Shown here in pieces: positions 1-64,000 of a stretch of 64,000 nt of DNA (position 1 is its first letter; each line of letters opens with the position of its first letter). The notes under the pieces are model-generated. The model saw nothing but the letters and a program-made list of their open reading frames with translations, ran no database searches and was not told where the DNA came from. Both the position numbers and the translations under genes were made by a program. Source of the stretch: Armatimonadota bacterium. Lineage in GTDB: Bacteria; Armatimonadota; Fimbriimonadia; Fimbriimonadales; Fimbriimonadaceae. The DNA lies in the NCBI GenBank assembly GCA_016125185.1, contig WGMG01000006.1:744001-808000 (forward strand). The letters run 5' to 3'.

Positions 1-1323
1 CACGTGGCCGAACTGGCGTGGGCCGACATTGTCAAGCACGAACTGTACATCACGGGGACGGCCAGCTACTACGAGCATTTTCACCCGGGTACCGACCTGC
101 CCAACCAAACCTCCAAGAACGTCGGCGAGACGTGCGTGACAGTGACGTGGATGCAACTATGCCAACAGCTTTTGCGCCTCACTGGCGAGGCCAAATACGC
201 GGAAGAATTTGAGCGATCGGAATACAACCACCTTGCCGCCGCGCAAAAGCCGGATGGAAGCGCCTGGTGCTATTACACATCGTTGGAAGGGAAGAAGCCG
301 TACACCACCGAGACCTGCTGTTGCCTGTCAAGCGGGCCGAGGGGGATGGCGATCATTCCCGAGACGGCGTACTTGACGGGATCCCTCGATGGGCAGAACA
401 CTATCTTCGTGAACACCCTTGAGACCAGCCACGCCACGGTGAACCTGCCTGGATCGACGACCACGGTCGATCAGCAGTCGAGCTTTCCCAACGCAGGAAA
501 GTCGAACATCACCTTTGCCACCCACTTTAAGGCAGAGACTCCAATGGGCGCGGCGAAGTTGGCGATCCGTATTCCGAAGTGGGCGACGAACTTCCGCGCC
601 GATGTTCCCGGCACGATTCGTAACGGGTGGTATGTCATCAAGCCCAAGCGAGAGGTCACGTTGCGAGTTCATCTTTCGTTTGACATGCCATTGGTCAAGA
701 ACGAGTCAATGATTGGTGGCGAGACCTATTTGGCGTGGACCAAAGGACCGTTTGTGCTTTGCAAAGACATGAGCAAGGCGGCGGATGACGGTCTTGTTCG
801 GTTTGCCGACATCGTCGATGACCGCTATCGAATCTGGCTTCCGACTCAACCGTTGGCGACCTCGGCCTTCCAGGATGCGAAGGAGTCAAGATCGGTGGAA
901 GGCAATGTGGACGGCTCCATTTGCGATGGCGATCCGGGAACCTTCGTGGTGACGTTTGACGGGAAGAAGCACGAATCTGCTTGGTTTGCCTTGAACCTGG
1001 AGTCTCCGGTAGAGGTCAGCCACTTCGAGTTTGTGCTGGGCGGGCTGTTTCACGACGGCGGATGGTTTGACTCATCAGTTGAACCGCCAAAGTTTGAGGT
1101 TCAGATCGCAAAGGACGGCAAGTGGATGACGATTGCACCGGTGGTCGGGTATCCGAAGACCACGGCGACGGATCGAGGGAGCCTGAAGGCGGGAGACGCC
1201 TTTAAGGTCGATATGCTGAAAAGCCTGAAGGTGTATGGCGTTCGGGTGATTGGGACGCCGGCCTGTGGCGACAATCCTCTGCAGTCGTTCGCGTCGTGCG
1301 GCGAGTTGATCGCCCGGCCATAA
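1..1323 (+). CDS. GH127-family glycosidase (beta-L-arabinofuranosidase-like), 5' truncated by the window
   Basis: The frame is open from base 1, so the true start lies upstream. The visible part aligns with the second half of the DUF1680/GH127 family. It shows ETC (E42, C44, numbering from the GTG at 4) and a CCC run (C105-C107). These match the Zn-binding Glu/Cys and the nucleophile Cys pair of Bifidobacterium HypBA1, and E24 sits where the acid/base Glu is expected. A beta-rich region follows, then a C-terminal module (about 295-435) resembling a discoidin-like carbohydrate-binding domain. The likely role is removing arabinose or related sugars from plant glycans outside the cytoplasm. The fold assignment is firm; the substrate is inferred from the family. 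The signal peptide, if any, is outside the window. Confidence 0.85.
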   Translation, partial: HVAELAWADIVKHELYITGTASYYEHFHPGTDLPNQTSKNVGETCVTVTWMQLCQQLLRLTGEAKYAEEFERSEYNHLAAAQKPDGSAWCYYTSLEGKKPYTTETCCCLSSGPRGMAIIPETAYLTGSLDGQNTIFVNTLETSHATVNLPGSTTTVDQQSSFPNAGKSNITFATHFKAETPMGAAKLAIRIPKWATNFRADVPGTIRNGWYVIKPKREVTLRVHLSFDMPLVKNESMIGGETYLAWTKGPFVLCKDMSKAADDGLVRFADIVDDRYRIWLPTQPLATSAFQDAKESRSVEGNVDGSICDGDPGTFVVTFDGKKHESAWFALNLESPVEVSHFEFVLGGLFHDGGWFDSSVEPPKFEVQIAKDGKWMTIAPVVGYPKTTATDRGSLKAGDAFKVDMLKSLKVYGVRVIGTPACGDNPLQSFASCGELIARP

Positions 1324-1370
1324 GTCTTGATCAATTTAGTCCACATGAGCGTCAATATAAATGAGGAATA

Positions 1371-1604
1371 ATGATAAGGATGGCGAGTTCCAATCTACAC
1401 ATTGAAGACCTTGATGACAAGGTTCCGGAGGCAGTTCGAATGGCTGTCCGCGAGGCGTATCTTCATCATTTTCAAGAGGGACGTGTACTCATCATTTCAA
1501 AAGACGGCCAATTGTTGCAGAGACAACTTGGAAAGGACGATGTTGTGCTCAAGAGCCTGCCTCCTCGTCGAAAGGTGATGTTGGTAAAGAAGCCAGCAAG
1601 TTAA
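1371..1604 (+). CDS. Small protein coupled to the zeta-like kinase; candidate antitoxin
   Basis: A 77-residue hydrophilic protein that I do not recognise. It has an acidic N-terminal third and a basic C-terminus ending KSLPPRRKVMLVKKPAS. Start 1371 is chosen because GAGG (1363-1366) lies four bases upstream; a second in-frame ATG at 1380 has AGG directly against it and no spacing. Its stop TAA shares one base with the ATG of the next gene, so translation is almost certainly coupled. Small gene then P-loop kinase with a one-base overlap is the usual layout of zeta-type toxin-antitoxin pairs, but it does not resemble classical epsilon antitoxin. The antitoxin role is inferred only from position. 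Confidence 0.6.
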   Translation: MIRMASSNLHIEDLDDKVPEAVRMAVREAYLHHFQEGRVLIISKDGQLLQRQLGKDDVVLKSLPPRRKVMLVKKPAS

Positions 1605-2374
1605 TGGACCTTTCTGTTCCACGGTTACGAATGATTGCCGGGCCAAACGGCTCCGGCAAATCCACTATCAAGAAGAAGCTCGACGACTTGAAGGGTTCGC
1701 TTGGGGATTTGATCGTGACTTTCGTAAATGCAGACGAGATTCAGGACCAATTTCGCCAATTTGGAATTCTCGATTTCTCTCAGTTCGGCCTCTCGATCGA
1801 CATTGATGATCTGCGCGACTTTATGGAGCAAAGTACACAGTTGCGCCGCTCGGAAACCTCTGTCCAGGCCCTGGAGCTTTCATTGGAGGGCGACCGTCTT
1901 TCGATAGGCAAAGGTGAACCTAACGGCTACTTCGCTGCTACCATTGCTGACTTTGTTCGCTCACGACTTTTAAAAGAAGGCAAGTCGTTCACGTGCGAAA
2001 CAGTGCTTTCTCATCGGAGCAAGATCGATATGCTCAGGGAGGCACGAGGGCTCGGGTACAAGACTTATCTCTACTTTGTGGGAACCGATGATGTGCAGAT
2101 TAACCTTGCGCGGATCAAGAATCGGGTGCTGGATGGTGGACATAACGTCGACTCAACGAAGGTTACGGAACGTTATGATCGGAGTATGAGTCTTCTTTAC
2201 GAGGCTGTCCAAACATCTTGGCGAGCCTACGTATTTGATAACTCGCAAGACCAGGGGGACACCTCCCTTGTTGCAGAATTTGAGAATGGAAAGGCTGTCT
2301 GGATTGAATCTGAGGTGCCAGACTGGTTTGCGAAGCACTACGTTGCTCTCTCTTCTGACCTCAGGCTGGACTAA
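1604..2374 (+). CDS. Zeta-toxin-family P-loop kinase
   Basis: This 256-residue protein starts with a Walker A motif, GPNGSGKST (13-21). The central FTCETVLSH (about 129-137) and the GGHNVDSTKVTERYDRS block (178-194) are typical of the zeta toxin / UDP-N-acetylglucosamine kinase superfamily. Family members phosphorylate UDP-GlcNAc or other small substrates and can be toxic; many chromosomal homologues have unknown targets. A stretch of about 70 residues between the P-loop and the FTCET motif looks like an inserted helical segment. The gene overlaps the 77-residue upstream gene by one base and a GAF protein gene follows 32 bases later. The fold is confident; toxin activity is inferred. Confidence 0.8.
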   Translation: MDLSVPRLRMIAGPNGSGKSTIKKKLDDLKGSLGDLIVTFVNADEIQDQFRQFGILDFSQFGLSIDIDDLRDFMEQSTQLRRSETSVQALELSLEGDRLSIGKGEPNGYFAATIADFVRSRLLKEGKSFTCETVLSHRSKIDMLREARGLGYKTYLYFVGTDDVQINLARIKNRVLDGGHNVDSTKVTERYDRSMSLLYEAVQTSWRAYVFDNSQDQGDTSLVAEFENGKAVWIESEVPDWFAKHYVALSSDLRLD

Positions 2375-2406
2375 ATCGCAAGGATTCTCTATCCCCGATC
2401 CGCCTG

Positions 2407-2940
2407 ATGACCTATGTCACAATAGACTTAGTGGTTACCCCTGCCGACGCATCGCGAATTTTAGACACCGTTCTGAACTCTCCGCTACACGGAGCGGCGT
2501 TGCGGCGTCTGGCGATGGAACAGCTCGATACCCTGGACACCTACAACTGGTCGGGGATTTATCGGTTGGAGGGTGACACGTTGGTCTTGGATGAGTACGT
2601 GGGCGCGGAGACCGACCACACCCATATTCCGGTTGGTCGTGGAGTGTGCGGAACCGCGGTTGCGGAAGGGAAGAACCAGGTCATCAAGGATGTGCGCGAG
2701 CTCTCGAACTACCTCGCTTGCTCCTTGCAGACGCGATCGGAGTTGGTGGTGCTGATCTATCGTCCAGAAGTCGGGCAACAAACCCCCATCCCAACCCTTC
2801 CCCCTGACGAGCAAGGGGAAGGGCAACGTGTCATTATTGGCCAAATCGATATTGATGGGCATCAGGTCGGGGCGTTTGACGCCAGCGATGAGGGGCTTTT
2901 GACCAAGCTGGCCGAGATATTGGCCGAGAGGTGGGAGTGA
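2407..2940 (+). CDS. GAF-domain protein related to free-methionine-(R)-sulfoxide reductase
   Basis: A 177-residue single GAF domain. The core YNWSGIYRL, HIPVGRGVCGTAVAE and SELVVLI matches fRMsr (MsrC). Of the three cysteines known in E. coli MsrC (84, 94, 118), the last two are present as C81 and C105. The position of C84 is His72, and the IACD motif reads LACS, so canonical reductase chemistry is doubtful. About 22 extra residues (about 119-141) sit between the strand VVLIYR and VIIGQIDIDGH; their DNA is a hairpin repeat. The gene overlaps mnmG by four bases (GTGA). It could be an inactive or differently acting GAF sensor. No clear ribosome binding site is seen at 2407. Confidence 0.75.
   Translation: MTYVTIDLVVTPADASRILDTVLNSPLHGAALRRLAMEQLDTLDTYNWSGIYRLEGDTLVLDEYVGAETDHTHIPVGRGVCGTAVAEGKNQVIKDVRELSNYLACSLQTRSELVVLIYRPEVGQQTPIPTLPPDEQGEGQRVIIGQIDIDGHQVGAFDASDEGLLTKLAEILAERWE
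2795..2823. repeat. CCCTTCCCC hairpin repeat inside the GAF gene
   Basis: CCCTTCCCCCT and AGGGGAAGGG form a near-perfect stem around an 8-base loop. It resembles the intergenic CCCTCTCCC/GGGAGAGGG hairpin at 23072-23102. Here it is translated in frame as part of an extra loop of the GAF protein. Confidence 0.6.
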
Positions 2941-4835
2941 CGCAGTTCGACGTCATCGTCGTCGGGGCCGGTCACGCTGGAATCGAGGCGTGCCTTGCGG
3001 CCGCGCGAATGGGACTCAAGACCGCGTGCATCACGATGCGCCTGGATCGCATCGGGCACCTGCCGTGCAACTGCTCGGTGGGTGGACCGGCGAAGGGGCA
3101 CATGGCGCGCGAGGTGGATGCCCTCGGCGGACAGATGGCGGTGACGACCGACTTTGCTATGACGCATATTCGACGCGTCGGCACGGGGCGGGGTCCGGCG
3201 GTTCAGACCCTACGGGCGCATGTCTGCAAGGACCTGTACCCGGTTCTGATGCGCAAAGTGCTGGAGGACCAGCCGAACCTGACGCTCATTCAGGCTAGCG
3301 TCGAGCGGGTTTTGACGAACTCGTACGGAGTGACCGGCGTCGAACTGTCGGACGGGACGCCGATTCTCGCCCGGTCGGTGGTGCTCACTACAGGCACTTT
3401 CCTCAACGGCCTGTGCCACGAGGGCAAGAAGCAGACGGTGGCGGCGCGCCACGGCGACGAGGCGGCAGTCGGCCTATCGGCTTCGCTGGCTGGATTCGGA
3501 ATCCGACTTCGACGCTTTAAGACTGGCACGACGCCACGCGTGGCCAAAAGCTCGATCGACTTCGGCAAGACGCTGGAGATGGAGAGCGAACTGGACGCCG
3601 GGCCGATGTCGTTCCTGCACGATCATTTTTCGCCGCAACACGACCTGCTTCCGTGCTGGCAGACGCACACGAACCAGAACACGCACGAGGTCATCAACGC
3701 GAACCTGAATGAGTCGGCGATGTACTCCGGGCAGATTCAGGGCGTCGGGCCGCGCTATTGCCCCAGCATCGAGGACAAGATCGTGCGGTTTGCCGACAAG
3801 GATTCGCACCCGGTTTTTCTAGAGCAGGAGACGTGGATGGGCGAAGAAATGTACGTTCAGGGCGTCTCGACGTCGCTTCCAGCCTGGGTTCAGATCGAGC
3901 TTTTGCGGACGATCCCGGGCATGGAAAACGTCGAGTTGCTCCGCCCTGGGTACGCGGTGGAGTACGACATGGCCGACCCGCTCCAGCTAACGCCGGAACT
4001 GCAGTCGAAGCTGGTACCAGGCCTCTTCTTGGCGGGGCAATTGAACGGAACCAGTGGCTACGAGGAAGCAGCGGGGCAGGGAATTGTGGCGGGAATCAAC
4101 GCTGCGCAGTTCGCACGCGAAGGTGAGCCAGTACCGTTCCCGCGAACGAGCAGCTTTATCGGCGTAATGGTTGACGACCTGACGACGAAGGGCGTCGAGG
4201 ACCCTTACCGAATGCTGACGGCACGAGCCGAGCATCGATTGCTATTGCGCCATGACAACGCCGACGAGCGATTGACGCCGCTTTCGCGGTCAGTGGGATT
4301 GTGCGGCGACGACCGATGGGCGCGGTTCGAGGCCAAGCAAGAGGCGATCGAGCAAGGAATCTATGCGCTAGAGAGCACGTTTGTGACTCCAGCCCACGAC
4401 GCCGAAATGGCAGCGCTGGGCTTGCAGGGATCGAAGAATCGGACCTCGATGTTCGACATGATGCGCCGACCCGAGGTCGGGCTCGACGTGATTGAGCGGA
4501 TCGCGGGTGCGATCGGAAGCGAGTTGGTTTTGCCCACGGACGAGGCGGTGCGGGAGCAGATTTCGCTTCGAGCGATGTACTCGGGCTACATCGCGCAGCA
4601 ACAGCGGCTGGTCGACAGTGCGATGAAGCTGGACGACATGAAGATTCCGGCGGATTGGGATTACGAGAAGATGGCGGGGTTGAGCTTTGAATCGAAGGAA
4701 AAGCTGTCGCGCATTCGCCCGTCGACGATTGGGCAGGCTTCGCGCATACCGGGCGTTCGTCCGACGGACATCGCCTTAGTAGTGGGCTACCTGCGAGGCA
4801 AGGTCGGCCGGTCGGCGGTGGGAGAGAAGGCATGA
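2937..4835 (+). CDS. mnmG: tRNA uridine-5-carboxymethylaminomethyl modification enzyme MnmG (GidA)
   Basis: MnmG works with MnmE to build the cmnm5 group on U34 of certain tRNAs, using FAD, in the cytoplasm. The protein (632 residues) has the N-terminal FAD fold VVGAGHAGIEA, the signature CNCSVGGPAKGHMAREVDALGG and the late GLFLAGQLNGTSGYEEAAGQG, with a helical MnmE-binding C-terminus. The CNCSVGGPAKG version differs from the common CNPAIGG. Start 2937 (GTG) is preferred over the in-frame GTG at 2931. GAGAGG lies five bases upstream, and the GTGA overlap with the GAF stop suggests coupling. The next gene overlaps its stop (ATGA). No mnmE is in the window. Confidence 0.95.
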   Translation: MTQFDVIVVGAGHAGIEACLAAARMGLKTACITMRLDRIGHLPCNCSVGGPAKGHMAREVDALGGQMAVTTDFAMTHIRRVGTGRGPAVQTLRAHVCKDLYPVLMRKVLEDQPNLTLIQASVERVLTNSYGVTGVELSDGTPILARSVVLTTGTFLNGLCHEGKKQTVAARHGDEAAVGLSASLAGFGIRLRRFKTGTTPRVAKSSIDFGKTLEMESELDAGPMSFLHDHFSPQHDLLPCWQTHTNQNTHEVINANLNESAMYSGQIQGVGPRYCPSIEDKIVRFADKDSHPVFLEQETWMGEEMYVQGVSTSLPAWVQIELLRTIPGMENVELLRPGYAVEYDMADPLQLTPELQSKLVPGLFLAGQLNGTSGYEEAAGQGIVAGINAAQFAREGEPVPFPRTSSFIGVMVDDLTTKGVEDPYRMLTARAEHRLLLRHDNADERLTPLSRSVGLCGDDRWARFEAKQEAIEQGIYALESTFVTPAHDAEMAALGLQGSKNRTSMFDMMRRPEVGLDVIERIAGAIGSELVLPTDEAVREQISLRAMYSGYIAQQQRLVDSAMKLDDMKIPADWDYEKMAGLSFESKEKLSRIRPSTIGQASRIPGVRPTDIALVVGYLRGKVGRSAVGEKA

Positions 4836-5041
4836 AGTTTTGGAAGACGTTCCTCGGCCTCTTTTTCGTACTCTATATTCCGCTGATGCTCGTGATCGGC
4901 TACGTTGTTCGGCCCCAAAATGCTTCGCCAACCCAGGTCATGGGCGGGGCGGCGGTGCCGGTCGGGCTGATCCTGCTCGTGCTGTCGCTCGGGTTTGCGT
5001 TGCTGAGCCGGGCGATCGACGCAAACGAGTCGAAGAAGTAG
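4832..5041 (+). CDS. Small two-helix membrane protein
   Basis: A 69-residue protein with two hydrophobic segments (about 6-26 and 38-60), a short polar loop RPQNASPTQ between them and a charged C-terminus (DANESKK). It starts in the ATGA overlap with the mnmG stop, so it is probably translated from the same transcript. No family is recognised. The topology suggests a small inner-membrane protein. Its link to tRNA modification, if any, is only positional. Confidence 0.65.
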   Translation: MKFWKTFLGLFFVLYIPLMLVIGYVVRPQNASPTQVMGGAAVPVGLILLVLSLGFALLSRAIDANESKK

Positions 5042-5044
5042 GCG

Positions 5045-5479
5045 ATGTGTTCTAATTGCGGCTACTCGGGAGTTGGGTCCTGCCAAGAGGTGTTCGCGGA
5101 ACTGTCGTTCTACACGCTGGCCCAGCCACGGCCCCCTTTTATTCATCAACTGGCGGTCGATGCGTACGCAGCGCAACACCTTGACGATTCAATGTCGCCG
5201 ATTCAGCGGCTATTTGGTCTTATGGGGCTGTGCTTGGTGTGCGAGCACGGCGCGACGGGCTACGACGTGCAGATGGCGCACATGGCGAAATCGAAGGATA
5301 CAAAGCGGGCCGATTGGCCGTTGCTCGAGGTTCGCCACCTATCGTTTCCGACAAACATCGGCGATGTGCTGGCGGCTGACGATCGAGATGCCGCGATTCG
5401 GCAATGGGTCGAGACGACGTGGGCGGCGTACGAATATGCGCACCCACTTATTCGACAATTCTGCTCTGAGCTAGTTTGA
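5045..5479 (+). CDS. DUF5946 family protein
   Basis: A 144-residue soluble protein that begins with a CSNCG motif and contains FIHQLAVDAYAAQH, matching the DUF5946 family (conserved VDAY and QH around a helical core). The function of the family is unknown. The N-terminal CxxC plus later Cys and His residues suggest a possible metal site, which is inference. It lies three bases after the two-helix membrane protein on the same strand and overlaps by nine bases at the 3' end with a convergent DUF4265 gene. Confidence 0.7.
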   Translation: MCSNCGYSGVGSCQEVFAELSFYTLAQPRPPFIHQLAVDAYAAQHLDDSMSPIQRLFGLMGLCLVCEHGATGYDVQMAHMAKSKDTKRADWPLLEVRHLSFPTNIGDVLAADDRDAAIRQWVETTWAAYEYAHPLIRQFCSELV

Positions 5480-6016
5480 GTTTGGAAAAAGCTCATTGTA
5501 GGTAGGGTCGGCATGCTCAAACTGCGCGCCGGATTCGAGAAGGAATTCCCGAATCGCCCAGAGATCGACTTCGGGTGGAAGGCAAATGGTAAAGAGCGAA
5601 CCGAAGGCGCACTCGAACCAACACCCTCGATCATTGAGGCCCTTGAGGACGGGATGCTCTGTCGGATTACCTTCCAGGTCCTCAATTATGATCCTGACGG
5701 TCTTGCTTCCCGACTTTGCGATGATTCGTCGAAAGGTCGGTATGTCACCTGGCTCGTCGGGAACGGCGTAGACGAGGTCCTTCCAGGAGACACCATAAAC
5801 ATAGAAAGGGTAGTTTTCGATGCGGTACTGGTGATCGCCCATCGTAGTTGCCCAAACCCGTTCGGCCGAGTGCGGATCGTCACTTGTCAGAGGGAACCGC
5901 ACCTTGGCATCTGGCTCACAGTCGTCAATTTCGGACAGCCTCGGATCAACAGCAGGCGGAATGGTTATGTGATGACCAAAGCCAAATAGCTTTTTCACGG
6001 CCTCGAAACGACCCAT
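5471..6016 (-). CDS. DUF4265 domain protein
   Basis: The core V-R-F-P-L-T ... SAERVWATTMGDHQYRIENYPFYVYGVSWKDLVYAV is the DUF4265 pattern (E-x-hW, then xxNhPFF and a DhV motif). Function is unknown. It is cytoplasmic with no signal peptide. ATG 6016 is preferred because AAGGG (rc of 6022-6026) lies five bases upstream; a TTG at 6052 would add 12 residues without a Shine-Dalgarno sequence. The gene sits 39 bases downstream of the DEAD-box helicase on the same strand and may share its transcript. Confidence 0.7.
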   Translation of the reverse strand: MGRFEAVKKLFGFGHHITIPPAVDPRLSEIDDCEPDAKVRFPLTSDDPHSAERVWATTMGDHQYRIENYPFYVYGVSWKDLVYAVPDEPGDIPTFRRIIAKSGSKTVRIIIEDLEGNPTEHPVLKGLNDRGCWFECAFGSLFTICLPPEVDLWAIREFLLESGAQFEHADPTYNELFPNSN

Positions 6017-6055
6017 CGATGCCCTTGATTTTGAACTGAAAGGTGGTGGCAAATG

Positions 6056-7906
6056 CTACCAGCGACCTTTCTTTTTCTTACCGAATTCGCCCCGACCCTT
6101 TTTCGGGCTCGGCCCAGAGGTCGTTCCGAAGGCGGGTTGAGCAAATTCGATTTTGACTTTTCGGTTCCTCAGCTTCGTGTTCGCGAGGGCTTCGACCACT
6201 CTCTGACCTTCGTTGGTGGGCACCTCGACGAACGAGGCGCGGTCGAGGATTTCGATCACGCCAACCTGTTTTCCGTTCAATCCGGCTTCGTTGATGATGG
6301 CACCAACGAGGTCGCCAGGGCGGAGTCCATCGTTTCGACCCATGCCAACAAAGATTCGGACCATACCCATTTCGGGCTGTTCGAAATCGGCGAAGGATTC
6401 TTCCTCATCCTCGACGTGGTCGCGCTGGTGACGCTCCTTCCACAGCAATTGCAAAGCGGCGGCGGCGACATCGAGCGGATCGAATTGTTCGGCAAGCTCA
6501 TCGGCGGCAGAGAGCATCGCTTCGTATTCGCCCGCTTCGAGCGTTTCCCGAAGCAGTTCGACGAATGCCTCACGGCGACGATAGGCGATGTCGGCGGTGG
6601 TGGGAATCCGGGCCGGCTGAATTTTCGATCCGATGAGCCGCTCGATATTCTCCAGCTTGCGCTTTTCTTTTCGGTAGATCAGCGTGATGGCATCGCCGGT
6701 GCGGCCCGCCCGTCCAGTGCGGCCGATGCGGTGGATGTACTGCTCAACGTCGTACGGTACGTCGTAGTTGATGACGTGGGTGACGCTGTCGATGTCGAGA
6801 CCCCGGGCGGCGACGTCGGTGGCGATGAGCAGGTCAGTCATGCCGTCGCGGAATCGGCGCAGCACCCGCTCACGGTCGTTTTGGCTCATGTCGCCATGGA
6901 TCGGCTCGGCGTTGTAGCCGTGCAAGCCGAGCGAATCGCTCAGTTCGGCGGTCTCAAGACGGGTTCGGCAGAAGACGATGGTCGAACCAGGGGTTTCCAT
7001 ATCGAGGACGCGGACGAGGGCTTCCTGCTTCTTGCCGGGCGCGACTTCGTAGTAGGTTTGGTTCGTGGTTTCGAGGGTGCGCTGTTTGGCGACGATCTCG
7101 ACCTTCTGCGGATCGCGAAGGAATTTCTTCGTGATGTCGAGGACGCGGGGGGCCATCGTGGCGGAGAAGAAGGCGAGTTGGCGGCTCTCGGGAAGTTCGG
7201 AAAGGATGGCGTCGAGGTCTTCACTGAAGCCCATCGCCATCATCTCATCGGCTTCATCGAGGACGCAGGCTTTGACCTCGTCGAGCTTGAGGGAGCCACG
7301 GCGTAGGTGGTCGAGAACTCGGCCAGGAGTGCCTACGACAATCTGAGGACCCATGCGCAAGGCTCGGAACTGACGGTCCATCGGCTGTCCGCCGTACACA
7401 GGAACGACCTTCAGGCCGGCGTATTTAGCAAAGTCATGAATGCCTTTGGCAACCTGAACCGCGAGTTCGCGCGTTGGGGCGAGGATCAGCGCCTGGGTGC
7501 TACTGTCCTCGGCGCTCAGCTTTTCGATGAGCGGAAGACCGAATGCGGCGGTTTTACCCGTTCCGGTCTGGGCAAGGCCGATGAAGTCGCCGCCGGTGAG
7601 AAGGGCAGGAATAGCGAGGGCCTGGATCGGGGTTGGAACCTCGAAACCGAGGTCAGCGATGGCTTTCAGCGTGTTCTCGGCGAGGCCAAGTTCGGTAAAG
7701 GTCGTCGCGTCGACGACGGTCGGTTCTGGTTTAGGCGGTGCGACTCGCTCGGATTTCTTCGGTCGTTCGCGATCGGGCTTGCCTCGGAACGGCTTCTTGC
7801 TGGACTTTGGGGGAGCCGCGTCCCACTTCTTCTTAGGTTTGAAATTGCCGCTGGCATCGGCATTTTTCGCCTTGGAGGGCGCGTCTTGATTCTTCTTTTT
7901 GGGCAT
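6056..7906 (-). CDS. DEAD-box RNA helicase, DeaD/CsdA type
   Basis: ATP-dependent RNA helicase expected to act in ribosome assembly or cold adaptation. From ATG 7906 there is a basic Lys/Pro-rich tail (1-65), Q motif (about 70-95), motif I AQTGTGKT (112-119), Ia PTRELA (144-149), TPGR (193-196), DEAD (217-220) and SAT (248-250). A helicase C domain with HRIGRTGRAGRTG follows. A DbpA-type RNA-binding domain (from about VRIFVGMGRNDGL) and a basic end KKGRGEFGKKKKGRW complete it. An in-frame TTG at 7939 would add 11 residues; neither start has a clear ribosome binding site. The domain order matches DeaD. The long antisense frame on the plus strand is an artefact. Confidence 0.93.
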   Translation of the reverse strand: MPKKKNQDAPSKAKNADASGNFKPKKKWDAAPPKSSKKPFRGKPDRERPKKSERVAPPKPEPTVVDATTFTELGLAENTLKAIADLGFEVPTPIQALAIPALLTGGDFIGLAQTGTGKTAAFGLPLIEKLSAEDSSTQALILAPTRELAVQVAKGIHDFAKYAGLKVVPVYGGQPMDRQFRALRMGPQIVVGTPGRVLDHLRRGSLKLDEVKACVLDEADEMMAMGFSEDLDAILSELPESRQLAFFSATMAPRVLDITKKFLRDPQKVEIVAKQRTLETTNQTYYEVAPGKKQEALVRVLDMETPGSTIVFCRTRLETAELSDSLGLHGYNAEPIHGDMSQNDRERVLRRFRDGMTDLLIATDVAARGLDIDSVTHVINYDVPYDVEQYIHRIGRTGRAGRTGDAITLIYRKEKRKLENIERLIGSKIQPARIPTTADIAYRRREAFVELLRETLEAGEYEAMLSAADELAEQFDPLDVAAAALQLLWKERHQRDHVEDEEESFADFEQPEMGMVRIFVGMGRNDGLRPGDLVGAIINEAGLNGKQVGVIEILDRASFVEVPTNEGQRVVEALANTKLRNRKVKIEFAQPAFGTTSGPSPKKGRGEFGKKKKGRW

Positions 7907-8059
7907 GTTGATCTTGGGTTGGTCGAATTTCGTACCCAAGGTTGCGGGTATGGAAAAGCGGGGGAATGGAGACCTGCGTTGGTAGCTCCGAGTGGAAATA
8001 GTTTACCGCTTCGCAGGGGGCTTCCGAGAAAAACTGGCAGATTGACGTAGTGGGGCACC

Positions 8060-8497
8060 CTAGTCCAGAAACCGGGGATCGTACTCGATCCCCGCCAGCT
8101 TCAATATCTCCAAGCGCTCCTCAGCAAAGGTCATTTTCCGATGATGTTCGACTTGGTTCTGGATGTACTTGGTTACTTCGGCGATTTCGCTGTAGCCAAC
8201 GGACAAAGCCGCATAACCACCCTGCCAAGCAAAATCTCGGACATCTTCTTGTAAGCGGTTTGTCGATGCCTTTTTGATTTCCTGCACCAGATTAGATATT
8301 GAATGGGTTGCTTTGATGCGAAGAAGCAGATGAACATGATCTTCGACCCCGCCAATTTCAAGAGGAATGGCCCCTAGCCCTCGAACGGTTCCACCCATAT
8401 ATTCGTGCGCTCTCGTCTGCAGTTCGCCTTGTAGGTACGGATTTCGATTCTTCGTGCTGAATACAATGTGGACATTGAGGCTAAGGTATGTCGACAT
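8060..8497 (-). CDS. IS200/IS605-type Y1 transposase, RAYT-like (REP-associated)
   Basis: An intact 145-residue single-domain Y1 transposase: HUH-type metal motif DHVHLLL (H54, H56) and the catalytic tyrosine in VTKYIQNQ (Y111), followed by HHRKMTF. Length and motifs fit domesticated REP-associated tyrosine transposases, which process palindromic repeats rather than moving as a full IS. Just upstream (8512-9038) lie three copies of a hairpin repeat, the first starting 15 bases from the gene. No left or right IS ends or tnpB are seen. A decayed relative lies at 48075-48513. RAYT status is inferred from the gene-repeat association. Confidence 0.88.
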   Translation of the reverse strand: MSTYLSLNVHIVFSTKNRNPYLQGELQTRAHEYMGGTVRGLGAIPLEIGGVEDHVHLLLRIKATHSISNLVQEIKKASTNRLQEDVRDFAWQGGYAALSVGYSEIAEVTKYIQNQVEHHRKMTFAEERLEILKLAGIEYDPRFLD

Positions 8498-8511
8498 AAC
8501 AATCGATCATA

Positions 8512-8608
8512 GCACTTGGTCTGCGACCCACTTTGGGGTCGTGATTTGTCGTGGACTTACCCCAGGTGCAAGCACCTGGGGCTAAGGTCTTTGACCTCTT
8601 CGAGGTCA
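8512..8608 (+). repeat. Three-hairpin REP-like element, copy 1
   Basis: The order is H1 GACCCACTTTGGGGTC (8525-8540), a spacer of about 19 bases, H2 CCCCAGGTGC/GCACCTGGGG (8560-8581, perfect 10-bp arms), the linker CTAAGGTCT, and H3 TGACCTC/GAGGTCA (8592-8608). It lies directly upstream of the intact Y1 transposase gene. It shares its start (TAGCACTTGGT) and the CTAAGGTCTTTGACCTC segment with copy 2, about 200 bases away. Confidence 0.8.
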
Positions 8609-8712
8609 TTGAGTCCGTCAAAGTCAGATTAGCCGAATGTATTTGTGGTCACGGATAAACAAGTAAATCCGAAGTCGCGCCAAAAAGATATTTCGAAGTG
8701 ACGTTGGACCGT

Positions 8713-8807
8713 AGCACTTGGTTTGCACCCACTTCGGGGTCGGCGATTCATCGTCCTACCCCGAGTGCAGGCACCCGGGTCTAAGGTCTTTGACCTCCTC
8801 GAGGTCA
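8713..8807 (+). repeat. Three-hairpin REP-like element, copy 2
   Basis: Same orientation and order as copy 1: H1 ACCCACTTCGGGGT (8727-8740), H2 around GAGTGCAGGCACCC (about 8758-8780), then CTAAGGTCT and H3 TGACCTCCTCGAGGTCA (8791-8807). The H2 stem is less perfect than in copy 1. Roughly 100 bases of unremarkable sequence separate copies 1 and 2. Confidence 0.78.
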
Positions 8808-8951
8808 GGGTTCGGGGACATCTCTAAGGTCGCGTCCTGGTAGTGAGGGTTGGAAGAGAGTGTTAGGAACCATCTGCAATTAGATCATGTTCAAAGGCTT
8901 CGAACCGATCAGCCTCTCTTTGTTTGAATAACTTTGCCAACATCTGGAGAT

Positions 8952-9038
8952 CGACCACAAAGTGGTCGCAGACCTTAGCTTGGGGTGCCTGCACCCCAAG
9001 ATTGGATCCCACCCAACAAATGACCCCGAAGTGGGTCA
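8952..9038 (-). repeat. Three-hairpin REP-like element, copy 3 (inverted)
   Basis: On the minus strand it reads H1 TGACCCACTTCGGGGTCA (9021-9038), H2 CTTGGGGTGC/GCACCCCAAG (8979-9000), linker CTAAGGTCT, then H3 CGACCACTTTGTGGTCG (8952-8968). The arms differ from copies 1 and 2, but both sides of each stem change together, so pairing is kept. It lies between copy 2 and the groEL-1 terminator. Confidence 0.75.
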
Positions 9039-9110
9039 CAGAAAATCAGAATTCGGTTCGTGGGGTCTGTTCACGTTCGTACACTTCCTCGGCGAGCGGT
9101 GGAGATCAAC

Positions 9111-9141
9111 AAAAAACGCCCCATCGAAATTCGATGAGGCG
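9111..9141 (-). terminator. Rho-independent terminator of groESL-1
   Basis: On the minus strand a CGCCTCATCGAATTTCGATGGGGCG hairpin (two arms, 9117-9141) is followed by six T (9111-9116). It lies 24 bases after the groEL-1 stop. Confidence 0.85.
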
Positions 9142-9164
9142 TCTTTCGCTTCTAACCCAACCGC

Positions 9165-10775
<1,611 letters not shown>

Positions 10776-11066
10776 TTATTTCTCCACCACTGCCAAAACG
10801 TCGTCGGCGCGAAGGATGACGAAATCATCGCCATCGACCTTCACTTCCGTGCCGCTGTACTTGCCGTAATAGACATGGTCGCCAACCTTGACATCGACCG
10901 GTGCGACCGTGCCGCTGTCCAGCGTCTTGCCAGGGCCAACGGCCAAAACTTCGCCTCGTTGAGGCTTTTCCTGAGCGGTGTCAGGAAGAATGATGCCGCC
11001 AGCAGTCATCTGCTCTTTTTCGGCGGCTTTCACGACGATTCGATCGTGAAGCGGTTTGATCTTCAT
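10776..11066 (-). CDS. groES: Co-chaperonin GroES, copy 1
   Basis: A 96-residue 10-kDa co-chaperonin with [12 protein letters not shown] at the start, the mobile-loop region [21 protein letters not shown] and the C-terminal [16 protein letters not shown]. The start is ATG 11066, with GGAG six bases or so upstream (rc CGGAGAACT). Longer in-frame extensions to 11120 lack homology and would include part of the leader. It is the first gene of groESL-1, caps the GroEL ring, and is likely repressed by HrcA through the CIRCE at 11124-11150. No hrcA gene is in the window. Confidence 0.96.
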
Positions 11067-11123
11067 AGTTCTCCGTATATGAAAAATGGGGTCGCCGGAC
11101 GACCTTTCGCCCGTCGGCACATT

Positions 11124-11150
11124 TTAGCAGTGTACCCCAGAGAGTGCTAA
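11124..11150 (-). promoter_or_regulatory. CIRCE operator (HrcA site) of groESL-1
   Basis: On the plus strand it reads TTAGCAGTG, nine bases, then GAGTGCTAA. The consensus is TTAGCACTC-N9-GAGTGCTAA: one arm is perfect, and the other differs at two positions. It lies 57 bases upstream of the groES-1 start. A TAAAAT on the minus strand (11121-11126) overlaps it and may be the -10 box. Confidence 0.88.
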
Positions 11151-11314
11151 CGACAGGATCGAATCGACTGTTGCAAATTTGGTCCTAATTTGACTGAAAA
11201 GGGAAACAAATACCTTTCAAACACTTCTATTGCGTATGATAGGGTCGGTAAACATTACAAATCGGTCGAACCGATGGATCGGGTGGATCGGCACTTATTA
11301 CAAGGAAGAATTGA

Positions 11315-12364
11315 ATGGTCACATTTGGGGTGATAATCGCGGGCGCCGCGATTCAGGCAAGTCGTGCACAGGACATCCTTGCGCGCAGTAAAGACATATT
11401 AGGGAAGGCGACGACGGTGGTCGGAAGCTTTACCCAGCAGATCGATCAAGGGACAGGCAAAGGCGACTTTCAACTGAAGAAAGATCGCAAAATGGCGCTG
11501 ACTTTTGGTTCGACGCAGGAACTTTGCGATGGCCGGGTTCGCACGACGGTCGATCTGGACGACGGCACCTATACAGTGCGCGACGTGCGGGTCTTCAACC
11601 TTCTGTATCTGCCCGGATTCGAGGCTTTTACGGTGAACGAAGGGCAGACCTTGCTGGATAAGTTCACGAAGGATGCCATTGCGAAGAAGCTCCCGGCGGA
11701 GCCCGCCAACATCGGCATGACAACCTTCGATGGTAAGGAGGCGGCGACCTATACGGTGAGCGGCAACCAGGTGTTTTTGGATGCCAAGACCGCGCTCCCT
11801 CTCGGGGTCGATTTTGTCGGAGACAACTCACTCAAGGTTCGGATGCGGTTCCAGGATGTCAAGCTGGACACGTTGGTGGACGACTCGACGTTCTCCTACA
11901 AACCGGCGGAGAACGATGCGAAGAAGTTGATCACCGAACCGGGAATGGCCAAGGCAGGCGACACGGTGCCGGAAGGGACCGGAGTCGAGTCGATGGACCT
12001 GCTTCGAAAGTTCATGGAGCCGAACAAACTCTCGATCATCATCTTCTTCGACGATAAGAATGGAGCAGATTCGGACCTGTTGAACAAGTTCGATAAGATC
12101 GCGGGTAAGACACCGAGGGGCGTTGGGATCATCGGCGTATCGCGCATTCGCGATTGGCAGAAGATGTTCCGGGGCAAGCCGAAGTTCCCCCTTGTCATCG
12201 ATGCGCAGCTTCCGTCGGACTCCATCGTTTCGCGCTTTGGCGTGACGCGATATCCAACGTTGTACGTGTTGGACGATAAGCGGGTGGTGAGGTACGTTCA
12301 GATCGGCGCCGGGACGGGCGACCTAGATCCCTTCCTCAAGAGCATCGGCATCGCCAACCCATAG
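11315..12364 (+). CDS. Exported LolA-like / thioredoxin-fold fusion protein
   Basis: A 349-residue protein starting at ATG 11315 with AAGGAAG (about 11303-11309) as ribosome binding site and a weak signal peptide (VTFGVIIAGAAIQASRA). Residues about 25-200 follow a LolA/LolB-like outer-membrane lipoprotein carrier pattern (VVGSFTQQIDQG, FEAFTV, LKVRMRFQDVKLD). Residues about 225-345 look like a TlpA/AhpC thioredoxin fold, with LSIIIFFDDKNG, GIIGVSR and the cis-Pro segment RYPTLYVLD. The CxxC expected after the first strand is absent (DDKNGADSD), so the second domain is not an ordinary disulfide reductase. It may be a lipid- or metabolite-binding envelope protein. Confidence 0.65.
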   Translation: MVTFGVIIAGAAIQASRAQDILARSKDILGKATTVVGSFTQQIDQGTGKGDFQLKKDRKMALTFGSTQELCDGRVRTTVDLDDGTYTVRDVRVFNLLYLPGFEAFTVNEGQTLLDKFTKDAIAKKLPAEPANIGMTTFDGKEAATYTVSGNQVFLDAKTALPLGVDFVGDNSLKVRMRFQDVKLDTLVDDSTFSYKPAENDAKKLITEPGMAKAGDTVPEGTGVESMDLLRKFMEPNKLSIIIFFDDKNGADSDLLNKFDKIAGKTPRGVGIIGVSRIRDWQKMFRGKPKFPLVIDAQLPSDSIVSRFGVTRYPTLYVLDDKRVVRYVQIGAGTGDLDPFLKSIGIANP

Positions 12365-12655
12365 GGCGACCCGCATATCGGCCTTGCCGTTCTCCTTAAT
12401 CGGGACCCCCTCGCTTTCGAGGCGGTCCCGCTGTTCTTTTTCCAATAGCGGATTGCGTTTGGCGATGGAAAAGGTGCCGTCGTGGGCGAGCACGCGCCAC
12501 CAGGGAATGTCTTGGGCGTCCATCATCGACATGATTCGTCCCACTTGGCGGCCGGTGAGACCGATACACCGACCGACCGCGCCATAGCTCATCACTTTGC
12601 CTTTCGGAATGGTCTTGACGAACTCATAGACTTCCTGGTGGGTTTCGAATTTCAT
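12323..12655 (-). CDS. Alkyltransferase-like protein (ATL, MGMT family)
   Basis: A 110-residue MGMT-fold DNA-binding domain with GKVMSYGAVGRCIGLTGRQVG and PWWRVLAHDG (51-60). The alkyl-acceptor Cys of MGMT (PCHR) is Trp here (W52), the mark of ATL proteins. These bind O6-alkylguanine and flag it for nucleotide excision repair rather than repairing it. The next residue is also Trp rather than the usual His. The 3' end overlaps the convergent LolA/thioredoxin-fold gene by 42 bases. The 800-residue metalloprotease gene lies just upstream on the same strand. Confidence 0.88.
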   Translation of the reverse strand: MKFETHQEVYEFVKTIPKGKVMSYGAVGRCIGLTGRQVGRIMSMMDAQDIPWWRVLAHDGTFSIAKRNPLLEKEQRDRLESEGVPIKENGKADMRVALWVGDADALEEGI

Positions 12656-12658
12656 CGG

Positions 12659-15061
12659 TTATTCTTGGACGACGTAAGTACCTTCCCCAGCGCCCTTTGC
12701 CGTGATCAAGTTTAGCCCGCGATGGTCGACCGCTTTCGCGACCGGCTTCAGATTCTTGCCCGCTTTGTCGCCGATGAGGAGCGTAAGCCTTGGGCGAGGG
12801 CCACGGCGCGAAATTGGCACTCGGAACTCAAGCGGGCAACCTTCGAGAACAGAAGGCTCATCGGAAAGGATTCGGTAGGCGTGGGAGGGATTGCCCTGCG
12901 AGTCGGCTCCGCTGACCATCGAGGTTTCGGCGATCAGGATTTTGGCGGTCTGCGTTTTTTGGGTGAAAAGACTGAGACCGATTTGACCTGCCGGTCCGAA
13001 CACTTCTCTCGGCCTGCCACCTTTGAGAGTGGCAAGAGTAATAGCGCAGGTGCCAAAGGCGGGTTGGCCGTCTTTCGCGGTGCCGAACACATACACGGTT
13101 CCATTCGCTTCGGGGTAGGTGCCGAAGCGGATCGTCCAAGTGCCGTCGGCATTGGGCGTCACCTTACCGCCATTTCCGGCCCGACCTCCGTCGAGTTCCA
13201 AAACGGCTCGATCTATTTTCTCCAGCTTCTGACTCTTTTCGACGGTGAATTCAAGGCTGGGAACGAGGCGAGCTTCGACGGGAATGGGGAGAAGCCCTCT
13301 GTTTTGAGGGATGATGATTTTGCCCTTGCCCTTGTCAGGACGAACTTGGGCGACAGCTTCGGTGGTGGGTCCCATGACGACGAGCGTGGACGCTAAGGTG
13401 CGGGTGTTGGCGACTGATCCGAGTCGAAGGCCGTCCATGCTTTGTGCGCTGAACGTGTCAAGCCAGTGACTACCCTCGACGGTAATGTTGCCGCCGCTAT
13501 CGGTGGTCCCAATATAGAAGTTGTGCCCTCCGGGGCCGTTTTCCTGCATCCAAACCTTGGCGCCGGCCTCGGCTGAGCCAGAGGAATTGACGACGCGAAG
13601 GTTGCCCGATGGAAGAATGCCCGGGCGGGATGTGCCTTCGAACGAGATCGTCGGCATCATGTAGTTGAGTCCGACCGGAGTGCCACCCATGGTGATCGTG
13701 CCAAGAACCGTGCCCCGGGCGCTAGGGGTGATGAGTTCCGCGGAACCAGGGCGATTCCATCGGCTAACGAGTTTGTCCCAACAGGATTGGGAACCTTGGC
13801 GGGTTCCGTCACGGTGTGGGTTACTGCTGATGGAGCTACAAATTTTGCCTGCGTTCCACTGGCTCCACATCATGCAACTGGCCTTGGGCTGGTTCATTTG
13901 GAAGGGCGAACCCGCGGTGTCGAGCGTGAGGGTGCACTTGAGGTTGCCGTCGTCGTCGGAGTATTCGTCTCGGACATCGAGGCCGTAGTGGCCGAACTCG
14001 TGCGAAAGGGTGGGGGAGTCGTTAGCGCGGCTGAGCATCATGCAGGTGCCGGCAATGTTTTGGCCAAGGAAGCCACCCGTTTGGTTGGGGACGTTCGCGC
14101 GATAACCGTTGTCGGAGACGATGCGACCGTCGGAGTCATCCCAGTTCTGCGACTGCTTGGTGAAGACGACGTGATCGACGAAGAACTGGCCGTCGGTGGC
14201 GTTGTACAGGAACTGCGAAACACCCATGACGAGGTTGATCCATTTGGCGTTGTCAGATGGATGCTCGTCCATTTGGGTGCAGTAGAGAAGGTTGAGGCCG
14301 AAAAGGGCCTGGCGCTTCTTGACGACGACGTTCACCCGGTCGCCGACGACAGAGAATTCTGGGATGGCAGTTCCGCTATTATCGATTCGAACGTTGGTTT
14401 GGTAGACGCGATAGTTCCAATTTTGGGTCGAGTCATCGGAGTGGTGGGATCGATAATAGTCCTGCTCGTGGATTCGGGACCGAGCGATGAGTTGAGATGC
14501 GGAGGTGATAGGGGTTAGGGTCGTGAACTGACCTGCCGCGTTGGTATGCCCGATGTTGACGTTGTTCAGGAAAAGATCTGTATTGGGCTGTGGGCGACCG
14601 ATCTCGTCGTTGACCTGGATGAGAAAGCCGCCGGAACGGCGGAAGGTCGCAAGCGTGCCGGTCGACCATGTCGTGTCACTCTGGAAGAATTGATCGACAT
14701 GTGGGTTGTCGTAGAGCGTTTGAGTACCGCCGAGGACGGTGGCTTTGACTTCCAAACTATTGAATCGCCACTTGTCGTCCTCCATGAAGTCGCGATGGCG
14801 ATTATAGTAGCGAAGCTCGAGATGCTCGATGGAATCGATTTCGAGATCGCGGGGAAGATCGACACCAATGGTCTGGGTCGTCCGGTCCGGGAATCGCTGG
14901 CCTCGGGCGATTTCGATTGGCACCAAGGCGCCAGAGCGGGTGACGACCTTCAGGTCTAACTTGCTTCCATTGCGAAAATCGTCGTCACCAGTCCCAATCC
15001 TAAGGGTCAGGTGGCGAGTCGAAACATGGAAGAACGCAACCGAGATCAGCGCGGCCAGCAT
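12659..15061 (-). CDS. Secreted CLCA-like metalloprotease with N-terminal PLAT-like domain
   Basis: An 800-residue protein with a short hydrophobic leader (MLAALISVAFFHVS). Residues about 17-110 resemble a PLAT/LH2-type beta domain (LTLRIGTGDDDFRNGSKLDL, HLELRYYNR). A middle part includes a carboxypeptidase-regulatory-like repeat. The catalytic segment has HEFGH (354-358) with DEY at 365-367, the HExxH...DEY layout of CLCA-type (M87-like) zinc proteases. Several Cys residues nearby could form disulfides. The last 300 residues look like beta-sandwich repeats. Substrate unknown. It shares the strand with the ATL gene, three bases downstream. The catalytic assignment rests on the motif. Confidence 0.65.
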   Translation of the reverse strand: MLAALISVAFFHVSTRHLTLRIGTGDDDFRNGSKLDLKVVTRSGALVPIEIARGQRFPDRTTQTIGVDLPRDLEIDSIEHLELRYYNRHRDFMEDDKWRFNSLEVKATVLGGTQTLYDNPHVDQFFQSDTTWSTGTLATFRRSGGFLIQVNDEIGRPQPNTDLFLNNVNIGHTNAAGQFTTLTPITSASQLIARSRIHEQDYYRSHHSDDSTQNWNYRVYQTNVRIDNSGTAIPEFSVVGDRVNVVVKKRQALFGLNLLYCTQMDEHPSDNAKWINLVMGVSQFLYNATDGQFFVDHVVFTKQSQNWDDSDGRIVSDNGYRANVPNQTGGFLGQNIAGTCMMLSRANDSPTLSHEFGHYGLDVRDEYSDDDGNLKCTLTLDTAGSPFQMNQPKASCMMWSQWNAGKICSSISSNPHRDGTRQGSQSCWDKLVSRWNRPGSAELITPSARGTVLGTITMGGTPVGLNYMMPTISFEGTSRPGILPSGNLRVVNSSGSAEAGAKVWMQENGPGGHNFYIGTTDSGGNITVEGSHWLDTFSAQSMDGLRLGSVANTRTLASTLVVMGPTTEAVAQVRPDKGKGKIIIPQNRGLLPIPVEARLVPSLEFTVEKSQKLEKIDRAVLELDGGRAGNGGKVTPNADGTWTIRFGTYPEANGTVYVFGTAKDGQPAFGTCAITLATLKGGRPREVFGPAGQIGLSLFTQKTQTAKILIAETSMVSGADSQGNPSHAYRILSDEPSVLEGCPLEFRVPISRRGPRPRLTLLIGDKAGKNLKPVAKAVDHRGLNLITAKGAGEGTYVVQE

Positions 15062-15092
15062 GCCAAGGTTCTAACACCTAGCAAAAGTACTG

Positions 15093-16556
15093 TCAATGCT
15101 TTTCTTTGGTGCGGAGTCCGGTTCCGGGCCTTACGTCTCGAAGTTTGCCGTTTTCGATGACTTGAACTCCGTTGATGAGGACGTGGTGCATACCGATCGA
15201 GGTGAGGGCGGGCTCATCGAAGGTTGCTCGGTCCGAGACGGTCTTGGGATCGAAGACGATGATGTCGGCGTCGCTTCCTCGCTGGACTCGGCCCTTGCGC
15301 TTGAAGTCGGGGCATCGGTGCTCCATTCGCTTGGCGGCCATGATCGTCATTTTGCGGATGGCTTCGGACAGATCGATGAGCTTGAGTTCGCGGCTATAGC
15401 GACCGAGGACACGGCAGAACGTTCCCGCCGAACGAGGGTGGCCGACGCCTTTGGTGAGTCCGCCGTCGCTACCGACCATAGCGCCGTGGTTCTGAATGGC
15501 GGCTTGAACGGCGGCTTCGGGGATGGCGTGGGCAATGACCATACCGCCTGCGGCCCGATACTTCTCGAAGGTTTCTTTGGTGAGGCGCTCGTGGGTTTTA
15601 GCATACTCTAGATCGGGATAGTCGATGCCGAATCGCTGTTGCCAACCCTCGGCGAAAACCTCGGAACTGATGCCGGTTCCGAAGGCGGTGTAGGGGTAGA
15701 AGTCGCAGGTGAGGAAGCGGTACCCGCGCTCGGCCATCGCCTTTTGAGCCCGGTTGATCATCATCAATGCGTCCTTGGTCTGACCGAGGGCCATGCTGGG
15801 GACGTGGACGATGTGAAGGGGGGCGTCGGTCATAAGCGAGAGGGCAACGACCTCTTCGATGGCGGTGAAGACGCTTTGCTCTTCCAGGTAGGTGCCGTAG
15901 CGCATGTGGACGTGACACGAGGCTTCATGCTTTCCGGCGACTTCGAACATGCGGAAGGCCTCCATTCGGGTCGAGCCCGGGACGTATTCGAATCCGTATC
16001 CGACGGCGATCGCACCCTTGCGCAATTGTTCATCGATGATGTTGGCCATCTTGTCGACTTGAGCTGGGGTCGAAGGGGAGAGTTCCGCATCGTGCTCGTT
16101 GCCCATGACCTCGCCGCGAATGGTAGGGTGGCCGACCCCGGCGCCGTAGTTGCAAATTCGGTTGCCCTTCATCGCTTTGTGCCACTGGTCCTGGTCACGG
16201 ACGCCGGCTTCGAGCTGGAGCTTGGTGGTGAGACCGTCGAATACTTGGACCTGATCGTTTTCGAGGTCTTGGCCGTGAGAGATGGGATCGATGAAGCCGG
16301 GAGCGACGACGAGGCCGGTCGCATCGATCGTTTTGCGTCCCTTAATCGGTGTCTTTGAGATGGCGGCGACGGTTCCGCCCCGAATTCCGACATATCGGAT
16401 TCCGTCGGTCTTCGAATCGGGGTCGATCAGGCGTCCGTTGGCGATTACGAGATCGTAGTCGGCGTGGAGGATGGGTGAGAAACCGAGGGAGGATGCGGCC
16501 AGCGCGGAACCTCCAGCGACCAATATCTCTCGGCGGGAGAAACCCGAAGAACTCAT
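15093..16556 (-). CDS. Tat-exported D-aminoacylase-like amidohydrolase
   Basis: The N-terminus SSSGFSRREILVAGGSALA is a Tat-type signal. The body, with DYDLVIANGRLIDPDS, VVAPGFIDPISHGQD, a TIM barrel and the end DADIIVFDPKTVSDRATFDEP, matches N-acyl-D-amino-acid deacylase/dihydroorotase-like amidohydrolases. The usual DxHxH metal motif reads DPISH, so the first His is missing. Later barrel residues (HVHMRYG, HIVHV, HAIPE, SDGG) are kept. ATG 16556 is chosen because it puts the RR motif near the N-terminus; a TTG at 16598 would extend by 14 residues. It may cleave D-amino acid derivatives or a related amide in the periplasm, but activity is uncertain. Confidence 0.78.
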   Translation of the reverse strand: MSSSGFSRREILVAGGSALAASSLGFSPILHADYDLVIANGRLIDPDSKTDGIRYVGIRGGTVAAISKTPIKGRKTIDATGLVVAPGFIDPISHGQDLENDQVQVFDGLTTKLQLEAGVRDQDQWHKAMKGNRICNYGAGVGHPTIRGEVMGNEHDAELSPSTPAQVDKMANIIDEQLRKGAIAVGYGFEYVPGSTRMEAFRMFEVAGKHEASCHVHMRYGTYLEEQSVFTAIEEVVALSLMTDAPLHIVHVPSMALGQTKDALMMINRAQKAMAERGYRFLTCDFYPYTAFGTGISSEVFAEGWQQRFGIDYPDLEYAKTHERLTKETFEKYRAAGGMVIAHAIPEAAVQAAIQNHGAMVGSDGGLTKGVGHPRSAGTFCRVLGRYSRELKLIDLSEAIRKMTIMAAKRMEHRCPDFKRKGRVQRGSDADIIVFDPKTVSDRATFDEPALTSIGMHHVLINGVQVIENGKLRDVRPGTGLRTKEKH

Positions 16557-16716
16557 GATCGCGAGTTTACAACCGAATGGTACAAAATGGCACGACAAAT
16601 GACGCTTGTGCCCATGAATACGTATTTTGTGAGAACGCTTACCTTAGTTTTTCTCGTCTGCTAAAGAATCGTTCTACTTAGACCGATATCAATTTTATCA
16701 CCTGGTGTATTTACCG

Positions 16717-18861
16717 ATGAAACGCTTGTTCGAGAACCTTCCAGTCGCAGCAAAACTCAGCATTGGCTTCCTTGCCTGCATTTTGCTCACCCTTGCAATC
16801 AGCCTCTTTTCGTTTCGTAGCTTCGCAACCTTCGATCGTAATACGATGACCACAATTGGCGATGCCCGATCGATGGGCACCGCTTCCGACATTCAGGTCA
16901 ACACGCTCCTCGCGGTTCGAGCCGCGAAGAATTCTTTGGCCGCGACGAGCAATTCTGACCGATTGAAGTTCAAGAGCGACGTGGATTCCGATTTTCAGAA
17001 GATCGAGGAAAGTCTCAAGACCTTTACGGAAAAGGCCGACACCGATGCCGAAAAGAAAGCAGCAAAAACGTTTACAACCCAGTGGGCGGGCGTGAAGTCT
17101 GGACTTGTACAGGCGGTGGCCTTGGCTTTGGATGGAAAGACGGAGGAAGGTCATCGCGTCATGATTTCGGGAGAGACAGGCATCGACGCGTTTGTGGCTT
17201 CTGTTGAAGACTTCCAGGCGGCTGAGGATCACCAAATCGACACTCTCAAGGCGGAAGAGACGAGTACCATGCAGCAAGTTCGACAGGGCATCATCCTCAT
17301 GCTGTTGGTGTCGGTCGTGGTGGCGGTTGGCATCCTGATCGTCACTGTCAGGTCGATCAAGCGATCCCTGACCATGCTTTCTGGTCGCTTCCGGTCGATC
17401 ATGGATGTGGAGGTTTCCAGCATGGCGCAAGGAATCTCCGCGTTTGCGGAAGGCGATTTGACGGTGGAGGCGAAGAGCTCGACCGAGGCTATGCAGTTAG
17501 GTACCCGCGACGAGTTCGGTCAGATCGCGGACATCTTTGATTCGATGCTGGTGGATCTCCGAAATACGGTTGAGTCCTACAATGCCACCCGAAACTCGCT
17601 CCACGGCGCGGTGACGTCGATCATGGATGCGGAAATTACGCAGCTTCGCGACGGTCTTGAGGCTCTAGCGAAGGGCGATCTGACGGCTCGGGCGGAAACG
17701 ACGACGCAACCGATGAGCACTGACTCCAACGGAAAGAACATTTTTGACCGAATGCTCGGAGACCTGAAAGGTGCGGTTGAGTCTTATAACTTTGCACGCA
17801 ACTCGGTCAGCGACGTGCTTTTCTCGATCCGCGGAAGCTCGTCACAGGTATCGCATATGAGCGAAAGCCTGGCGGCGGCGGCGATGCAGAGCGGCGCTAC
17901 GGCGACCCAGCTTGCGGGTGGAAGCGAAACCCTGGCCAAGAGTGCGGCGAATTCGTCGGCGGTCGTGGCCGAGCTGAACGCTCAGGTTGAGTCGGTGGAA
18001 GTCAGCAGTCGCAACCAGATGGATCTCGTCAAGACGGCGACGCAGTCGCTGGAGCAGACGGCCAACGGAATTTTGGAAGTAACGGACTTGGCCCAAGAAA
18101 TGGCCGAGGTCGCGGCGCAGGGCGGCCTTGCCGTCAACGAAACCGTCGAAGCGATGGTGCGTGTGAATCAGACGGTTCAGGAGTCGGCAGAAAAGGTTAA
18201 GCTCCTCGACAAGAAAGGACAGGAGATCGGCGCCATCGTGAACACGATTGAAGAGATCGCCAACCAGACGAACCTTTTGGCCTTGAATGCGGCGATCGAA
18301 GCAGCACGCGCCGGAGAGCACGGAAAGGGCTTTGCGGTTGTGGCCGACGAGGTTCGCAAACTGGCCGAGCAGGCTAGCAGTTCGACCAAGCTGATCAGCG
18401 GGCTGATCGACTCCGTACGCGAAACAGTGGCGGAGACGGTGCTTTCGATCGAAAGCACGAGTGCAGAGGCTACGGCGGGATCGGCAAAGAGCCGAATTGC
18501 CGGCGAGGCTTTGGCGGGAATCTTGTCGAGCGCGGAGACCGTTGCCACCCGCGCACAAGGGGCGGCAGACTTGACGAAAGAAGCGCGTGTCAACAATGAC
18601 ACGATTGCCCGAGCGGCCAAGGAAAATGCCGTCGTGAGCCAGGAGATGGCTTGTGCGGCGAACAGCGTCGGCGGGGAAGTCTCCTCGGTTGCGGCGATCA
18701 GCGAACAGACGGCGGCGGGCGTTGCCCAGCTAACGATGGCGGTTGAGAGCACGAGCGAAGCGGCGCAGGAACTGGCGGGCCTCAGCGAGGAGCTAACAGA
18801 TTTGATTAATCGGTTTAAGCTGGTGCAAGCGGGGGATGCAGGGCATCTGAAGGCGGCCTAG
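16717..18861 (+). CDS. Methyl-accepting chemotaxis protein
   Basis: A transmembrane chemoreceptor of 714 residues. TM1 is about 12-34, then a periplasmic four-helix sensing region (35-188), TM2 about 190-212, and two HAMP-like segments (about 213-360, with the paired repeats [20 protein letters not shown] and [17 protein letters not shown]). The cytoplasmic signalling hairpin has the tip [45 protein letters not shown] 16717 is preferred over GTG 16705. The ligand is unknown. No che genes are in the window, so it signals to a kinase complex encoded elsewhere. Confidence 0.93.
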
Positions 18862-19153
18862 CGGACCGCCCTCGGTTGACTAGCTTCAACTGGACCCACA
18901 ATGCCTCGGCTTAATGCCGGGGCAGCCCCGTTTGTCAGCTTCTGGCCGCAAGCTACTAGCCTCTGGAACTACGAGCCATCCGACATTAATACTCAATTTC
19001 CTCCCCAACGCTTCGCCTACGGTCTGCTTAGCGACTCCCCCCGGGTAGTAGCGTGGCTAGTGCGCTTTTTCAACATACTGACTCCTTATCGCTTTGTCAC
19101 CTTGAGCCGAGAGAATTGTGCTTCAGGTTGTTAATGTTTTTAACAATGCTAGC
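18862..19153. other. Intergenic region, no convincing gene
   Basis: 292 bases between convergent genes. A 77-codon frame (18901-19134, plus) has no ribosome binding site or recognisable domain. A weak hairpin, CCTCGGC/GCCGGGG, lies near 18904-18920. Nothing else is seen. Confidence 0.5.
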
Positions 19154-19996
19154 TTAGTTATTCCAATTATTGGCTTTCAGCCAGAACAGGAGGTCCGTTG
19201 CCCAGGGGTGGGGGTTGGTATACGGTGCTTTGACGGTGAGGCCGATGCCGTGACCGCCCTTCTGGAAGATGTGGAGTTCGTAGGGGACCTTGTGGTCTCG
19301 GAGGGCGTCGGCGAACATCTCTGAGTTCTGCGACGGCACCACTGTGTCCTCGGTCGTACTCCAGATGAAGCAGGGCGGAGTATCTTTGGTGACCTGGCTG
19401 GGCAAATCCATAAAGTGCATCAGCTCTTTGGGGGCGTCGGGTCCGATCAGATTATCTCGTGAGCCGGTGTGGCCGTACGGAGCGTTAAAGGTTAGGACGG
19501 CGTAGCAAAGCACACCGAAGTCGGGGCGGGCGCTGATTTTGTCGATGTCATCCTTAGCCTCGTAGGCAGGGAAGTCGTAGTGGACACAGGCGGTTCCGGT
19601 GAGGTGTCCACCGGCCGAGGAGCCCATGAGTCCCACCGTTTTGAAGCCCATCGAGCGGACAGTGCGGACAGCGCGCTGGGCATCGGCGAGCATGGCGGGG
19701 TGGCGGTAGCCAAATTGTCCGAGGCGGTAGCGAAGCACAAACGCGGTGATGCCATGCATGGCAAGGAATTCGGCATAGTCGTGTCCTTCGTGGTCGGCCA
19801 GCATGTAGTATCCACCACCGGGGCAGACGACGATGGCGGTGTTGGACTTCTTCTCGGGGAGGAACGGGGTCAGGGTCGGGATGTCGTTCGCGCTCGTGCC
19901 CTTGGCGTAGGGGGTGTCTTTCCAGAGCGGGAAAGACTGTCCAGATTGGAGGTCGGATTGGGCCAGGATGAGACTGAGAGCGACGGTGCCAAACAT
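19154..19996 (-). CDS. Secreted alpha/beta hydrolase (acetyl-esterase-like)
   Basis: A 280-residue protein with a short signal (FGTVALSLILAQS). It has an alpha/beta-hydrolase core: the oxyanion segment CPGGGYY, nucleophile elbow GSSAGGH, acid in TTEDTVVP and His in GGHGIGL. The layout resembles bacterial acetyl-xylan or feruloyl esterases of the BD-FAE type, which remove acyl groups from polysaccharides. It fits with the other glycan-degrading functions in the window. It is divergent to a small membrane-anchored protein gene at 20040. The exact substrate is inferred only at family level. Confidence 0.85.
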   Translation of the reverse strand: MFGTVALSLILAQSDLQSGQSFPLWKDTPYAKGTSANDIPTLTPFLPEKKSNTAIVVCPGGGYYMLADHEGHDYAEFLAMHGITAFVLRYRLGQFGYRHPAMLADAQRAVRTVRSMGFKTVGLMGSSAGGHLTGTACVHYDFPAYEAKDDIDKISARPDFGVLCYAVLTFNAPYGHTGSRDNLIGPDAPKELMHFMDLPSQVTKDTPPCFIWSTTEDTVVPSQNSEMFADALRDHKVPYELHIFQKGGHGIGLTVKAPYTNPHPWATDLLFWLKANNWNN

Positions 19997-20039
19997 GGCG
20001 GGATTTTACACAAGAACAAAGTTGTGATAGAGTGAAATT

Positions 20040-20375
20040 GTGCTTGTTGCGCGCAAAAGATTGCGTGTCGTGGTTCTCCTTATCTTCGGCGTCGTCGCAA
20101 CGTTCTTTGTTTCACGTCATCGGGTCCCTCAATTCGTCAAGGACTCAGGCATTTCCATTCAATGGGATTCTAGAGAGCACGCTTTTCGAATGTCGTGTGA
20201 CGATCAAGACAAACTCCAAGCTGTCTTGAAAAAGGAAGGTTATGACTACGCAGGTTCGGTTGACTGTGCCGATGACGCTGGCATGTACGGATATAACATG
20301 TGGGATAAGGGTAGAGATCGAATTGAGGAAGGAGCGTTTTCAGGTGGTCGCGATATGTGTTTCGTACGCTTTTAG
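20040..20375 (+). CDS. Hypothetical N-terminally anchored protein
   Basis: 111 residues: a basic start (VARKRLR), one membrane segment (about 9-24), then a polar region with three Cys (SCDDQ, VDCADD, RDMCF). The candidate start is GTG 20040, with GATAGAG upstream. It is divergent from the esterase gene, 43 bases away. No family is recognised. Coding is supported only by length, the plausible anchor and a fair start, so this call is tentative. Confidence 0.45.
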   Translation: MLVARKRLRVVVLLIFGVVATFFVSRHRVPQFVKDSGISIQWDSREHAFRMSCDDQDKLQAVLKKEGYDYAGSVDCADDAGMYGYNMWDKGRDRIEEGAFSGGRDMCFVRF

Positions 20376-20782
20376 TTGTACAGACGAATCCTAGCCTCCG
20401 AACACTATGAACTCGTTTCGGCATAGAATTAAGCGGAAGCTATAGGCGATGATCGATAAGAGGGAAAGGCCTGAGTCCCTGCTCTACTTTGGACTCAACT
20501 CGTTGTCGATCACACTTTGGTGGCTTTCCCTCTTCCTTTGGCCCAATTCCCGAGAGAACTACTTTGGTTTCGATTACGCCCAACGCTGGCGCTGGGGTTT
20601 CGCCTTGCCTGACAACATGAATGCCAGGTCGGTTCATTCGTTATTTGGTAATTCTCAAAGATAGGAGGAATCTCACCCTCTTGGCATGGGCATACCCAGG
20701 AATAACGGCTTATGCTTGGGGCACAATGCCAAGATTGAAATTCCGCCTGCCTGATCAGGCAGGCGGAAAACGCTAGACGGCT
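20376..20782. other. Intergenic region with repeats and a doubtful short frame
   Basis: A 71-codon frame (20449-20664, plus) has one hydrophobic stretch (SLSITLWWLSLFLW) and no known homology; it may be a remnant. CTTGGCA (20679-20685) and TGCCAAG (20727-20733) form a long-range inverted repeat enclosing GGGCATACCCAGG. The palindrome at 20741-20768 is listed separately. Confidence 0.45.
20741..20768. repeat. 28-base perfect palindrome
   Basis: TTCCGCCTGCCTGA/TCAGGCAGGCGGAA reads the same on both strands with 14-base arms. It lies 15 bases after the stop of the minus-strand gene at 20783. TTTT precedes it and AATTTCAATCTT follows it on that strand, so it may also stop transcription. Confidence 0.7.
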
Positions 20783-21298
20783 CTAAGCCGAAAGATCGAT
20801 GCCGCCCGGGTCGCCGGCGACGTAGATTCGGTCACCCGGCAAGGGGCCGATGGGGGAACCTTTCTGGTCGGCGTCCGAGCCGGAGATACTTCCCGTGCCG
20901 GCGGGAAGAATTCGCATTCCGGGAAGTGGATCGGTTTCGGTGCCCTTCTGGTTGGAACCGGAGCCAGCGGGAAGGATTCTCATTCCCGGGAGAGGTCCTG
21001 CTGAGGAGCCCTTCTGGTTGGTGCTAGTGGGCGAGATCATGTTCACAAACTCTTTCTTTGCGGTGCCAAGATCGCCAACCTGGAGGGCTTCTCCGATGGT
21101 GGACATCGGGTTTGCGTTATTCACTTGGTTGGGAGGAAGCGGTCCTCGGTTGGAGCCGCTCTTCTGAAGTCGCGCGAAGGCGGTGCGGGCGGCGGTCAAA
21201 TTGTTGTTCTGCAAGGCGTTCGCCAGAGGTCGAAGCGCGAGCGTGTTATCCTTGTCTTGTTGGTTGGAGCCAACGGCCACTAAGCTCGAGATGTTCAT
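20783..21298 (-). CDS. Repeat protein of the MNIS...DLSA pair, member 1
   Basis: A 171-residue low-complexity protein without a signal peptide or membrane segment. It starts MNISSL and ends IDLSA, as does its neighbour at 21651-22031. It has two helical units of the form L-x-x-A-L-x-x-(G/N)-(D/N)-L-x-x-A-(R/K)-x-x-F, about 25-44 and 70-88. Then come three copies of a Pro/Gly motif GPLPG-x-RI(L/Y)-x-AG in the last 80 residues, separated by NQKG or DQKG. Unknown function. The units resemble the GDL-x-x-AQ-x-AF helical repeats of uncharacterised proteins in other phyla (from memory). Probably a small helical repeat scaffold with a disordered tail. Confidence 0.7.
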   Translation of the reverse strand: MNISSLVAVGSNQQDKDNTLALRPLANALQNNNLTAARTAFARLQKSGSNRGPLPPNQVNNANPMSTIGEALQVGDLGTAKKEFVNMISPTSTNQKGSSAGPLPGMRILPAGSGSNQKGTETDPLPGMRILPAGTGSISGSDADQKGSPIGPLPGDRIYVAGDPGGIDLSA

Positions 21299-21650
21299 TT
21301 TCGTCTCCTTTTCGGGCGGGGCGAAGATCGGTAAAAATGCTAGGTCCCGGATTGATTGTCGGTCAATCTATTGAATGTGATTAGGTTTGGCGAAATTTAG
21401 CCCTTTGCCGTTGGTGGCGACGGGGCTTCGCCCGGGTCGCCCCGATTCTCGGGACTCCTTGAACTCTAAACGGTGCGGTGCAGATCCAGGGGTCTTCGCT
21501 TTGCTACGACGCCCTAAGGGTTGATTAAATACTTGGGTTTTAGTCGGCGCTACGAACTCGACTCTGATCAATTTGTTCAGGGTGAGAATTAGGCAAGAAG
21601 TAGGGCCGCTTGCTTCGGCGGAAGGGCGGCCCAGGGTTAGTGCAGGTGAT
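21299..21650. other. Intergenic region between the two repeat-protein genes
   Basis: 352 bases. GGGCCGC/GCGGCCC with a 14-base loop (about 21604-21634) could be a terminator for the 21651 gene but lacks a T run. The rest is probably the leader of the 20783-21298 gene. The 67-codon frame here shows no domain. Confidence 0.45.
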
Positions 21651-22031
21651 TTAAGCCGAAAGATCGACGGAAAGGCTTCCGGAGAGGTTGACGGCGTTGG
21701 TGTTGGTCGAACTGGAGTCGTCCGCCTTGTGGTGGTGATGATGCTGGTGCGCCTGCGACATCTGGGTCTGCATTGACTGGAAAGCCTTTTGCGCGCCCGC
21801 GAGGTCGCCCGACTGGAGTGCGGAGCTCAGGGCCGACCAATTCTGATCGTCGGCGTCGTTGTCGTTGCCTTTGGCTCCTTGCTTGGATTGTCGCTTGGCC
21901 TGGATGTCGGCAAATGCCTTTTGTGCTCCGGCCAAGTCACCGCTTTTCAGAGCCGATGCGAGCGCCTGGAAAGGTCGCGGCTTCGTCTCTTGCTGAGCGG
22001 CGGCGGCTGTTTGTAAGCCCGAAATGTTCAT
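21651..22031 (-). CDS. Repeat protein of the MNIS...DLSA pair, member 2
   Basis: A 126-residue paralogue of the 20783-21298 product. It starts MNISGLQTAAAAQQ and ends VDLSA, and has two near-identical units LASALKSGDLAGAQKAFADI (about 25-44) and LSSALQSGDLAGAQKAFQSM (about 68-87). A His-rich linker QAHQHHHHHK (about 92-101) could bind metal. There is no signal peptide. The last coding bases of both genes are nearly identical (GATCTTTCGGCT then stop), so the terminus is under selection or recently duplicated. Unknown function; proteins with GDLAGAQ-type repeats are widespread but uncharacterised. Confidence 0.7.
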   Translation of the reverse strand: MNISGLQTAAAAQQETKPRPFQALASALKSGDLAGAQKAFADIQAKRQSKQGAKGNDNDADDQNWSALSSALQSGDLAGAQKAFQSMQTQMSQAHQHHHHHKADDSSSTNTNAVNLSGSLSVDLSA

Positions 22032-22154
22032 GTTAATTTTCCTTGAAAGGGCAGCGCTTGCTCATTGAGGCGCTCCCAGTGGATTCTTCGGTACTAAAAG
22101 TAAATCGGTTTAGATTGAAGTGTAACTAAAGTACTAAATTCTTACACATCAAAA

Positions 22155-23048
22155 ATGGCGGCTCAGTACTCCATTCTTGGGCCGTTTGGATGTATGCTCC
22201 CGAGCATCATGGGTTTCAGCCGTCGCGATGTCCTTTCTCGTCTTTCCGCCACTGCCGGAGGGTTTCTTTTAGGCGGTCTCGTCAGTCGAGGAGCCGAAGC
22301 ACAAGGTTACGACGATACGCCGATGCTTCCTGGTGGTCACTGGAGGGTTCACGACAGCAAGCGGCCCCAGCCGACGGTCATTACTCCGGGTGCGGTTGCG
22401 GGCGCGGCTCCCTCGGATGCGGTGGTGCTGTTTGGCGGCAAGGATCTTTCGATGTGGAAGAGCGGGGAAGACGCTGCGAAGTGGAAGGTTGCGCCCGGCG
22501 AGTACTTTGAGTCCACACGCGGAACCGGCAATATTCGAACGCGAGACGAGTTCGGCGATTGTCAACTTCATGTGGAGTTCTGTGAGCCAAATCCACCGAA
22601 GGGAAGTGACCAGGGACGCGGTAACTCGGGCATCTTTTTGTTTGGGCGATACGAGATTCAGGTTCTGGACTGTTTTGAGAACAAGACTTACGCTGACGGT
22701 ATGACGGGGTCGATCTACGGCCAGACGCCGCCATTGGTAAACGCTTGCCGCAAGCCGGGTACGTGGGAGACATACGATATCGTGTTCGTGGGTCCGCGAT
22801 TCGATGGTGACAAACTGGTGACCCCAGCGCTGGCGACGGTGTTCCTGAACGGTGTGTTGGTTCAGCACGCGACGCCATTGATTGGCTCGACGCAGCACCG
22901 GCAAGTGGGCAAGTATGAGCCGCATGGGCCGAAGGGTGCACTGGAACTGCAGGATCATGGCGATCCGGTGCGATATCGCAACATCTGGATTCGGGAAATT
23001 GGTCCGCATGCCGAGGTGTACACACGGGCGATGAATAGCATCGGTTAG
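22155..23048 (+). CDS. DUF1080 protein (3-keto-disaccharide hydrolase domain), Tat-exported
   Basis: A 297-residue protein with the Tat signal FSRRDVLSRLSATAGGFLLGG and a concanavalin-like DUF1080 domain (about 85-285): VVLFGGKDLSMWK, NSGIFLFGRYEIQVLDCF, ALELQDHGDPVRYRNIWIRE. DUF1080 is now named the 3-keto-glucoside/disaccharide hydrolase domain in family databases and is common in Planctomycetes and Armatimonadota. It probably acts on oxidised sugars or plant glycosides outside the cytoplasm. In-frame ATGs at 22194 and 22209 are alternative starts; the latter gives a shorter Tat signal like that of the amidohydrolase. None has a good ribosome binding site. Confidence 0.85.
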   Translation: MAAQYSILGPFGCMLPSIMGFSRRDVLSRLSATAGGFLLGGLVSRGAEAQGYDDTPMLPGGHWRVHDSKRPQPTVITPGAVAGAAPSDAVVLFGGKDLSMWKSGEDAAKWKVAPGEYFESTRGTGNIRTRDEFGDCQLHVEFCEPNPPKGSDQGRGNSGIFLFGRYEIQVLDCFENKTYADGMTGSIYGQTPPLVNACRKPGTWETYDIVFVGPRFDGDKLVTPALATVFLNGVLVQHATPLIGSTQHRQVGKYEPHGPKGALELQDHGDPVRYRNIWIREIGPHAEVYTRAMNSIG

Positions 23049-23071
23049 GGCGATCTGGCCCTCACCTCCGG

Positions 23072-23102
23072 CCCTCTCCCATTTCAAGATTCGGGAGAGG
23101 GG
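23072..23102. repeat. CCCTCTCCC/GGGAGAGGG intergenic hairpin
   Basis: CCCTCTCCC (23072-23080) pairs with GGGAGAGGG (from 23093) after a 12-base loop, preceded by CCCTCACCTCCGG. It resembles the intergenic hairpins seen at 25889-25922 and, inside a gene, at 2795-2823. No T run follows, so a repeat is more likely than a terminator. Confidence 0.65.
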
Positions 23103-23189
23103 AGTACTCGTTCGATAAATTGCGATCGGCTTTGAGCGTCCCTCTTCACTGGCTTTTCCGAATGGCGGTGGCGGTGGTAACATGCCCGC

Positions 23190-24623
23190 ATGTTGAGGCG
23201 ATTGAGTTTTGCAATCCTAGCCGCCGCGATTGGCGGAACCGCTTTGGCCCAGGGGGACCAGGCGACCATCGACAAGATTCTCGACGAAGGAATGGTTCGC
23301 AACCAGGCTCGGCAGACGCTAGAGACTTTTTGCGGTCAATTTGGCGCACGGCTGACGTCCTCGCAGGCGCTTGAGAAAGCGCAGGCGTGGGCGATGGAGC
23401 AGTTTAAGTCCTATGGCTGTACGAACGTTCACTTGGAGAAGTGGGGCGAGTGGCCGGTCGGCTTCGATCGAGCCATGTCGGGCCATGTGGGGCGGATGAC
23501 GGCCCCGTTTTCGCGTGAGCTGCAGTTCACGACGCCGAGTTGGACACCGGGCACGAGGGGGCTGACGAAGGGCACGGCGATTATGGAGCCGAAGTCGATG
23601 GACGACTTGACGGCGCATAAGTCTGACTATAAAGGAAAGTGGCTCGTGCTGTCCTCGGCCTTGCCGCGGCGACGTCCATCGGCGAGCGGCGAGACTCAAG
23701 CTCCCGACCCGCGTACCTTGGTGATCGAGGCGGCGTTCAAGGCTGGGATTCTTGGGACAATCACCCCTTCGCGAAATGATTTGGTGGTGACGTTTGGCAA
23801 CTACAACATCACCTGGGACAAGCTTCCGACGCAGACAAGCATCATCGTTCGGAAGAGCGACTACGACGCGATGACCGGCGCGATGACGGCAGGGCAGAAG
23901 GTTCAGCTTGAGTTCGACATCAAGCAGAGCTTCCGCAAGGGGCCGATCGCGATCAATAACGTGGTGGCCGAAATTAAGGGAACCGAGAAGCCGGATGAAG
24001 TGGTGATCGTGAGCGGTCACTATGACAGTTGGGACGGACCGGGTTCACAGGGTGCGCTCGACAACGGCAACGGCTCGGCGGTGACGATGGAGACGGCGCG
24101 AATCCTGATGGCTTCGGGCGCAAAGCCGAAGCGGACGATCCGGTTCATTCTGTGGTCGGGCGAGGAGCAGGGGCTGTTCGGCTCGCGCGGATACGTGAAG
24201 GACCACGAGGCGGAGATGGATAAGATCAGTTGCGTGCTGGTGGATGATGGCGGAACGAACTACTGGGGTGGCTTCGTCGGTCTGGAGACGCAGCGGTCGA
24301 TGTTCCAGCCCTCCATGGATGTGCTGAACAAGGCGTTTGCCGATCTGCCGATGATCTTTCGGGCTCAGGAACAGATGCCGAAAGGAGGCGGAAGCGACCA
24401 CGCGAGCTTCAATGCGGTGGGCGTTCCCGGCTTCTTTACGATCGAGACGGGTGTGAGCGACTATAACTACGTTCACCACACTCAGCACGACAAGATCGAA
24501 GCGGCGATCAATAAATACATGATTCAGTCGAGCACGGCGGCAGCGGTGACGTCGTTCAACATTGCGTGCGCGGACGGGATGATGCCGCGAGGTCCAAAGC
24601 CGGCTCCTCCGGTGGGCGGCTAG
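23190..24623 (+). CDS. Secreted M28-family metallopeptidase
   Basis: A 477-residue zinc aminopeptidase or carboxypeptidase with a clear signal peptide (LRRLSFAILAAAIGGTALAQ). An inserted PA-like domain (about 120-245) precedes the catalytic core. The expected M28 ligands are visible: H277 (SGHYDSWD), D291 (ALDNGNGS), E325-E326 (WSGEEQGLF), the Asp in VLVDDGG and a late His in YVHHTQHD. Two zinc ions and peptide N-terminus cleavage are family knowledge. It probably feeds peptide uptake. It ends before a strong hairpin at 24632 and is followed by a DMT-type membrane gene. Confidence 0.9.
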   Translation: MLRRLSFAILAAAIGGTALAQGDQATIDKILDEGMVRNQARQTLETFCGQFGARLTSSQALEKAQAWAMEQFKSYGCTNVHLEKWGEWPVGFDRAMSGHVGRMTAPFSRELQFTTPSWTPGTRGLTKGTAIMEPKSMDDLTAHKSDYKGKWLVLSSALPRRRPSASGETQAPDPRTLVIEAAFKAGILGTITPSRNDLVVTFGNYNITWDKLPTQTSIIVRKSDYDAMTGAMTAGQKVQLEFDIKQSFRKGPIAINNVVAEIKGTEKPDEVVIVSGHYDSWDGPGSQGALDNGNGSAVTMETARILMASGAKPKRTIRFILWSGEEQGLFGSRGYVKDHEAEMDKISCVLVDDGGTNYWGGFVGLETQRSMFQPSMDVLNKAFADLPMIFRAQEQMPKGGGSDHASFNAVGVPGFFTIETGVSDYNYVHHTQHDKIEAAINKYMIQSSTAAAVTSFNIACADGMMPRGPKPAPPVGG

Positions 24624-24631
24624 CGTATTTT

Positions 24632-24662
24632 GACCCTGGGGAAATGACATTTCCCCAGGGTC
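24632..24662 (+). terminator. Strong hairpin after the M28 peptidase gene
   Basis: GACCCTGGGGAAAT and ATTTCCCCAGGGTC are perfect 14-base arms around GAC. It starts nine bases after the stop. There is no T run after it, so termination is likely but not certain. Confidence 0.6.
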
Positions 24663-24712
24663 GCGCTGTTTCCCATCGAGTTCGGAACGAAGGCTGAGAT
24701 AGACTCAGACCG

Positions 24713-25054
24713 GTGAAAAAGGTCGCTATTCTCGTTGCGCTTCTGCTCTGTTCGAACGTCTTTATGAACTTTGCCTGGTATGGGCATCTCAAGTACAAAA
24801 GTAGCCCAATATTGATCGCTATCCTCGCGAGTTGGGGATTAGCCTTTTTCGAGTACTGCTTTCAGGTTCCGGCCAACCGTATCGGCAGTGATGCATTGAA
24901 TCCCACTCAGTTGAAGGTGATTCAGGAAATCATCTCGCTATCGACGTTTTCCGTCGTGGCCTTCGTGCTCTTTCGAGAAAAGCCGACGACGAACCACGGA
25001 ATTGCCTTTCTGTTAATGGTCGCGGCAGCCTACTTTGCGACTAAAAAAGGGTGA
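24713..25054 (+). CDS. DUF486/DMT-superfamily small membrane protein
   Basis: A 113-residue protein with four hydrophobic helices. The DUF486 pattern is visible: SNVFMNFAWYGHLK in helix 1, SWGLAFFEYCFQVPANRIG in the middle, QLKVIQEIISLSTFSVVAFVLF, and a last helix HGIAFLLMVAAAYFA. This family belongs to the drug/metabolite transporter superfamily, but its transport substrate is unknown. Start GTG 24713. It is convergent with the GNAT gene; the hairpin at 25063-25095 lies between them. Confidence 0.85.
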   Translation: MKKVAILVALLLCSNVFMNFAWYGHLKYKSSPILIAILASWGLAFFEYCFQVPANRIGSDALNPTQLKVIQEIISLSTFSVVAFVLFREKPTTNHGIAFLLMVAAAYFATKKG

Positions 25055-25062
25055 GGATTAGA

Positions 25063-25095
25063 CGCAAAAATGCCCAGGTCGTGCGCGTCCTGGGC
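25063..25095 (-). terminator. Terminator of the GNAT gene (duplicated type)
   Basis: On the minus strand GCCCAGG...CCTGGGC (25072-25095) is followed by ATTTTTGCG. The same hairpin and flanks (GTGAGG, AGACGCAAAAA, 24-base stem-loop, AATGG) recur at 25931-25960. Confidence 0.75.
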
Positions 25096-25195
25096 AATGG
25101 CGGGAGAGAGAGCACCTCCAGGTCCGCAAGACTAAACGCGAGGATGAATCGTTAGGGGGCGATTTGGCCTCAACTGAAGGTGGCCGAGGCAGTTG

Positions 25196-25804
25196 CTATT
25201 GCTTTAGTCTCTCGATCAATTCGCGAAGGTTGGTCCACCCGTAGCCGCCGTCGAATCCGCCTTTCGTGTTTAGCAAACGCTCGCCACCGATCGCTTCGTG
25301 AAACGCGATCGACGGATTGCTGGGTTCGCCGAAGAGTACAACTGCGTCGATTCCTCGTTGCAAGAACCGTTCGGCCGTCTCGAGAACCAGCCGCTTTCCC
25401 AATCCGAGTCGCTGGTATTGCGAAAGCAGATAGATCTTGTTGATTTCACCGGTGAACTCTGGCCGCTCGGCGCTGGAGTATGTTTTGCCCTTCGTGAATC
25501 CGATCAGTTCGCCGTCGAGCTCGATCACCACAGCGAACCAATTCGTTTGCGGGCTTTGAAACTGCTCGATCCACTGATATTCGCGGATGGCAAAGGTCGG
25601 AGGGCGTTTCACGTCGGGGTAAGTTTCTGCCCAAGCTACGACATGCAACTGGGCGAGTTTGGGAATGTCCTCGGCGGTGACGTCACGGAAGACGGCTTTG
25701 CTTAGATCCTCTCCTCGCTCACGTAGACCGACGAGGTTGGCTTCTTTCGTTGGGCGCAGTTTCGCGTAGCGGGCTCGCTTGACTGAATTGAGGAATTCCT
25801 TCAT
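25196..25804 (-). CDS. GNAT-family N-acetyltransferase
   Basis: A 202-residue cytoplasmic GNAT fold. VFRDVTAEDIPKLAQLH opens the domain at about residue 38, EINKIYLLSQYQRLGLGKRLV carries the acetyl-CoA-binding Q/RxxGxG/A motif (QRLGLGK), and AVVLFGEPSNPSIAFHEAIGGE is the motif B region. The first 35 residues are basic. The substrate is unknown. It is monocistronic with a terminator at 25063-25095, in the opposite direction to the DMT-type gene. Confidence 0.85.
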   Translation of the reverse strand: MKEFLNSVKRARYAKLRPTKEANLVGLRERGEDLSKAVFRDVTAEDIPKLAQLHVVAWAETYPDVKRPPTFAIREYQWIEQFQSPQTNWFAVVIELDGELIGFTKGKTYSSAERPEFTGEINKIYLLSQYQRLGLGKRLVLETAERFLQRGIDAVVLFGEPSNPSIAFHEAIGGERLLNTKGGFDGGYGWTNLRELIERLKQ

Positions 25805-25888
25805 GTCGACGTTGGAAGATTATCTTTTCCGTTGCCCCTCAATCCCTTTTTACCCAAAGGTTGCTACAAGGGCAAGCTTTGTTGCGGA

Positions 25889-25922
25889 CCCTCCCTCTCC
25901 CCAAACACCAAAGGGGTGAGGT
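25889..25922. repeat. CCCTCCCTCTCCCC...GGGGTGAGG repeat
   Basis: Intergenic palindrome-like element (CCTCTCCCC, short loop, AAGGGGTGAGG) related to 23072-23102. It leads directly into the duplicated terminator at 25931. Confidence 0.5.
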
Positions 25923-25930
25923 TCAGACGC

Positions 25931-25960
25931 AAAAAAGCCCAGGTCGTGCGCGTCCTGGGC
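25931..25960 (-). terminator. Terminator of the M42-yggS-sepF operon (duplicated type)
   Basis: On the minus strand GCCCAGGACGCGCACGACCTGGGC (two arms and loop, 25937-25960) is followed by TTTTTT (25931-25936). It lies 26 bases after the sepF stop. The stem-loop is identical to the one at 25072-25095. Confidence 0.85.
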
Positions 25961-25986
25961 AATGGAGGAAGGGCTCGCGCTTCTCG

Positions 25987-26403
25987 TTAATTCTTGAGCG
26001 CGTTCATTCGTGGCGTTGCCGGAGCAACTTCGACTAAAGCCTGTTTCGGGGCGATGAGATAAACATCGGGGCCGAGTTCTTCCCAAGTTCCTTCTTGGAC
26101 ATAGTTGACGCCGCAAAGGAAGTTCAGGACCTTGTCTTTCACTTCGGGAGTCAGAAGGGTGAGATTCAAAATTTGCTGTTCGCCATGCTTGAGGCCATTG
26201 GCGGTGGCCATGGCATCTTCGAAGTTCATAACCTCTTTTCGAACCGTGATGGTGTACCGGTGGGTCGGCCGCATCGGCGACATGACGACGGGCTGATCCA
26301 TGGTTTCAGGTTCGAAGTCGTCGACGAACTCGTCGTCTTGGCGGGTAAACAGGTTGGCGATTTTGCCGATAATGGACGGTTTGTCCTGTACCATCTCTTC
26401 CAT
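25987..26403 (-). CDS. sepF: Cell division protein SepF
   Basis: A 138-residue SepF. It has an N-terminal amphipathic segment (SIIGKIANLFTRQD), an acidic linker and the conserved domain with ITVRKEVMNFEDAMATANGLKHGEQQILNLTLL followed by KDKVLNFLCGVNYVQEGTWEELGPDVYLIAP. SepF polymerises and tethers FtsZ to the membrane in Firmicutes, Actinobacteria, Cyanobacteria and others that lack or supplement FtsA. It is the last gene after yggS (24 bases between), the classic yggS-sepF neighbourhood. The terminator at 25931-25960 ends the operon. Confidence 0.92.
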   Translation of the reverse strand: MEEMVQDKPSIIGKIANLFTRQDDEFVDDFEPETMDQPVVMSPMRPTHRYTITVRKEVMNFEDAMATANGLKHGEQQILNLTLLTPEVKDKVLNFLCGVNYVQEGTWEELGPDVYLIAPKQALVEVAPATPRMNALKN

Positions 26404-26427
26404 GAGTCTTTCTCTTAAATAATTTCT

Positions 26428-27069
26428 TTATCTCTCCCCGAAGAGAGAGGTTCCAACTCTGACGTGGGTCGCTCCTTCCTGGATGGCCACGCCAAAATCT
26501 TTGCTCATTCCCATGCTGAGCCAATCGCCTCCGACTTTCTCGTTCAACCTTCGAAGCTTTTCGAAGTAAGGTCGCGAATCCTCCGCTTCCCGAACAATCG
26601 GACCGATGGTCATCAAACCTCGGAATATTGCTAGGTCAGATTGTATGACACAGTTGTGGAATTCGTCAAGGCTTTTTTCTAAAATTCCAGACTTTTGTGG
26701 TTCATTCGCAGTATTTACCTCGATGAGCACCTGAATTGGTTTGGAAAGCTTACTAATTTCCTTAACCTGAGACTCGGTCTCGATGGTGTGAATAACGTCG
26801 CATATTTCGGCGGCTCGGCGCAGTTTATTGCTCTGTAGCTTGCCGATGAAGTGCCATACGATGTCTGGCGGCAAAGTTTCGGCTTTGGGAATGAGTTCTT
26901 GCAGGCGGCTCTCGCCGAAATGGAGATGGCCAAGATCGTACAGTTTCCGAACAATATCGGCGGGCTGGGTTTTGCTGGCGGCGATGAGAGTGACGCTCGC
27001 CGGGTCGCGCCCGACGAGATCGCAATTGCGCGCGATCTCGTCGAGAACGGCTTGGTACCGGGCCTTCAT
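26428..27069 (-). CDS. YggS/PLPBP-family pyridoxal phosphate homeostasis protein
   Basis: A 213-residue PLP-binding TIM barrel without known catalysis, involved in vitamin B6 and amino-acid homeostasis. Visible family marks are LIAASKTQP with the PLP lysine K33, HFGESRLQEL, WHFIGKLQSNK, a variant of IGxLQxNK, and the end LSMGMSKDFGVAIQEGATHVRVGTSLFG. It sits six bases after the M42 peptidase stop and 24 bases before sepF, an arrangement known from many bacteria with SepF. Confidence 0.92.
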   Translation of the reverse strand: MKARYQAVLDEIARNCDLVGRDPASVTLIAASKTQPADIVRKLYDLGHLHFGESRLQELIPKAETLPPDIVWHFIGKLQSNKLRRAAEICDVIHTIETESQVKEISKLSKPIQVLIEVNTANEPQKSGILEKSLDEFHNCVIQSDLAIFRGLMTIGPIVREAEDSRPYFEKLRRLNEKVGGDWLSMGMSKDFGVAIQEGATHVRVGTSLFGER

Positions 27070-27075
27070 TCGGGC

Positions 27076-28119
27076 TTATTCGTACGAGTAGTTGCCCTCG
27101 TGGGCGTTTTCGATGTACTTGGCGAGGAGGTCGATACAGGCCTTGACGTCGTCTTTGTGCACCGTCTCGTTGACAGTGTGGATGTACCGCGTCGGCGTGG
27201 AGAGTGTGAAGGCGGGGATGCCGCCGTGCAGGCGCTGGATTCCACCGGCGTCAGTGCCGCCACGGGGAAGCACTTCCATTTGATAGGGAATTTTGTTCTT
27301 GATGGCGACTTGGCGGAAGTGCTCGACGACCTTGGGGTGGCAAATGAGCGAACCATCGAGAATCTTGATAGCCGCGCCCTTACCGAGCTTGGTGACATGA
27401 TCCTGCTCGGGCACGCCGGGAATATCGTTAGCCAGGGTCACGTCGAGGGCGACGACGATGTCGGGGGCGATGGCCGAACCGGCGGCAGAGGCTCCGCGCA
27501 GGCCGATTTCCTCTTGGACAGTGGCGACGGCGTATACATCGACCTTGTGCTTCTTGGCCTTCTTGACGGCTTCGATCATGATGAAGACGCAGACGCGGTC
27601 GTCCATGGCCTTACAGCTAAAGAGATCACCCAGCGAGATCATTTGGCGGCTCATCGAGACCATGTCGCCAATGGTGACGACGTCTTTGGTCTTGTCGCCC
27701 AGGCCGACGTCGACGAAGAAGGAGTCCAAGTTCTGACCCGCGTTCGCTTCAGCGTCGGTCAGCAAGTGCTTGGGCTTGGTACCGTACATCAGGACGCCAT
27801 TGAGGGGACCCTTTGCGGTGTGGACGATGACGCGCTGGGAATTGAGCTGGCGAGGATCGAAGCCGCCAAGCGGGTTGATGCGGATGAAGCCGTCCTTATC
27901 GATAAATTTGACGACAAAGCCGATTTCGTCCATGTGGGCGGCGAGCATCAGCTTTTTGCCATTGCCAGACCCTTTTTTGACCGCGATCAGGTTGCCCATG
28001 TAGTCGGTCGATAGCTCACAGATGCCCTTTAGCTCGCGGGCGACGATCTTGCGGATTTGGTCTTCCTGACCGGGGACGCCGTGCCCTTCCACTAATTCCT
28101 TGAGCAATTCCGTGTTCAT
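27076..28119 (-). CDS. M42-family aminopeptidase / glutamyl aminopeptidase-like
   Basis: A 347-residue cytosolic zinc/cobalt peptidase of the tetrahedral aminopeptidase type. The marks are AAHMDEIGF (H62), KAMDDRVCV, the catalytic pair in TVQEEIGLRGA, ALDVTLAND and the last metal His in TRYIHTVNE. Such enzymes form dodecamers that trim short peptides after proteasome or protease action. It is the first gene of an operon with yggS and sepF. No signal peptide is visible. A 387-codon antisense frame here is a composition artefact. Confidence 0.92.
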   Translation of the reverse strand: MNTELLKELVEGHGVPGQEDQIRKIVARELKGICELSTDYMGNLIAVKKGSGNGKKLMLAAHMDEIGFVVKFIDKDGFIRINPLGGFDPRQLNSQRVIVHTAKGPLNGVLMYGTKPKHLLTDAEANAGQNLDSFFVDVGLGDKTKDVVTIGDMVSMSRQMISLGDLFSCKAMDDRVCVFIMIEAVKKAKKHKVDVYAVATVQEEIGLRGASAAGSAIAPDIVVALDVTLANDIPGVPEQDHVTKLGKGAAIKILDGSLICHPKVVEHFRQVAIKNKIPYQMEVLPRGGTDAGGIQRLHGGIPAFTLSTPTRYIHTVNETVHKDDVKACIDLLAKYIENAHEGNYSYE

Positions 28120-28209
28120 TCGGCTTGTTTTACCGTCTTAAGGAGTGTGGAAAACGAGTTCTTCTTTTTTTTCGTAGACTAAGGGAGAATTCTTCTAAGG
28201 AGTTGGAAT

Positions 28210-28551
28210 ATGTCTGAGCAAATCAAAAACGCGATCAAGGAGAACCCGTACCAGTTCGAAAACGAGTTCATGACCGTGAAGTTCCAGCAGGGCCTACCGC
28301 CCGAAGTTGGAATCAACGGCGTTCAAGTGGAGGATGTGATCGAGGTTGCGATTGCGAAGCTCGAATCCTACCAGTCGGGCCCGCTGGCATGTTCGGAGAA
28401 CACGGCCGCGATCCAGGCGCTGACGGTGGCTAAGGACGCTCTCAAGCGCCGTCGCCAGCGACGAATGCTCCAGGGGGTTTTCAACACGATGAGCCCGCAC
28501 GTGGAGCGAACAGAAGACGTTTTGGACGAATTTTCCGCCACGGGCGCGTAA
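28210..28551 (+). CDS. Acb2/Tad1-hairpin-domain-like protein (formerly DUF7681 type)
   Basis: A 113-residue protein whose first 95 residues follow, from memory, the consensus of the phage Acb2/Tad1 hairpin domain: NPYQFENEFMTVKFQ (12-26), EVGINGVQVEDVIEV (32-46), LESYQSGPLACSENTAAI (51-68) and a final helix with RRRQRRMLQGVFNT. Acb2 and Tad1 are phage proteins that sequester cyclic nucleotides or gcADPR to block CBASS or Thoeris immunity. Here it is a single chromosomal gene with no phage genes around it. It has a strong AAGGAG ribosome binding site (28197-28202) and a longer acidic C-terminal tail. The binding function is inferred and unproven. Confidence 0.65.
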   Translation: MSEQIKNAIKENPYQFENEFMTVKFQQGLPPEVGINGVQVEDVIEVAIAKLESYQSGPLACSENTAAIQALTVAKDALKRRRQRRMLQGVFNTMSPHVERTEDVLDEFSATGA

Positions 28552-28571
28552 GAATTCGCTAAACTCCCTTT

Positions 28572-30371
28572 ATGAGGGGATTGACCTTTTCGGGCGCCGT
28601 GTTTGGCGCCCTTTTGCTGGGTCCCTATGCTTGCGCCCAGCTCTCCTATACGGTGTCCGATGGGCCGGATACCTCCAAGCTGCATGTTCATCTTGAGTTC
28701 AAAGCCAACTCGGCGTTAACTCAGTTGCAGATGGCGAACTGGGGGCCGGGTTCGTACCGCTACGCCAACAACTGGACTCGGGTTAGCGCGCCGGTGATGA
28801 CGGTCGGTGGGGTGGATCAGACCGTCGACCGCGTGGAGACGGGCACTTTGCCGAAGATTGTGAATTGGCAGGTGCGGACTCACATCGGCGATATGGTGAC
28901 GGTCGATTACGACGTCAACGTTCAGTTTGCCGACGGGATCGGCCACTACGGCGGCCCGGCAACCTACATGTATCCGGTTGGCCGCACCCAAGAGCCGTGC
29001 CAACTGAAATTTGCGTTCGCGAAGCCGACGCCGATCGCGATCGGAATCGAGCCGGAAGTTGAGAACACTTCGTACAGCATCGATACGTTCGACCATTTGG
29101 CCGATAACCCGGTCACGTACGGGGACTACACGGTGGACACCTATACGCAGTACGGCAAGACTCACTACATCGCATATCGCGGCGCTCCCGCCATAGTGGC
29201 GGGTGTCGATCGCGACTACGTGAAGAAGGCGTGCCAGTTCGTGACCATGATGGAAGGCGACTTCTTCGGCGGGTCTGTGCCTTACGACCGCTACGTGTGG
29301 CACTTTGCGGTTAACCAGGGTGCCGACGGCGCGGGCGGACTGGAGCATCTTTCTTCGACAGAGATTTCGATGGCGCAGGGCGTCGGTCCAGGTGTGGTGG
29401 GTGTGTACGCCCACGAGTTCTTCCATCTTTGGAACGTGAAGCGGATTCGTTCGAAGATCCTTGGCCCCTTCGATTACACGACGTTGCCGCAAACTGGAGC
29501 TTTGTGGTGGTTGGAAGGCGTTACGGACTACTATGCCCACACGCTTTTGGGACGATATGGCTGGTACGGCAAGAACGAGCGGTTCGACAACTCGATCGAC
29601 AAGATGTACGGCACGTTGGTGCAGAACGTGGTTTCGGTGCGCCGAAATGCGAACCGAAAGATCGTGTCGCCGTATGAAGCCAGTTTCCGAGTTCGAGAGG
29701 CAGCGAACGGTGTCGGAAACTCGCAGGGGTACTTGATCAGTTACTACGACACCGGTTGGCTGTGCGGCCTGTGTCTGGACATCGAGATTCTGGACCAGAC
29801 GAAAGGGAAGTACTCGCTTGACGATGTCGAGCACGAACTGTATCGACTCTGTAAGGACAATCAACCGGGATTCACCGAAGGCAAGATTCGGGAACTCGTG
29901 GCGCGATTTGGCGGTGCTGAGAGTGGAAAGCTCTACGACCAGATCATCATGCACCCTGGCGAACTGCCAGTGGAGGCTCAGCTAGCCAAGATCGGTCTGG
30001 CTTTGGCAACGGTCGAAGAGACCTATGGCAAGACGCCATTCTTGACCGAAGCGAGCCCAGACGACAAGGCACTGAAGGTGATTTCGTCCGAAGTGCCGGG
30101 TATCAAACTGGGCGATTTGGTGACGAAGATTAACGGCACCTCGTTCAATAGCAGCGACCGACGGACTCTGCTTGGCGGATTTCGCGACCTAACGCGAAAC
30201 CTGAAGCCCGGCACCAAGTGGTCGGTGACGGTGATCTCCGACGGCGAGACGAAGCAGGTCGAGGTCGAGGTCGCGTCGGCGACGCGCAACTCGTACAAGG
30301 TGATCGAGACCAGCTCGGCAACGCCGGAGCAGAAGCGACTGCGCAAGCTGTTCGAGTCGAAGAAGCGGTAA
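28572..30371 (+). CDS. Secreted M61-family peptidase with PDZ domain
   Basis: A 599-residue protein with a signal peptide (LTFSGAVFGALLLGPYACAQ), an N-terminal beta domain and the M61 catalytic centre HEFFH (281-285), followed by E315 in WWLEGVTDYY. The conserved HLWNVKRIR sequence after the zinc motif is typical of glycyl-aminopeptidase (M61) proteins. A PDZ domain follows (about 495-585, with IKLGDLVTKINGTSF). It probably processes peptides in the periplasm. It starts 20 bases after the Acb2/Tad1-like gene and could share its transcript; a hairpin at 30385 ends it. Confidence 0.9.
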   Translation: MRGLTFSGAVFGALLLGPYACAQLSYTVSDGPDTSKLHVHLEFKANSALTQLQMANWGPGSYRYANNWTRVSAPVMTVGGVDQTVDRVETGTLPKIVNWQVRTHIGDMVTVDYDVNVQFADGIGHYGGPATYMYPVGRTQEPCQLKFAFAKPTPIAIGIEPEVENTSYSIDTFDHLADNPVTYGDYTVDTYTQYGKTHYIAYRGAPAIVAGVDRDYVKKACQFVTMMEGDFFGGSVPYDRYVWHFAVNQGADGAGGLEHLSSTEISMAQGVGPGVVGVYAHEFFHLWNVKRIRSKILGPFDYTTLPQTGALWWLEGVTDYYAHTLLGRYGWYGKNERFDNSIDKMYGTLVQNVVSVRRNANRKIVSPYEASFRVREAANGVGNSQGYLISYYDTGWLCGLCLDIEILDQTKGKYSLDDVEHELYRLCKDNQPGFTEGKIRELVARFGGAESGKLYDQIIMHPGELPVEAQLAKIGLALATVEETYGKTPFLTEASPDDKALKVISSEVPGIKLGDLVTKINGTSFNSSDRRTLLGGFRDLTRNLKPGTKWSVTVISDGETKQVEVEVASATRNSYKVIETSSATPEQKRLRKLFESKKR

Positions 30372-30384
30372 ATCGGTCTGGTGG

Positions 30385-30416
30385 GGTCATTGTATTGGCG
30401 CTTGAATGCAATGACC
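30385..30416 (+). terminator. Terminator after the M61 peptidase gene
   Basis: GGTCATTGTATT pairs with AATGCAATGACC around GGCGCTTG, followed by TCGCTTTTG. It starts 13 bases after the stop. The next 200 bases to 30613 hold only the leader of the next gene; GGAGG at about 30599 is its distant ribosome binding site. Confidence 0.6.
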
Positions 30417-30613
30417 TCGCTTTTGCCCCCAGCATCTCGGGGAACAGGTTCGAAATTCTATCGAGAACCTCGATACTGAGGGAGCGCTGAAAGGCTTTCC
30501 CTCTCTATGACCATCATTTTCGAAAATTCTTATGGGGTTTTCGGAACGAATGCGGTGAACCTGTCTGTACTGTAGTTAACGCTCCGGCGTTGCGACAGGA
30601 GGAACTTGGTTAG

Positions 30614-31816
30614 ATGCCAATAATTTATGGAATTGCGGCGATGGCCGCCCTATCGAATGGGTGCGACATGGAAGGGATCGACCCGCAGATCGACCGTCAG
30701 TATGCGATCGTGAAGCAGGCCGAGGTGCCGGCGACAACGACTTCTACGGTCGATACGTCGATCAACGAGAGCTCCTTTGCCCCGCGGAAGGCAGAGGAAG
30801 TTTGTCCGGTTGGAAGCTTTGCCACCGGTCAGGCGACCATGAGCTTTTCGATCCAAGGTGGAAGCACGAACGGCGATACGATCTCCGTTACGGCGAGTCC
30901 GTCGACCTTCCTTCCGGGAACTACGACCAATATCGCTACGACCCAGTACACGGTTGCGGGCCAGAACCCGAACAACCGGATCATCACGACGCGGGCTATC
31001 GGTGCGGGTTCGCTGCAGAGCCTGAAGGGCATGGACCGCAAGGTTTCGGTTAAGTTCGAAAATGCCTCGGCGGGCGATGTCCTGAAGTGGCTGGGCAAGC
31101 AGAACGTGAACTTCGTGGCCAATTTGGATCAATTGCCGAAGTCGAAGATCACGATGAACCTGAAGGATGTTCCGCTCTCGGAGGCGCTTGAGTCGGTTGC
31201 GGACGCACTTGGCGGAAGCTGGCACGTGAAAGGCTCGACGATCATCTTTGGTCATGGCGGATTCTTCTCCGGCAATGGCTTGATGATGGGGCCGAATAAC
31301 TTCTTCCAGTGGAGCGACAAGGACATGAAGGGTCTGACGATCGATCCAAAGGTGTTCCAGTTCGACAATAAGGCGTTGAGAGGGATGCAAATCGACCCCA
31401 AGGTCTTCCAATTCGACGGGAAGGCTTTGAAGGGGCTGGATGGCAAAGCATTTCAGTTCGACAGCTCGAAGTGGAAGGACATGACGATCGACCCGAAGGT
31501 GTTCCAATTCGATGGAAAGAACCTGAAGGGCATGGACGGAAAGACGTTCGAATTTGACGGCAAGGCGTTTAAGGAACTGAAGGATATGAAGACCTTCAAA
31601 GGCGCGATGACGTTCAAGAAGATTGACGCCGCGAAGTTCCTGAAGTCGCTAAGCTCGGCGCAAAAGGAGACGATGAAGAAACAGGGCTACCTGAAGATTT
31701 CGGACCTCACCGACGAGCAAAAGGGAATGCTGTTCAATGACCCGAAGGGAGAGATGCCGAAGAGCATTACGATCACCCTGAGCGACGGCGACAACAGCGT
31801 CACCATCAAAAACTGA
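30614..31816 (+). CDS. STN-like domain protein with KVFQFD repeats
   Basis: A 400-residue protein. Residues about 143-213 (VSVKFENASAGDVLKWLGKQ, ITMNLKDVPLSEALESVADAL, then a GSTIIFG strand) match the secretin/TonB short N-terminal (STN) fold. A Gly-rich spacer precedes about five to six imperfect repeats (240-320) built on (T/Q)IDPKVFQFDGKALKGMD and GK(A/T)F(Q/E)FDGK. The C-terminus has a short helical pair and ends SITITLSDGDNSVTI. The N-terminus is weakly hydrophobic with a Cys (SNGCD), not a clear lipobox. ATG 30614 is the only in-frame start after a stop. Function unknown; envelope location is inferred. Confidence 0.7.
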   Translation: MPIIYGIAAMAALSNGCDMEGIDPQIDRQYAIVKQAEVPATTTSTVDTSINESSFAPRKAEEVCPVGSFATGQATMSFSIQGGSTNGDTISVTASPSTFLPGTTTNIATTQYTVAGQNPNNRIITTRAIGAGSLQSLKGMDRKVSVKFENASAGDVLKWLGKQNVNFVANLDQLPKSKITMNLKDVPLSEALESVADALGGSWHVKGSTIIFGHGGFFSGNGLMMGPNNFFQWSDKDMKGLTIDPKVFQFDNKALRGMQIDPKVFQFDGKALKGLDGKAFQFDSSKWKDMTIDPKVFQFDGKNLKGMDGKTFEFDGKAFKELKDMKTFKGAMTFKKIDAAKFLKSLSSAQKETMKKQGYLKISDLTDEQKGMLFNDPKGEMPKSITITLSDGDNSVTIKN

Positions 31817-31840
31817 TTACTAGCCTCAGTTGAACCTCAC

Positions 31841-31869
31841 GAGCCGGCCTTCGCGCCGGCTCTTCCTGT
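31841..31869 (+). terminator. Terminator after the STN/KVFQFD gene
   Basis: GAGCCGGC/GCCGGCTC with loop CTTCGC (31841-31862), then TTCCTGTTT. It lies between convergent genes and may serve both. Confidence 0.75.
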
Positions 31870-32328
31870 TTATTGGCCCGTGGTAATCGTGATGACGCCT
31901 GCTTTGCCATCATAGTCAACCTTGGCATCGAGCGATTCGGCGACGAAGCGGAGTGGCACGTAGGTGGTGGAGTTAAAAATCTGCGGCGGCGCCTCCATCA
32001 TGATTTCGGCTCCGTTCTTGCGGGCGATTCGTTCGCCGATGGTGAGTTGGACTTCGTTATTGTCCTTGGTGGCGGTGACGCGTTTCAGCACCACATCGTA
32101 TTCGACCTCGGCCCCCATGTACTCGAATAGCGGCCGGAAGGGGACGAAAGTTCGGCCACCCATGACGCGGACCCCGTTTGTGCCGAAGTCGATCTGCTTT
32201 CCGTCGACGATCACCACCATGTTTTGCGATGGCGACGCCTTGAGCGGTTGTTGCGCACTGACGATGCCGCCGATGAGGGCCAATGCGAGCGGTGCGGCGG
32301 CGAACAAACGGATTTTCATCTGGTTCAT
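31870..32328 (-). CDS. Secreted copper-amine-oxidase-N-like domain protein
   Basis: A 152-residue protein with a signal peptide (KIRLFAAAPLALALIGGIVSAQ) and a copper amine oxidase N-terminal-like domain: VVIVDGKQIDF, GRTFVPFRPLFEYMGAEVEYD, TYVPLRFVAESLDAKVDYD. This fold often binds the cell surface or peptidoglycan and is common in Firmicutes and Armatimonadota; it does not bind copper. ATG 32328 with GGGAC upstream fits the signal peptide; an extension to 32526 is very basic and unlikely. The adjacent divergent gene is DUF423. Confidence 0.85.
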   Translation of the reverse strand: MNQMKIRLFAAAPLALALIGGIVSAQQPLKASPSQNMVVIVDGKQIDFGTNGVRVMGGRTFVPFRPLFEYMGAEVEYDVVLKRVTATKDNNEVQLTIGERIARKNGAEIMMEAPPQIFNSTTYVPLRFVAESLDAKVDYDGKAGVITITTGQ

Positions 32329-32357
32329 TTTAGTCCCGGACGGTAAGCTTTGGGATA

Positions 32358-32735
32358 GTGAATTCGAACCGATTTGCAGCGTTGGCCGCGCTTTTGGGCG
32401 GTTTGGCCGTGATCCTGGGGGCTTTTGGAGCCCATGCTTTGGGCGATAAGGTGAGCGCAAAAGATTTGGACATCTGGAAGACGGGCGCACACTACCATCT
32501 GGTGCATTCGGTTGCGCTGTTGGCACTGTGCCTTTGGGATCGCGAAGGGAAGTTTCGGATGGTGGCGTGGCTGTGGCTCGTGGGGATTTTGATCTTCGCC
32601 GGGAGCCTATATGCGCTGGTGTTGAGCCAGGTTCGAGTGTTGGGGGCGATCACGCCGATCGGCGGGTTGTGTTTGATTATTGGGTGGCTGATATTGGCGG
32701 TGAAGCTGTTTCGGGCGGGCGCCGAACCAGGCTAA
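32358..32735 (+). CDS. DUF423 (YgdD-like) membrane protein
   Basis: A 125-residue inner-membrane protein with four hydrophobic helices. The DUF423 pattern LGAFGAHAL in helix 1, then WKTGAHYHLVHSVALL and SLYALVLS are clear. Function is unknown; E. coli YgdD is the best known relative. Start GTG 32358; it is divergent to the copper-amine-oxidase-N-like gene, 29 bases away. Confidence 0.9.
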   Translation: MNSNRFAALAALLGGLAVILGAFGAHALGDKVSAKDLDIWKTGAHYHLVHSVALLALCLWDREGKFRMVAWLWLVGILIFAGSLYALVLSQVRVLGAITPIGGLCLIIGWLILAVKLFRAGAEPG

Positions 32736-32839
32736 CACCGCCGAGATGCGCGGTCGTAACGACCGGGTCGCTTCCGCCTTCGCGCAGGCTCTGGCGGACA
32801 AGACGCTCCTCGGACTTTTTTCTTATGCGACTTGCTAAT

Positions 32840-32890
32840 CCAGCCCTTCGGACTGGGCTAATTTGAGGCGGGCCTTCAGCCCTTGTGCTA
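32840..32890. repeat. Diverged two-hairpin repeat of the RAYT-associated type
   Basis: AGCCC/GGGCT (32842-32859) is followed by TAATTTGAGG and GGGC/GCCC (32870-32882). The order hairpin, GCTAA, hairpin matches the H2-CTAAGG-H3 part of the copies at 8512-8807. The rest of 32736-32970 shows no gene. Confidence 0.5.
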
Positions 32891-32970
32891 GATACAACCG
32901 GAGTTTGTTGGTTGGCTCGAAATGCAACTTATGCGCTTAGGGAGGATGTCAACTCGACATGACAACATCG

Positions 32971-34059
32971 CTAGTTGGGGTCGAGTTTAATGTGGTCAAA
33001 GACGTAGATTTCCTTTTCGCTTTCGGTGACCAGGAGCGAAGTACAGAGATCTTTTCGCAGATACGTCGTGATATTGAGGATGGCTCCTGGCTGTTGGTAC
33101 ATTGGGTCGAATGACATCCCGTTGGCGTAAATGTAGGGAGATGCCAGCGGCCTTCCGCCCGACTGATGGTGATTCATCCACTCCTGAACAATCTTGTCAT
33201 TCACAGGATTTCCGTCCTTGTCGACGTACGAAATGGGATTCCCCTTGCCGTCGGCATACATCGCGGAGAATGCCTTCATCGGATTCGCGACCGAAAAGAC
33301 TTTAACCTGGATGTCGGTCTTCGGCTTAATCGGGTTGGCCGGTTCACCATAAAATGGCCCATCTTTCCCAGTTTTGTGCTCGGAAATTGAGATCACTTCG
33401 AAGACATTGCCTCCGACCTCGAATTGGCCGGGGTGGAGCGGAATCTGATGGGGTTTGTCGTCACGATGAGTGACGACATATCGGAAAGGAAATTCCTTCG
33501 TATCTTTGTTAAAGGCTCCTCCCATCGTGCTCCAAGATGTGCTCGACCCATCGAAGTCACTGGCAGAAGCCCAAAAAGTGGTACCGCCGTAACGACCCCA
33601 ACCCTCGGCAAAGCCCGGCTTCGAATAGTTTGGATTCATCGGAGTTCCATCGCCAAGTGAGGTGCCGGAGTTCTCCCGCCGCTCACGGGTCACGAGGACC
33701 CGATTCTTCTTCCCGATGACGACTGAAAACGTTCGGTATTCTTGGTTCTGGCTCTTGATCCCTCGATTCAGAGAGTCGGTCAAATGCTCGTTGGGCGAGC
33801 CATCGGGTTTCCAGCAGAGGGCCGAATCCGGTTCTACCTTGCAGACGCCCTCGATACCAAACTGATGGTTTCCTAGGTCGACTTCGTTATTCGAGACGAC
33901 GTGTTCGCCAGCTTGAGGTGGAAGCCCATTCTCGGCGAAGGACTTGGGAAGGCCAGGGGACTGTTGGTGATTGGCCACCGCAGATAGGGCGAGGGCCACA
34001 AATGTGAGGCCCAAGGCGTGGCTTGCAAAGGTTCGCTTTTTGTTCATGGCTCCACTCAT
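32971..34059 (-). CDS. Secreted Cys-rich-motif protein, paralogue C
   Basis: A 362-residue protein with a signal peptide (KKRTFASHALGLTFVALALSAVA). It shares several blocks with the two upstream paralogues: GIEGVCKVEPDSALCWKPDG (two Cys, 70s-80s), KKNRVLVTRE, GGAFNKDTKEFPFRYVVTHRDD, EVISISEHKTGKDG and the last strand EIYVFDHIKLDPN. No known domain is recognised. Start 34059 lies in an ATGA overlap with the upstream paralogue's stop, so the two are coupled; ATG 34047 is an alternative. A secreted beta-rich protein with one conserved disulfide is likely. Confidence 0.65.
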   Translation of the reverse strand: MSGAMNKKRTFASHALGLTFVALALSAVANHQQSPGLPKSFAENGLPPQAGEHVVSNNEVDLGNHQFGIEGVCKVEPDSALCWKPDGSPNEHLTDSLNRGIKSQNQEYRTFSVVIGKKNRVLVTRERRENSGTSLGDGTPMNPNYSKPGFAEGWGRYGGTTFWASASDFDGSSTSWSTMGGAFNKDTKEFPFRYVVTHRDDKPHQIPLHPGQFEVGGNVFEVISISEHKTGKDGPFYGEPANPIKPKTDIQVKVFSVANPMKAFSAMYADGKGNPISYVDKDGNPVNDKIVQEWMNHHQSGGRPLASPYIYANGMSFDPMYQQPGAILNITTYLRKDLCTSLLVTESEKEIYVFDHIKLDPN

Positions 34060-35084
34060 TTGGGGTCAAGGTAGATCGGGTCGAAATTGTAGATGGTTCG
34101 ATGGTTGGATGTCAGTACCAGCTTATGAATTGCCTTTCGGTCCAGGTCGAAGCGAATGTAAACGGGAGTGCCTGGCTTCATGTAAGTAGGATCGAGAGCA
34201 CTTTGCATGGAGATGGGTCTTCTTCCGAAGCCCGGCCCGAATTGTGGCCCGCCGATGACTTTGCCCTGACGAATCTGGTCTTGGCTCCGCTTTTGCCACT
34301 CGGCGGCAGTGAGGGGGTGACCCTTTTCGTCTAAGGTGACGTACATTTCTCCCTTTTGGTTTGCGGGCGACAATTGGACGATGGTAGATGGGTCAACTAG
34401 ACTGATAGGCTTGATCTTGAGGTAAGTCACCTTCTGATTGGGCTGGGGATTGAATCCAAAGCCTCCGGTTACCGTTGGCGGTTTGGACGGATTATCCAAG
34501 ATGTCCATGATCTCGAACTTGTTTCCGTTGATCTCAAATGTGCTCTTCTTGAAGTCGATGACAGATTTGCCCGTGTTCAATTGGGTGAACTGGTATTGGA
34601 GGGGGTGTGTTTCTGTCGTCTTGTCGAAGCTGCCGCACAGGTAAATATGCTCGACCTGCTCGTGATCGCCGGTGGCTGAAGCGTTGTACGAAGAGAAGAT
34701 CGTATTCGAGGTCCAAGTTTCACTTTGCGGACCGCCGTCGGCATAGACGAGTCCATAGCTAAATGGCAGATCTCCTGGTTTTGCTGCTTTGGTGACCGAC
34801 TTTAGCATGAGGATTCGATTCTTACGATTGAATCGGAATTGGGCTTGGGGTGGCGGGTTGTTTGGGTTGCCTTCGCAGGTCTTGATGAATTCCTCGGTGA
34901 TCGCCTTATCTTTGGTCCCGTCCGGCTTCCAGCATTCGATGGAATCTTCTGAGACTTTGCAGATGCCTTCCACCTCGACAGTTCGATTGCTGACGGTGAG
35001 GCTATAGCCTTTGATCGTCTGAATTTGTTTCGCGCCAGCGATGCCGATCGCCAGGGTGGCGGCTGTACCCAAAAGTAGCTTCAC
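34056..35084 (-). CDS. Secreted Cys-rich-motif protein, paralogue B
   Basis: A 342-residue protein with a signal peptide (KLLLGTAATLAIGIAGA). It contains VEVEGICKVSEDSIECWKPDG, RKNRILMLKSVT, CGSFDKTTETHPLQYQFTQL, FEINGNKFEIMDI and the end RTIYNFDPIYLDPK, matching paralogues A and C in the same order. It is separated from paralogue A by a terminator (35168-35203) and overlaps paralogue C by four bases, so B and C form a transcription unit. No family is recognised. Confidence 0.65.
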   Translation of the reverse strand: MKLLLGTAATLAIGIAGAKQIQTIKGYSLTVSNRTVEVEGICKVSEDSIECWKPDGTKDKAITEEFIKTCEGNPNNPPPQAQFRFNRKNRILMLKSVTKAAKPGDLPFSYGLVYADGGPQSETWTSNTIFSSYNASATGDHEQVEHIYLCGSFDKTTETHPLQYQFTQLNTGKSVIDFKKSTFEINGNKFEIMDILDNPSKPPTVTGGFGFNPQPNQKVTYLKIKPISLVDPSTIVQLSPANQKGEMYVTLDEKGHPLTAAEWQKRSQDQIRQGKVIGGPQFGPGFGRRPISMQSALDPTYMKPGTPVYIRFDLDRKAIHKLVLTSNHRTIYNFDPIYLDPK

Positions 35085-35167
35085 GATTTACCCTCCACAA
35101 AAGAGACATTCTGTCCCCTTCTATTTATCAGTCACGCGAAAGGTCGAATCGGTTCGGTGATTTTCAC

Positions 35168-35203
35168 AAAAAGTGCGGCCCGCATGGTTTTGAGGGCCGC
35201 ACT
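35168..35203 (-). terminator. Terminator after paralogue A
   Basis: On the minus strand AGTGCGGCCC/GGGCCGCACT (arms 35172-35181 and 35194-35203) is followed by TTTTT (35168-35172) and GTG. It lies seven bases after the stop at 35211 and separates paralogue A from B and C. Confidence 0.85.
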
Positions 35204-35210
35204 GATCGTT

Positions 35211-36518
35211 TTAGTTGCGGTCCAGTTTGATCTTGTCGAACACGAAGATGGTTCGATGGTTGACCGCGCCGACGAGCTTCTTGATCTTTGAAGGCTCGAC
35301 GTTGATCTGCATCATGCGGGTCATGTTGGCCCCGCCCGACGACAGGTGGCTTGGATCGAGCGACAAGGAAAGCAGGTAGCGGTTCGACATTGAACGGCTG
35401 TAGTCGTAAGGTTTGCCAGATTGTTGGGCTTCCAGCATCTTCTTTTGGTCGTCGGCGCGCTGTTTTTGGGCCTCGGCTTGGGTGACCGGATTACCCTTGT
35501 CGTCGAGCCCACCGTAGGGTTGGCCCGAGTCGTCGGCGGGCATGAGATTCACAACCGAGTATGGATTGGTGATCTTGACCACTTTGAGGCCAATGAAGCT
35601 GTACTTCATCGGGGGCTGATTGCCGGATCTCATCATGGGCGGATTTCCACGGTCACCTTTGTCGGAGATCGAGACGATCTCGTAGGTGTTTCCGTCGATG
35701 GTGAACGGACCCTTTTGGAAGGGGATCGAGGCCTTGTCTTGGTTCGACGGCGAGTAGCTGGTGATTTGATAGCGGAGAGGGAAGGTCTTGGTGTCTTTGT
35801 TGAATGCGCCAGTAAGGACCTGTCGTTCGATGCGGCTTTGGTCAAAACCGGTCGAACTGGATTGGTTGAAGAACGAATAGTTCTGGGTCCAGCCTTCGGT
35901 AAAGCCGGGGCCGTGCTGGTAATCGTTCATCAGACCAAAGCTGCCACTAAACCCTTGGCGGCCCGGCTGGGGAGGCGCCGTCGTGGTCTTGAGCACCAGA
36001 ATTCGGTTCTTCTTCATGAACTTGAACTGGAAGTTGCTGGAATAGTCGTCTGACCGGCTTTGGATGGCATTGGTGAGTTCTTTGGCCAAATCGTCGTTGC
36101 GGTCACCATTGGGCTTCCAACACATGGCCTCGTCCTCGGTTAGCTTGCAGACGCCTTCGACCTCAACTGTACGGTCGCCAGCTTCTATCTTGAAGTCCTT
36201 TGCGACCTGCTCGCCGGGCTTGGGCGGAGCCGCAGCGGGGTTTTCTCGCGGCGGGGCCGACGGCTGGCTTGGTGCGTGGGTTGGAATCCCCGAGCCCCGT
36301 AGAGACGGGTTCACCATTGGCGAGGTGGCGTTGGCGGTCTTAGGGGGTTCCGGATTTGATTTTTGATCGGCGGGCGTGTTGGTAGACGAAGTCTTGGGCG
36401 AGACTTGGGGCTCAGGGGCGGCGGGTAGGTTTTCGCTGCTCGGGCTTTGCCCGCATCCGATCATTATTCCGGCGACCAAGCAGGCACCGGCGAGTTGCTT
36501 GACGAATCGATCTGTCAT
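35211..36518 (-). CDS. Lipoprotein with Cys-rich motif, paralogue A
   Basis: A 435-residue protein. The N-terminus LAGACLVAGIMIGCGQS has a lipobox-like IMIGC, so it is probably a lipoprotein. A long Pro/Ser/Thr linker (30-105) leads to the shared core: VEVEGVCKLTEDEAMCWKPNG, KKNRILVLKTT, GAFNKDTKTFPLRYQITSY, FTIDGNTYEIVSISDKGDRG and the end HRTIFVFDKIKLDRN. Function unknown. It is the first gene of the paralogue set and has its own terminator. The Pro-rich linker suggests a stalk that presents the core at the surface (inference). Confidence 0.68.
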   Translation of the reverse strand: MTDRFVKQLAGACLVAGIMIGCGQSPSSENLPAAPEPQVSPKTSSTNTPADQKSNPEPPKTANATSPMVNPSLRGSGIPTHAPSQPSAPPRENPAAAPPKPGEQVAKDFKIEAGDRTVEVEGVCKLTEDEAMCWKPNGDRNDDLAKELTNAIQSRSDDYSSNFQFKFMKKNRILVLKTTTAPPQPGRQGFSGSFGLMNDYQHGPGFTEGWTQNYSFFNQSSSTGFDQSRIERQVLTGAFNKDTKTFPLRYQITSYSPSNQDKASIPFQKGPFTIDGNTYEIVSISDKGDRGNPPMMRSGNQPPMKYSFIGLKVVKITNPYSVVNLMPADDSGQPYGGLDDKGNPVTQAEAQKQRADDQKKMLEAQQSGKPYDYSRSMSNRYLLSLSLDPSHLSSGGANMTRMMQINVEPSKIKKLVGAVNHRTIFVFDKIKLDRN

Positions 36519-36589
36519 ATGAATTCGTGAACATGATACGGCAGAGCGTTCAATTTCGCTACGAATTTCTTAATCTTGAAGATTATCGC

Positions 36590-36628
36590 AAAAAAAGAAA
36601 ACGCGGCCGGAAGCGAAAACGGCCGCGT
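36590..36628 (-). terminator. Orphan minus-strand terminator
   Basis: ACGCGGCCG/CGGCCGCGT (36601-36609, 36620-36628) is followed on the minus strand by TTTTCTTTTTTT (36589-36600). No minus-strand gene lies upstream before the plus-strand promoter at 36735. It overlaps a 71-codon frame that is unlikely to be coding. Confidence 0.7.
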
Positions 36629-36734
36629 ATCTTGGGTTGGATCCTTTGGCTTGAGGGTTGGGGAGAAGCCTCCGGATCCTGATCGAATGTCAAAAAGGGT
36701 AGCTGCGGAATTCGTGCCGAAAAATGACAAGTAA

Positions 36735-36763
36735 TTGAATCTGGTACAAATCCGGGCTAAAAT
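36735..36763 (+). promoter_or_regulatory. Sigma-70-type promoter of the TerD-domain gene
   Basis: TTGAAT (36735-36740), a 17-base spacer, then TAAAAT (36758-36763). The leader to ATG 36844 is about 75 bases and AT-poor. The match is close to the consensus. Confidence 0.65.
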
Positions 36764-36843
36764 ATGTTGTCTGCGGCTCTGAGGGTCCTTCCTTCTATCC
36801 CTTTCTCGGAAATCTAGGGCGCTTGCTTTCCGCAGGTACTTTC

Positions 36844-38937
36844 ATGGGTGCTTTTGTGGTCGATCGCGTTTCTCTCTACTTTCGAAGGAGGGGTAAGGTT
36901 TTGCCTCCCAAAAGTTCCTGCCAAGAGTTGCTTCCGATCGAAACCGTTGCTACCCTCTCGATAAATTTGGAAGGTCTTGGCTACACGCTTTCTCCAGAGC
37001 TTCTTGAGGCTTGCCGACGACTCAGCCACAAAGAAATTGAAGCTCTTCAGGCGCAATTACTGGCGAATCTGGAGTTGCTTGCTAGTGGGGCAAAGGTCTA
37101 TCGCCCTATGTATTTGAATTTTCCCAGGCAGGTCATGGAGGCTAGTGCAGCGCAGTTGTATGTGAATGCGCTCATGCACTATTGGTCAAGCGGAAAGCTC
37201 TTTCCGGTGCAGAGGAAGAAGCTACGAAATCTCCTGGCCGATAAGGTTGAGTTGAAATACCTCGAACTGGGATCAATCGAAGAGTTTGAGCAGATTTGCC
37301 AACAACTGGCATCGTCCAATCTGGCGTTTTCAGTTCAAGATCAGGAGGACATCGCCTGGTTCGTCGACGAATACGGTGTCGAAGTGCTCCGGCTGTTTCC
37401 AGAAAAGATCCCGCAAAAAGAGAACGCAGCCGTCGTTTCGGCGCTCCTTCTCCGAGCAGGCATTGGCCATGACTACGTTCGGCAGAATATGCGTACACCA
37501 ACGGACGCTCTCCGCCTGGCTGTGGCCTTGTCTGGCGGAGACGTTTCGCTGGCAACGGCGAGCAAATTTAAGCCTGTGAGCCGACCTCTCCGTCGCCTGA
37601 TGCTCAGTCTTTTAGAAGAAATGCCGACGCTACAAGAAGAAGTGTTGCGGCGCAAAAATCGGTGGAAACGCTTGGGAGAACGTCTTCATCCTGGCGAGTT
37701 TTCTTCGAAATTCCCAAAGGTGTTTGCGGCTTTTTCCGTGTTGCGAAACGACCTTCCTTCGCCGACATTCGCGTCGCGTGTCGAGTTGAGCATTGCATCC
37801 GGCGACGTGTCTGCTGCCCTCGCGGAACTCGTCAAGCGTCCAGGCTATCTTGCCCGGCGCTTAGACCACCTTTTGCGCCTTGAAGGTACAGACCCTTCGC
37901 CGGTCCTGGGTGAATTTGGTAAGGTCTCCGAACAAGTTTCGACTCCTGTGCTTTTGCAGGCTATGCATCACTTTCGGACCAGGAACGAGGTTCGCGAAGC
38001 GAGAGTTTTCTTTCCCAAGGGGCAAGTGTCCAAAGTTTTTGCCACCCAGAATCAGCTACCTACTCTATCAGGGAATGTCTGCGAGTCGGCGGCAAATATC
38101 TGCGAGGACACTCTTGTACGGCGCTTTAGTATGTTGAGTTCGATGGGAAAAACTTACGTTGACCCAGATTTAGAGAACTACCCAGTGCCATTTGCAACGA
38201 GGTCAGCTTCCAAGGCTCTTCGAACTCTTCCGAAGGGCAGTCGCCTGCTTATGCCAGAAGCAGATACTTTACGATTCTTCATCTGGTGGAAGAATGGCAA
38301 GTGCAGAACTGATATTGACCTGTCGGCGGTTATGTTCGACGATAATTTGGCGTACCTCGATGTTCTGTCCTACTACAATCTGAGGAGTTTTGGCGGTTGC
38401 CACAGTGGAGACATCGTCGATGCTCCGAATGGAGCTAGCGAGTTTATCGATGTCTCTATTTCAAAGTGTTTAGAGCAGAACGTTCGTTACATCGCTATGT
38501 TGGTCAATGGATATCATTCTGAGCCATTCGTCGATTTGCCTGAATGCTTTGCTGGATGGATGGCTAGGCAGAAACCGGAAAGCGGCGAAGTTTTCGAAGC
38601 GAAGACCGTTCAAGATCGTTTTGACCTCGCGGCGGATACTCATATCGGTATCCCGATAGCTTTCGATCTAGTCGAGCGCAAAGCCATTTGGTGCGACATG
38701 GCTCTGAGAAAGAACCCAAGATTCCAAAACAACGTATGCGGAAATCTCAGTGGGATTGGGGCCACTTTGTACTCGATGCTCAATTTCAACAAGTTTTCGC
38801 TCTACGACTTAGCTCTGCTTCACGCTCGGTCTCGTGGCGAAGTTTGGCCTTCGATGGAGGGTTCGGACACTCGATTCACGGTTGCTTCAGGTCTGCCCTT
38901 TGAACTGGAGCGAATCGGTGCCGAATTGATGGCTTAG
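36844..38937 (+). CDS. TerD-domain protein with large helical N-terminal region (SCO0930/MXAN_6230-like)
   Basis: A protein of about 697 residues. Its last ~270 residues form a TerD-like beta domain: FFIWWKNGKCRTDIDLSAVMFD, CHSGDIVDAPNGASEFIDVS, MLVNGYHSEPFVDLPECFAGWM, VQDRFDLAADTHIGIPIAFDL. TerD domains bind Ca2+ and belong to tellurite/stress-response systems. The N-terminal 400 residues are alpha-helical and fit the MXAN_6230/SCO0930 architecture, here without a RING finger. ATG 36844 is preferred (AGG seven bases upstream) over TTG 36823. It has its own promoter, lower GC than neighbours and no ter partners nearby. Overlaps uppS by four bases at the convergent ends. Confidence 0.75.
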   Translation: MGAFVVDRVSLYFRRRGKVLPPKSSCQELLPIETVATLSINLEGLGYTLSPELLEACRRLSHKEIEALQAQLLANLELLASGAKVYRPMYLNFPRQVMEASAAQLYVNALMHYWSSGKLFPVQRKKLRNLLADKVELKYLELGSIEEFEQICQQLASSNLAFSVQDQEDIAWFVDEYGVEVLRLFPEKIPQKENAAVVSALLLRAGIGHDYVRQNMRTPTDALRLAVALSGGDVSLATASKFKPVSRPLRRLMLSLLEEMPTLQEEVLRRKNRWKRLGERLHPGEFSSKFPKVFAAFSVLRNDLPSPTFASRVELSIASGDVSAALAELVKRPGYLARRLDHLLRLEGTDPSPVLGEFGKVSEQVSTPVLLQAMHHFRTRNEVREARVFFPKGQVSKVFATQNQLPTLSGNVCESAANICEDTLVRRFSMLSSMGKTYVDPDLENYPVPFATRSASKALRTLPKGSRLLMPEADTLRFFIWWKNGKCRTDIDLSAVMFDDNLAYLDVLSYYNLRSFGGCHSGDIVDAPNGASEFIDVSISKCLEQNVRYIAMLVNGYHSEPFVDLPECFAGWMARQKPESGEVFEAKTVQDRFDLAADTHIGIPIAFDLVERKAIWCDMALRKNPRFQNNVCGNLSGIGATLYSMLNFNKFSLYDLALLHARSRGEVWPSMEGSDTRFTVASGLPFELERIGAELMA

Positions 38938-39701
38938 CTTTCTTCTGGCTCATCGACCACTGCGCCGAATTTGCGGGTGCGCTTTTGGTATTCCTTCACG
39001 GCGTCGAGCAGGTGTTTGGCCGAGAATTCCGGCCACGGGTCATTGGTGACCCAGAGTTCGCAGTATGCGCCTTGCCAGATGAGGAAGTTTGACCAGCGCA
39101 TTTCTCCGGCCGTGCGGATCATGAGGTCCGGTTCTGGGTGGTGCGGGTTGTAGAGGTGGGCGGAAATGATGTCTTCCGTAATGTCCTCGGGATCGAAACC
39201 GGCGGCCACAACGTCGCGGACGGCGTCGACAATTTCGGCCCGACCCCCGTAGTTGACGGCCAGCGTGAAGACGATGCCGGTGTTCTCGCTCGTGGTTTCA
39301 ATGCCATGGTCGAGGGCTTCTTGAAGTCCTTTTGGCAATTCTTCGATCCGGCCCGAGACGTTTACCCGCACGTTGTTTTGGTGCATCGTGCGGAGCTCTT
39401 CGCGAGCGGCGGTTTCGATGAGCCTCATCAGACCGGAGACTTCGTCTTCGGGGCGTCGCCAATTCTCGGCCGAGAAGGCGTAGACGGTGAGGTATTTGAT
39501 GCCCAACTCACTCGCATCCAGAAGCGCACCGCGTAGGGCTTTGTAGCCTTCGCGATGGCCGAGTAGACGTTGCCAGCCCTTCTTTTTGGCCCAGCGGCCG
39601 TTGCCGTCCATGATGATGGCGACATGCTGGGGAAGGCGGTCGAGGTCGATGCCAAGCTCGACGGCTTTCTTCTGGATGCGGTTGAGGGTTGCCTGGGCCA
39701 T
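38934..39701 (-). CDS. uppS: Undecaprenyl diphosphate synthase
   Basis: A 255-residue cis-prenyltransferase that makes the C55 lipid carrier for cell-wall synthesis. VAIIMDGNGRWAKKKGW contains the catalytic Asp (D32) and WAKK; LTVYAFSAENWRRP, FTLAVNYGGRAEI and RTAGEMRWSNFLIWQ are the other conserved blocks. It is the third gene in pyrH-frr-uppS, two bases after frr. The Arg-rich isoprenoid motif RTAGE replaces the usual RTSGE. Confidence 0.96.
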   Translation of the reverse strand: MAQATLNRIQKKAVELGIDLDRLPQHVAIIMDGNGRWAKKKGWQRLLGHREGYKALRGALLDASELGIKYLTVYAFSAENWRRPEDEVSGLMRLIETAAREELRTMHQNNVRVNVSGRIEELPKGLQEALDHGIETTSENTGIVFTLAVNYGGRAEIVDAVRDVVAAGFDPEDITEDIISAHLYNPHHPEPDLMIRTAGEMRWSNFLIWQGAYCELWVTNDPWPEFSAKHLLDAVKEYQKRTRKFGAVVDEPEES

Positions 39702-39703
39702 GC

Positions 39704-40264
39704 TTAGACTTGGAGAAGTTCCGTCTCTTTCTTCTTACCCAAGTCGTCGGCCTTGGCGATGAAGTTGTCGGTCAGTTTCTGCACCCTGGCTTCGTTCGAT
39801 TTGAGGTCGTCCTCGGTGATTTCCTTCTTTTTCTCCAGAGCCTTGAGGTGCTCGTTGGCGTCGCGGCGGATATTTCGGACCGAGACGCGGCATTGCTCGG
39901 TTCGGGCGTGAACCTGCTTGACCATCTCCTTTCGTCGATCCTCGGTCATGGTGGGGAAGGTGAGGCGGATGCCGGTGCCGTCGTTGACGGGATTGATGCC
40001 GAGATCGCTCTTCATGATCGCCCGCTCAATGACCGGGAGCATGTGCTTTTCGTACGGTTGAATCAGGAGCTGACGCGGTTCGGGCACGCTGACGTTAGCA
40101 ATTTGGTTAACCGGAGTTTCCGTTCCGTAATATTCGACGTGCACGCGCTCCAGCACTTGGGGCGTGGCTCGTCCGGTTCGGTAGCTCGCAAAGTCGTGCG
40201 CCATTGCATCGATCGCGTGCTGCATCTTGTTTTCAGCGTCCTGCAGTATTTCGTTTACACTCAT
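39704..40264 (-). CDS. frr: Ribosome recycling factor
   Basis: A 186-residue RRF that, with EF-G, splits the post-termination ribosome. The sequence YRTGRATPQVLERVHVEYYGTETPVNQIANVSVPEPRQLLI is diagnostic, and the C-terminal helix RDANEHLKALEKKKEITEDDL completes domain I. Its start overlaps the pyrH stop by four bases (ATGA), suggesting coupling. Confidence 0.97.
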   Translation of the reverse strand: MSVNEILQDAENKMQHAIDAMAHDFASYRTGRATPQVLERVHVEYYGTETPVNQIANVSVPEPRQLLIQPYEKHMLPVIERAIMKSDLGINPVNDGTGIRLTFPTMTEDRRKEMVKQVHARTEQCRVSVRNIRRDANEHLKALEKKKEITEDDLKSNEARVQKLTDNFIAKADDLGKKKETELLQV

Positions 40265-40995
40265 TCGTTGTCGTCTCCTACTAGAGTTCCCGACTGGCCA
40301 CCGGTGAGGGCGTCCAGCAGGCTTCCGGGTTTGTGAAAATCTAAAACGATCAGCGGCATTTTGTGTTCGTCGGCCATTGTGAACGCCGTCTGGTCCATGA
40401 CTTTGAGACGATCTTGGATCGCCTTGGTGTACGTGAGGCGGTCGTAGCGGACGGCGTTGGGGTTCTTTTTGGGGTCGCTGTCGTAGATGCCGTCAACTTT
40501 GGTGGCCTTCACGAGGACATCAGCCTCGATTTCGAGAGCGCGGAGGACGGCGGCGGTGTCGGTGGAGAAGAAGGGATTGCCGGTGCCTGCGGCGAGGACG
40601 ACGAGCCGTCCCTTTTCCATGTGGCGAAGTGTTCGGCGGCGGATGAAAGGTTCGGCAACCGAAGCAATGGTGATCGCGCTTTGGACGCGGACTTCGATGC
40701 CTTGGCGTTCGATTGCACTCTGGAGACCCAGTGAATTCATCAGGGTGCCTAGCATGCCCATTTGGTCGGCAACCGAACGATCGATGCCGCCCTCGACGGA
40801 GAAGGTCTCGCCGCGGATGAAATTGCCCCCACCGACGACGATCGCGGACTGGATGCCGGCCCGATGGACGGCGGCGACTTCACCGGCAATGTAGTTGAGG
40901 ATGTGGGGATCGAGGCCAAATTTGAGGTCGCCGGCGAGAGCTTCGCCGCTGAGTTTGATGAGGGCGCGTTTGAAGGGTTTTCGAGCAGATACCAA
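40261..40995 (-). CDS. pyrH: UMP kinase
   Basis: A 244-residue amino-acid-kinase-family enzyme that makes UDP from UMP. RALIKLSGEALAGD (P-loop-like start), SAIVVGGGNFIRGE, GTGNPFFSTDTAAVLRALE and KVDGIYDSDPKKNPNA are typical. It is the first gene of the operon pyrH-frr-uppS, a common bacterial order (usually tsf-pyrH-frr-uppS). No tsf lies directly upstream; the next upstream gene on this strand is the HD-domain gene, 86 bases away. Confidence 0.97.
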   Translation of the reverse strand: MVSARKPFKRALIKLSGEALAGDLKFGLDPHILNYIAGEVAAVHRAGIQSAIVVGGGNFIRGETFSVEGGIDRSVADQMGMLGTLMNSLGLQSAIERQGIEVRVQSAITIASVAEPFIRRRTLRHMEKGRLVVLAAGTGNPFFSTDTAAVLRALEIEADVLVKATKVDGIYDSDPKKNPNAVRYDRLTYTKAIQDRLKVMDQTAFTMADEHKMPLIVLDFHKPGSLLDALTGGQSGTLVGDDNE

Positions 40996-41081
40996 GCTTG
41001 TCCTCTTGGTGGTTCAGTGTACCTTCAGTGTCGACGGGCGAAGGAGGCGAAAGAAGCGTGGAAGGGAAGAAGCGTTGCTGG

Positions 41082-41717
41082 CTAACCATCAATGCTAGGC
41101 GCCCGAAGCAACTCTATTTCGCGACGAAGATTTCGTCTAGCCGACTGTTCAAATCGTTCTCGAAACGCGGCTGTGGTGAATATCGTTTCTCGAAGAAGAA
41201 ATCTCTCGAGAACCTCGGTGCGGCCCTTGCGGTAGTCATCGTCGGCCACGAAGTCGTACTCATTGCGAATCGCCGCCGAGTATTCGTCATATTCCGCCGA
41301 ACTTTGCCCAAGGATCGCTAGGTCTGCGTCGACGAAGAGTGCGCTTTCGAACGTGTCATCAGCGGGAACGTGCCGCTTCGTGCTGAGGATCAACTCCGTA
41401 ACCCTTGTTGCGAGTGGGGTTTGACCGAGGGCTTTCATTGCCAGTTCCGCGCTGTCCTCCTCGTTGGTGCTCGACTTCGGATCGTAGACGAGGTCGTGAT
41501 AGATGGTCGCTAGATCGAGCGCCGGAAGCAGTTCTTCGTCAGGAATGTGCTCTTGAATGAATTGCATCATCGTCGCGATGTGGACGACGTTGTGGTAGGC
41601 ACGACTAGGTTCAGAATACGCCGAGATGATTGCCTCTATGGAGTCAGCGACCTTATACTCCTGAATAGCCAAAGACCATCGAAGTCGAACCAGATTGGTG
41701 GCCTCAGAAGCCGTCAT
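41082..41717 (-). CDS. Predicted HD-superfamily metal-dependent phosphohydrolase (COG4339)
   Basis: A 211-residue HD-domain protein. YHNVVHI (H42, H46) and TIYHDLVYD (H74, D75) provide the HD metal site, and VDADLAILGQSSAEYDEYSAAIRNEY is the typical downstream block of this COG4339 family. The substrate is unknown. Its ATG overlaps the capA-like stop by four bases, so it is coupled to that gene. Confidence 0.85.
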   Translation of the reverse strand: MTASEATNLVRLRWSLAIQEYKVADSIEAIISAYSEPSRAYHNVVHIATMMQFIQEHIPDEELLPALDLATIYHDLVYDPKSSTNEEDSAELAMKALGQTPLATRVTELILSTKRHVPADDTFESALFVDADLAILGQSSAEYDEYSAAIRNEYDFVADDDYRKGRTEVLERFLLRETIFTTAAFRERFEQSARRNLRREIELLRAPSIDG

Positions 41718-42835
41718 TTGGGGGCACCCAGCAACTGGCTGGAGTCGTCTGACGGAAACTTCTTCAACAGCATGGATTCAGCCAAGATGGTTGCGTCGTC
41801 ATTTCGACTTGAGAAAGCGACTTTACCACTGGAATAGCTCGTGGGGAGGACTGTCGCATATTGAAACTGCGTCCCATTGTAAGTGAGTTGGTACAGCGCC
41901 GCGCCACCGCCGCCGGGGTTGACAAGGTTGCCCAGCGAATAGAGGATTGGCTTGCCTTTGTAGAGTTCGGCGGGTTGGAGGACGTGTGGGTGGTTACCGA
42001 TGACGGCATCGGCTCCGGCGTCGATGAACAACCTTCCCAGAGAAACCTGATAGGCGGCTGGATAGGGTTGGCGTTCGATGCCCCAGTGGAGGGCCACGAC
42101 CACCATGTCGGCTCCCTGGCGAGCTTTATCGACGATGGCTTTCAGGCGAACGAGTTCGTCATCGCCGCTTTTGCCATCGAGGGTGAGGGTGGCGATTCCG
42201 GCCGTTGTTGATGTTGCAGGCGTGCACTTCCGCAGGGCATCGGGAGTGAGGAAAGACAGGTAGCTGATGAAAGCGATCTTGAGGCCATTTGGCGCTTCGA
42301 CGATGGCGGGCTTTGTGGCGGCCCCCCAGTTGTCACCAGCCCCGGCGTGTTGAATTCCAGCTGCGTCCAATAGACCGAGCATCTGGTCGAGACCGGCGGC
42401 GGTGCCATCCATCGCATGGTTGTTACCGAGGCTGACGACGTCGATGCCCGACGCAGCCAAATTCTGAATATGCGCGGGATCGGCCTTGAGGACGAACTGT
42501 TTTCTCGCAGCGAGTTCCTGCGGTGTTTTGTGTGGCGTGCGATCGGGGACATTGGTCAGCGGTATTTCGAGATTGGCGTAGAAGACCGAATCGTTCGGAA
42601 CTTCAAGACCCTGGAACGCCTGAACGGATGGGCTAACACCGTTGAGCATGATGTCTCCGCCGCATACCAGGTTCCAGTACGGCAAGGGAGCCTGCCGAAC
42701 AACAAACGCTAGGAGCGTGGCCAGAAGCATCAAACAAGGGACGGATCGACGCCGGCCTTTGGTGCGAGGGCGCCACCCGTGTTTGAAGGGAATAAGAATT
42801 TGGCGATTTTCCCGCCTAACCGCCGATTGGAACAA
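41714..42835 (-). CDS. CapA-family metallophosphoesterase-like protein
   Basis: The 373-residue frame starts at TTG 42835; ATG 42730 is an alternative. A basic stretch is followed by one membrane segment (PCLMLLATLLAFVV). The CapA domain shows LVCGGDIML, FYANLEIPLT, SLGNNHAMDGTAAGL, IAFISYLSF, VVVALHWGIER and DAVIGNHPHVLQP. Relatives include CapA/PgsA (polyglutamate synthesis) and many single-copy proteins of unknown substrate. No capB or capC is nearby. The HD-domain gene follows with a four-base overlap. The assignment to polyglutamate capsule is not supported here. Confidence 0.82.
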   Translation of the reverse strand: MFQSAVRRENRQILIPFKHGWRPRTKGRRRSVPCLMLLATLLAFVVRQAPLPYWNLVCGGDIMLNGVSPSVQAFQGLEVPNDSVFYANLEIPLTNVPDRTPHKTPQELAARKQFVLKADPAHIQNLAASGIDVVSLGNNHAMDGTAAGLDQMLGLLDAAGIQHAGAGDNWGAATKPAIVEAPNGLKIAFISYLSFLTPDALRKCTPATSTTAGIATLTLDGKSGDDELVRLKAIVDKARQGADMVVVALHWGIERQPYPAAYQVSLGRLFIDAGADAVIGNHPHVLQPAELYKGKPILYSLGNLVNPGGGGAALYQLTYNGTQFQYATVLPTSYSSGKVAFSSRNDDATILAESMLLKKFPSDDSSQLLGAPK

Positions 42836-42886
42836 ATCCTGCGACCACCTCAGTGCTTTCCGAATTTTCGGAGTGCGAGGTTATCA

Positions 42887-43483
42887 ATGAATTATAGGAA
42901 CATGAAGATCATGTCCTTGGTTGCAGGTGTGGTTACAGCGGGATTTGCTTCCGCAGGCACGTACACCTTCGAACCGAGCAACGGGAATCTTTCGAATCTT
43001 GACCACTATTACGCCTATTCGTGGGGTATCGACTTCAACGTCCCGCAGGGCGAAACGATCACGGGCGCAACCCTGACGATCAAAAACATTTGGGACTGGA
43101 CCCAGGAAAACGACATCCTATACGTTCAGATGTTGGACAACCCGGCTTCGGGCGTCAAGAGCTTTTACGACAACCAGGGCGGCGGCAACTACTTTGGTGG
43201 TCAGGGCACCGCGGTTGGTACTTGGTCTGACCCGGTTGGCGGCCATTCGACCAACACCAACCTGACGTTCGACCTCGGCTCGCTGGGTCTGCTGAACAAG
43301 CTGAACCAGTACGCGGCTGACGGCCGATTTGGCTTCGGCTTCGACCCGGACTGCCACTACTACAACGACGGCGTCAAGCTGACGATCACGACTTCGAGCC
43401 CAGTGCCGGAACCGGCTTCGTTCGCTACCCTCGGCGTTGGCGCATTCGCGCTGCTTCGCCGACGCAAGAAGAACGTTCGCTAA
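42887..43483 (+). CDS. PEP-CTERM secreted protein 1
   Basis: A 198-residue protein with a signal peptide (MKIMSLVAGVVTAGFASAG), a beta-sandwich body with NVPQGETITGATLTIKNI, and a C-terminal sorting signal SPVPEPASFATLGVGAFALLRRRKKN. PEP-CTERM proteins are processed by exosortase and sent to the cell surface or matrix; no exosortase gene is in the window. ATG 42887 has GAGG six bases upstream (42877-42880); ATG 42902 is an alternative. A strong terminator at 43510 follows. Confidence 0.85.
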   Translation: MNYRNMKIMSLVAGVVTAGFASAGTYTFEPSNGNLSNLDHYYAYSWGIDFNVPQGETITGATLTIKNIWDWTQENDILYVQMLDNPASGVKSFYDNQGGGNYFGGQGTAVGTWSDPVGGHSTNTNLTFDLGSLGLLNKLNQYAADGRFGFGFDPDCHYYNDGVKLTITTSSPVPEPASFATLGVGAFALLRRRKKNVR

Positions 43484-43509
43484 GATAAGGACTTCCTTTC
43501 GCAAAGCCT

Positions 43510-43549
43510 GGCCGGATGAGATTTTGCTCATCCGGCCATTTTGTTTTTG
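43510..43549 (+). terminator. Terminator after PEP-CTERM protein 1
   Basis: GGCCGGATGAG/CTCATCCGGCC (11-bp stem, loop ATTTTG; 43510-43537) followed by ATTTTGTTTTT. It lies 26 bases after the stop. Confidence 0.93.
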
Positions 43550-43614
43550 CATTCATTTAACGGAAAGGCCGCAATGGAAGAAGTCCTGGCGGCGTAGGTC
43601 ATTAAGGGTATCAT

Positions 43615-43641
43615 TTAGCAATCCCGGCGCGAGAGTGCTAA
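43615..43641 (+). promoter_or_regulatory. CIRCE operator (HrcA site) of groESL-2
   Basis: TTAGCAATC-N9-GAGTGCTAA, one mismatch from the consensus. TATCAT (43609-43614) just before it may be the -10 box. It lies 45 bases upstream of groES-2. Confidence 0.9.
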
Positions 43642-43686
43642 TTCTTCGCGCCGCAATGAATACGGAGGAAATCCACAGAATTACCA

Positions 43687-43977
43687 ATGGCAAATTTGAA
43701 ACCACTCGGTGATAAAGTCGTCGTTGAGGTGCTCGACGCAGAAGAGAAGACTGCGAGCGGCATCTACCTGCCCGATAGCGCAAAGAAGAAGCCGCAAGAG
43801 GGCACCGTCATCGCCACTGGCAATGGCCGCGTGCTGGACAGCGGCGAGCGCAACAAGCTCACCGTCAAGGTCGGCGACCGCGTGCTTTTCAGCAAGTACG
43901 GCGGCAACGAGGTCTCCCTCGACGGTAAGGAATACACCATCCTGGACGAGGACCAGATCTACGCCATCCTCGGCTAA
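43687..43977 (+). CDS. groES: Co-chaperonin GroES, copy 2
   Basis: A 96-residue Gro[14 protein letters not shown], the mobile loop [21 protein letters not shown] and the end [14 protein letters not shown]. It differs clearly from copy 1 ([13 protein letters not shown] start), so the two loci are not a recent duplication. GGAGG at about 43664 is rather far from the ATG. It is followed 12 bases later by the four-helix-bundle gene and only then by groEL-2. Regulated by HrcA through the CIRCE at 43615. Confidence 0.95.
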
Positions 43978-43989
43978 CGAGAGCAATTC

Positions 43990-44772
43990 ATGGCCGATTA
44001 TCGAAGTCTCGACGTTTGGCAACTCGGTCGTTCCATTGTAACGACCGCTTATCGATTTACCGAGCTGTTGCCGGAAGCCGAGAAAGACGGCCTAACCCGT
44101 CAAATCAAGAGTTCGGCGATCGCCGTTCCCGCCGCGATTGCGGATGGAGCCGGTCGTGCGAACGATGTACAGTACCTGCGCCTAATCCAGGACGCATTGG
44201 GTGCGATTTCCACGCTCGACACGCTGGTCCTGCTGGCCGCCGATCTCGAATATGTCGAAGAGTTTCACACTCATGACATCGAGAAGCGCACGAAGGAGCT
44301 TTCGACGAAGCTCCGCGCGTTGGCGAGCAAGCTGGAGAGCGACGCCTTTGGCGTTCGCAAGCGACAGTTTGAGCCGCGAAGATCGTTCTCGGATGGGCCG
44401 TCCGACGAGGCTCCGGCCTCGGAAGAAGGTGATGACCGACCGCGACGACCGCGCGCACCTCGTGAAGAGGGCGGTGACGATCGACCTCGGCGCACGTATC
44501 GACGCGAGCCGGAAGGCGACGACCGACCTCCGCGCCGAAGCTACCGCGACGGCGGCGACGACCGACCTTCGGGTGGCGGCTATCGAGGCGGCTCGAGAGA
44601 TTCGGGCGGACCTCGGGGCACAGGTGGCCCACGCGGCACCGGCGGACCTCGAAGTTCGGGCGGTCCGCGAGGTGGTTCGGGCGGAACAGGCGGCTTTGGC
44701 GGACGACCAAAAGGTCCGGGCCGACCAAGCAGCGGTGGTGATCGCCCGCCGCGACGCAGAAAAAGCGATTAA
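43990..44772 (+). CDS. Four-helix-bundle (S23/IVS-type) protein with an RGG-rich tail, inside groESL-2
   Basis: A 260-residue protein. Residues 1-117 match the four-helix bundle family first described for 23S-rRNA intervening-sequence proteins (TIGR02436-like): SLDVWQLGRSIVTTAYRFTELL, SSAIAVPAAIADGAGR and QYLRLIQDALGAISTLDTLV. Residues 118-260 are disordered and highly charged, with repeated (E/G)GDDRP(R/P)R and runs of GGPRGTGGPR and GGY-type RGG motifs. Such tails often bind RNA. It lies between groES (12 bases) and groEL (25 bases), sharing the heat-inducible transcript. The insertion of such a gene in groESL is unusual; its role is unknown. Confidence 0.8.
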   Translation: MADYRSLDVWQLGRSIVTTAYRFTELLPEAEKDGLTRQIKSSAIAVPAAIADGAGRANDVQYLRLIQDALGAISTLDTLVLLAADLEYVEEFHTHDIEKRTKELSTKLRALASKLESDAFGVRKRQFEPRRSFSDGPSDEAPASEEGDDRPRRPRAPREEGGDDRPRRTYRREPEGDDRPPRRSYRDGGDDRPSGGGYRGGSRDSGGPRGTGGPRGTGGPRSSGGPRGGSGGTGGFGGRPKGPGRPSSGGDRPPRRRKSD

Positions 44773-44794
44773 GCAATTTGAAAATCAAGGTTAA

Positions 44795-46435
<1,641 letters not shown>

Positions 46436-46457
46436 GGGAGCTACCAGCCACAAGATT

Positions 46458-46495
46458 GAGCCTCGCGAGTTATCTCGCGGGGCTCTTTTCGTTTT
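46458..46495 (+). terminator. Terminator of groESL-2
   Basis: GAGCCTCGCGAG/CTCGCGGGGCTC with loop TTAT (46458-46485), followed by TTTTCGTTTT. It lies 22 bases after the groEL-2 stop. Confidence 0.93.
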
Positions 46496-47360
46496 ACGGC
46501 TTCACTTTCTTCAAGTATTTCGCCGCCATTTCTCGGACCTTGGGGTTTGGATTCGTCAGTTCCTTCTCGATGGCATCCCGACTGGGTTGATTGTCGCCCG
46601 TCGTACGCAGAAGAGCTTGAAAGTCTTGTTCATTCGGCACGTCGGATTTGCCAAGCAGGAGGAAGGGCGATAGGAGCCGAACATCGGGGCCAGAGCCAGA
46701 CCCGATCGTATTCGCGTTGTTGGTGTTGTACGCGATCTTCTTCTCCGGGTCATAGGCGATGAAGCACATGTTCCTGTCTGCCAAACCAACGAGCAGGCCA
46801 GATGGACTTCGGTAAATCTGATAAGAGTCAGGTGCTCCTTTTGGTCGTACCACGGTCAAGTAGGAATCTTCCCAGGTGTCGTCGTCGACGATCTTGTAGG
46901 CTGTCTCGTACGGCGTGTGACGCTCCAACTGTCCGAGGATCAGGTGCGAACCCTGCAGAAAGTGGGAGGTCATCAAATGGTATTCCTGGCCCTTGGTGTC
47001 CGTGAACTTGGCGACGTCCTCGTACTCCCCGGCTTGGTCCAAGCCCGGCCCAAACAGGATGACCAACGTCCCGAGCATCACGCCCAGGAGGATCAGCCCT
47101 TGCCAATTCTTCCGGACGGCACTGATGATCAGGACAACCAAGCTGATGACAGAAACAGCTTGAAAAACGATGTCTGCCGCGTGAGCATAGGGACTTGTCT
47201 TAATGATGAATTGCGAGAGATTTCCAGACTGGTCGTGCGTAACGCTCTGTTGGGGGTCGGGAAAGGCATAAGTGCAGAGAAGGAATACGATGATGAAGAT
47301 CGCAGACGTGATGAGCGGCGAGAAGTCTTTCCGCTTCTTCGTCGCCTGCATGGCATCCAT
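46494..47360 (-). CDS. Membrane protein with a C-terminal HEAT-like segment
   Basis: A 288-residue protein with three membrane segments near the N-terminus (about 15-32, 62-82, 88-105), then a soluble domain (YHLMTSHFLQGSHLILGQLER, VRPKGAPDSYQIYRSPSG). The last 40 residues (SRDAIEKELTNPNPKVREMAAKYLKKVKP) look like a single HEAT/armadillo-like repeat. No family is recognised. The 3' end meets the groESL-2 terminator, in convergent orientation. The nearest ATGs at the start are 47360 and 47351. Confidence 0.7.
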   Translation of the reverse strand: MDAMQATKKRKDFSPLITSAIFIIVFLLCTYAFPDPQQSVTHDQSGNLSQFIIKTSPYAHAADIVFQAVSVISLVVLIISAVRKNWQGLILLGVMLGTLVILFGPGLDQAGEYEDVAKFTDTKGQEYHLMTSHFLQGSHLILGQLERHTPYETAYKIVDDDTWEDSYLTVVRPKGAPDSYQIYRSPSGLLVGLADRNMCFIAYDPEKKIAYNTNNANTIGSGSGPDVRLLSPFLLLGKSDVPNEQDFQALLRTTGDNQPSRDAIEKELTNPNPKVREMAAKYLKKVKP

Positions 47361-47492
47361 GATACATTTGGTTTGGCAGAAACTGATGTTTAGCGTGAAG
47401 ACCCGTGATGAACAGTTTGGCTAATAGTAATGGAATGGTAGGGTCTATGCGATTGTGTATGCTTCACATAAATGAACCCGGAAGGTGAGCCA

Positions 47493-47981
47493 ATGTTGTT
47501 TCCGTTCGGTTGGAGTGAACAACCACAACTGGTCGGCTGCGTGTTCCTTTTCATGTTGATGATCGGGGGAGTAGGAGTCTTTAGTTTTGTCCAGACGGCG
47601 CAAAGGAAAGATTACGGCGATCTGCCGATTGCTTCCATTTTCATCCTTTTTCCTGCGCTAGTTTTGGTCTTGATTTTGATAGATCGGGCGAGAGGAAAAC
47701 GGTCGAAAGCTCGCATTGAACTTGCTGGCAACGTCATCTCCCAGTACGCCTATGACGGAACGCTGATGGTTTCAAAGCCCCTCAGCGAAGTCAAGACGAT
47801 GCTGACCGGCAACTCGGGTCCCCAATCAACAACATACGCCTACCTTCTTACATTCGAAGATGGGCAAGAGATTTTCTTTGACGAGAGGATTGACTTGTGC
47901 TGGAAGCTGGTCAAGATTGTCAAAGAAATAACTGGAAGAAATTTCGAGCGTGGAACGGTCCGGCTCCGTCGCATCAGATAA
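47493..47981 (+). CDS. Hypothetical membrane protein with two N-terminal helices
   Basis: A 162-residue protein with two membrane segments (about 13-32 and 44-62), then a soluble beta-rich part (RIELAGNVISQYAYDGTLMVSKPLSEVKTML, YLLTFEDGQEIFFDERI) that looks PH-like. ATG 47493 is chosen because AAGGTGA (47482-47488) lies four bases upstream; ATG 47472 is the alternative. No family is recognised. The repeat at 47990 follows just after the stop. Confidence 0.65.
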   Translation: MLFPFGWSEQPQLVGCVFLFMLMIGGVGVFSFVQTAQRKDYGDLPIASIFILFPALVLVLILIDRARGKRSKARIELAGNVISQYAYDGTLMVSKPLSEVKTMLTGNSGPQSTTYAYLLTFEDGQEIFFDERIDLCWKLVKIVKEITGRNFERGTVRLRRIR

Positions 47982-47989
47982 CTGCCCCA

Positions 47990-48069
47990 GGACCCGGAGG
48001 GTCCCAGATGGTAGCCAGGGTGTCGAAGACCCCTGGTCAGTCCCAACCAATCCACGACCCAGCGGGTCG
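47990..48069 (-). repeat. Three-hairpin REP-like element, copy 4, beside the decayed transposase
   Basis: On the minus strand it reads H1 CGACCCGCTGGGTCG (48055-48069), spacer, H2 CCAGGGGTC...CCCTGG (48015-48036), CTACCATCT, then H3 GGACCC/GGGTCC (47990-48004). The order matches copies 1-3, but the stem sequences differ on both sides. Confidence 0.72.
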
Positions 48070-48074
48070 CAGAA

Positions 48075-48513
48075 TCAGTCGAAGTGACTCTCATCAAACT
48101 CGATTCCGGCGTAGCGAAGCAGTTCAATCCATTCCTCTTTGAACGACTTCTTTGCGTGATGTTTCTCCTGCTGGTCAATGTTTCGAGACAGCAGGAATTC
48201 GCTCTGGGCTAACCGAAAATGCCTCATAGCCTTCCTGCCATGCAAAGTGCAGGTGGGTTTCTCGAAGCCAATCGGTTGAGGCCCTTTTGATTTCTCGGAC
48301 GAGGTCGGCTAGGCAATGCCTCGTCTTTTGGCCAATCAAGAGGTGGACATGGTCGGCAACACCGCCAATTATCACGGGCTTCGCTTCGAGGCCCCGAATA
48401 GTGCCGCCAAGGTATTAATGTGTTCGGGCTCGAATATGATCGTCGAGGTATGGATGCCGACCTTTTGTGCTGAAGATTATGTGGGTGTGAAGACTGTAAT
48501 ACGTTGTCGACAT
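48075..48513 (-). pseudogene. Decayed RAYT-like Y1 transposase
   Basis: Reading from ATG 48513 the frame gives MSTTYYSLHTHIIFSTKGRH, similar to the intact transposase at 8060-8497, up to a TAA at 48415-48417 in the position of a Glu codon. The frame then continues with YLGGTIRGLEAKPVIIGG, DHVHLLIGQ and FAWQEGYEAFSVS. Near 48180 the frame shifts: AAA-C-ATT-GAC replaces the expected AAA-TAC-ATT, so two bases of the catalytic Tyr codon appear lost. After the shift the protein resumes (IDQQEKHHAKKSFKEEW ... AGIEFDESHFD). It is flanked by inverted copies of AGCGGGTCGCAGAA. Confidence 0.85.
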
Positions 48514-48536
48514 TTTCGCCATCTTACTTGCTGTCG

Positions 48537-48556
48537 TTCTGCGACCCGCTGGGGCG
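48537..48556 (+). repeat. Partial REP-like element (H1 only) upstream of the decayed transposase
   Basis: TTCTGCGACCCGCTGGGGCG. Its first 14 bases are the exact reverse complement of AGCGGGTCGCAGAA at 48061-48074, so the two ends frame the pseudogene as an inverted repeat. Confidence 0.7.
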
Positions 48557-48585
48557 TGAGGAAATGGCGTATTTCTCGCCGGGCT

Positions 48586-49248
48586 CTATTTCTTCTTTTT
48601 ACGAAGTAGGCAAACCACACCAAGCCCTAGGACCGCAATCGAAGCCGGTTCGGGCACGGGGCTGTCGCCGATTCCCATGCTCAGGTCGAAGAAGTTGACT
48701 GTAAAATTGTCGGCTGGGTCTAAACTAAAGGAGTTGGCATTATTGAGTGGCGATCCAACGCCATTGGCACCACTAGTGGTCGTGAACCCTCCGGTGAACA
48801 ACGCGTCCGGCACGACAATCGCCATGTCGAGAATATAATAATGCCCGTTCTGAAGTGGAACGGAACCAATATCGGCCGTCATCGCGAACTCGATGAAACT
48901 CGGCACGACGGACCAAGAACCGAGGGAAGTCAACTGAGCATTTGCGGTTCCAGATGCAATCACATTGCCGATTTGGTTCATGAAGATGTTTCCGTTGTCT
49001 CGAATCTCCCAATTGATTTGGGAGAAGCTAGACGTGCCGACCATTGTTCCCATCACAAACGTCGCATTATTGGGGGAGTTCCAAACAAAGTCTTCGCATT
49101 GTCGAAATTCGAAATTTCCTTGACCGTTGGGAGTTCCAGACAGGGCTGCGAAACCCCTATTACCATCGTCGTCGCCGTTATACCAGACGACAGATGCAAA
49201 CGAAGAACTTGCCAAAAGGCCAAGTGAAATGAGTCCGAAAAACTTCAT
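48586..49248 (-). CDS. PEP-CTERM secreted protein 2
   Basis: About 220 residues. The signal peptide is KFFGLISLGLLASSSFAS and the C-terminal sorting signal is SPVPEPASIAVLGLGVVCLLRKKKK. The body is beta-rich with one conspicuous Cys (RQCEDFVW). ATG 49248 has GGGAACC upstream; a GTG at 49257 is three codons earlier. It is likely sorted by exosortase to the surface. It is unrelated in the body to the other PEP-CTERM proteins here. The decayed transposase locus lies just downstream. Confidence 0.85.
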   Translation of the reverse strand: MKFFGLISLGLLASSSFASVVWYNGDDDGNRGFAALSGTPNGQGNFEFRQCEDFVWNSPNNATFVMGTMVGTSSFSQINWEIRDNGNIFMNQIGNVIASGTANAQLTSLGSWSVVPSFIEFAMTADIGSVPLQNGHYYILDMAIVVPDALFTGGFTTTSGANGVGSPLNNANSFSLDPADNFTVNFFDLSMGIGDSPVPEPASIAVLGLGVVCLLRKKKK

Positions 49249-49398
49249 GGTTCCCACAGCATTCCTATACAGAACGAACGTTTAGTTTTACCAGAAATTT
49301 TGCCGGGCAAAAGCGATCTTGATTAAGGCGGAGCAATTGGCGCCTAGAATTATCTTCCCAACTAGAGGTTTGAATCAACCCAGGCATCGAGTCTTGCG

Positions 49399-49953
49399 TC
49401 ATTTGCGTCGCCGACGGATCATCATTAATGACCCTACGGCGAAGATTGTAAGGGAAGCAGGTTCAGGAACACCGTTGACGGCAACCCCTTCAAAACCCGG
49501 ATTGAAATCGAAATTAATGTAGTCGGTGCCACCATAAGTTCCGTTATCCGAAAAGGCATAAAACTGAACCGAGGTCGGTGCCACTACATCCGTGGTATGA
49601 GCAACAAAGCCGCTTACGTATGCGCCTGGAGTAGGACCAGTGGTGCCTGAAAAGTCGATCCAGTTGACGTTATAGTTCGTGTTGGAACCGCCGTACGTTG
49701 CATTGTTCCAGGGCGATTGAGGGTTAGGACCATAGATTCCAGGCGAACCATCAATAGTAGATCCTGGGCTAAGGAAGACGCCGAAAACGTAAAAGTCGCC
49801 TTCACCGGCATTAAAATGGCTCTGAAGCGTAAAGTTCAAGTCCCAATTTCCAGCCGCGCCCGAAACTGTGTATGAGGCGGTCGGGGCACGTTGCGCGGAC
49901 GAGAAAGCCGAAAGTATGACAAGAGCACTAACCAAGCCTAATTTGCGATTCAT
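49399..49953 (-). CDS. PEP-CTERM secreted protein 3
   Basis: A 184-residue protein with a signal peptide (NRKLGLVSALVILSAFSSAQ), a beta-rich body (NWDLNFTLQSHFNAGEGDFYVFGVFLSPG split over two strands) and the tail GVPEPASLTIFAVGSLMMIRRRRK. Same sorting type as proteins 1, 2 and 4. It lies 150 bases from protein 2 in the same direction, so both may be expressed together. Confidence 0.85.
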   Translation of the reverse strand: MNRKLGLVSALVILSAFSSAQRAPTASYTVSGAAGNWDLNFTLQSHFNAGEGDFYVFGVFLSPGSTIDGSPGIYGPNPQSPWNNATYGGSNTNYNVNWIDFSGTTGPTPGAYVSGFVAHTTDVVAPTSVQFYAFSDNGTYGGTDYINFDFNPGFEGVAVNGVPEPASLTIFAVGSLMMIRRRRK

Positions 49954-50048
49954 GAAATAAGCCTCGTGGCGAATCCCTCGCCTAATTCGTATAGACTATC
50001 ACGATTCTTTTACTTGGGCAATGCAGAAAACGACGAGTGAATGGACCG

Positions 50049-50324
50049 TTAATCTTGATACTTGAAGCGAACCACAAAGACTCGTTCACCACGGCCATGT
50101 TTGGCGGTGGCAAGAAGATCTTTAAACGACGCGAAGCCAGATTCGATTGCCATCTCCTCGGTGATCTCCTCGAACCCGATTTCTTCGATCGACTCGACCA
50201 CGATCCAACCTGGGAACAGGGGGTAACGGCCGCCGACCTTGACTCGCGGCGTCATCCATATCCGTACGGACAGCGTGATTTCGCCCGAGCGGACCCGGTC
50301 TCACAGTTGTTTGGCGAATACCAT
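50049..50324 (-). pseudogene. ASCH-domain protein gene with a nonsense codon
   Basis: From ATG 50324 the frame reads MVFAKQL, then TGA (50301-50303), then DRVRSGEITLSVRIWMTPR and VKVGGRYPLFPGWIVVESIEEIGFEEITEEMAIESGF. This is the ASCH-domain pattern (short N-terminal helix, GxITLxxRxW, then PRVKVGGRY). In relatives the position of the TGA is commonly Trp, so a TGG to TGA change is likely. A 68-residue product from ATG 50255 could still be made. ASCH domains bind RNA or modified nucleosides. The gene overlaps the upstream end of the next gene on the other strand. Confidence 0.65.
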
Positions 50325-50367
50325 GAACCCAGACGTTACCTCTTGCGAACCTTCGCGTCAGAACGGT

Positions 50368-52110
50368 ATGGGGAATCAATTGGGACGATGCGCCAGTGCG
50401 GCGCTCACACTTTCTATTCTTGTTTCATTCGCTAGCGCCCAGCAAGGTGGTGCCGGAGGCGGATTTGGTGGAGGCGGATTTCTAGGCTCTAACATTTCGA
50501 GCGAGCAAGAACTGTCCTATCCACCCGCAAATCTGAATGTCAACGAATGGGATACGAAGTCGATGATCCTGACTCAGGGCGACCGCGTCGAGTGGACGTT
50601 TAAGGGATCGAAAGGCAAGACGATGTTCGCAACCGTGCGAAGCGACGTTTTCGACCCCGCATTGAAGCTGGTGGATAAGGACGGAAAGACGCTCGTGGAA
50701 AACGACGACCAGTATCCGGGCAATCAGTCCCCGTTTGTGATGTACCAGTTCAAGGATGACGATGAGTACAAGCTAATCGTTCAGAACTACCATGGCACGG
50801 CGGGAGGGCGGTTCGACCTGTATATGCAGACTCTGGATACCGTCGATGTCGGCATGGGGGAGAGCCTAAACGAGGTCTCCAGCCACGAGGCGAAGCCGGA
50901 AAAGGGTGGGAATCGAATCGCTATTCATCTCACTGCCAAGAAGGATCACACCTACGATTTGCGCCAGACCTTTTCCAGCGAGGCCCTGCGGAGACTTTCG
51001 CTTTCTCGGAGTAACCTCGTTGGTCCGACCGGCGTGAAGCAGGACGACTTTCGTCAGTTCACCAACGCCACCGGGTCGCTGACCCTGTTCCAAGCCAAAA
51101 GGGATGGCGATTATTACCTTCTGGTCGATGCGCCGGGTCAGTCAGGCAACCTGAATCTGAGGTTGGGGGAAGTTACGGTGCGAAAGCCAGGCAAACTTGA
51201 ATCGACAAGTATCGACTTGAAGCCGAAGGAGACAAGCGTGGTGCTGTATAACAACGCCAAAGGCGATATTGCGCGAACCCAATGGACGATCCCGACGAAG
51301 TCGGTGGACTTCTCGTACCAAGCCCTAACTCCACCCGATTTGGCGCATGCCGAATCGCAGAGTCCGCAGATCAAGGAGTATCGGACCCACATCACCGACC
51401 TCAGTGACCAGTACCGAGTCTATTGCGATCCGACCGAAGAGTGCTATGTTTTCACCAACACGTCGGAGCAGCCCGCGCACGTCGATATCAAGCGGTCGTT
51501 CGATCTGAAAGAGTGGACGCCGGGCACATCTGTCGAAGGCACTCTTGCGCTGGGGGAATCCCACTTCTATCTCATCCATGGCAGGCGCACCGAAATTCAG
51601 CGCCTCGTGGGCAGCGCGAAGGGCTTTGAACTGGTATTCACCCTTACCGAACTCATCGGTCAGAGTTCGGAGTTCATGAATCGAAGCAACCACCAGCCGG
51701 AGGCCAAGCTGCGCTACGGTGAGGATAAGACGTTTCTGGTCGTGGTCACTTCGCCCGAAGGTGGAGGAAGCGGCACCTATTCGATGCACCTCGATTTGGC
51801 CAAGCCGGAGGAGCTGACCTTGGGCAAGGCGATTCAGTACCAGGAAGGGCAGGCAATGGGAACCTATCGGCTGAAAGTGGAGAAGGGAACCCGGTACCAA
51901 CTGTTGACGATTATGCGGGGAGAGTCCTTTGACCTCTATGACGAGAAGGGAGATTGGGTCCAGCCGTTTTTGGCGCAGTTTGGCGACAAACGAGCGACTT
52001 ATTTTACGGCTCGAGAGAGCGGTGAGTACACAATTTTCGTCCGTAACGGAACGTCGCAGACTCGGTTCCGCGTCGATAAGCATATTCTCCCCGACCTTGG
52101 GGGAGGATAA
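50368..52110 (+). CDS. Secreted protein with PPC-like beta domains
   Basis: About 580 residues. The signal peptide is GRCASAALTLSILVSFASAQ, followed by a Gly-rich stretch. Segments about 45-150 (NVNEWDTKSMILTQGDRVEW, FDPALKLVDKDGKTLVENDD, YKLIVQNYHGTAGGRFDLY) follow the pre-peptidase C-terminal (PPC) beta-sandwich pattern, and later parts resemble further copies. No catalytic domain is seen. ATG 50368 is favoured by the signal peptide; ATGs at 50323 and 50239 lie upstream in frame. It is followed by the EEP-family gene 11 bases later. Confidence 0.68.
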   Translation: MGNQLGRCASAALTLSILVSFASAQQGGAGGGFGGGGFLGSNISSEQELSYPPANLNVNEWDTKSMILTQGDRVEWTFKGSKGKTMFATVRSDVFDPALKLVDKDGKTLVENDDQYPGNQSPFVMYQFKDDDEYKLIVQNYHGTAGGRFDLYMQTLDTVDVGMGESLNEVSSHEAKPEKGGNRIAIHLTAKKDHTYDLRQTFSSEALRRLSLSRSNLVGPTGVKQDDFRQFTNATGSLTLFQAKRDGDYYLLVDAPGQSGNLNLRLGEVTVRKPGKLESTSIDLKPKETSVVLYNNAKGDIARTQWTIPTKSVDFSYQALTPPDLAHAESQSPQIKEYRTHITDLSDQYRVYCDPTEECYVFTNTSEQPAHVDIKRSFDLKEWTPGTSVEGTLALGESHFYLIHGRRTEIQRLVGSAKGFELVFTLTELIGQSSEFMNRSNHQPEAKLRYGEDKTFLVVVTSPEGGGSGTYSMHLDLAKPEELTLGKAIQYQEGQAMGTYRLKVEKGTRYQLLTIMRGESFDLYDEKGDWVQPFLAQFGDKRATYFTARESGEYTIFVRNGTSQTRFRVDKHILPDLGGG

Positions 52111-52121
52111 GAGCCGGACGA

Positions 52122-53093
52122 TTGCGGAAGTCCAAACCAAAAGAACAGGATTCGAAACCACGGAAGAGGCGACGCCTTGCTCCATGGTGGTCGGTTGTTT
52201 GGCTGATCGTTTGGACCCTTTTGTACGCCAATCGGAGCGACTGGAACTACGTGGTGACCGTCTGGCCCGCCTGGACGTGGGGAGCGGTTGGATTGGTTTT
52301 CGCACTGTTTGCTCGCAAAGGGAAGTCGCCGCTCGTCGCGCTTTGGCTCGTCTTTGCCCTGATGTTCGTCGACGAAGCTAAGTCTTACCCGCGCATGCTG
52401 GTTCCCACTGGACCGCACGACCTGCGGTTCGTCTCACTCAACTGTGCAGGCGGAACGGTGGCGGCGGCGCAGGAGATCAAAGCGTATCGGCCTGATATCG
52501 TTCTTTTGCAGGAGTCGCCGGACCGAAATCAAGTCGCGAATCTGGCGAAAGAGTTCTTTGGTGACGAAGGAGTAGCCATTCCGGGGCCGGATGCCTCGAT
52601 CATCGTTCGGGGGCCGGTGACGCCGGTGACGGCAAAGTACACCAATGACTTTGTGGGCGCGCATTGGAAGGACTCCCAGGGGCATTCCCTCGATATTGTC
52701 AGTCTGCGGTTGCTTCCACCGTGCATGCGGATCGATTTCTTCAACCCCGAGGCTTGGCAAGAGTTTTCGCGAAATCGGAGCGGGCGACGGAAGGAGGTAG
52801 CCGAAATGGCCACGAAGCTGGCTGACCTTGGATTGAAGCCCGATTTGATCGGGGGAGACTGGAACACGCCTCCAGATATGGGAGTTCAGAAACCGATCGT
52901 GGAGGGGTTGGGCGATACGTTTGCTCAGGTGGGCCGAGGGTACGGCGCTACCTGCGTGAATCCCTATCCGTGCCTGGTGCGGATCGATCAGATTTGGCAT
53001 TCGTCAGCGCTGACGCCGGTCAATGCCTTCGTGGTAAAGACCGAGAATTCCGATCATCGGATGCTGGTAGCCGACTTTCGCTGGAGCCGTTAG
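52122..53093 (+). CDS. Membrane-anchored endonuclease/exonuclease/phosphatase (EEP) family protein
   Basis: A 323-residue protein: basic N-terminus, three hydrophobic segments (about 21-37, 48-64 and 69-85), then an EEP domain with RFVSLNCAGG, IVLLQESPD, IGGDWNTPPD and the C-terminal catalytic TENSDHRMLVADF. This architecture (membrane part plus EEP) is common in proteins of unknown substrate in many phyla. It may act on nucleic acids, lipids or phosphates in the periplasm. The start codon is TTG 52122 with a weak ribosome binding site. Confidence 0.82.
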   Translation: MRKSKPKEQDSKPRKRRRLAPWWSVVWLIVWTLLYANRSDWNYVVTVWPAWTWGAVGLVFALFARKGKSPLVALWLVFALMFVDEAKSYPRMLVPTGPHDLRFVSLNCAGGTVAAAQEIKAYRPDIVLLQESPDRNQVANLAKEFFGDEGVAIPGPDASIIVRGPVTPVTAKYTNDFVGAHWKDSQGHSLDIVSLRLLPPCMRIDFFNPEAWQEFSRNRSGRRKEVAEMATKLADLGLKPDLIGGDWNTPPDMGVQKPIVEGLGDTFAQVGRGYGATCVNPYPCLVRIDQIWHSSALTPVNAFVVKTENSDHRMLVADFRWSR

Positions 53094-53245
53094 ACGGTGG
53101 CTCTCGGCACCGTTTCCAAAGCGTCCGTTACCGGGTTTTGGCCCTTTCCTGGTCAAATTAGATTCAAAGCCTTATAATTGGTCTTGGAAAGGAGTCTGTC
53201 CGGCGAACTGTTGTCGGCTCTTCTTTCTATTCTTTCGGAGTAGAC

Positions 53246-53842
53246 ATGAAAAAGGTTATTTTGAAGCCGTTGGTTTTGACGGCGATTTTGGGTAGTGCCG
53301 TTGTAGCGAACGCAGATGTTCTTCTGAACACTTTTGGCGCCACCGATCCGGGCTTTACCAACACCGGATGGACGGTCGACAACACTCAGTCCATGGGGCG
53401 CGCCTTTACCTCGCCAGGAACTTACGTCCTGACCGAGATCGACATTGCGCTGTTTGCAACGCACGCGGCTTCGAATGTCAGAGTGAACCTGTGTTCGGAT
53501 GGCGGCGGAATGCCGGGGTCAGTGATGGAGTCCTTCCTTGTGACCACCACGCCCGATCCGACGAAGTACTTCCTCAACTCGGTGACGAATCCAGTGCTGA
53601 CAGCGGGAACCTACTTCATCACTGTCACGCCAGACACGGACGATGACGGTGGCGCCTGGTGTCAGACCAACGACGGCCACAGTGCCGACTTAACTTTCTC
53701 CACCGATAGCGGTGCAACCTGGAACAACTTCAACGATACCGATGGTGCTGTCACGGTATTCGGAAGTCCGGTTCCCGAGCCTGCATCGTTTGCCGTTTTG
53801 GGTCTCGGCGCATTGGCGCTCGTTCGACGCCGACGCAAATAG
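53246..53842 (+). CDS. PEP-CTERM secreted protein 4 (choice-of-anchor R-like body)
   Basis: A 198-residue protein with a signal peptide (LKPLVLTAILGSAVVANA), a beta-sandwich body whose DNTQSMGRAFTSPGTYVLTEIDI and AGTYFITVTPDTDDD resemble the choice-of-anchor R domain, and the tail SPVPEPASFAVLGLGALALVRRRRK. It is convergent with the DUF1501 gene. Confidence 0.87.
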   Translation: MKKVILKPLVLTAILGSAVVANADVLLNTFGATDPGFTNTGWTVDNTQSMGRAFTSPGTYVLTEIDIALFATHAASNVRVNLCSDGGGMPGSVMESFLVTTTPDPTKYFLNSVTNPVLTAGTYFITVTPDTDDDGGAWCQTNDGHSADLTFSTDSGATWNNFNDTDGAVTVFGSPVPEPASFAVLGLGALALVRRRRK

Positions 53843-53845
53843 TCG

Positions 53846-55282
53846 TTAGGCGAGCACGCCTTTGATCACTTGGCCGCTGACATCCGTGAGTCGGAAGTCG
53901 CGGCCTTGGTATTTATAGGTCAGCTTCTCGTGATCGATGCCAAGTTGGTGCAGAATGGTCGCGCCGAGGTCGTGGGCATCCATGGCGTTCTCGGTCACAC
54001 TGTAGCTGTAGTCGTCGGTTTGGCCATAGACCGTGCCGGGCTTGAATCCGCCGCCCGCTAGCCATAGGCTATAGCACGAGCCGAGGTGGTCGCGCCCGTG
54101 GCCGTTGGGCTTGTTGACGTCGCCCTGGACGAAGACAGTGCGCCCAAACTCGCCGCACCAAAGCACGATGGTGTCATCCAGAAGTCCGCGCTGAGCGAGG
54201 TCTTTGACGAGCGCCGCCGAAGGCTGGTCGGTGTCACGGCATTGGAGTTCAAGCTGGGTATCAAGATTGGTGTGCTGGTCCCAGCCCGAGTGCATAAGCT
54301 GGACAAACCGCACTCCGCGTTCCAGGAGCCGCCTCGCGAGCAGGCAATTGTGGGCGTAAGTGCCTTTCTTCTCCACGTCGGGCCCGTACATTTCCAGCAC
54401 ATGCTTTGGCTCTTTCGAGATGTCGGTCAGCTCCGGCACGCTGGTCTGCATACGGAAGGCTAGCTCGTACTGCGATATTCGAGTTTCGATTTCGGGGTCG
54501 CCGTACTCCTCATGACGCTTGGTGTCGAGGTCCTGGATGTCGTTGAGGACTTTGCGCCGAAGCTCGGGCGGCATTCCGGGCGGATTGGTGAGGTAGAGTA
54601 CCGGGTCGCCCTCGCTTCGGAACCGCACACCCTGGAACTTGGAGGGTAGGAAGCCGGAGCCCCAATAGTAGTCATAGAAGAGCTGGCCGCAGGTCTTCTT
54701 TTCGTCGGCGGAGGTCATGACGACGAAGGCGGGTAAATCTTCGTTCATGCTTCCCAGGCCGTAGGCGCACCACGCCCCCATGCTCGGTCGACCGGGAATC
54801 TGGCTACCAGTCAGGAACAGGGTAACGCCCGGCGCGTGGTTGACGGCGTCGGTGTGCATCGACTTGATGAGGGTGATGTCGTCGGCGATGCCGCCAATGT
54901 GCGGGAGCATCTCGCTGAGCCACATGCCGGAGTTTCCGTACTGCTTAAACGGCTTGATGGCGGGCAGGATGGGGAAATGCGCCTGGCCGCTCGTCATGGT
55001 CGAGAGTCTTTTTCCGGCCCTCACCGATTCGGGAAGCTCTTCGAGGCGATGCTGGAAGAGGTTGGGCTTGTAGTCGAATAGGTCGACTTGCGACGGCGCG
55101 CCGCCCTGCCAAAGAACCACTACGCGCTTAGCTTTGGCGGGGAGCTTGCCTGGCGTCTGAAGGACGCCGAAGGCATCTTGGGCGAGAAGGGAATTGAGGG
55201 CCCAAGCACCGACGCCGGTCGCGGCCTTGCCGAAAAGCTGTCGGCGGGTGAGGCGGAGGTCGCGTTCGAAGAAGGGGTTCAT
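53846..55282 (-). CDS. DUF1501 protein, Tat-exported
   Basis: A 478-residue DUF1501 (alkaline-phosphatase/sulfatase-like fold) protein. The Tat signal is LTRRQLFGKAATGVGAW; other marks are VVVLWQGGAPSQVDLFDYKP, DDITLIKSMHTDAVNHAPG, ARRLLERGVRFVQLMHSGWDQH, DDTIVLWCGEFGRT and GRDHLGSCYSLWLAGGG. DUF1501 genes are typically adjacent to cytochrome-c/DUF1549/DUF1553 genes in Planctomycetes and related phyla, as here (two bases away). Substrate unknown; a role in polysaccharide or sulfated-glycan use is often suggested. Confidence 0.92.
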   Translation of the reverse strand: MNPFFERDLRLTRRQLFGKAATGVGAWALNSLLAQDAFGVLQTPGKLPAKAKRVVVLWQGGAPSQVDLFDYKPNLFQHRLEELPESVRAGKRLSTMTSGQAHFPILPAIKPFKQYGNSGMWLSEMLPHIGGIADDITLIKSMHTDAVNHAPGVTLFLTGSQIPGRPSMGAWCAYGLGSMNEDLPAFVVMTSADEKKTCGQLFYDYYWGSGFLPSKFQGVRFRSEGDPVLYLTNPPGMPPELRRKVLNDIQDLDTKRHEEYGDPEIETRISQYELAFRMQTSVPELTDISKEPKHVLEMYGPDVEKKGTYAHNCLLARRLLERGVRFVQLMHSGWDQHTNLDTQLELQCRDTDQPSAALVKDLAQRGLLDDTIVLWCGEFGRTVFVQGDVNKPNGHGRDHLGSCYSLWLAGGGFKPGTVYGQTDDYSYSVTENAMDAHDLGATILHQLGIDHEKLTYKYQGRDFRLTDVSGQVIKGVLA

Positions 55283-55284
55283 GG

Positions 55285-57813
55285 CTACTCTCGGGTCAGG
55301 GCCTCGTCGAGGTTGAGGATCATCAGGCCGGTGACGGCGAAGGAGGCGAGTTGGGCTTGGTCGAGCTTGGCATCAGGCGGCGAGTCGCCCTGCGTCAGAT
55401 AGGCTTCGGCGTCCTTCGGGTGGGTCTTGTAGTATTGCTCGGCTGTCTGCTGGCACTGCTGCAGGCGCTTCAGTTCGACGGCGTCCGGGCGGCGAGCAAG
55501 AACTCGGCGGAACATTTCTTTCAACCGTTGGTCGGTCTGGGGCATCGTGGTCATCACGCTTTCAGCGAGAGCGCGGCCCGCCTCAACCCAAGTCACATCG
55601 TTGAGGGTCGTGAGGGCGTGAAGTGGAGTGGAGGTCTGCGAAGCCCGAACCGTGCAGACCTGACGACTGGAGGCGTCGAACATGTCGCCAGGGGCCACGG
55701 TGCGCCGCCAGAATGTGTAGATGCTTCGGCGATAAAGATCGGCTCCTTTCGACTGCGGATAGCTGAAGTCTCGTTCGTCGGTAATGTTGAGCCCGTCCCA
55801 GATGCCTTTTGGTTGATAGGGATAGACCGGTTTGCCGAACATGGTGGGGTTGAGGAGCCCGCTGGCGGCCAGGGCCTCATCGCGCAGGACCATCGACGGC
55901 ATGCGGAACCGGGCTCCACGGGCGAGGAGGCGGTTGTCCGGGTCTTCTTTCTGGAGGGTGTTGGAAACCTTGGATGATTGGCGGTAGGTCGCACTCATGA
56001 CGATCTGTTTGACCAGTCGCTTGACATTCCAGCCATGCTCGCGGAAGTCCACCGCGAGCCAATCGAGCAGGAGCGGGTGTGTCGGCGGCTCGCCTTGTAC
56101 CCCAAAGTTCTCGGGGGTTCGGACGAGGCCCTTCCCAAAGAGAATCTGCCAGTATCGGTTCACGGCGACCCTGGCAGCGAGGGGATTTTGGGGGCTGACA
56201 ATCCACTTTGCAAGGTCCAATCGATTCTTAGGCGTTTGCGCAGGTTTCGGAAGCGATTCTGGAGTGTTCGGCTGAACCTGATCGAGAGGCGAAGTGTAGT
56301 CGCCACGCGAGTAAATGAAGGTTTTGCGGGGCTGAGCATCGGACATCACCATCACTTTCGGGAGCTTCGATTTCACGTCGTTGAACTGCTTTTCGAGACT
56401 TTGCCAGCGCTTTCTGAGTTCATTTCCAGGCTCGGGCAGGGCATGATCGAGGAAGTAGTTATGCAGAGCACCCGCCTGATCCTTGGTGCGTTTGTCGGCG
56501 GCGATGGCCAAAATGCCGTCGATATTTTTGTCTCCCGTCTTCGGGCTCGTTTGCTCCCACTTCGACTGCGATTCAGCATTATCCTCGTAGGGTTTGGCGG
56601 CATTTTTGGCCGTGTCCAAGTCATTCGAAAGGCTGTGGAATTTCGCCATGTCTTCCGGGGTTCCGGCGTAAATCCAGGGCTTGGCGACATACATCTTGCC
56701 GTCGTTGTCGGTTGGGACGCCGGTCTCGGGCAGATTGTTGAAGAACGCCATTAGCGAGTAGTAGTCCTTCTGCTTGAATGGGTCGTATTTGTGGTCGTGG
56801 CACCGGTCGCAGGTCATGGTCAAACCTAGCCAAGTGGTGCAAGTGGTATCGACCCGGTCGAAGAGCCCGACGTTGCGCTGTTCCTCGGGGATTGCGCCGC
56901 CCTCGCCATTGAGCATGTGGTTTCGGTTGAAGCCGGTGGCGACTAGGTCGTCCTGGCTTGGGTTTGGCAAGAGGTCGCCCGCCAGTTGCTCGATGGTGAA
57001 CTGGTCGTAAGGCATGTTGGTGTTGAGGGCGCGGATCACCCAATCACGCCACACGTACTGGCAGTTGTCGCCGTCCATCTGGAAGCCGTTGCTGTCAGCA
57101 TATCGGGCCGCATCTAGCCACGGTAGGGCCATTTTTTCACCGTAGTGCGGGCTCGCGAGTAGGCGATCGACCACTTTCTCATAGGCGTTTGGCGAGCGGT
57201 CGATGTTGAAAGCGTCCACTTCGGCCGGAGTCGGCGGTAATCCGGTGAGATCGAGAGTCAGGCGACGAATCAAGGTCGTACGGTCGGCTTCGGGAGAAGG
57301 CGACAGATGGTTGGCTTGGAGGCGCTGGAGAACGAAGGCGTCGATCTCGTTTCGGGTCCACTTGCTTCTCTGAATGGGAACGGACGGCTTGACCGGTGGA
57401 ATGTAAGCCCAGTGTTTGCGTTCGTCGACCGAACCGGCCTGGCAGCCTTGGTCGATCCACGCTTTGATGGTGTCGATATCCTTCTGTTTGAGCGGCCCGA
57501 AGCCCATCGGCATGCGAGGCTTGCCGCCTTTGCCCTCGATGCGGAGGATCAATAGGCTCGCCGAACCCTTTCCGGCCAACGCGGCTTTGCCGCTAGTACC
57601 GCCTTTCATGAGGGCGGCGATAGACTCCAGAGAAAGACCACCGTCCGGCGCGTCGCCAGAGTGGCATTGGGTGCAGTGGGCGCGCAGGATCGGTAGGACG
57701 TCGTGGGTGAAATCGACCTTGCTTTGGGTTCTGGCGAGCAGGGCGATGGGAAGGGAAGCGGCCAGCCCAAGTTGGGGCAGACGCAAGCCGATCCGTCGAA
57801 GCCCCATTGCCAT
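55285..57813 (-). CDS. PSD1 protein: planctomycete cytochrome c, DUF1549 and DUF1553
   Basis: An 842-residue protein. After an N-terminal membrane anchor or signal comes a cytochrome c motif HCTQCHSG (C47, C50, H51), then DUF1549 (about 140-345, with RLTLDLTGLPPTPAEVDAF, DAARYADSNGFQMD and NMPYDQFTIEQLAGDLLP) and DUF1553 (about 540-800, with LAKWIVSPQNPLAARVAVNR and REHGWNVKRLVKQIVMSATY). It probably forms a heme-containing pair with the adjacent DUF1501 protein. Function unproven; the two genes are two bases apart and transcribed together. Confidence 0.93.
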   Translation of the reverse strand: MAMGLRRIGLRLPQLGLAASLPIALLARTQSKVDFTHDVLPILRAHCTQCHSGDAPDGGLSLESIAALMKGGTSGKAALAGKGSASLLILRIEGKGGKPRMPMGFGPLKQKDIDTIKAWIDQGCQAGSVDERKHWAYIPPVKPSVPIQRSKWTRNEIDAFVLQRLQANHLSPSPEADRTTLIRRLTLDLTGLPPTPAEVDAFNIDRSPNAYEKVVDRLLASPHYGEKMALPWLDAARYADSNGFQMDGDNCQYVWRDWVIRALNTNMPYDQFTIEQLAGDLLPNPSQDDLVATGFNRNHMLNGEGGAIPEEQRNVGLFDRVDTTCTTWLGLTMTCDRCHDHKYDPFKQKDYYSLMAFFNNLPETGVPTDNDGKMYVAKPWIYAGTPEDMAKFHSLSNDLDTAKNAAKPYEDNAESQSKWEQTSPKTGDKNIDGILAIAADKRTKDQAGALHNYFLDHALPEPGNELRKRWQSLEKQFNDVKSKLPKVMVMSDAQPRKTFIYSRGDYTSPLDQVQPNTPESLPKPAQTPKNRLDLAKWIVSPQNPLAARVAVNRYWQILFGKGLVRTPENFGVQGEPPTHPLLLDWLAVDFREHGWNVKRLVKQIVMSATYRQSSKVSNTLQKEDPDNRLLARGARFRMPSMVLRDEALAASGLLNPTMFGKPVYPYQPKGIWDGLNITDERDFSYPQSKGADLYRRSIYTFWRRTVAPGDMFDASSRQVCTVRASQTSTPLHALTTLNDVTWVEAGRALAESVMTTMPQTDQRLKEMFRRVLARRPDAVELKRLQQCQQTAEQYYKTHPKDAEAYLTQGDSPPDAKLDQAQLASFAVTGLMILNLDEALTRE

Positions 57814-57913
57814 ATCCCCATTATCGCAGGTTCAAATCTGCGCGTAAAGGAGAAATTCAGCGTTGCGTTCACCTGAATTCGTTTGTTATGATGAAGGGAC
57901 GGTTTTCCCAACG

Positions 57914-59242
57914 ATGCCAAAACTGAGCGACTTTGTAACCCCCATCCTGCTTTCGCTCGTGACCCTGGCTCTCATTGGGACTGAGCTACGGAGCCATCCG
58001 CCCGACGATCAGACCAGAACCCACATCGCGGTTTGGGTTGGTTGGTCCTCGTTCGAATTCGACGCGTTTAAGGGCGTGGTCGATGACTTCAACAAGTCTC
58101 AAAACAAGATTTTCGTCGATCTTTTGTCGGTTTCGGGCAACAGCCAAAAGACGCTGATTAGCACTGCGGCGGGCATTCCGCCGGAGATTTCGCTGATCGG
58201 CGGCTCGGAACTGCCCCAATTTGCCGACGCGGGCGCGATCGAACAACTCGACGAAATTTGCAAGGAAAACGGACTGACCGACGAGAAGTATGTTCCGGGT
58301 GACTGGGGCGTGGTGCATTACCAGGATCATGTCTATGCTCTACCAGCTACTCCGGCGACAGTAGCGCTCCACTACAACAAGGACATCCTCAAAGCGGCCG
58401 GGTACGACCATCCGCCCGAAACTATCGAGGAGATGGACGAGATGGTGAATAAGATCACCAAGGTGAAAAACGGCAAGGTGGTGATGGCGGGATTTCTGCC
58501 AGGTGAACCGGGCTGGTGGAATTGGTGCTGGGGACCCTATTTCGGTGGTCAACTGTGGGATGGCGATTCGAAAATCACCATGGATTCCCCCGAGAATTTG
58601 AAAGCCTTTCAGTGGGTTGCGTCGTTCAGCAAGCGGTTCGGTCCGGGCCAGATTCAGGCGTATCGAAGCGGGTTCGGTGCTTTCGAGTCACCTCAGAACG
58701 CCTTTATGTCGGGCAAGGTCGCGATGGAGGTCCAGGGCGTGTGGATGAACAACTTCATCCAAGCCGCCAACCCGAAGTTGAATTGGGGCGCGGTGCCGTT
58801 TCCGTATCCGAAAGATCATCCCGAACTGAAGGGGCATACGATCATCGACCAGGACATATTTGTCCTGCTGAAGGGGTGTAAGCACCGGGCAGAGGCCATC
58901 CAATTCCTGGTGTATTGCCAACAGCAAGGGCCAATGGAGAAGCTGTGCTGGGGTCAGAAGAAGTCCTCGCCGCTCCGCAAAAAGTCGGATTGGTTTTGGA
59001 AGACCCACGCTAACCCGTATATCAAGCTTTTCGACGACATGGCCTATAGTCCGAACGCGTTTACAACGCCCAAAACGGCTATTTGGCCCCAGTACCAGGC
59101 GGAAATTACGAACGCGATGGACGAAGTAACGCTTTTGCAAATGACGCCGGAAGAGGCGATTAAGTACGTTCAGGCGCGGATGCAACCGAAGCTGGACTTG
59201 TACCGGAATCGCCTGGAAGCGCGGAGGAAAGCCGGTCTATGA
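57914..59242 (+). CDS. Sugar ABC transporter, substrate-binding protein
   Basis: A 442-residue protein with an N-terminal hydrophobic segment (ILLSLVTLALIGTEL) lacking a clear lipobox. The extracellular solute-binding family 1 (MalE-like) fold is visible in HIAVWVGWSSFEFDAFKGVVDDFN, DWGVVHYQDHVYALPATPATVALHYNKDIL and GKVAMEVQGVWMNNF. ATG 57914 is preferred over TTG 57863. Two permease genes follow with overlapping or adjacent starts. The ligand is probably a sugar. Confidence 0.9.
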   Translation: MPKLSDFVTPILLSLVTLALIGTELRSHPPDDQTRTHIAVWVGWSSFEFDAFKGVVDDFNKSQNKIFVDLLSVSGNSQKTLISTAAGIPPEISLIGGSELPQFADAGAIEQLDEICKENGLTDEKYVPGDWGVVHYQDHVYALPATPATVALHYNKDILKAAGYDHPPETIEEMDEMVNKITKVKNGKVVMAGFLPGEPGWWNWCWGPYFGGQLWDGDSKITMDSPENLKAFQWVASFSKRFGPGQIQAYRSGFGAFESPQNAFMSGKVAMEVQGVWMNNFIQAANPKLNWGAVPFPYPKDHPELKGHTIIDQDIFVLLKGCKHRAEAIQFLVYCQQQGPMEKLCWGQKKSSPLRKKSDWFWKTHANPYIKLFDDMAYSPNAFTTPKTAIWPQYQAEITNAMDEVTLLQMTPEEAIKYVQARMQPKLDLYRNRLEARRKAGL

Positions 59243-60117
59243 TGCGTCGGCGAGAGGGACGGGCGGGTTTTATGTTTGCCCTTCCGTGGCTATTCGGCCT
59301 GTCAGCGTTCATGTTCTATCCGTTGCTGATGTCGCTCTACCTCTCGTTCTGCGACTATTCGGTTTTGCGACCGCCGGTGTGGGTGGGGACGGCCAACTAT
59401 ACTGAACTCTTCCACGACGAAGTCTTTTGGATCACGGTCAAGAACACGATCTTTTACGCGTCGGTTTCGTTACCGCTCAGCATGGTCATTGGCATCGCCT
59501 TGGCGATGCTTTTGAATACGAATGTCAAGGGCATGGCCATCTACCGGACCATCTTCTTCATCCCCTCATTGGTGCCGATGGTCTCGCTTGCGATGCTGTG
59601 GCTATGGCTGTTGAACGGCGATTACGGCGTGATCAACAACGCGCTGAGCGTGATCGGCATCAAAGGGCCGAACTGGATGAGCGACGTGGCGTGGACCAAA
59701 CCGGCTCTGATTCTGCTCAGCGTCTGGGGCGTAGGCAATGCAATGTTGATCTATCTGGCCAGCCTGCAAGACGTTCCAACATCCTTGCTGGAGGCTTCGG
59801 AACTCGACGGAGCGACGCCGTGGCAGAAGACGCGCAATGTCACCTTGCCGATGATCTCGCCAGTGATCCAGTTCAACATGATCATGGGCATCATCGGTTC
59901 GCTCCAGGTGTTCGCCGTGCCGTTCATCATGTTCCCGGGTGGCAGTCCGGCGCGTTCGACCTACTTCTACTCGGAATATCTGTACGACAACGCGTTCCTG
60001 TATAGCCGCATGGGTTACGCGAGCGCGATGGGATGGGTGCTATTCATCGTTATTTTGATCTTGACACTGTTGGCGTTGAAGCTCAGTAACCGTCACGTCC
60101 ACTATGGAGGCGTTTAG
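59239..60117 (+). CDS. Sugar ABC transporter permease, MalF/UgpA-like
   Basis: A 292-residue protein with six predicted membrane helices. The EAA loop that contacts the ATPase is EASELDGATPWQKTRNVTLP. The ATG overlaps the binding-protein stop by four bases. GGAGG about 11 bases upstream provides the ribosome binding site. Confidence 0.92.
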   Translation: MMRRREGRAGFMFALPWLFGLSAFMFYPLLMSLYLSFCDYSVLRPPVWVGTANYTELFHDEVFWITVKNTIFYASVSLPLSMVIGIALAMLLNTNVKGMAIYRTIFFIPSLVPMVSLAMLWLWLLNGDYGVINNALSVIGIKGPNWMSDVAWTKPALILLSVWGVGNAMLIYLASLQDVPTSLLEASELDGATPWQKTRNVTLPMISPVIQFNMIMGIIGSLQVFAVPFIMFPGGSPARSTYFYSEYLYDNAFLYSRMGYASAMGWVLFIVILILTLLALKLSNRHVHYGGV

Positions 60118-60969
60118 ATGAAGAACCACAAGAAGCACATCACGATACTCACGCACTTCGTGCTGATTTTCCTGTCGGTGCTGTTCATCTTCCCGTTCCT
60201 ATGGATGCTGGACACGGCGATCAAGCCAATCGCTGAGACGATGACGACCACCCCGAAGTGGATTCCCTCGCACTTCGAGTTCGACAACTTTTGGAAGGCG
60301 ATCACATACGGCTCGGACAAGCTGGGCTACATTCCGTTCCTGGTTTACGCGGAAAACACGCTCATGCTGGCGGCCTTGGTGGTCATCGGCACAGTGGTTT
60401 CGAATTCGATCGTGGCGTATTCGTTTGCGCGTCTGCGGTGGTGGGGAAGAGATGTCATCTTTGCGATCACCCTCGCGACGATGATGGTGCCGTTCCCGGT
60501 GCTGATGGTGCCGACCTTCACGATCTTCAAACACCTGGATTGGATCGGGACGTATCGGCCGCTGTGGGTTCCGGCATGGTTCGGCAGCGCGTTTTCGATC
60601 TTCCTCTTGCGGCAGTTCTTCAAGACGATTCCGTTCGAGCTATCCGAGGCCGCTCGCATCGACGGCGCGGGTGAGTGGAAGATTTTCCGCTCGATCATCC
60701 TGCCGCTCAGTAAACCGGCGTTATCCGTCGTTGCGCTGTTTGCGTTGATGGGCACCTGGAACGACTTTCTAGGTCCGCTCATCTACTTGCTCCGCCAGGA
60801 GACATTCACGCTCTCGCTAGGGTTGGAGTTCTATCACAGCCACGCGGGTGGAACCATTTGGAATCTCCTGATGGCGGCGACGAGCATTGTGGTCGTGCCG
60901 GTCCTCATCCTGTTCTTCTTCTGCCAAAAGCAGTTCATCAAGGGCATTTCGATCACCGGCATCAAGTAA
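60118..60969 (+). CDS. Sugar ABC transporter permease, MalG/UgpE-like
   Basis: A 283-residue protein with six membrane helices and the EAA loop EAARIDGAGEWKIFRSIILP. It starts directly after the MalF-like stop, with GGAGG seven bases before the ATG. No ATP-binding protein gene follows, so the importer probably uses a shared MsmX/UgpC-type ATPase encoded elsewhere. Confidence 0.92.
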   Translation: MKNHKKHITILTHFVLIFLSVLFIFPFLWMLDTAIKPIAETMTTTPKWIPSHFEFDNFWKAITYGSDKLGYIPFLVYAENTLMLAALVVIGTVVSNSIVAYSFARLRWWGRDVIFAITLATMMVPFPVLMVPTFTIFKHLDWIGTYRPLWVPAWFGSAFSIFLLRQFFKTIPFELSEAARIDGAGEWKIFRSIILPLSKPALSVVALFALMGTWNDFLGPLIYLLRQETFTLSLGLEFYHSHAGGTIWNLLMAATSIVVVPVLILFFFCQKQFIKGISITGIK

Positions 60970-61015
60970 CCCTTGACTTTCAACTTATGGCCTTTTCATG
61001 CCAAGGTTAACTTTT

Positions 61016-61044
61016 CTATATTCTGTAATATAGTTTTCTATATT
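61016..61044 (+). promoter_or_regulatory. AT-rich inverted repeat with a third half-site
   Basis: CTATATT-CTGT-AATATAG (61016-61033) is a perfect 7-base inverted repeat, and a third CTATATT (61038-61044) follows. The region is far more AT-rich than its surroundings and lies just before the ATG at 61065. An operator is possible; no regulator is identified. Confidence 0.5.
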
Positions 61045-61064
61045 TTGGAGTTATACTGGTTGGC

Positions 61065-62135
61065 ATGTTGAAGAAATCGTGGACTTTTGCCGTTTTGGCC
61101 GCCATGGTTATGGCTCTGCCGAGCGCCTCCTTTGCGCAGACTGGCCAGAAACCGAAGAACGAGACGAAAGGACAGTCTCAACTCGCGGGAGGCTTTGCTC
61201 GCTTTGGCGAAACGTACAGCCTCAAGAGCGGTTGGAACTTTCAGTTCATTAGCGCGAAGTACACGGTTCAGCCGTTCCTCTGCTACGGCGACTCATTGGC
61301 GATGAGTGGCCAGAAACTGCTGGTCATCGACTTCTCGCTAAAGAACGCGACGCACGACGACATGTGGTTCGGCGGCATCGACCAAATGATCTCGGTTTTT
61401 GACGATAAGGGGGCTAAATACAGTTCTTGCGCGACCCAACTGGAGAGCAATGGGATCAAGTCGATGGACCGTACGTTGAAGCCAGGGCAGGGAATTGGGC
61501 AGCCGGAACTCAAGGATCCCCTTCGAGTTTGCTTCCCGGTGCCCCTTGACGCGAAGATCACGAAGATCATCTTGAACGAGCCTCGGTTGGGCAAAAACGA
61601 AGAGGTCGTGCGATTCCTGATGGCAGGCACTGACAAAGAATCTGACCCGAAGAACATCATCGCACCGCTCCCGAAGAATGTGGCTGATCCAAGCGACCCG
61701 ACGGGTGCGGTCGCCCTCAAGGCGGGGCTCGCAAAGATCGGAGACGTAGTTCCTTCGGGCGAATTTTCGTTCAAGGTCACGGGTGTCACGACCACGAAGG
61801 AAGCGCTTGACCCGGATAATCCGCTGGAAGATGGCAAGCAGTACGTGGTGGTGACCGTTCAAGCCAAGAACATCTGGGGCGACAAGGCTAGCTATTTCGA
61901 TGCACAGGACACAGACGACAACGTCTTGGTCGACGCAGACGGTGAGAAGTATCATGCGGCGAAGGTGCTCAAGGCATCATCGAACGAAGAGGCGGATACA
62001 GGGCGGCAGATGGATCCCGACGACACCTACACGGTTCGGTGGGTGTTTGTGATGAGCGAAAAGTCGAAGGCGACCGTGTTTCGGCTACGCGCCACGTCCG
62101 AGGCCTACACCTGGGCATTCGACTTATCTAAGTAG
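61065..62135 (+). CDS. Secreted two-domain protein (DUF4352-like)
   Basis: A 356-residue protein with a clear signal peptide (KKSWTFAVLAAMVMALPSASFAQ). Two immunoglobulin-like beta domains (about 45-185 and 225-355), resembling DUF4352/telomeric-repeat-like extracellular domains, show QKLLVIDFSLKNATHDDMWFG and KQYVVVTVQAKNIWGDKASY. Ligand unknown. It is preceded by the AT-rich inverted repeat and lies in opposite orientation to kdpE. Confidence 0.72.
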   Translation: MLKKSWTFAVLAAMVMALPSASFAQTGQKPKNETKGQSQLAGGFARFGETYSLKSGWNFQFISAKYTVQPFLCYGDSLAMSGQKLLVIDFSLKNATHDDMWFGGIDQMISVFDDKGAKYSSCATQLESNGIKSMDRTLKPGQGIGQPELKDPLRVCFPVPLDAKITKIILNEPRLGKNEEVVRFLMAGTDKESDPKNIIAPLPKNVADPSDPTGAVALKAGLAKIGDVVPSGEFSFKVTGVTTTKEALDPDNPLEDGKQYVVVTVQAKNIWGDKASYFDAQDTDDNVLVDADGEKYHAAKVLKASSNEEADTGRQMDPDDTYTVRWVFVMSEKSKATVFRLRATSEAYTWAFDLSK

Positions 62136-62177
62136 AACGCGGGCCCACGGTCGTTTGTTTGGGGTATCGACCAGGGC

Positions 62178-62870
62178 TCAGCATTCATCGGGGCGGAGTC
62201 GGTATCCGACTCCTGTCTCGGTTTGGATCAGGCGATGTTGGCCCGGTCCCGAGTCGATTTTTTGCCGCAGGTTGGCCATATGGACGCGAAGAGTATGGGT
62301 CGAGTCTTCGAATGCAGGACCCCACACTTCGGTCAGGAGTTGCTTTTGGGTCACGACCTTACCGGCGTGTTGACAAAGAATCGACAGCAGTTTGTATTCG
62401 ATCTGGGTCAGTCGAATCTCTTCGCCCGCAAGGGCGACGACGCGGGCGGCAAAGTCGACGCGAAGATCGCCGGCCTCGAAGACGGCGACATCGGGGGCGG
62501 GTTTGGAATGTCGCAAGGCCACTCGCACACGCGCCATCAATTCACCGACTGAAAAGGGTTTCGTCAAGTAGTCGTCGGCACCCTGGTCGAGGGCTCCCAC
62601 CTTGTCGTTCTCCTTCCCCCGAGCCGAAAGGACGATGATCGGTACAGTCGACCATTCGCGGATGCGGCGCAAGACCTCCAGGCCGTCGATATCCGGCAGG
62701 CCGAGGTCCAGGAGAACGATTTCTGGATTCTTTTGCGCGACTAGTCGGATTCCCTCTTCGCCGGTGGCGGCCTCGTACCAGGTCGCCTCGTCGTCGCCCA
62801 AGCTGGCGCGCAGGAACCGACGGATTGGCACCTCGTCTTCGATGACGACGAACCGGATCGGGTTATTCAC
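62178..62870 (-). CDS. kdpE: Response regulator KdpE
   Basis: A 230-residue OmpR/PhoB-type regulator: acidic pair E11-D12, phosphoacceptor D55 (LLDLGLPD), K104 (LTKPF), and a winged-helix DNA-binding domain with IRLTQIEYKLLSILCQHAGKVVT and HTLRVHMANLRQKI. KdpDE usually controls the high-affinity K+ pump kdpFABC; none of those genes is in view. GTG 62870 gives the canonical start (NNPIRFVVIEDE) and overlaps the kdpD end by eight bases; TTG 62900 would add ten residues. Confidence 0.92.
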   Translation of the reverse strand: MNNPIRFVVIEDEVPIRRFLRASLGDDEATWYEAATGEEGIRLVAQKNPEIVLLDLGLPDIDGLEVLRRIREWSTVPIIVLSARGKENDKVGALDQGADDYLTKPFSVGELMARVRVALRHSKPAPDVAVFEAGDLRVDFAARVVALAGEEIRLTQIEYKLLSILCQHAGKVVTQKQLLTEVWGPAFEDSTHTLRVHMANLRQKIDSGPGQHRLIQTETGVGYRLRPDEC

Positions 62871-64000
62871 GGCCCTCCGATTTAGTGGGGGCAGGTTCAA
62901 GAGGGAACTCGATGCGGAAATCGGCCCCGACCTTCGTGGGGACGATGGATATTCGGCCCTGATGGGCTTCGACCGCGGCTTTGCAAATCGCTAGCCCGAG
63001 GCCAAAGCCAGCCGAGGATCGCCCTCTGTACCGTTCGAAAACCTGCGCGCCAACTTCCTTAGGGATGCCTGGCCCATCGTCGATGACGTCGAGTTGGGCC
63101 GACCATCCGGCCTGACGAATCGTGACTTGAACGTGAGCGTCTCGTCCGGCGTGGCGGCTTGCGTTTTCGAGCAGGTTGACGATCACCTGCTCAAAAAGCA
63201 CGCCATCGGCTCGCACAAGCAATTGCCCACCCTCCACCTCGACCGAGACGGGATGGTCGAACAGGGATTCAGTGCGAAGAATGGCGGCGTTCACGATCTC
63301 TTCCAGATTATGCCAGTCGTAGTTGAGATCGATGGAGCCTCGAATCCTCGTCATGTCGAGAAGGTTTTGAACCAACCGGCTCATTCGCTCCGATTCTTCG
63401 ACGATCACCGATGCCAAGTCTTGCTGTTTGGCCGTCGCTTCGGCATTCGACTTTAAGATCGACGCCGCGCCAAGAATGGATGCCAGCGGAGTGCGCAGGT
63501 CGTGAGAGACCGAGCTGAGAAGGTCTCCGCGCAGTCGCTCCGTCTCGGCCTTCAGGGCGGCAACATGAGAGGCCTTGGCGAAGAACGCGCGCTCCAGCGC
63601 GGTCGAAAGCAGGCTTCCTACCGCTTCGATTAGGTGGCGACTCGACGTGTCGAGTTCGCGGTCGCTAAGTTGGACGGCGAATGCTCCGAAAGTCTCCTCC
63701 GATCCAGCGAGGGGAAGGTAGAAGCCTTCGGCACCGGAGAGCGTATCGGTCGATGCTCCGGCCGGCTTGCCGTGATCCACAACCCATCGTGCCACCGCCT
63801 GCTCCTTTTCCGTACTCTCAAACCCGTTTTCGGACGCAACCAAGGGCCCGAAGAGGCCCGCGCTTGAAATTCGTAAAACGGCAGAGTCGGCCCCAACGAG
63901 GGAGCGAATTTTGTCGATGGCGAGTTGCGCCATTTCGGTTTTGCTTCGCGTGCCCGCCAGCTTTTTGCTGAGATCGTACAGTGCGGCGGTGTTACGTTCG
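62863..64000 (-). CDS. kdpD: Sensor kinase KdpD, C-terminal part (5' end outside the window)
   Basis: The visible part runs from base 64000 (ERNTAALYDLSKKLAGTRSK) through a GAF domain (about 20-125), the dimerisation/phosphoacceptor segment SVSHDLRTPLASILGAASIL (the His is residue 144 from ATG 63933) and an HATPase domain with NLLENASRHAG, DDGPGIPKEV and GFGLGLAICKAAVEAH. The RNTAALYDLS start is the region after the KdpD transmembrane block, so the Usp-like and membrane domains lie beyond the window. It overlaps kdpE by eight bases. Confidence 0.9.
   Translation of the reverse strand, partial: ERNTAALYDLSKKLAGTRSKTEMAQLAIDKIRSLVGADSAVLRISSAGLFGPLVASENGFESTEKEQAVARWVVDHGKPAGASTDTLSGAEGFYLPLAGSEETFGAFAVQLSDRELDTSSRHLIEAVGSLLSTALERAFFAKASHVAALKAETERLRGDLLSSVSHDLRTPLASILGAASILKSNAEATAKQQDLASVIVEESERMSRLVQNLLDMTRIRGSIDLNYDWHNLEEIVNAAILRTESLFDHPVSVEVEGGQLLVRADGVLFEQVIVNLLENASRHAGRDAHVQVTIRQAGWSAQLDVIDDGPGIPKEVGAQVFERYRGRSSAGFGLGLAICKAAVEAHQGRISIVPTKVGADFRIEFPLEPAPTKSEGRE

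Follow-up and report, generated by a model that had tools for sequence, protein, structure and literature searches.

The window analysed here is a 64,000-nt stretch of a Fimbriimonadaceae genome (Armatimonadota assembly GCA_016125185.1, contig WGMG01000006.1, positions 744,001 to 808,000), and in it an intact open reading frame (28210-28551, forward strand) runs from ATG to TAA over 113 codons. Searches with phmmer and a profile, an AlphaFold2 model, Foldseek and structural alignment identify its 113-residue product as a member of the Tad1 family. An AAGGAG ribosome binding site (28197-28202, forward strand) is read from the sequence 7 nt 5' of the ATG, and the same AAGGAG precedes the copy in L031, the nearest relative. 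All relatives aligned keep the frame open, and dN/dS values of ~ 0.03-0.12, for the pairs with computable dS, indicate strong purifying selection. Together, the open frame and the low dN/dS show that this is a real gene.

The annotated neighbours are cellular on both sides. On one side are genes for a divergently oriented M42 aminopeptidase (27076-28119, reverse strand), a protein with a YggS-type alanine racemase fold, and SepF. On the other side are an M61 peptidase (28572-30371, forward strand), which begins 20 bp 3' of the Tad1-like gene, a STN-domain protein and a DUF423 protein. The adjacency to M61 is conserved in several members of the genus and in a genome of another genus (L058). The GC content of the Tad1-like gene (0.573) and its GC3 (0.746) are those of the adjoining M61 gene, and thus give no sign of recent import. 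Around the gene, an Rfam scan that included the c-di-AMP riboswitches returned no match, and promoter and terminator scans gave chance-level signals only. NCBIfam and PADLOC yielded no informative match.

Assignment to the Tad1 family is firm by sequence and predicted fold. The first-pass annotation had proposed a resemblance to the Acb2/Tad1 family; phmmer, profile and Foldseek comparisons now bear this out by computation, and specify the Tad1 type. Against the PDB, phmmer matches the protein to phiKZ gp184 (5.6e-11), CmTad1 (1.3e-8) and CbTad1 (5.7e-6), and a profile built from 32 host homologues reaches CmTad1 at 7.7e-16. The protein also matches phrog_2428 (4.6e-18), a group that contains SBSphiJ7 Tad1 (8e-47). 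No Acb2 chain was matched by sequence in either the phmmer or the profile search of the PDB. The Pfam model PF24729 (Acb2_Tad1_hairpin), with which the same annotation would have confirmed the family, finds nothing at its curated cut-off in this genome or in the 32 members. This negative cannot refute membership because the model recognises just one of seven phage relatives tested and misses the other six. PF24729 is evidently narrow, and surveys that use it will undercount the Acb2/Tad1 family.

The AlphaFold2 monomer model (pLDDT 80.8) predicts beta strands and a loop (residues 15-37, 28252-28320, forward strand), the latter with the Q26, G28, G34, N36 and G37 of the Tad1 FQxG...NG motif, and then two long helices (residues 40-88, 28327-28473, forward strand) that form the Acb2/Tad1 hairpin. 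All of the Foldseek hits ranked 1-20 are Tad1, and this is also true of a separate model of a member of the other host branch. VIA-align superposes residues 1-96 on Tad1 with Z up to 9.7, and identities in the structural alignments are 26-39%. The fold over this span is thus shared with CbTad1 (7UAW/8SMD), CmTad1 (8KBB-8KBD) and SBSphiJ7 Tad1, as are the FQxG...NG loop and the F/Y-Q, C-x-E-N and R-x3-R motifs. T4 Acb2 (Vs.4, 7UQ2) shares the helical hairpin, and aligns with it only (Z 6.3 over 59 residues), a level that unrelated helical proteins also attain. The N-terminus of Acb2 is a short helix, whereas that of the modelled Fimbriimonadales protein is a Tad1-like beta and loop segment. As modelled, the protein is therefore Tad1-type and not Acb2-type. 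The same domain forms the C-terminal part of the phiKZ-type gp184 and 201phi2-1 gp280 proteins, and in gp184-type proteins it is fused to the long N-terminal part of an injected virion protein (PMC10449902).

Six residues (Q26, G28, G37, N64, R81 and R85) are invariant in an alignment of 37 host and 20 phage sequences (57/57), and position 54 is mostly aromatic across the same rows. N64 (28399-28401) aligns with CbTad1 N92, and R81 and R85 (28450-28464) align with R109 and R113, which we take to be ligand contacts. Y54 (28369-28371; all forward strand) aligns with CbTad1 F82, presumably the residue that stacks on the ligand. The first-pass annotation tied family membership to conservation of such contacts, and N64, R81 and R85 are indeed kept throughout. 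The protein probably binds nucleotides. It differs from Tad1 in the host-specific H97, in the host-specific Q88 that replaces R/K, and in an additional C-terminal tail ending in FSATGA (residues 94-113, 28489-28548, forward strand), which is modelled with low confidence. The tail occurs in all genus relatives aligned, is absent from phage members and is missing in most other host genera; the string F-S-A-T-G-A-stop occurs once in the whole genome. It could serve to close the pocket or to bring in a partner.

Tad1 (Thoeris anti-defence 1) is a gene of phages and prophages, whose product sequesters immune signal nucleotides (gcADPR and cyclic di- and trinucleotides) and so inhibits Thoeris or CBASS, whereas the Fimbriimonadales protein is encoded by a resident bacterial gene that needs no accompanying Thoeris system. 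A search of 61 relatives recovered it from all 20 genomes of the genus. A profile search of 291 Armatimonadota genomes, the phylum to which all distribution figures here apply, gave 68 positives, all in the order Fimbriimonadales, bacteria of soil and water: 63 of the 85 genomes of its own family (f1) and 5 of 8 in a second family (f5). There were none among the 18 genomes of the sister family (f2) or elsewhere in this sample. A GTDB contig scan with the single protein as query returned just two close relatives, and neither the protein nor a host alignment (A1) found a relative in IMG/VR. The other relatives found here are all from phages or phage-like plasmids. A literature search turned up no paper connecting Tad1 or Acb2 with Armatimonadota or Fimbriimonas.

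In an unrooted tree based on 78 columns, a branch of length 1.03 with support 98/99 separates the host sequences, as one clan, from 20 sequences of phages, prophages and plasmids. Since the tree is unrooted, it is compatible with transfer in either direction between phage and host; the word "domesticated" in the first-pass annotation presupposes the phage-to-host one. The M61/STN/DUF423 block is common to this genus (g1) and the other genus represented by L058 (g7), and a different conserved block occurs in f5. No signalling gene is common to the neighbourhoods of all three. We counted ~ 14 presence/absence changes of the gene on a rough CdaA tree, so it is dispensable or mobile in some lineages. 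The genome studied here has a second, diverged copy with a GTG start (G000:C6:909891-910175; L033:5889-6233) that groups with copies from other genera and lies between genes we identified, by reading the sequence, as NRAMP-like transporter and DUF1003-like. The gene studied here is a resident, largely vertically inherited chromosomal gene, core-like in its genus, and not a phage leftover. This accords with the non-phage setting first described for it, given the cellular neighbours, the genus-wide presence and the single host clan.

So, what would a bacterium do with its own Tad1? We searched 113 genomes of the order for SMODS, DncV-like, TIR_2, ThsB_TIR, Cas10, GGDEF, DAC and class III cyclase families. 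Sixteen gene-bearing genomes that are at least 95% complete have no SMODS, DncV-like, TIR_2, ThsB_TIR or Cas10 match, and GGDEF is absent from three gene-bearing genomes that are 98-99% complete. DAC, the c-di-AMP synthase, was found in 66 of the 68 gene-bearing genomes, and the two misses are assemblies that are 70% and 89% complete. In a separate observation, three near-complete genomes of the same genus (G010, G013 and G014) have no GGDEF whereas relatives have 4-18, and their lineage seems to have lost c-di-GMP synthesis.

The gene is kept where no searched immune-signal enzyme family was found, and a role in the cell's own signalling is thus probable. Among the sources of di- and oligonucleotides and of ADPR-type signals that we tested, only DAC accompanies the gene throughout, making c-di-AMP the likeliest ligand. 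DAC is also present in every near-complete relative without the gene, so the case for c-di-AMP is one of elimination. Against it, class III cyclases likewise occur in 68 of 68 gene-bearing genomes, and synthases of other families may be the source of the ligand. cAMP-type mononucleotides, however, are not known to be ligands of Tad1. c-di-AMP is bound with high affinity by Acb2 and weakly by Tad1 (reviewed in PMC12043709).

We consider it about an even chance (~ 50%) that this is a resident, largely vertical member of the Tad1 family that buffers or senses an endogenous cyclic nucleotide, most likely c-di-AMP on grounds of elimination. The protein would assemble as a dimer or hexamer, as phage Tad1 does, could bind cyclic nucleotides in inter-protomer pockets, and might act as a stoichiometric buffer of, or receptor for, the endogenous signal. 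The first-pass annotation had offered two roles. That of a domesticated regulator of a nucleotide-based defence sits poorly with the 16 near-complete gene-bearing genomes in which CD-NTase, TIR and Cas10 matches are lacking. The host's own cyclic-nucleotide signals provide a better fit, and it is this role that we infer.

What is new here is that a protein family known from phages has a cellular branch spanning a whole bacterial lineage. More tentatively, the branch may do housekeeping work as a buffer of, or receptor for, an endogenous cyclic dinucleotide, most likely c-di-AMP, and share ancestry with phage Tad1; phages may have co-opted a signalling protein of their hosts to evade immunity. 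Sponges have so far been described as phage weapons. A resident, lineage-wide branch that retains the pocket residues would show one and the same protein at work in cellular signalling, and may represent either the source of the phage sponges or their domestication. It also allows one to test whether bacterial sequestering proteins tune the cell's own second messengers or confer tolerance of CBASS.

The latter idea, in which the resident sponge is a host-encoded brake that sets a threshold and mops up leaked CD-NTase product, rendering arriving CBASS operons tolerable, is unlikely. Of the 68 gene-bearing genomes, 15 have a CD-NTase (SMODS or DncV-like), against 0 of 25 gene-lacking relatives in f1 and f5 (Fisher p 0.009; at genus level, p 0.008; SMODS alone, p 0.018). 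TIR_2 or ThsB_TIR proteins have no such link within these families (36/68 versus 12/25). On the rough CdaA tree SMODS changes independently ~ 12 times, never in the opposite direction. However, several families were tested for association, a sign test on independent pairs is not significant (there are too few pairs), no CD-NTase was detected in 53 of the 68 gene-bearing genomes, and a sponge should blunt the defence too. We take the association as a weak hint that a resident sponge makes CBASS tolerable.

Another alternative is that the Tad1 scaffold no longer sequesters a signal and has another role, played through its tail or surface. The genus-specific FSATGA tail and the host-specific Q88 and H97 would suit such a function, and related hairpins do occur in phage virion proteins, such as the injected phiKZ gp184 (PMC10449902). 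We regard this as quite unlikely, given that the presumed ligand-contact residues are among the few that are invariant and that most other host genera do without the tail.

We give still less credence to a domesticated anti-defence gene that acts as it does in phages and shields the host from TIR/Thoeris or type III CRISPR autoimmunity. The nearest characterised relatives are phage Tad1 proteins, and just over half of the gene-bearing genomes have TIR_2 or ThsB_TIR, yet TIR shows no association with the gene in f1 and f5, strong Cas10 hits are limited to 3 of the 68 gene-bearing genomes, and 16 near-complete genomes keep the gene with no match to any of these families. As an aside, type III CRISPR Cas10 is found in 11 of 18 f2 genomes and is rare in the gene-carrying families f1 and f5, a contrast that tracks clades.

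Finally, a prophage remnant or a chance resemblance is hardly credible, despite the phage or phage-like plasmid origin of all other relatives found here, in view of the genus-wide presence, conserved neighbours, purifying selection, resident GC and single host clan. A recent phage insertion is refuted, and an ancient phage origin is conceivable.

Elsewhere in the window, ARAGORN calls a tRNA-Asn at 35762-35845 (forward strand), antisense within a protein-coding gene and probably a false call. At 32971-36518 (reverse strand), secreted proteins of 342-435 residues are encoded by three genes in tandem that look related to one another and have no PADLOC match. Two short proteins encoded at 20783-22031 (reverse strand) contain internal repeats resembling LQSGDLAGAQKAF.
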